From Pseudomonadota bacterium (lineage in GTDB: Bacteria; Pseudomonadota; Gammaproteobacteria; Acidiferrobacterales; Acidiferrobacteraceae): a stretch of DNA of 5,469 bases. The first letter of the stretch is position 1. Every line of letters begins with the position of its first letter. The stretch lies in NCBI GenBank assembly GCA_021795255.1, contig JAJYPQ010000303.1, positions 1 to 5,469 of the forward strand, given 5' to 3'. The translations under genes were made by a program, and so were the position numbers. Shown here one piece after another: positions 1-5,469 of the stretch. The notes under the pieces are model-generated. The model was given only the letters and a program-made list of their open reading frames with translations, made no database searches and was not told where the DNA came from.

Positions 1-1
1 G

Positions 2-631
2 GAGCTCGGAGCGCCGGCTGGCAGCAACGTCCCGTTACAGAACGGTACCGATCTCACCCAAGACATTGTAGGTCTGAAGGTTCGGCTCTTTGGCAACGCG
101 ATCTATCAGCAGAACACGTGGCTTCCGCAGGTCGCCTTTGGCGTCCAGTATCATCGGAATCAAAATGTGGGCTTGGGAGGCGGTGCGAGCTTGCTGGGCG
201 TGTTGGGCGCCAAGACTAGTGGTACCAGCTATTACCTGGCGGCCACGAAGGTGTGGCTCGACGGCTTATTGGGACACACGACCTTACTAGATGTCGATGT
301 CGATGCGACTCGCGCCAATCAGAATGGCTTGTTGGGCTTTGAGGGCTTCCAGAATACTCGGTATCACTATGAGCCTGAAGTGTCCGCGGGCATTTTTCTG
401 AATCGCCATGTGGTCCTAGGAGGCGAATACCGCGCGATGCCCCAAAATCAATTGGTGGGCGACAACGCCACAGGTAACGCCCTAAGCCAAACGAATGCCT
501 GGAAAGATCTCTATGTGGCGTATATCCCGAATAAGACGTTCTCCGTCACCATCGCCTACGCGATGCTCGGGCATGTCGCGACAGTGAACAATCAATCCGG
601 CCTCTATACCTCTGTGACGGCGAGCTTCTAA
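2..631 (+). CDS. DUF3034-family outer-membrane beta-barrel-like protein, C-terminal part (5' end outside window)
   Basis: The frame is open from the first bases to a TAA at 629-631, giving 209 residues without a start, so the gene begins upstream. The protein alternates polar and hydrophobic residues in strand-like blocks (for example WLPQVAFGVQYHRN, YYLAATKVWLDGLLG, PEVSAGIFLNRHVVLGGEYR, KTFSVTIAYAMLGHVA) and ends in a terminal Phe (SVTASF), as outer-membrane barrels do. The blocks LAATKVWL, NQNGLLGF, VLGGEYRAMPQN and the closing GLYTSVTASF are what I recall from the DUF3034 family of proteobacteria, whose biochemical function is unknown. The recognition is from memory. The next gene, a truncated haemoglobin, starts about 33 bases after this stop with its own ribosome binding site and no terminator between them, so the two probably share a transcript. 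DUF3034 genes next to a periplasmic group 1 truncated haemoglobin are a pairing I recall from other proteobacteria. No substrate or pore role can be assigned from the sequence. Confidence 0.82.
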   Translation, partial: ELGAPAGSNVPLQNGTDLTQDIVGLKVRLFGNAIYQQNTWLPQVAFGVQYHRNQNVGLGGGASLLGVLGAKTSGTSYYLAATKVWLDGLLGHTTLLDVDVDATRANQNGLLGFEGFQNTRYHYEPEVSAGIFLNRHVVLGGEYRAMPQNQLVGDNATGNALSQTNAWKDLYVAYIPNKTFSVTIAYAMLGHVATVNNQSGLYTSVTASF

Positions 632-651
632 GCCGTTCGTCCCCGATACTT

Positions 652-657
652 AAGGAG
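652..657 (+). promoter_or_regulatory. Ribosome binding site deciding the truncated haemoglobin start
   Basis: AAGGAG at 652-657 lies 1 base before the ATG at 659 but 7 bases before the ATG at 665. Only the second spacing is normal, so 665 is the better start. Confidence 0.7.
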
Positions 658-664
658 TATGTCC

Positions 665-1102
665 ATGTCTATCTACCGCAATCCATTTGTCCGTCGCGCA
701 GCCGTCGCGCTGGTTCTCTCGCTTCCGTTCGGCGCGGCTTTTGCCCACGACAGCTACTATCAGCAGTTTGGCCAGAAGCCTGGGATTAAAGCGGTGGTAA
801 ACCGCTTTATCGGCTACGTCCTTGCCGACCATCGGATCTCCCACTACTTTGCTAGCACCGATATCCCGAACCTCAAATCGGCCCTTACGGACCAGTTTTG
901 TCAGGAAGAGGGAGGCCCTTGTCAGTATACGGGTCCCAGCATGTCGGATGTCCATAGAGGTCTAGGCGTCAATGAGGCCGCTTTCAATGCCTTGGTAGCA
1001 GACCTTATTAAGGGGATGGACCGCCAGCACATCCCGCTCGCTGCCCAAAACAACTTGTTGTCGAAGCTCGCCCCAATGGAGTCGCAGATCGTGACCCGCT
1101 AA
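665..1102 (+). CDS. Periplasmic group 1 truncated haemoglobin (TrHb1) with signal peptide
   Basis: This is a 145-residue protein counted from the ATG at 665; the ATG at 659 would add two residues but sits only 1 base from the Shine-Dalgarno. Residues 1-27 form a Sec signal peptide: basic RNPFVRR, a hydrophobic core, and AAFA before His28. The mature part is a complete TrHb1 domain of about 115 residues. It has the YQQFGQKPGI opening, VLAD of the B helix at 52-55, the CD1 Phe at 62, the GGPCQYTG block at 83-90, and the haem-ligating proximal His at 97 (DVHRGLGV). TrHb1 proteins bind haem and small ligands such as O2 or NO; here that would happen outside the cytoplasm. Compared with M. tuberculosis HbN, recalled from memory and aligned without gaps, the distal Tyr B10 is Ile49 and Gln E11 is Leu74. 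The only two cysteines, Cys79 and Cys86, flank the GGP turn and could form a disulfide. It is likely cotranscribed with the DUF3034 gene and followed by a strong terminator. Confidence 0.92.
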   Translation: MSIYRNPFVRRAAVALVLSLPFGAAFAHDSYYQQFGQKPGIKAVVNRFIGYVLADHRISHYFASTDIPNLKSALTDQFCQEEGGPCQYTGPSMSDVHRGLGVNEAAFNALVADLIKGMDRQHIPLAAQNNLLSKLAPMESQIVTR

Positions 1103-1130
1103 CAACGCAAGGATCCTCAAGACCGATCTT

Positions 1131-1157
1131 AGCCGCCCGCAACGGGCGGCTTTTTTT
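1131..1157 (+). terminator. Rho-independent terminator after the truncated haemoglobin gene
   Basis: A perfect 9-bp stem, AGCCGCCCG (1131-1139) pairing with CGGGCGGCT (1143-1151), has a 3-base loop CAA and runs straight into seven T residues (1151-1157). It lies 28 bases after the haemoglobin stop and closes the left-hand plus-strand operon. There is no A-run on its left side, so it reads as one-directional. Confidence 0.95.
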
Positions 1158-1176
1158 ACGCCTTGCGACAGGGAAA

Positions 1177-1223
1177 GGAGGTCACAGGGAGTGGGTATTA
1201 ACTTCCTTTATCACAACCCCTGA
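1177..1223 (+). other. Possible mini-ORF with strong Shine-Dalgarno, between terminator and dif
   Basis: GGAGGTCA at 1177-1184 is close to a full anti-16S match. It is followed after 8 bases by a GTG at 1191 that opens ten codons (Met-GINFLYHNP) and stops at TGA 1221-1223, four bases before the dif core. No promoter is evident between the upstream terminator and this site. It may be a chance match, or the 5' stub of a gene whose remainder was lost by recombination at dif. Confidence 0.15.
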
Positions 1224-1226
1224 TTA

Positions 1227-1254
1227 ATTTGACATAATATACATTATGCGAACT
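1227..1254 (-). other. dif: dif site: XerC/XerD chromosome dimer resolution site
   Basis: Read on the minus strand from 1254 down, the 28 bases are AGTTCGCATAA (XerC-binding arm, 1254-1244), TGTATA (central region, 1243-1238) and TTATGTCAAAT (XerD-binding arm, 1237-1227). Against E. coli dif as I recall it, 25 of 28 positions agree. The differences are two in the outer XerC arm and one T to C in the XerD arm at plus-strand base 1231. Against the degenerate gamma/betaproteobacterial consensus, whose outer XerC arm allows A/G, any base, T, then G/T, only the 1231 change remains. XerC and XerD with FtsK recombine two dif copies here to turn chromosome dimers into monomers at cell division. There is normally one dif per chromosome, in the terminus. 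The site is intergenic, between convergent gene sets. It contains TTGACA (1229-1234), which looks like a -35 box but belongs to the XerD arm. Confidence 0.92.
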
Positions 1255-1410
1255 CGTAAAGGCGTACGTGGAGGGGCTATTAGCTAACGTGCCTCCTAGC
1301 GTTTTGCTTTTCCGCTTGGTCGAGATCCGGATTCGGGGCCTGTGCCTGTGGATATGGGGGTCGATCAGATGCGCCTTAACTGAGTGCCCGTAACCTCGAG
1401 CAAAGATCAG
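1255..1410. other. Intergenic DNA between dif and the hydrolase stop; no gene seen
   Basis: These 156 bases hold no convincing reading frame or strong hairpin with a T-run. A GGAGG/CCTCC pair of short arms (near 1271 and 1293) could form a weak bulged stem. No terminator for the minus-strand hydrolase is visible, and no second dif-like sequence. Confidence 0.5.
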
Positions 1411-2217
1411 TTATCTCGTGCGAAGGAGCCACTCCTGAATGCGAAACCAAACCTGCGCGGGCTGTTCAAGTTCCGGAGAATGGCCTGCATTTTCGATCAC
1501 CTGACGCGTCGCTGTTGAGGCGTACTGGAGTATTGACCACTTGTCGGTAGCGCTATGCGTACGGTCCTGCACGCCCCATATGACTAAAGTGCGGTACTGC
1601 CTTTCGCCAAAAAGGGGTTCCGGTCCCCCAAACCAGCACTGGGTCAAAGATGCCAAACAAAAACAACCACCATCTTCAAGTCTTCTTCTGCCGATAGCGC
1701 TGAAGGCACGGGCTTGGTCCGGATCCTTTACTGCGGCGCGATACCATTTGTCGGTCACACCTCGCGCGCATGACGCCATGATCAATTGGCCAACCACTGG
1801 AAGCCGGAGAAACGCTCGATCGATCCTTCGAGCCCACGCGCATTCATCCCGCCAACTAGGGGCCTGAATGAGGCAGAGGTCTCGCACCAAATCAGGTCGC
1901 ATTTCAGTGAGCCGCAGTCCACTATAAGCAGTAACGCAAGGGGCCACGAGGCAAGCATCGGAGACACCGAGAGTGGTCAATACATCGCTCAAAACAGCGG
2001 ATTGCGCCTCCAAAGAAAAGGAGTAACTCGACTTCGGATAGGAGCAGCCAAATCCAGGCATCTCAACTACCAATGCGCGATACCCTGAGAGCTGCACTTG
2101 TCCCAGCAAAACATCATAGTGCTCAATAACGTTCGGGGCGTCACAGAGGAACACGACGGTGTTAGGTCCATCGCCATGTATCCGAACACGAACCCATGAA
2201 TGCTTAAGATCCAACAT
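1411..2217 (-). CDS. Atypical alpha/beta-hydrolase-fold protein with Cys at the nucleophile position
   Basis: Counted from the ATG at 2217 this is a 268-residue protein, the usual size for a single-domain alpha/beta hydrolase. The frame stays open upstream to an ATG at 2424, but residues encoded there are Arg/Cys-rich and unlike the fold. ATG 2313 is a second possible start, and none of the three has a good Shine-Dalgarno. Fold landmarks are VRIHGDGPNTVVFL (strand region, 10-24), the YRALVVEMPGFGCSYP block (46-61), the nucleophile elbow LVAPCVTAYSG (90-100), the acid strand TLVIWGVQD (210-218, Asp218) and the catalytic His246 in ENAGHSPELEQP. The usual G-x-S-x-G is A-P-C-V-T, so Cys94 replaces Ser, and the usual HG after the first strand is Cys25-Asp26. 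Ten cysteines are unusual for a cytoplasmic enzyme of this size. Substrate is unknown. It may be a thiol-nucleophile hydrolase or acyltransferase, or a non-catalytic relative. No signal peptide is evident from 2217. Confidence 0.72.
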   Translation of the reverse strand: MLDLKHSWVRVRIHGDGPNTVVFLCDAPNVIEHYDVLLGQVQLSGYRALVVEMPGFGCSYPKSSYSFSLEAQSAVLSDVLTTLGVSDACLVAPCVTAYSGLRLTEMRPDLVRDLCLIQAPSWRDECAWARRIDRAFLRLPVVGQLIMASCARGVTDKWYRAAVKDPDQARAFSAIGRRRLEDGGCFCLASLTQCWFGGPEPLFGERQYRTLVIWGVQDRTHSATDKWSILQYASTATRQVIENAGHSPELEQPAQVWFRIQEWLLRTR

Positions 2218-2242
2218 CTTGATACCCGGCCGGCTAAAGATT

Positions 2243-2271
2243 GCCCGACGCGATATCGCCCTCCTTCGGGC
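2243..2271. repeat. Inverted repeat upstream of the hydrolase start
   Basis: GCCCGA (2243-2248) and TCGGGC (2266-2271) are perfect inverted arms 17 bases apart, enclosing a second palindrome GCGATATCGC (2250-2259). A third palindrome, CCGGCCGG, is at 2226-2233. They lie just upstream of the ATG at 2217 in the presumed leader, and a minus-strand GAAGGAGG is inside the outer arms without a start codon at working distance. They could be an operator or leader structure, or simply GC-rich coincidence. Confidence 0.3.
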
Positions 2272-2355
2272 TAGGCAGCAGGTCCAATAGTCAATTGTCC
2301 GTGCCCTGATCATCACATTCCGCCGTGTTACCAGACTCCCGAACGCGCAGCGCTG

Positions 2356-2361
2356 ATTATA
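2356..2361 (-). promoter_or_regulatory. Candidate -10 box for the hydrolase
   Basis: The minus strand reads a perfect TATAAT at 2361-2356. The region 16-18 bases upstream has no TTGACA-like -35. A transcript from here would begin near 2349, leaving a short leader to ATG 2313 or about 130 bases to ATG 2217. It would exclude the ATG at 2424. Evidence is a single hexamer. Confidence 0.25.
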
Positions 2362-2659
2362 AGGCCGGCTGAGCAGTTTATCGGTCCCACCACGACTGAA
2401 AGTCCTATGCCAACACGCATCCACGTATGCTCATAGGTCAATCAGTTTGGGCTGCGATGCGCAAAGCCCGCGATCAGTTTTTAGCTGCCAGGCTCGGCCG
2501 TGCAACGCCGACACTAGACCCAGAATATTTTGTCGTCGCGTCTGTCGTGATGTAGGGCCGCAGGTCGAAAGCGTCCGGCTACTGCCTACATGGGTCGCTG
2601 TATTTTCGGGAAAGCGGCGGGGAGCTTAGGCTACGCATGGGGCAAGCCTTAAGAGGCCG

Positions 2660-2872
2660 CTAGTGGTCACCTCTATCCCCTCCTCTATCCCCACCCCTAT
2701 ACTCGCCTTGGTCGCCCCCCCTACCTCTGTCTCCGCAACCCCAGCAAGGGTGGCCGTAGTACCCCCCATCTCCTCTGCGCGGGACATAAAAGCATCCGGA
2801 CAGGAAGCTCATCCCCATGATGATCAGTAAAAACCGCAGTACCTGTTTCTTCGTTTTCAGTGGGTTCAGCAT
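2660..2872 (-). CDS. Small Gly/Arg/Asp-rich predicted lipoprotein
   Basis: A 70-residue protein. The N-terminus has a basic stretch (K6, K8, K9, R13), a hydrophobic core FLLIIMGMSF, and a lipobox LSGC with Cys27 as the predicted lipidation site, so it should be exported and anchored in a membrane. Residue 28 is Phe, not Asp, which would favour the outer membrane by the +2 rule. The mature part is only 44 residues, low in complexity, with a HPCWGC (CxxC) turn at 41-46 and a 4-residue repeat near the end (RGGD/RGGD/RGDH). The DNA repeat unit there is 12 bases. The ATG at 2872 is chosen because the charged signal-peptide N-region needs it, although its Shine-Dalgarno is weak (only a GAG 4-6 bases upstream). 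It lies 83 bases after the membrane-protein gene on the same strand. I do not recognise a family. Such short Gly-rich lipoproteins are common but poorly characterised. Confidence 0.68.
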   Translation of the reverse strand: MLNPLKTKKQVLRFLLIIMGMSFLSGCFYVPRRGDGGYYGHPCWGCGDRGRGGDQGEYRGGDRGGDRGDH

Positions 2873-2955
2873 ATCTCAGTCTGACTTGGGTATTGAGTCA
2901 GTAGTCTAGAGAGCGATCCAGAATTCAGCAAGAACCTCCATCGGCTCGCGAAGCA

Positions 2956-3531
2956 CTAGGGGCTCGCGAGCGGGACTATGGTAATGCGGGTATGACCGTA
3001 AGGGTCGGCGAGCAGCCAAAGGAAGGCTAAATAGGTGATGGCCGTCTCGAGAAAGATGTGTAGAGGTCCCAGAAAAAAGAGCAGCATCATAGTGATCATG
3101 GCCCCGAACCACGCGCGCCAAGCGACGCCCCACCAAATAGCGAGGGCATTTTCCAGGGGCAAGGGCAAGGATAGTGGCAGCTGGTGGTTTGTGACCACAA
3201 AGATGTGCGGGACATTGCGGTAAAAGAAGGGTTTTAGGAACACGGTACGGCGCATGAGCCAGATCCCATACAGGGCGGTAATGGGCACAAGAAGGAACCA
3301 TAAAAGCCCTAAGCCCATCGCAGCACTCATGAAACCCACCAGGGGGTGGTGGGGAGCCATACTACCGAAGAGTGCGGCCACGAACGAGATTATGAGTGCG
3401 GCGGCTATGGGAAGAAGGAGTACGCGCCAAAAAAAGCGCCACCAGAGATGCAAGGCCGGTACGGCAAAATGCCCCAGGCGATCCGATAAGGGCGATGCCG
3501 GGAATGGCGTAATAGGTGTCTCGTTGTCCAT
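2956..3531 (-). CDS. Integral membrane protein of unknown function with an internal repeat
   Basis: A 191-residue protein starting at the ATG at 3531, which has AGGGGG 7 bases upstream (3544-3539). The frame is open further back to 3630, but that extension would overlap the YaiI gene end and is Arg-rich, so I reject it. About four hydrophobic helices are visible: roughly 37-57, 66-90, 137-158 and 160-176, with a loop of charged and aromatic residues between the pairs (MRRTVFLKPFFYRNVPH). The motif WWxxxWR occurs twice, at 30-36 and 133-139, each just before a helix, which suggests that the protein is two copies of a two-helix unit. The N-terminus is Pro-rich and soluble. It follows YaiI on the same strand after 74 bases and could be cotranscribed with it. 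I do not recognise a named family and assign no function. Confidence 0.78.
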   Translation of the reverse strand: MDNETPITPFPASPLSDRLGHFAVPALHLWWRFFWRVLLLPIAAALIISFVAALFGSMAPHHPLVGFMSAAMGLGLLWFLLVPITALYGIWLMRRTVFLKPFFYRNVPHIFVVTNHQLPLSLPLPLENALAIWWGVAWRAWFGAMITMMLLFFLGPLHIFLETAITYLAFLWLLADPYGHTRITIVPLASP

Positions 3532-3538
3532 GGATCGA

Positions 3539-3544
3539 CCCCCT
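3539..3544 (-). promoter_or_regulatory. Ribosome binding site supporting start at 3531
   Basis: Minus-strand AGGGGG lies 7 bases before the ATG at 3531. It supports the short form of the membrane protein over the version starting at 3630. Confidence 0.6.
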
Positions 3545-3605
3545 AGGTTCTTTCGGAAGAATACCGCGGTATCACCGTGCTGAGAATGCTCCGCCCTCTT
3601 CTCTC

Positions 3606-4055
3606 TCAAAAGGCGCCGCGGGCGAGCCAAGCATCTAAGCGGTTGGCAAAGGTTTGTCGATCGGTGAGCGTCAAAATAGCCGGACCCCCGGTTGCTGTTC
3701 CCGCGTTACGAAGATCGGTCATAAAATTGCGCATCGCTGCGTGCGCGCCGATCGTTTCGCGGTCGAAGGTGACACCCCGGGGACTTAAGGCTAAGGCCCC
3801 CGCGCTCACGACCAAGGCGGCCAAAGGAATGTCGGCCGTAATGACCAGGTCCTCGCGTTGGACGCGATCGAGGATCGCTTGGTCGGCAGGGTCCGGGACA
3901 GTCGCAACCCGCAGCGTCTTAATGTATGGTGAAGTTGGCACGGAAAGCGTTTGGTTCGCGACCAAGGTCACGATATGCTGAGTGCGTTTCGCGGCCCGGA
4001 AAAGGATGTCTTTAATGACCACCGGGCAGGCATCGGCGTCGACCCATATGCCCAT
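3606..4055 (-). CDS. yaiI: YaiI/YqxD family (DUF188, UPF0178) protein
   Basis: A full-length 149-residue member of the DUF188 family, which is usually about 150 residues. The signature opening WVDADACPVVIKDILFRAA (4-22) carries Asp6, Asp8 and Cys10. The middle has DPADQAIL (55-62), then EDLVITADIPLAA (68-80) with Asp75, then ALSPRG (89-94). The C-terminal part has the RNFMTDLR helix (109-116), the GGP turn (123-125) and a final Phe-containing helix. The fold is related to PIN/NYN-type nuclease domains, and the clustered acidic residues (Asp6, Asp8, Asp58, Asp75) fit a metal site. The family's activity is not settled to my knowledge. It is a cytoplasmic protein with no signal peptide. The start at 4055 is backed by GAGGTGA 6 bases upstream (4068-4062). 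It is the first gene of a possible three-gene minus-strand set (YaiI, membrane protein, lipoprotein) and is divergent from the DoxX-like gene. Confidence 0.95.
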   Translation of the reverse strand: MGIWVDADACPVVIKDILFRAAKRTQHIVTLVANQTLSVPTSPYIKTLRVATVPDPADQAILDRVQREDLVITADIPLAALVVSAGALALSPRGVTFDRETIGAHAAMRNFMTDLRNAGTATGGPAILTLTDRQTFANRLDAWLARGAF

Positions 4056-4061
4056 GACAGG

Positions 4062-4068
4062 TCACCTC
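4062..4068 (-). promoter_or_regulatory. Ribosome binding site of yaiI
   Basis: Minus-strand GAGGTGA, a near-complete anti-16S match, lies 6 bases before the ATG at 4055. Confidence 0.7.
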
Positions 4069-4091
4069 AAAGGCGGGTTTTGATCTTATCA

Positions 4092-4104
4092 CGAAGGGCC
4101 TTCG
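4092..4104. repeat. Perfect 13-base palindrome between divergent genes
   Basis: CGAAGG (4092-4097), a central G, and CCTTCG (4099-4104) form an exact inverted repeat in the 171-base gap between yaiI and the DoxX-like gene. On the minus strand it falls just upstream of a GATAAGAT that could serve as a yaiI -10 region, with a TTGCGC on its far side. This position suits an operator, but no regulator is identified. Confidence 0.35.
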
Positions 4105-4210
4105 CGCAAAATGTATCTAACCCGTCGGAGAGGGTGGGCAGGAGCAAGCTCACCTGAGTACTATGGAGTCTAGGACCGAAGACGAGAGCTACCGTTTCCA
4201 GGGCTCATTC

Positions 4211-4216
4211 AAGGAG
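4211..4216 (+). promoter_or_regulatory. Ribosome binding site of the DoxX-like gene
   Basis: AAGGAG at 4211-4216 lies 10 bases before the ATG at 4227, a slightly long but workable spacing. Confidence 0.6.
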
Positions 4217-4226
4217 ATCGTTTCAT

Positions 4227-5168
4227 ATGTACGAAAGTCGTTCATCGCGTTACACAAGGGACCAGGATTTTGCTTTTGCCGTTATGCGCATTATTTTTGG
4301 CGCTATTTGGGCAGTAAATACCGCTCTTGAAGCCAATGCCCCCTATGTGAATCATTTTTTGGCGTCCATCGTACAGCGCGTGGCGGGCCAGCCCGATGTC
4401 GTTCGGGCCTATTTGCATATTGTGATCCACGGGATAGAGCTGTTAGGTCCCCGGCATGTGGCGATGGCGACCGTGGTCGTGGATGGTCTTCTCGCGATAT
4501 CACTTTTGACGGGCGTGGGACTGCGGCCTTGGGCGCGATTTGGCGTCATTTATAGCCTGTTTTTGTGGTCAACGGTGGGGGGGTTCGGGGGACCTTATGT
4601 GGCCGGTGCGACCGATCCGGGTACCGCTATTGTGTATGCACTGACGTTTTTTACCATCCTCTCCGTTCCGTCAGAACAGCGGCTGACCATAGGAGGTCAT
4701 CCGGCACGGGTCGTGGAGACCCGGGAAATCGAGGTGGTGCGGATCCTCTTCGGCCTCTTGTGGGCCTTTGATGCCTTCTGGAAATGGCAGCCGGCGTTTT
4801 TAGAGCATGGCCTTTCTTATCTGCGCGCCGCCCAAGTCGGCCAACCAGTCTGGATTGTGGTCTACATCGGCCTCTTTATCCGTATCCTCGGCATTGTCGG
4901 ACCCGTGGCCTTCGGCCTCTTTGCGGCGGTTGTGGAAACGGCACTGGCGATCAGCCTTTTGGCGAAGCGTGGCGAGAAGTGGATGCTGCCGATCGGGTTT
5001 TTCTATTCGTTCGGGGTGTGGACGACCGCCGAGGGCTGGGGCGGCCCCTATAGCCTCGGAAGCACCGGAAACCGGGGGGACATGCTGGGCACGGCGGATA
5101 TGTACATGATCGTCTACTTATACCTGATGGTCGCCTATCTTTTTAACCGTCGCCGCAAGATATCATAA
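4227..5168 (+). CDS. DoxX/DoxD-like integral membrane protein, tandem-duplicated
   Basis: A 313-residue protein, about twice the length of ordinary DoxX proteins (roughly 130-150). Two homologous halves are visible. Half 1 begins RIIFGAIWAVNTALE (21-35) and ends with WSTVGGFGGPY (114-124). Half 2 begins RILFGLLWAFDAFWK (172-186) and ends with WTTAEGWGGPY (265-275). Both landmarks are exactly 151 residues apart. Each half has about four hydrophobic helices, giving about eight, joined by a polar linker (about 147-168), with a basic RRRK tail. The R-I-x-F-G-x-x-W start and the G(F/W)GGPY turn recall the DoxX/DoxD superfamily. DoxD is the small subunit of the archaeal thiosulfate:quinone oxidoreductase, and other members have redox or quinone-linked roles. 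No DoxA partner gene is in the window, so thiosulfate oxidation is only a possibility. The start at 4227 has AAGGAG upstream. It is divergent from yaiI and convergent with tatD. Confidence 0.85.
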   Translation: MYESRSSRYTRDQDFAFAVMRIIFGAIWAVNTALEANAPYVNHFLASIVQRVAGQPDVVRAYLHIVIHGIELLGPRHVAMATVVVDGLLAISLLTGVGLRPWARFGVIYSLFLWSTVGGFGGPYVAGATDPGTAIVYALTFFTILSVPSEQRLTIGGHPARVVETREIEVVRILFGLLWAFDAFWKWQPAFLEHGLSYLRAAQVGQPVWIVVYIGLFIRILGIVGPVAFGLFAAVVETALAISLLAKRGEKWMLPIGFFYSFGVWTTAEGWGGPYSLGSTGNRGDMLGTADMYMIVYLYLMVAYLFNRRRKIS

Positions 5169-5188
5169 GACTTTCAAGGCCTTATGAT
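5162..5188 (+). repeat. Inverted repeat overlapping the DoxX-like stop codon
   Basis: ATCATAAG (5162-5169) and CTTATGAT (5181-5188) are perfect 8-base inverted arms with an 11-base loop. The left arm contains the TAA stop (5166-5168). No T-run follows, so it is not a standard terminator, but it could stabilise the 3' end or end transcription weakly between the convergent genes. Confidence 0.4.
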
Positions 5189-5299
5189 GTTCTCTGATAG
5201 TCATGGATTAATGACATGAACTTATTACGATAAGTCGCTAACCAATAAAGAGTTTTTTGATATTGTCCTAGGCTTTGGGGCGTGCCACGCCGTCCAAGC
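5169..5299. other. Gap between the convergent DoxX-like and TatD genes
   Basis: This AT-richer 131-base gap holds the right arm of the inverted repeat at 5162-5188, a T6 run (5253-5258) without a stem in front, and a palindrome GGCGTGCCACGCC at 5279-5291 just past the TatD stop. No canonical terminator is present for either gene. Confidence 0.4.
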
Positions 5300-5469
5300 T
5301 TAGGCCGCGTCTTTGAAGAGCGAAAAAAAGTTGCGGCTGGTGCTATCGGCGATCCGTTCGAGGGGGGCCTGCCGGATATCCGCCAGGCATTGTGCGACAT
5401 GGCAGACAAAGGACGGCTCGTTGCTTTTTCCGCGATGAGGAACCGGCGCTAGGTACGGGGCGTCGGTTT
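5300..5469 (-). CDS. TatD-family metal-dependent hydrolase, C-terminal end (5' part outside window)
   Basis: The minus strand from the window edge to a TAA at 5302-5300 encodes the last 55 residues of a TatD-type protein. It opens with TDAPYLAPVPHRGKSNEP, the family's hallmark near the C-terminus, where the Asp of (E)TDAP is a metal ligand. It is followed by the closing helices HVAQCLADIRQAPLERIA and the typical ending SRNFFSLF. TatD proteins are TIM-barrel metal-dependent deoxyribonucleases (amidohydrolase superfamily), usually about 260 residues; some act as 3'-5' exonucleases in DNA repair. Only this end is visible, so I cannot separate TatD from its paralogues YcfH and YjjV. The GKSNEP-type tail is shared by TatD and YcfH. 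Confidence 0.93.
   Translation of the reverse strand, partial: TDAPYLAPVPHRGKSNEPSFVCHVAQCLADIRQAPLERIADSTSRNFFSLFKDAA

Follow-up and report, generated by a model that had tools for sequence, protein, structure and literature searches.

Chromosomal dif sites are usually described as self-sufficient 28-mers in variable surroundings that are switched on by FtsK. Filamentous phages that use dif can carry paired, inverted Xer-like sites, and a 2021 report by Karaboja is said to have found that XerD acts on SMC at the terminus of Bacillus subtilis. In plasmid Xer recombination, the accessory sequences of cer span ~180 bp and bind ArgR and PepA, according to the available part of PMC5357621. The window analysed here, which is the whole 5469-base stretch of DNA, holds a dif site with a short conserved neighbour. 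Taken as a whole, the locus is very probably the chromosomal dif of an Acidiferrobacteraceae-like bacterium, with a variable base at position 24 and a 25-bp neighbour that is kept on account of dif. No element beside dif is described in the accessible parts of the dif literature among the matches listed, which does not prove novelty.

The dif site and its genomic setting

The minus strand of 1227–1254 reads AGTTCGCATAATGTATATTATGTCAAAT and has one mismatch to RNTKCGCATAATGTATATTATGTTAAAT, which we take to be the dif consensus, at dif position 24 (window position 1231, base C). It is organized as two 11-bp arms around a 6-bp centre and is the only site in the whole window with at most three mismatches to the consensus; none of 200 dinucleotide-preserving shuffles holds such a match. 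The consensus matches gammaproteobacterial dif sequences printed in the available part of PMC2731167. The site is non-coding and lies in the gap between open reading frames (ORFs) that end at 1102 (plus strand) and 1411 (minus strand), which belong to convergent globin and hydrolase genes. The preliminary description, which had proposed an intergenic 28-base minus-strand dif site with a single consensus difference at 1231 in the XerD arm, is borne out. Positions 1227–1254 (minus strand) are a genuine chromosomal dif site. The features of the site and its neighbouring genes are as follows.

1227–1254, minus strand: dif site, 28 bp; one consensus mismatch, 0/200 shuffles, orthologous dif next to the globin and DUF3034 genes of G001 and G002
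1244–1254, minus strand: XerC arm (dif positions 1–11), from position in the 28-mer
1238–1243, minus strand: central hexamer TGTATA (dif positions 12–17), from position in the 28-mer
1227–1237, minus strand: XerD arm (dif positions 18–28) with variable base 24 at 1231, from position in the 28-mer
659–1102, plus strand: globin-like gene (Bac_globin) pointing at dif; PF01152, E 3.4e-11; same place in G001 and G002
1131–1151, plus strand: terminator-like hairpin after the globin gene; 1 found versus 0.5 expected in shuffles
1411–2424, minus strand: alpha/beta hydrolase gene pointing at dif; PF12697, E 5.4e-8
2660–2872, minus strand: 70-aa lipoprotein-like ORF with a Gly/Arg/Asp-rich tail; no Pfam match

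Relatives were compared in groupings built around genomes G002 and G007, termed here “family” and “order”, and are mostly draft genomes. In G001 and G002, which are the nearest kin of the window, dif is placed likewise, next to globin and DUF3034 genes, and the DUF3034, globin, YaiI, 313-aa membrane protein and TatD genes of the window flank the single dif found in each. Profile matches to the globin come from six loci, with 82–90% identity in four MAG loci and 53–55% in two Acidocella loci. Among 120 matches listed of 280, the 313-aa membrane protein has 83% and 73% identity to Acidiferrobacter sp., 69% to Acidiferrobacterales and 59% to Acidiferrobacteraceae; the description of the host as Acidiferrobacteraceae-like follows from these matches. 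GC contents at the dif locus are 55–56% in the window, G001 and G002 (loci L114 and L116) versus 57–65% in other family loci.

The hydrolase gene sits between dif and the genes that flank dif in G001 and G002, is missing next to dif in all 18 relative loci compared, and looks acquired. A search for homologues in the 18 relatives at E 1e-20, run without a positive control, gave no match. With this gene intervening, dif is ~1.4 kb from the lipoprotein-like ORF in the window versus ~0.4 kb in G001 and G002; 9 of the 18 relative loci compared have relatives of that ORF on the XerC side. The longest contig on record with the hydrolase (300-aa form) measures 65,575 bases and that with the membrane protein (4227–5168) 26,891 bases, and because these records differ another assembly may contain the hydrolase as well.

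Within the family, dif (at most three mismatches) is found in 17 of 18 genomes, as a single copy in 16 and as two copies in G012, with none in G018. In G007, a closed relative (one contig, 3,398,398 bp) and the one chromosome tested in this way, dif is at 1,782,788 and the cumulative GC-skew maximum, sought within 400 kb, is at 1,753,120, which is 30 kb or 0.9% of the chromosome from dif. Skew in twenty 20-kb samples from G007 is positive in 9 of 11 before dif and negative in 8 of 9 after it. Copies of GGGNAGGG, which we take to be the KOPS motif, point at dif from both sides across 17 relative loci and the window: 48 of 54 on the XerC side (6 point away) and 38 of 41 on the XerD side (3 point away). 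The second G012 copy is left out of these counts and the window contributes zero to them, with no KOPS found within it. All 18 family genomes have XerD above cut-off and a second XerC-like gene, which exceeds the strict XerC family cut-off in one of them, and 17 have FtsK-gamma. Copy number, G007 skew and KOPS convergence support the view that in relatives this dif stands at the replication terminus, so the terminus placement in the preliminary description is supported for the site in relatives. By analogy with the known XerCD-FtsK system, XerC and XerD in the organism of the window would bind the two dif arms, and FtsK, steered by KOPS, would reach the closing septum, where strand exchange by XerC/XerD would split chromosome dimers.

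Two genomes carry more than one dif. The two dif-plus-element copies of G012 (L120 and L121) are on different contigs, and the flank of the second copy resembles that of G016; the second copy may therefore represent contamination or a second strain. G389 has two copies (L137 and L149) on different contigs with near-identical flanks, perhaps as an assembly duplicate.

The base at 1231, which had been called usually constant, is at the most variable position of the XerD arm: position 24 carries A, T and C in 18, 16 and 13, respectively, of the 47 order genomes with dif (57 searched; the window and the second copies in G012 and G389 left out). Each other XerD-arm base is identical in at least 45 of the 47, as are XerC-arm positions 5, 6 and 8–11 in all 47 and every base of the central hexamer in at least 46, with a bias toward constancy from a search pattern that left position 24 open and allowed three mismatches elsewhere. 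Close relatives also differ at position 24 (G001 A versus G002 T; G007 T versus G016 A). The suggestion that the change is lineage-specific was fair because PMC2731167, in its available part, calls dif positions 23–24 variable and position 24 a possible species marker; the same excerpt predicts contact between position 24 and XerD Q221. The variation across the 47 genomes, between close relatives and in that excerpt leads us to reject an unusual XerD-arm change, and the C at position 24 is an ordinary, freely varying species-level base without special importance. XerD residues that track base 24 were also sought; the score of the best column was reached in 4 of 200 label shuffles and is not relied on, and the link is set aside because very similar XerD proteins accompany different bases (G007/G016, G001/G002).

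A conserved element on the XerD side of dif

When family loci are aligned at dif, most have a second shared block 15 nt past the XerD arm, which was first noticed by eye and is absent from the preliminary description.

1187–1211, minus strand: conserved dif-side element, 25 bp, ATAAAGGAAGTTAATACCCACTCCC; exact fit to ATAANNNNAGTTAATRCYNACTY, 85% identity over 12 loci
1212–1226, minus strand: 15-bp spacer, constant in length and variable in sequence; 39% mean pairwise identity over 12 loci

The pattern ATAANNNNAGTTAATRCYNACTY, derived from these same family loci, occurs with at most one mismatch in 12 copies, spread over 11 of the 18 family genomes, all of these copies beside dif and none elsewhere. 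The window copy (1187–1211 plus two further bases) fits it exactly. The element is separated from dif by 15 nt in 12 of 13 copies, including the window, and by 16 nt in one. Averaged over all pairs of 12 loci (11 genomes plus the window), dif is 96% identical, the element 85% (lowest pair 76%) and the spacer 39%, with 28–36% in flanking blocks over the next 60 bp. The remaining 37 dif loci, which comprise 31 outside the family (30 genomes) plus G001, G002, G014, G017, G019 and G020, have at least six differences from the element within 120 nt. A search of 369 class genomes for a dif half with GTTAATG 18–30 nt after it gave six matches, one of them a family member; in 114 class genomes, the motif with at most one mismatch gave four matches (G007 and three others) versus six for a backward control.

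Six of the 17 family genomes with dif lack the element or have it in decayed form, including the nearest relatives of the window, G001 and G002, and the element is therefore dispensable. In a tree of the 313-aa protein from 16 loci, the window is sister to the pair G001 and G002 (99/99), and a separate group (83/80) contains the 11 remaining genomes with the element; G014 is weakly supported in the window group (83/68). The simplest history is that the element is ancestral and was lost or decayed in G001, G002 and perhaps G014. The element tracks dif and not the neighbouring genes: the gene usually found on the XerD side is present in G014, G017 and G019, which lack the element, and the window has the element with the globin gene in place of that gene. 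This distribution indicates an element kept because of dif rather than because of the genes around it.

Three other properties of the element were considered. Its dyad symmetry is modest, being reached by 8 of 500 permutations. A coding sequence was rejected from a by-eye reading, in which conservation lacks codon periodicity. A conserved hairpin was also rejected: in three element-bearing loci that were folded, a 7-bp stem forms in G007 and not in the window or G008.

Competing readings of the element and the site

The element is most likely an accessory site of dif. If bound by an accessory factor, or by XerC/XerD in inverted orientation, it could help or restrain recombination at dif or mark the terminus. 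A more specific version, which we propose tentatively, is a composite dif in Acidiferrobacteraceae-like bacteria, in which selection would keep an inverted, recombination-poor Xer-like element 15 bp past the XerD arm; XerC or a dedicated accessory protein would bind this element, which would control dimer resolution or terminus handling. A second short element at fixed distance from dif in one lineage hints at an extra layer of control, and the window, in which the element is kept, can be compared naturally with its sisters G001 and G002, in which it was lost.

A related reading, which is possible although rather doubtful, is that the element is a second, inverted and degenerate Xer site in the arrangement C-D, spacer, D'-C', to which XerC and, weakly, XerD would bind. 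Such a site would load or hold the recombinase, or hinder unwanted synapsis, and would itself not be recombined.

1190–1218, plus strand: possible inverted Xer-like site overlapping the element; XerC-like 1190–1200, 7-nt centre 1201–1207, XerD-like 1208–1218

On the opposite strand the element reads AGTNGGYATTA, 7 nt, TTAT. When scored over the 12 loci with arm matrices built from 30 dif sites outside the family, its score is reached by 4 of 4000 joint column permutations, and with matrices from the same 12 loci by 0 of 500 for the pair, 2 of 500 for the XerC arm and 17 of 500 for the XerD arm. Single copies, however, score -3.2 to 6.2 bits versus 29.9–34.8 for dif, and the conserved part taken alone as a half-site is weak (200 of 4000). 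Element arm positions 5 and 10 are changed, although both are invariant in 47 dif sites and position 5 is important for XerC binding in the available part of PMC2731167. The outer XerD-like half falls in the unconserved spacer and the centre is 7 nt rather than 6 nt, so the element lacks the near-consensus arms and 6-bp centre of a functional Xer core; the idea itself also arose after the sequence was seen. The resemblance to an inverted Xer site is weak and suggestive only.

It is unlikely that the element serves a neighbouring transcript as promoter, operator or small-RNA signal and owes its place beside dif to shared ancestry only. The XerD side of dif is a long non-coding stretch in most relatives, and a promoter-like match at 1210–1238 (plus strand) overlaps the element and dif, with one found versus 0.4 expected, which does not exceed chance. 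Against this, both genes that flank the gap in the window point inward, so neither needs a promoter there, and the usual XerD-side gene, which occurs without the element in G014, G017 and G019, has by eye its own GATAAT-like box ~35 nt ahead of its start. Rfam gave no match, the hairpin that is strong in G007 is unconserved, and the distance from element to dif is fixed though the spacer sequence varies. We consider it about equally improbable that the element is a relic of the attachment region with which a phage or integrative element formerly exploited XerCD at dif. The inverted site pairs that dif-using filamentous phages can carry would fit such an origin. About a quarter of proteobacterial dif sites adjoin mobility genes in the available part of PMC2731167. 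An 85% identity across lineages with saturated flanks argues otherwise, as do the viral data: the motif was found in 14 viral stretches, several of them mutual copies, and none of these contigs has a good dif-like site within 200 nt of it (the best has five mismatches). The preliminary description had placed the window in a zone where XerCD-using phages and islands integrate, and no sign of this appears: 1150–1350 has no phage match, the eight ORFs scanned have no phage-type domain, and the window has no second dif that could bound an inserted element. It is highly improbable that the site belongs to a plasmid, phage or island as a dif-like copy and is not the terminus dif. A hydrolase gene beside dif that was not found in 18 relatives (in the search without positive control) could be taken to favour it; the other neighbours of the site, however, lie around the one dif found in each of G001 and G002, and apart from the missing phage matches there is a single weak plasmid match, which is restricted to the YaiI gene.

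Comparison with known systems

The arrangement of two close Xer-like sites in opposite orientation resembles that of CTXphi-type filamentous phages. It differs from theirs in that only one of the two sites here is a complete dif, the other scoring close to background, and in that the window has no phage genes. The action of XerD on SMC at the terminus of Bacillus subtilis (available part of PMC12322038) shows that a Xer protein there can do more than recombine DNA, although that bacterium belongs to a distant phylum. Plasmid sites of the cer/psi type (PMC5357621, in the part available) are similar in combining a recombination core with a nearby sequence thought to bind a helper; here, in contrast, the nearby sequence is on a chromosome and has a putative binder, and instead of an accessory sequence of ~180 bp there is a 25-bp block, with identity of 36% and 28% over the next 60 bp. 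If the composite-dif reading is true, the element would be a chromosomal counterpart of plasmid accessory sequences. A further likeness is to the classical proteobacterial dif/XerCD-FtsK system, as covered in the available parts of PMC2731167 and PMC3025954, with which the locus shares a non-coding 28-bp site, a conserved XerD arm and a variable position 24 and, in relatives, a position near the skew maximum, KOPS convergence and XerC-like, XerD and FtsK-gamma genes. What sets it apart from that system is the conserved 25-bp element that lies on the XerD side of dif at a fixed spacing.
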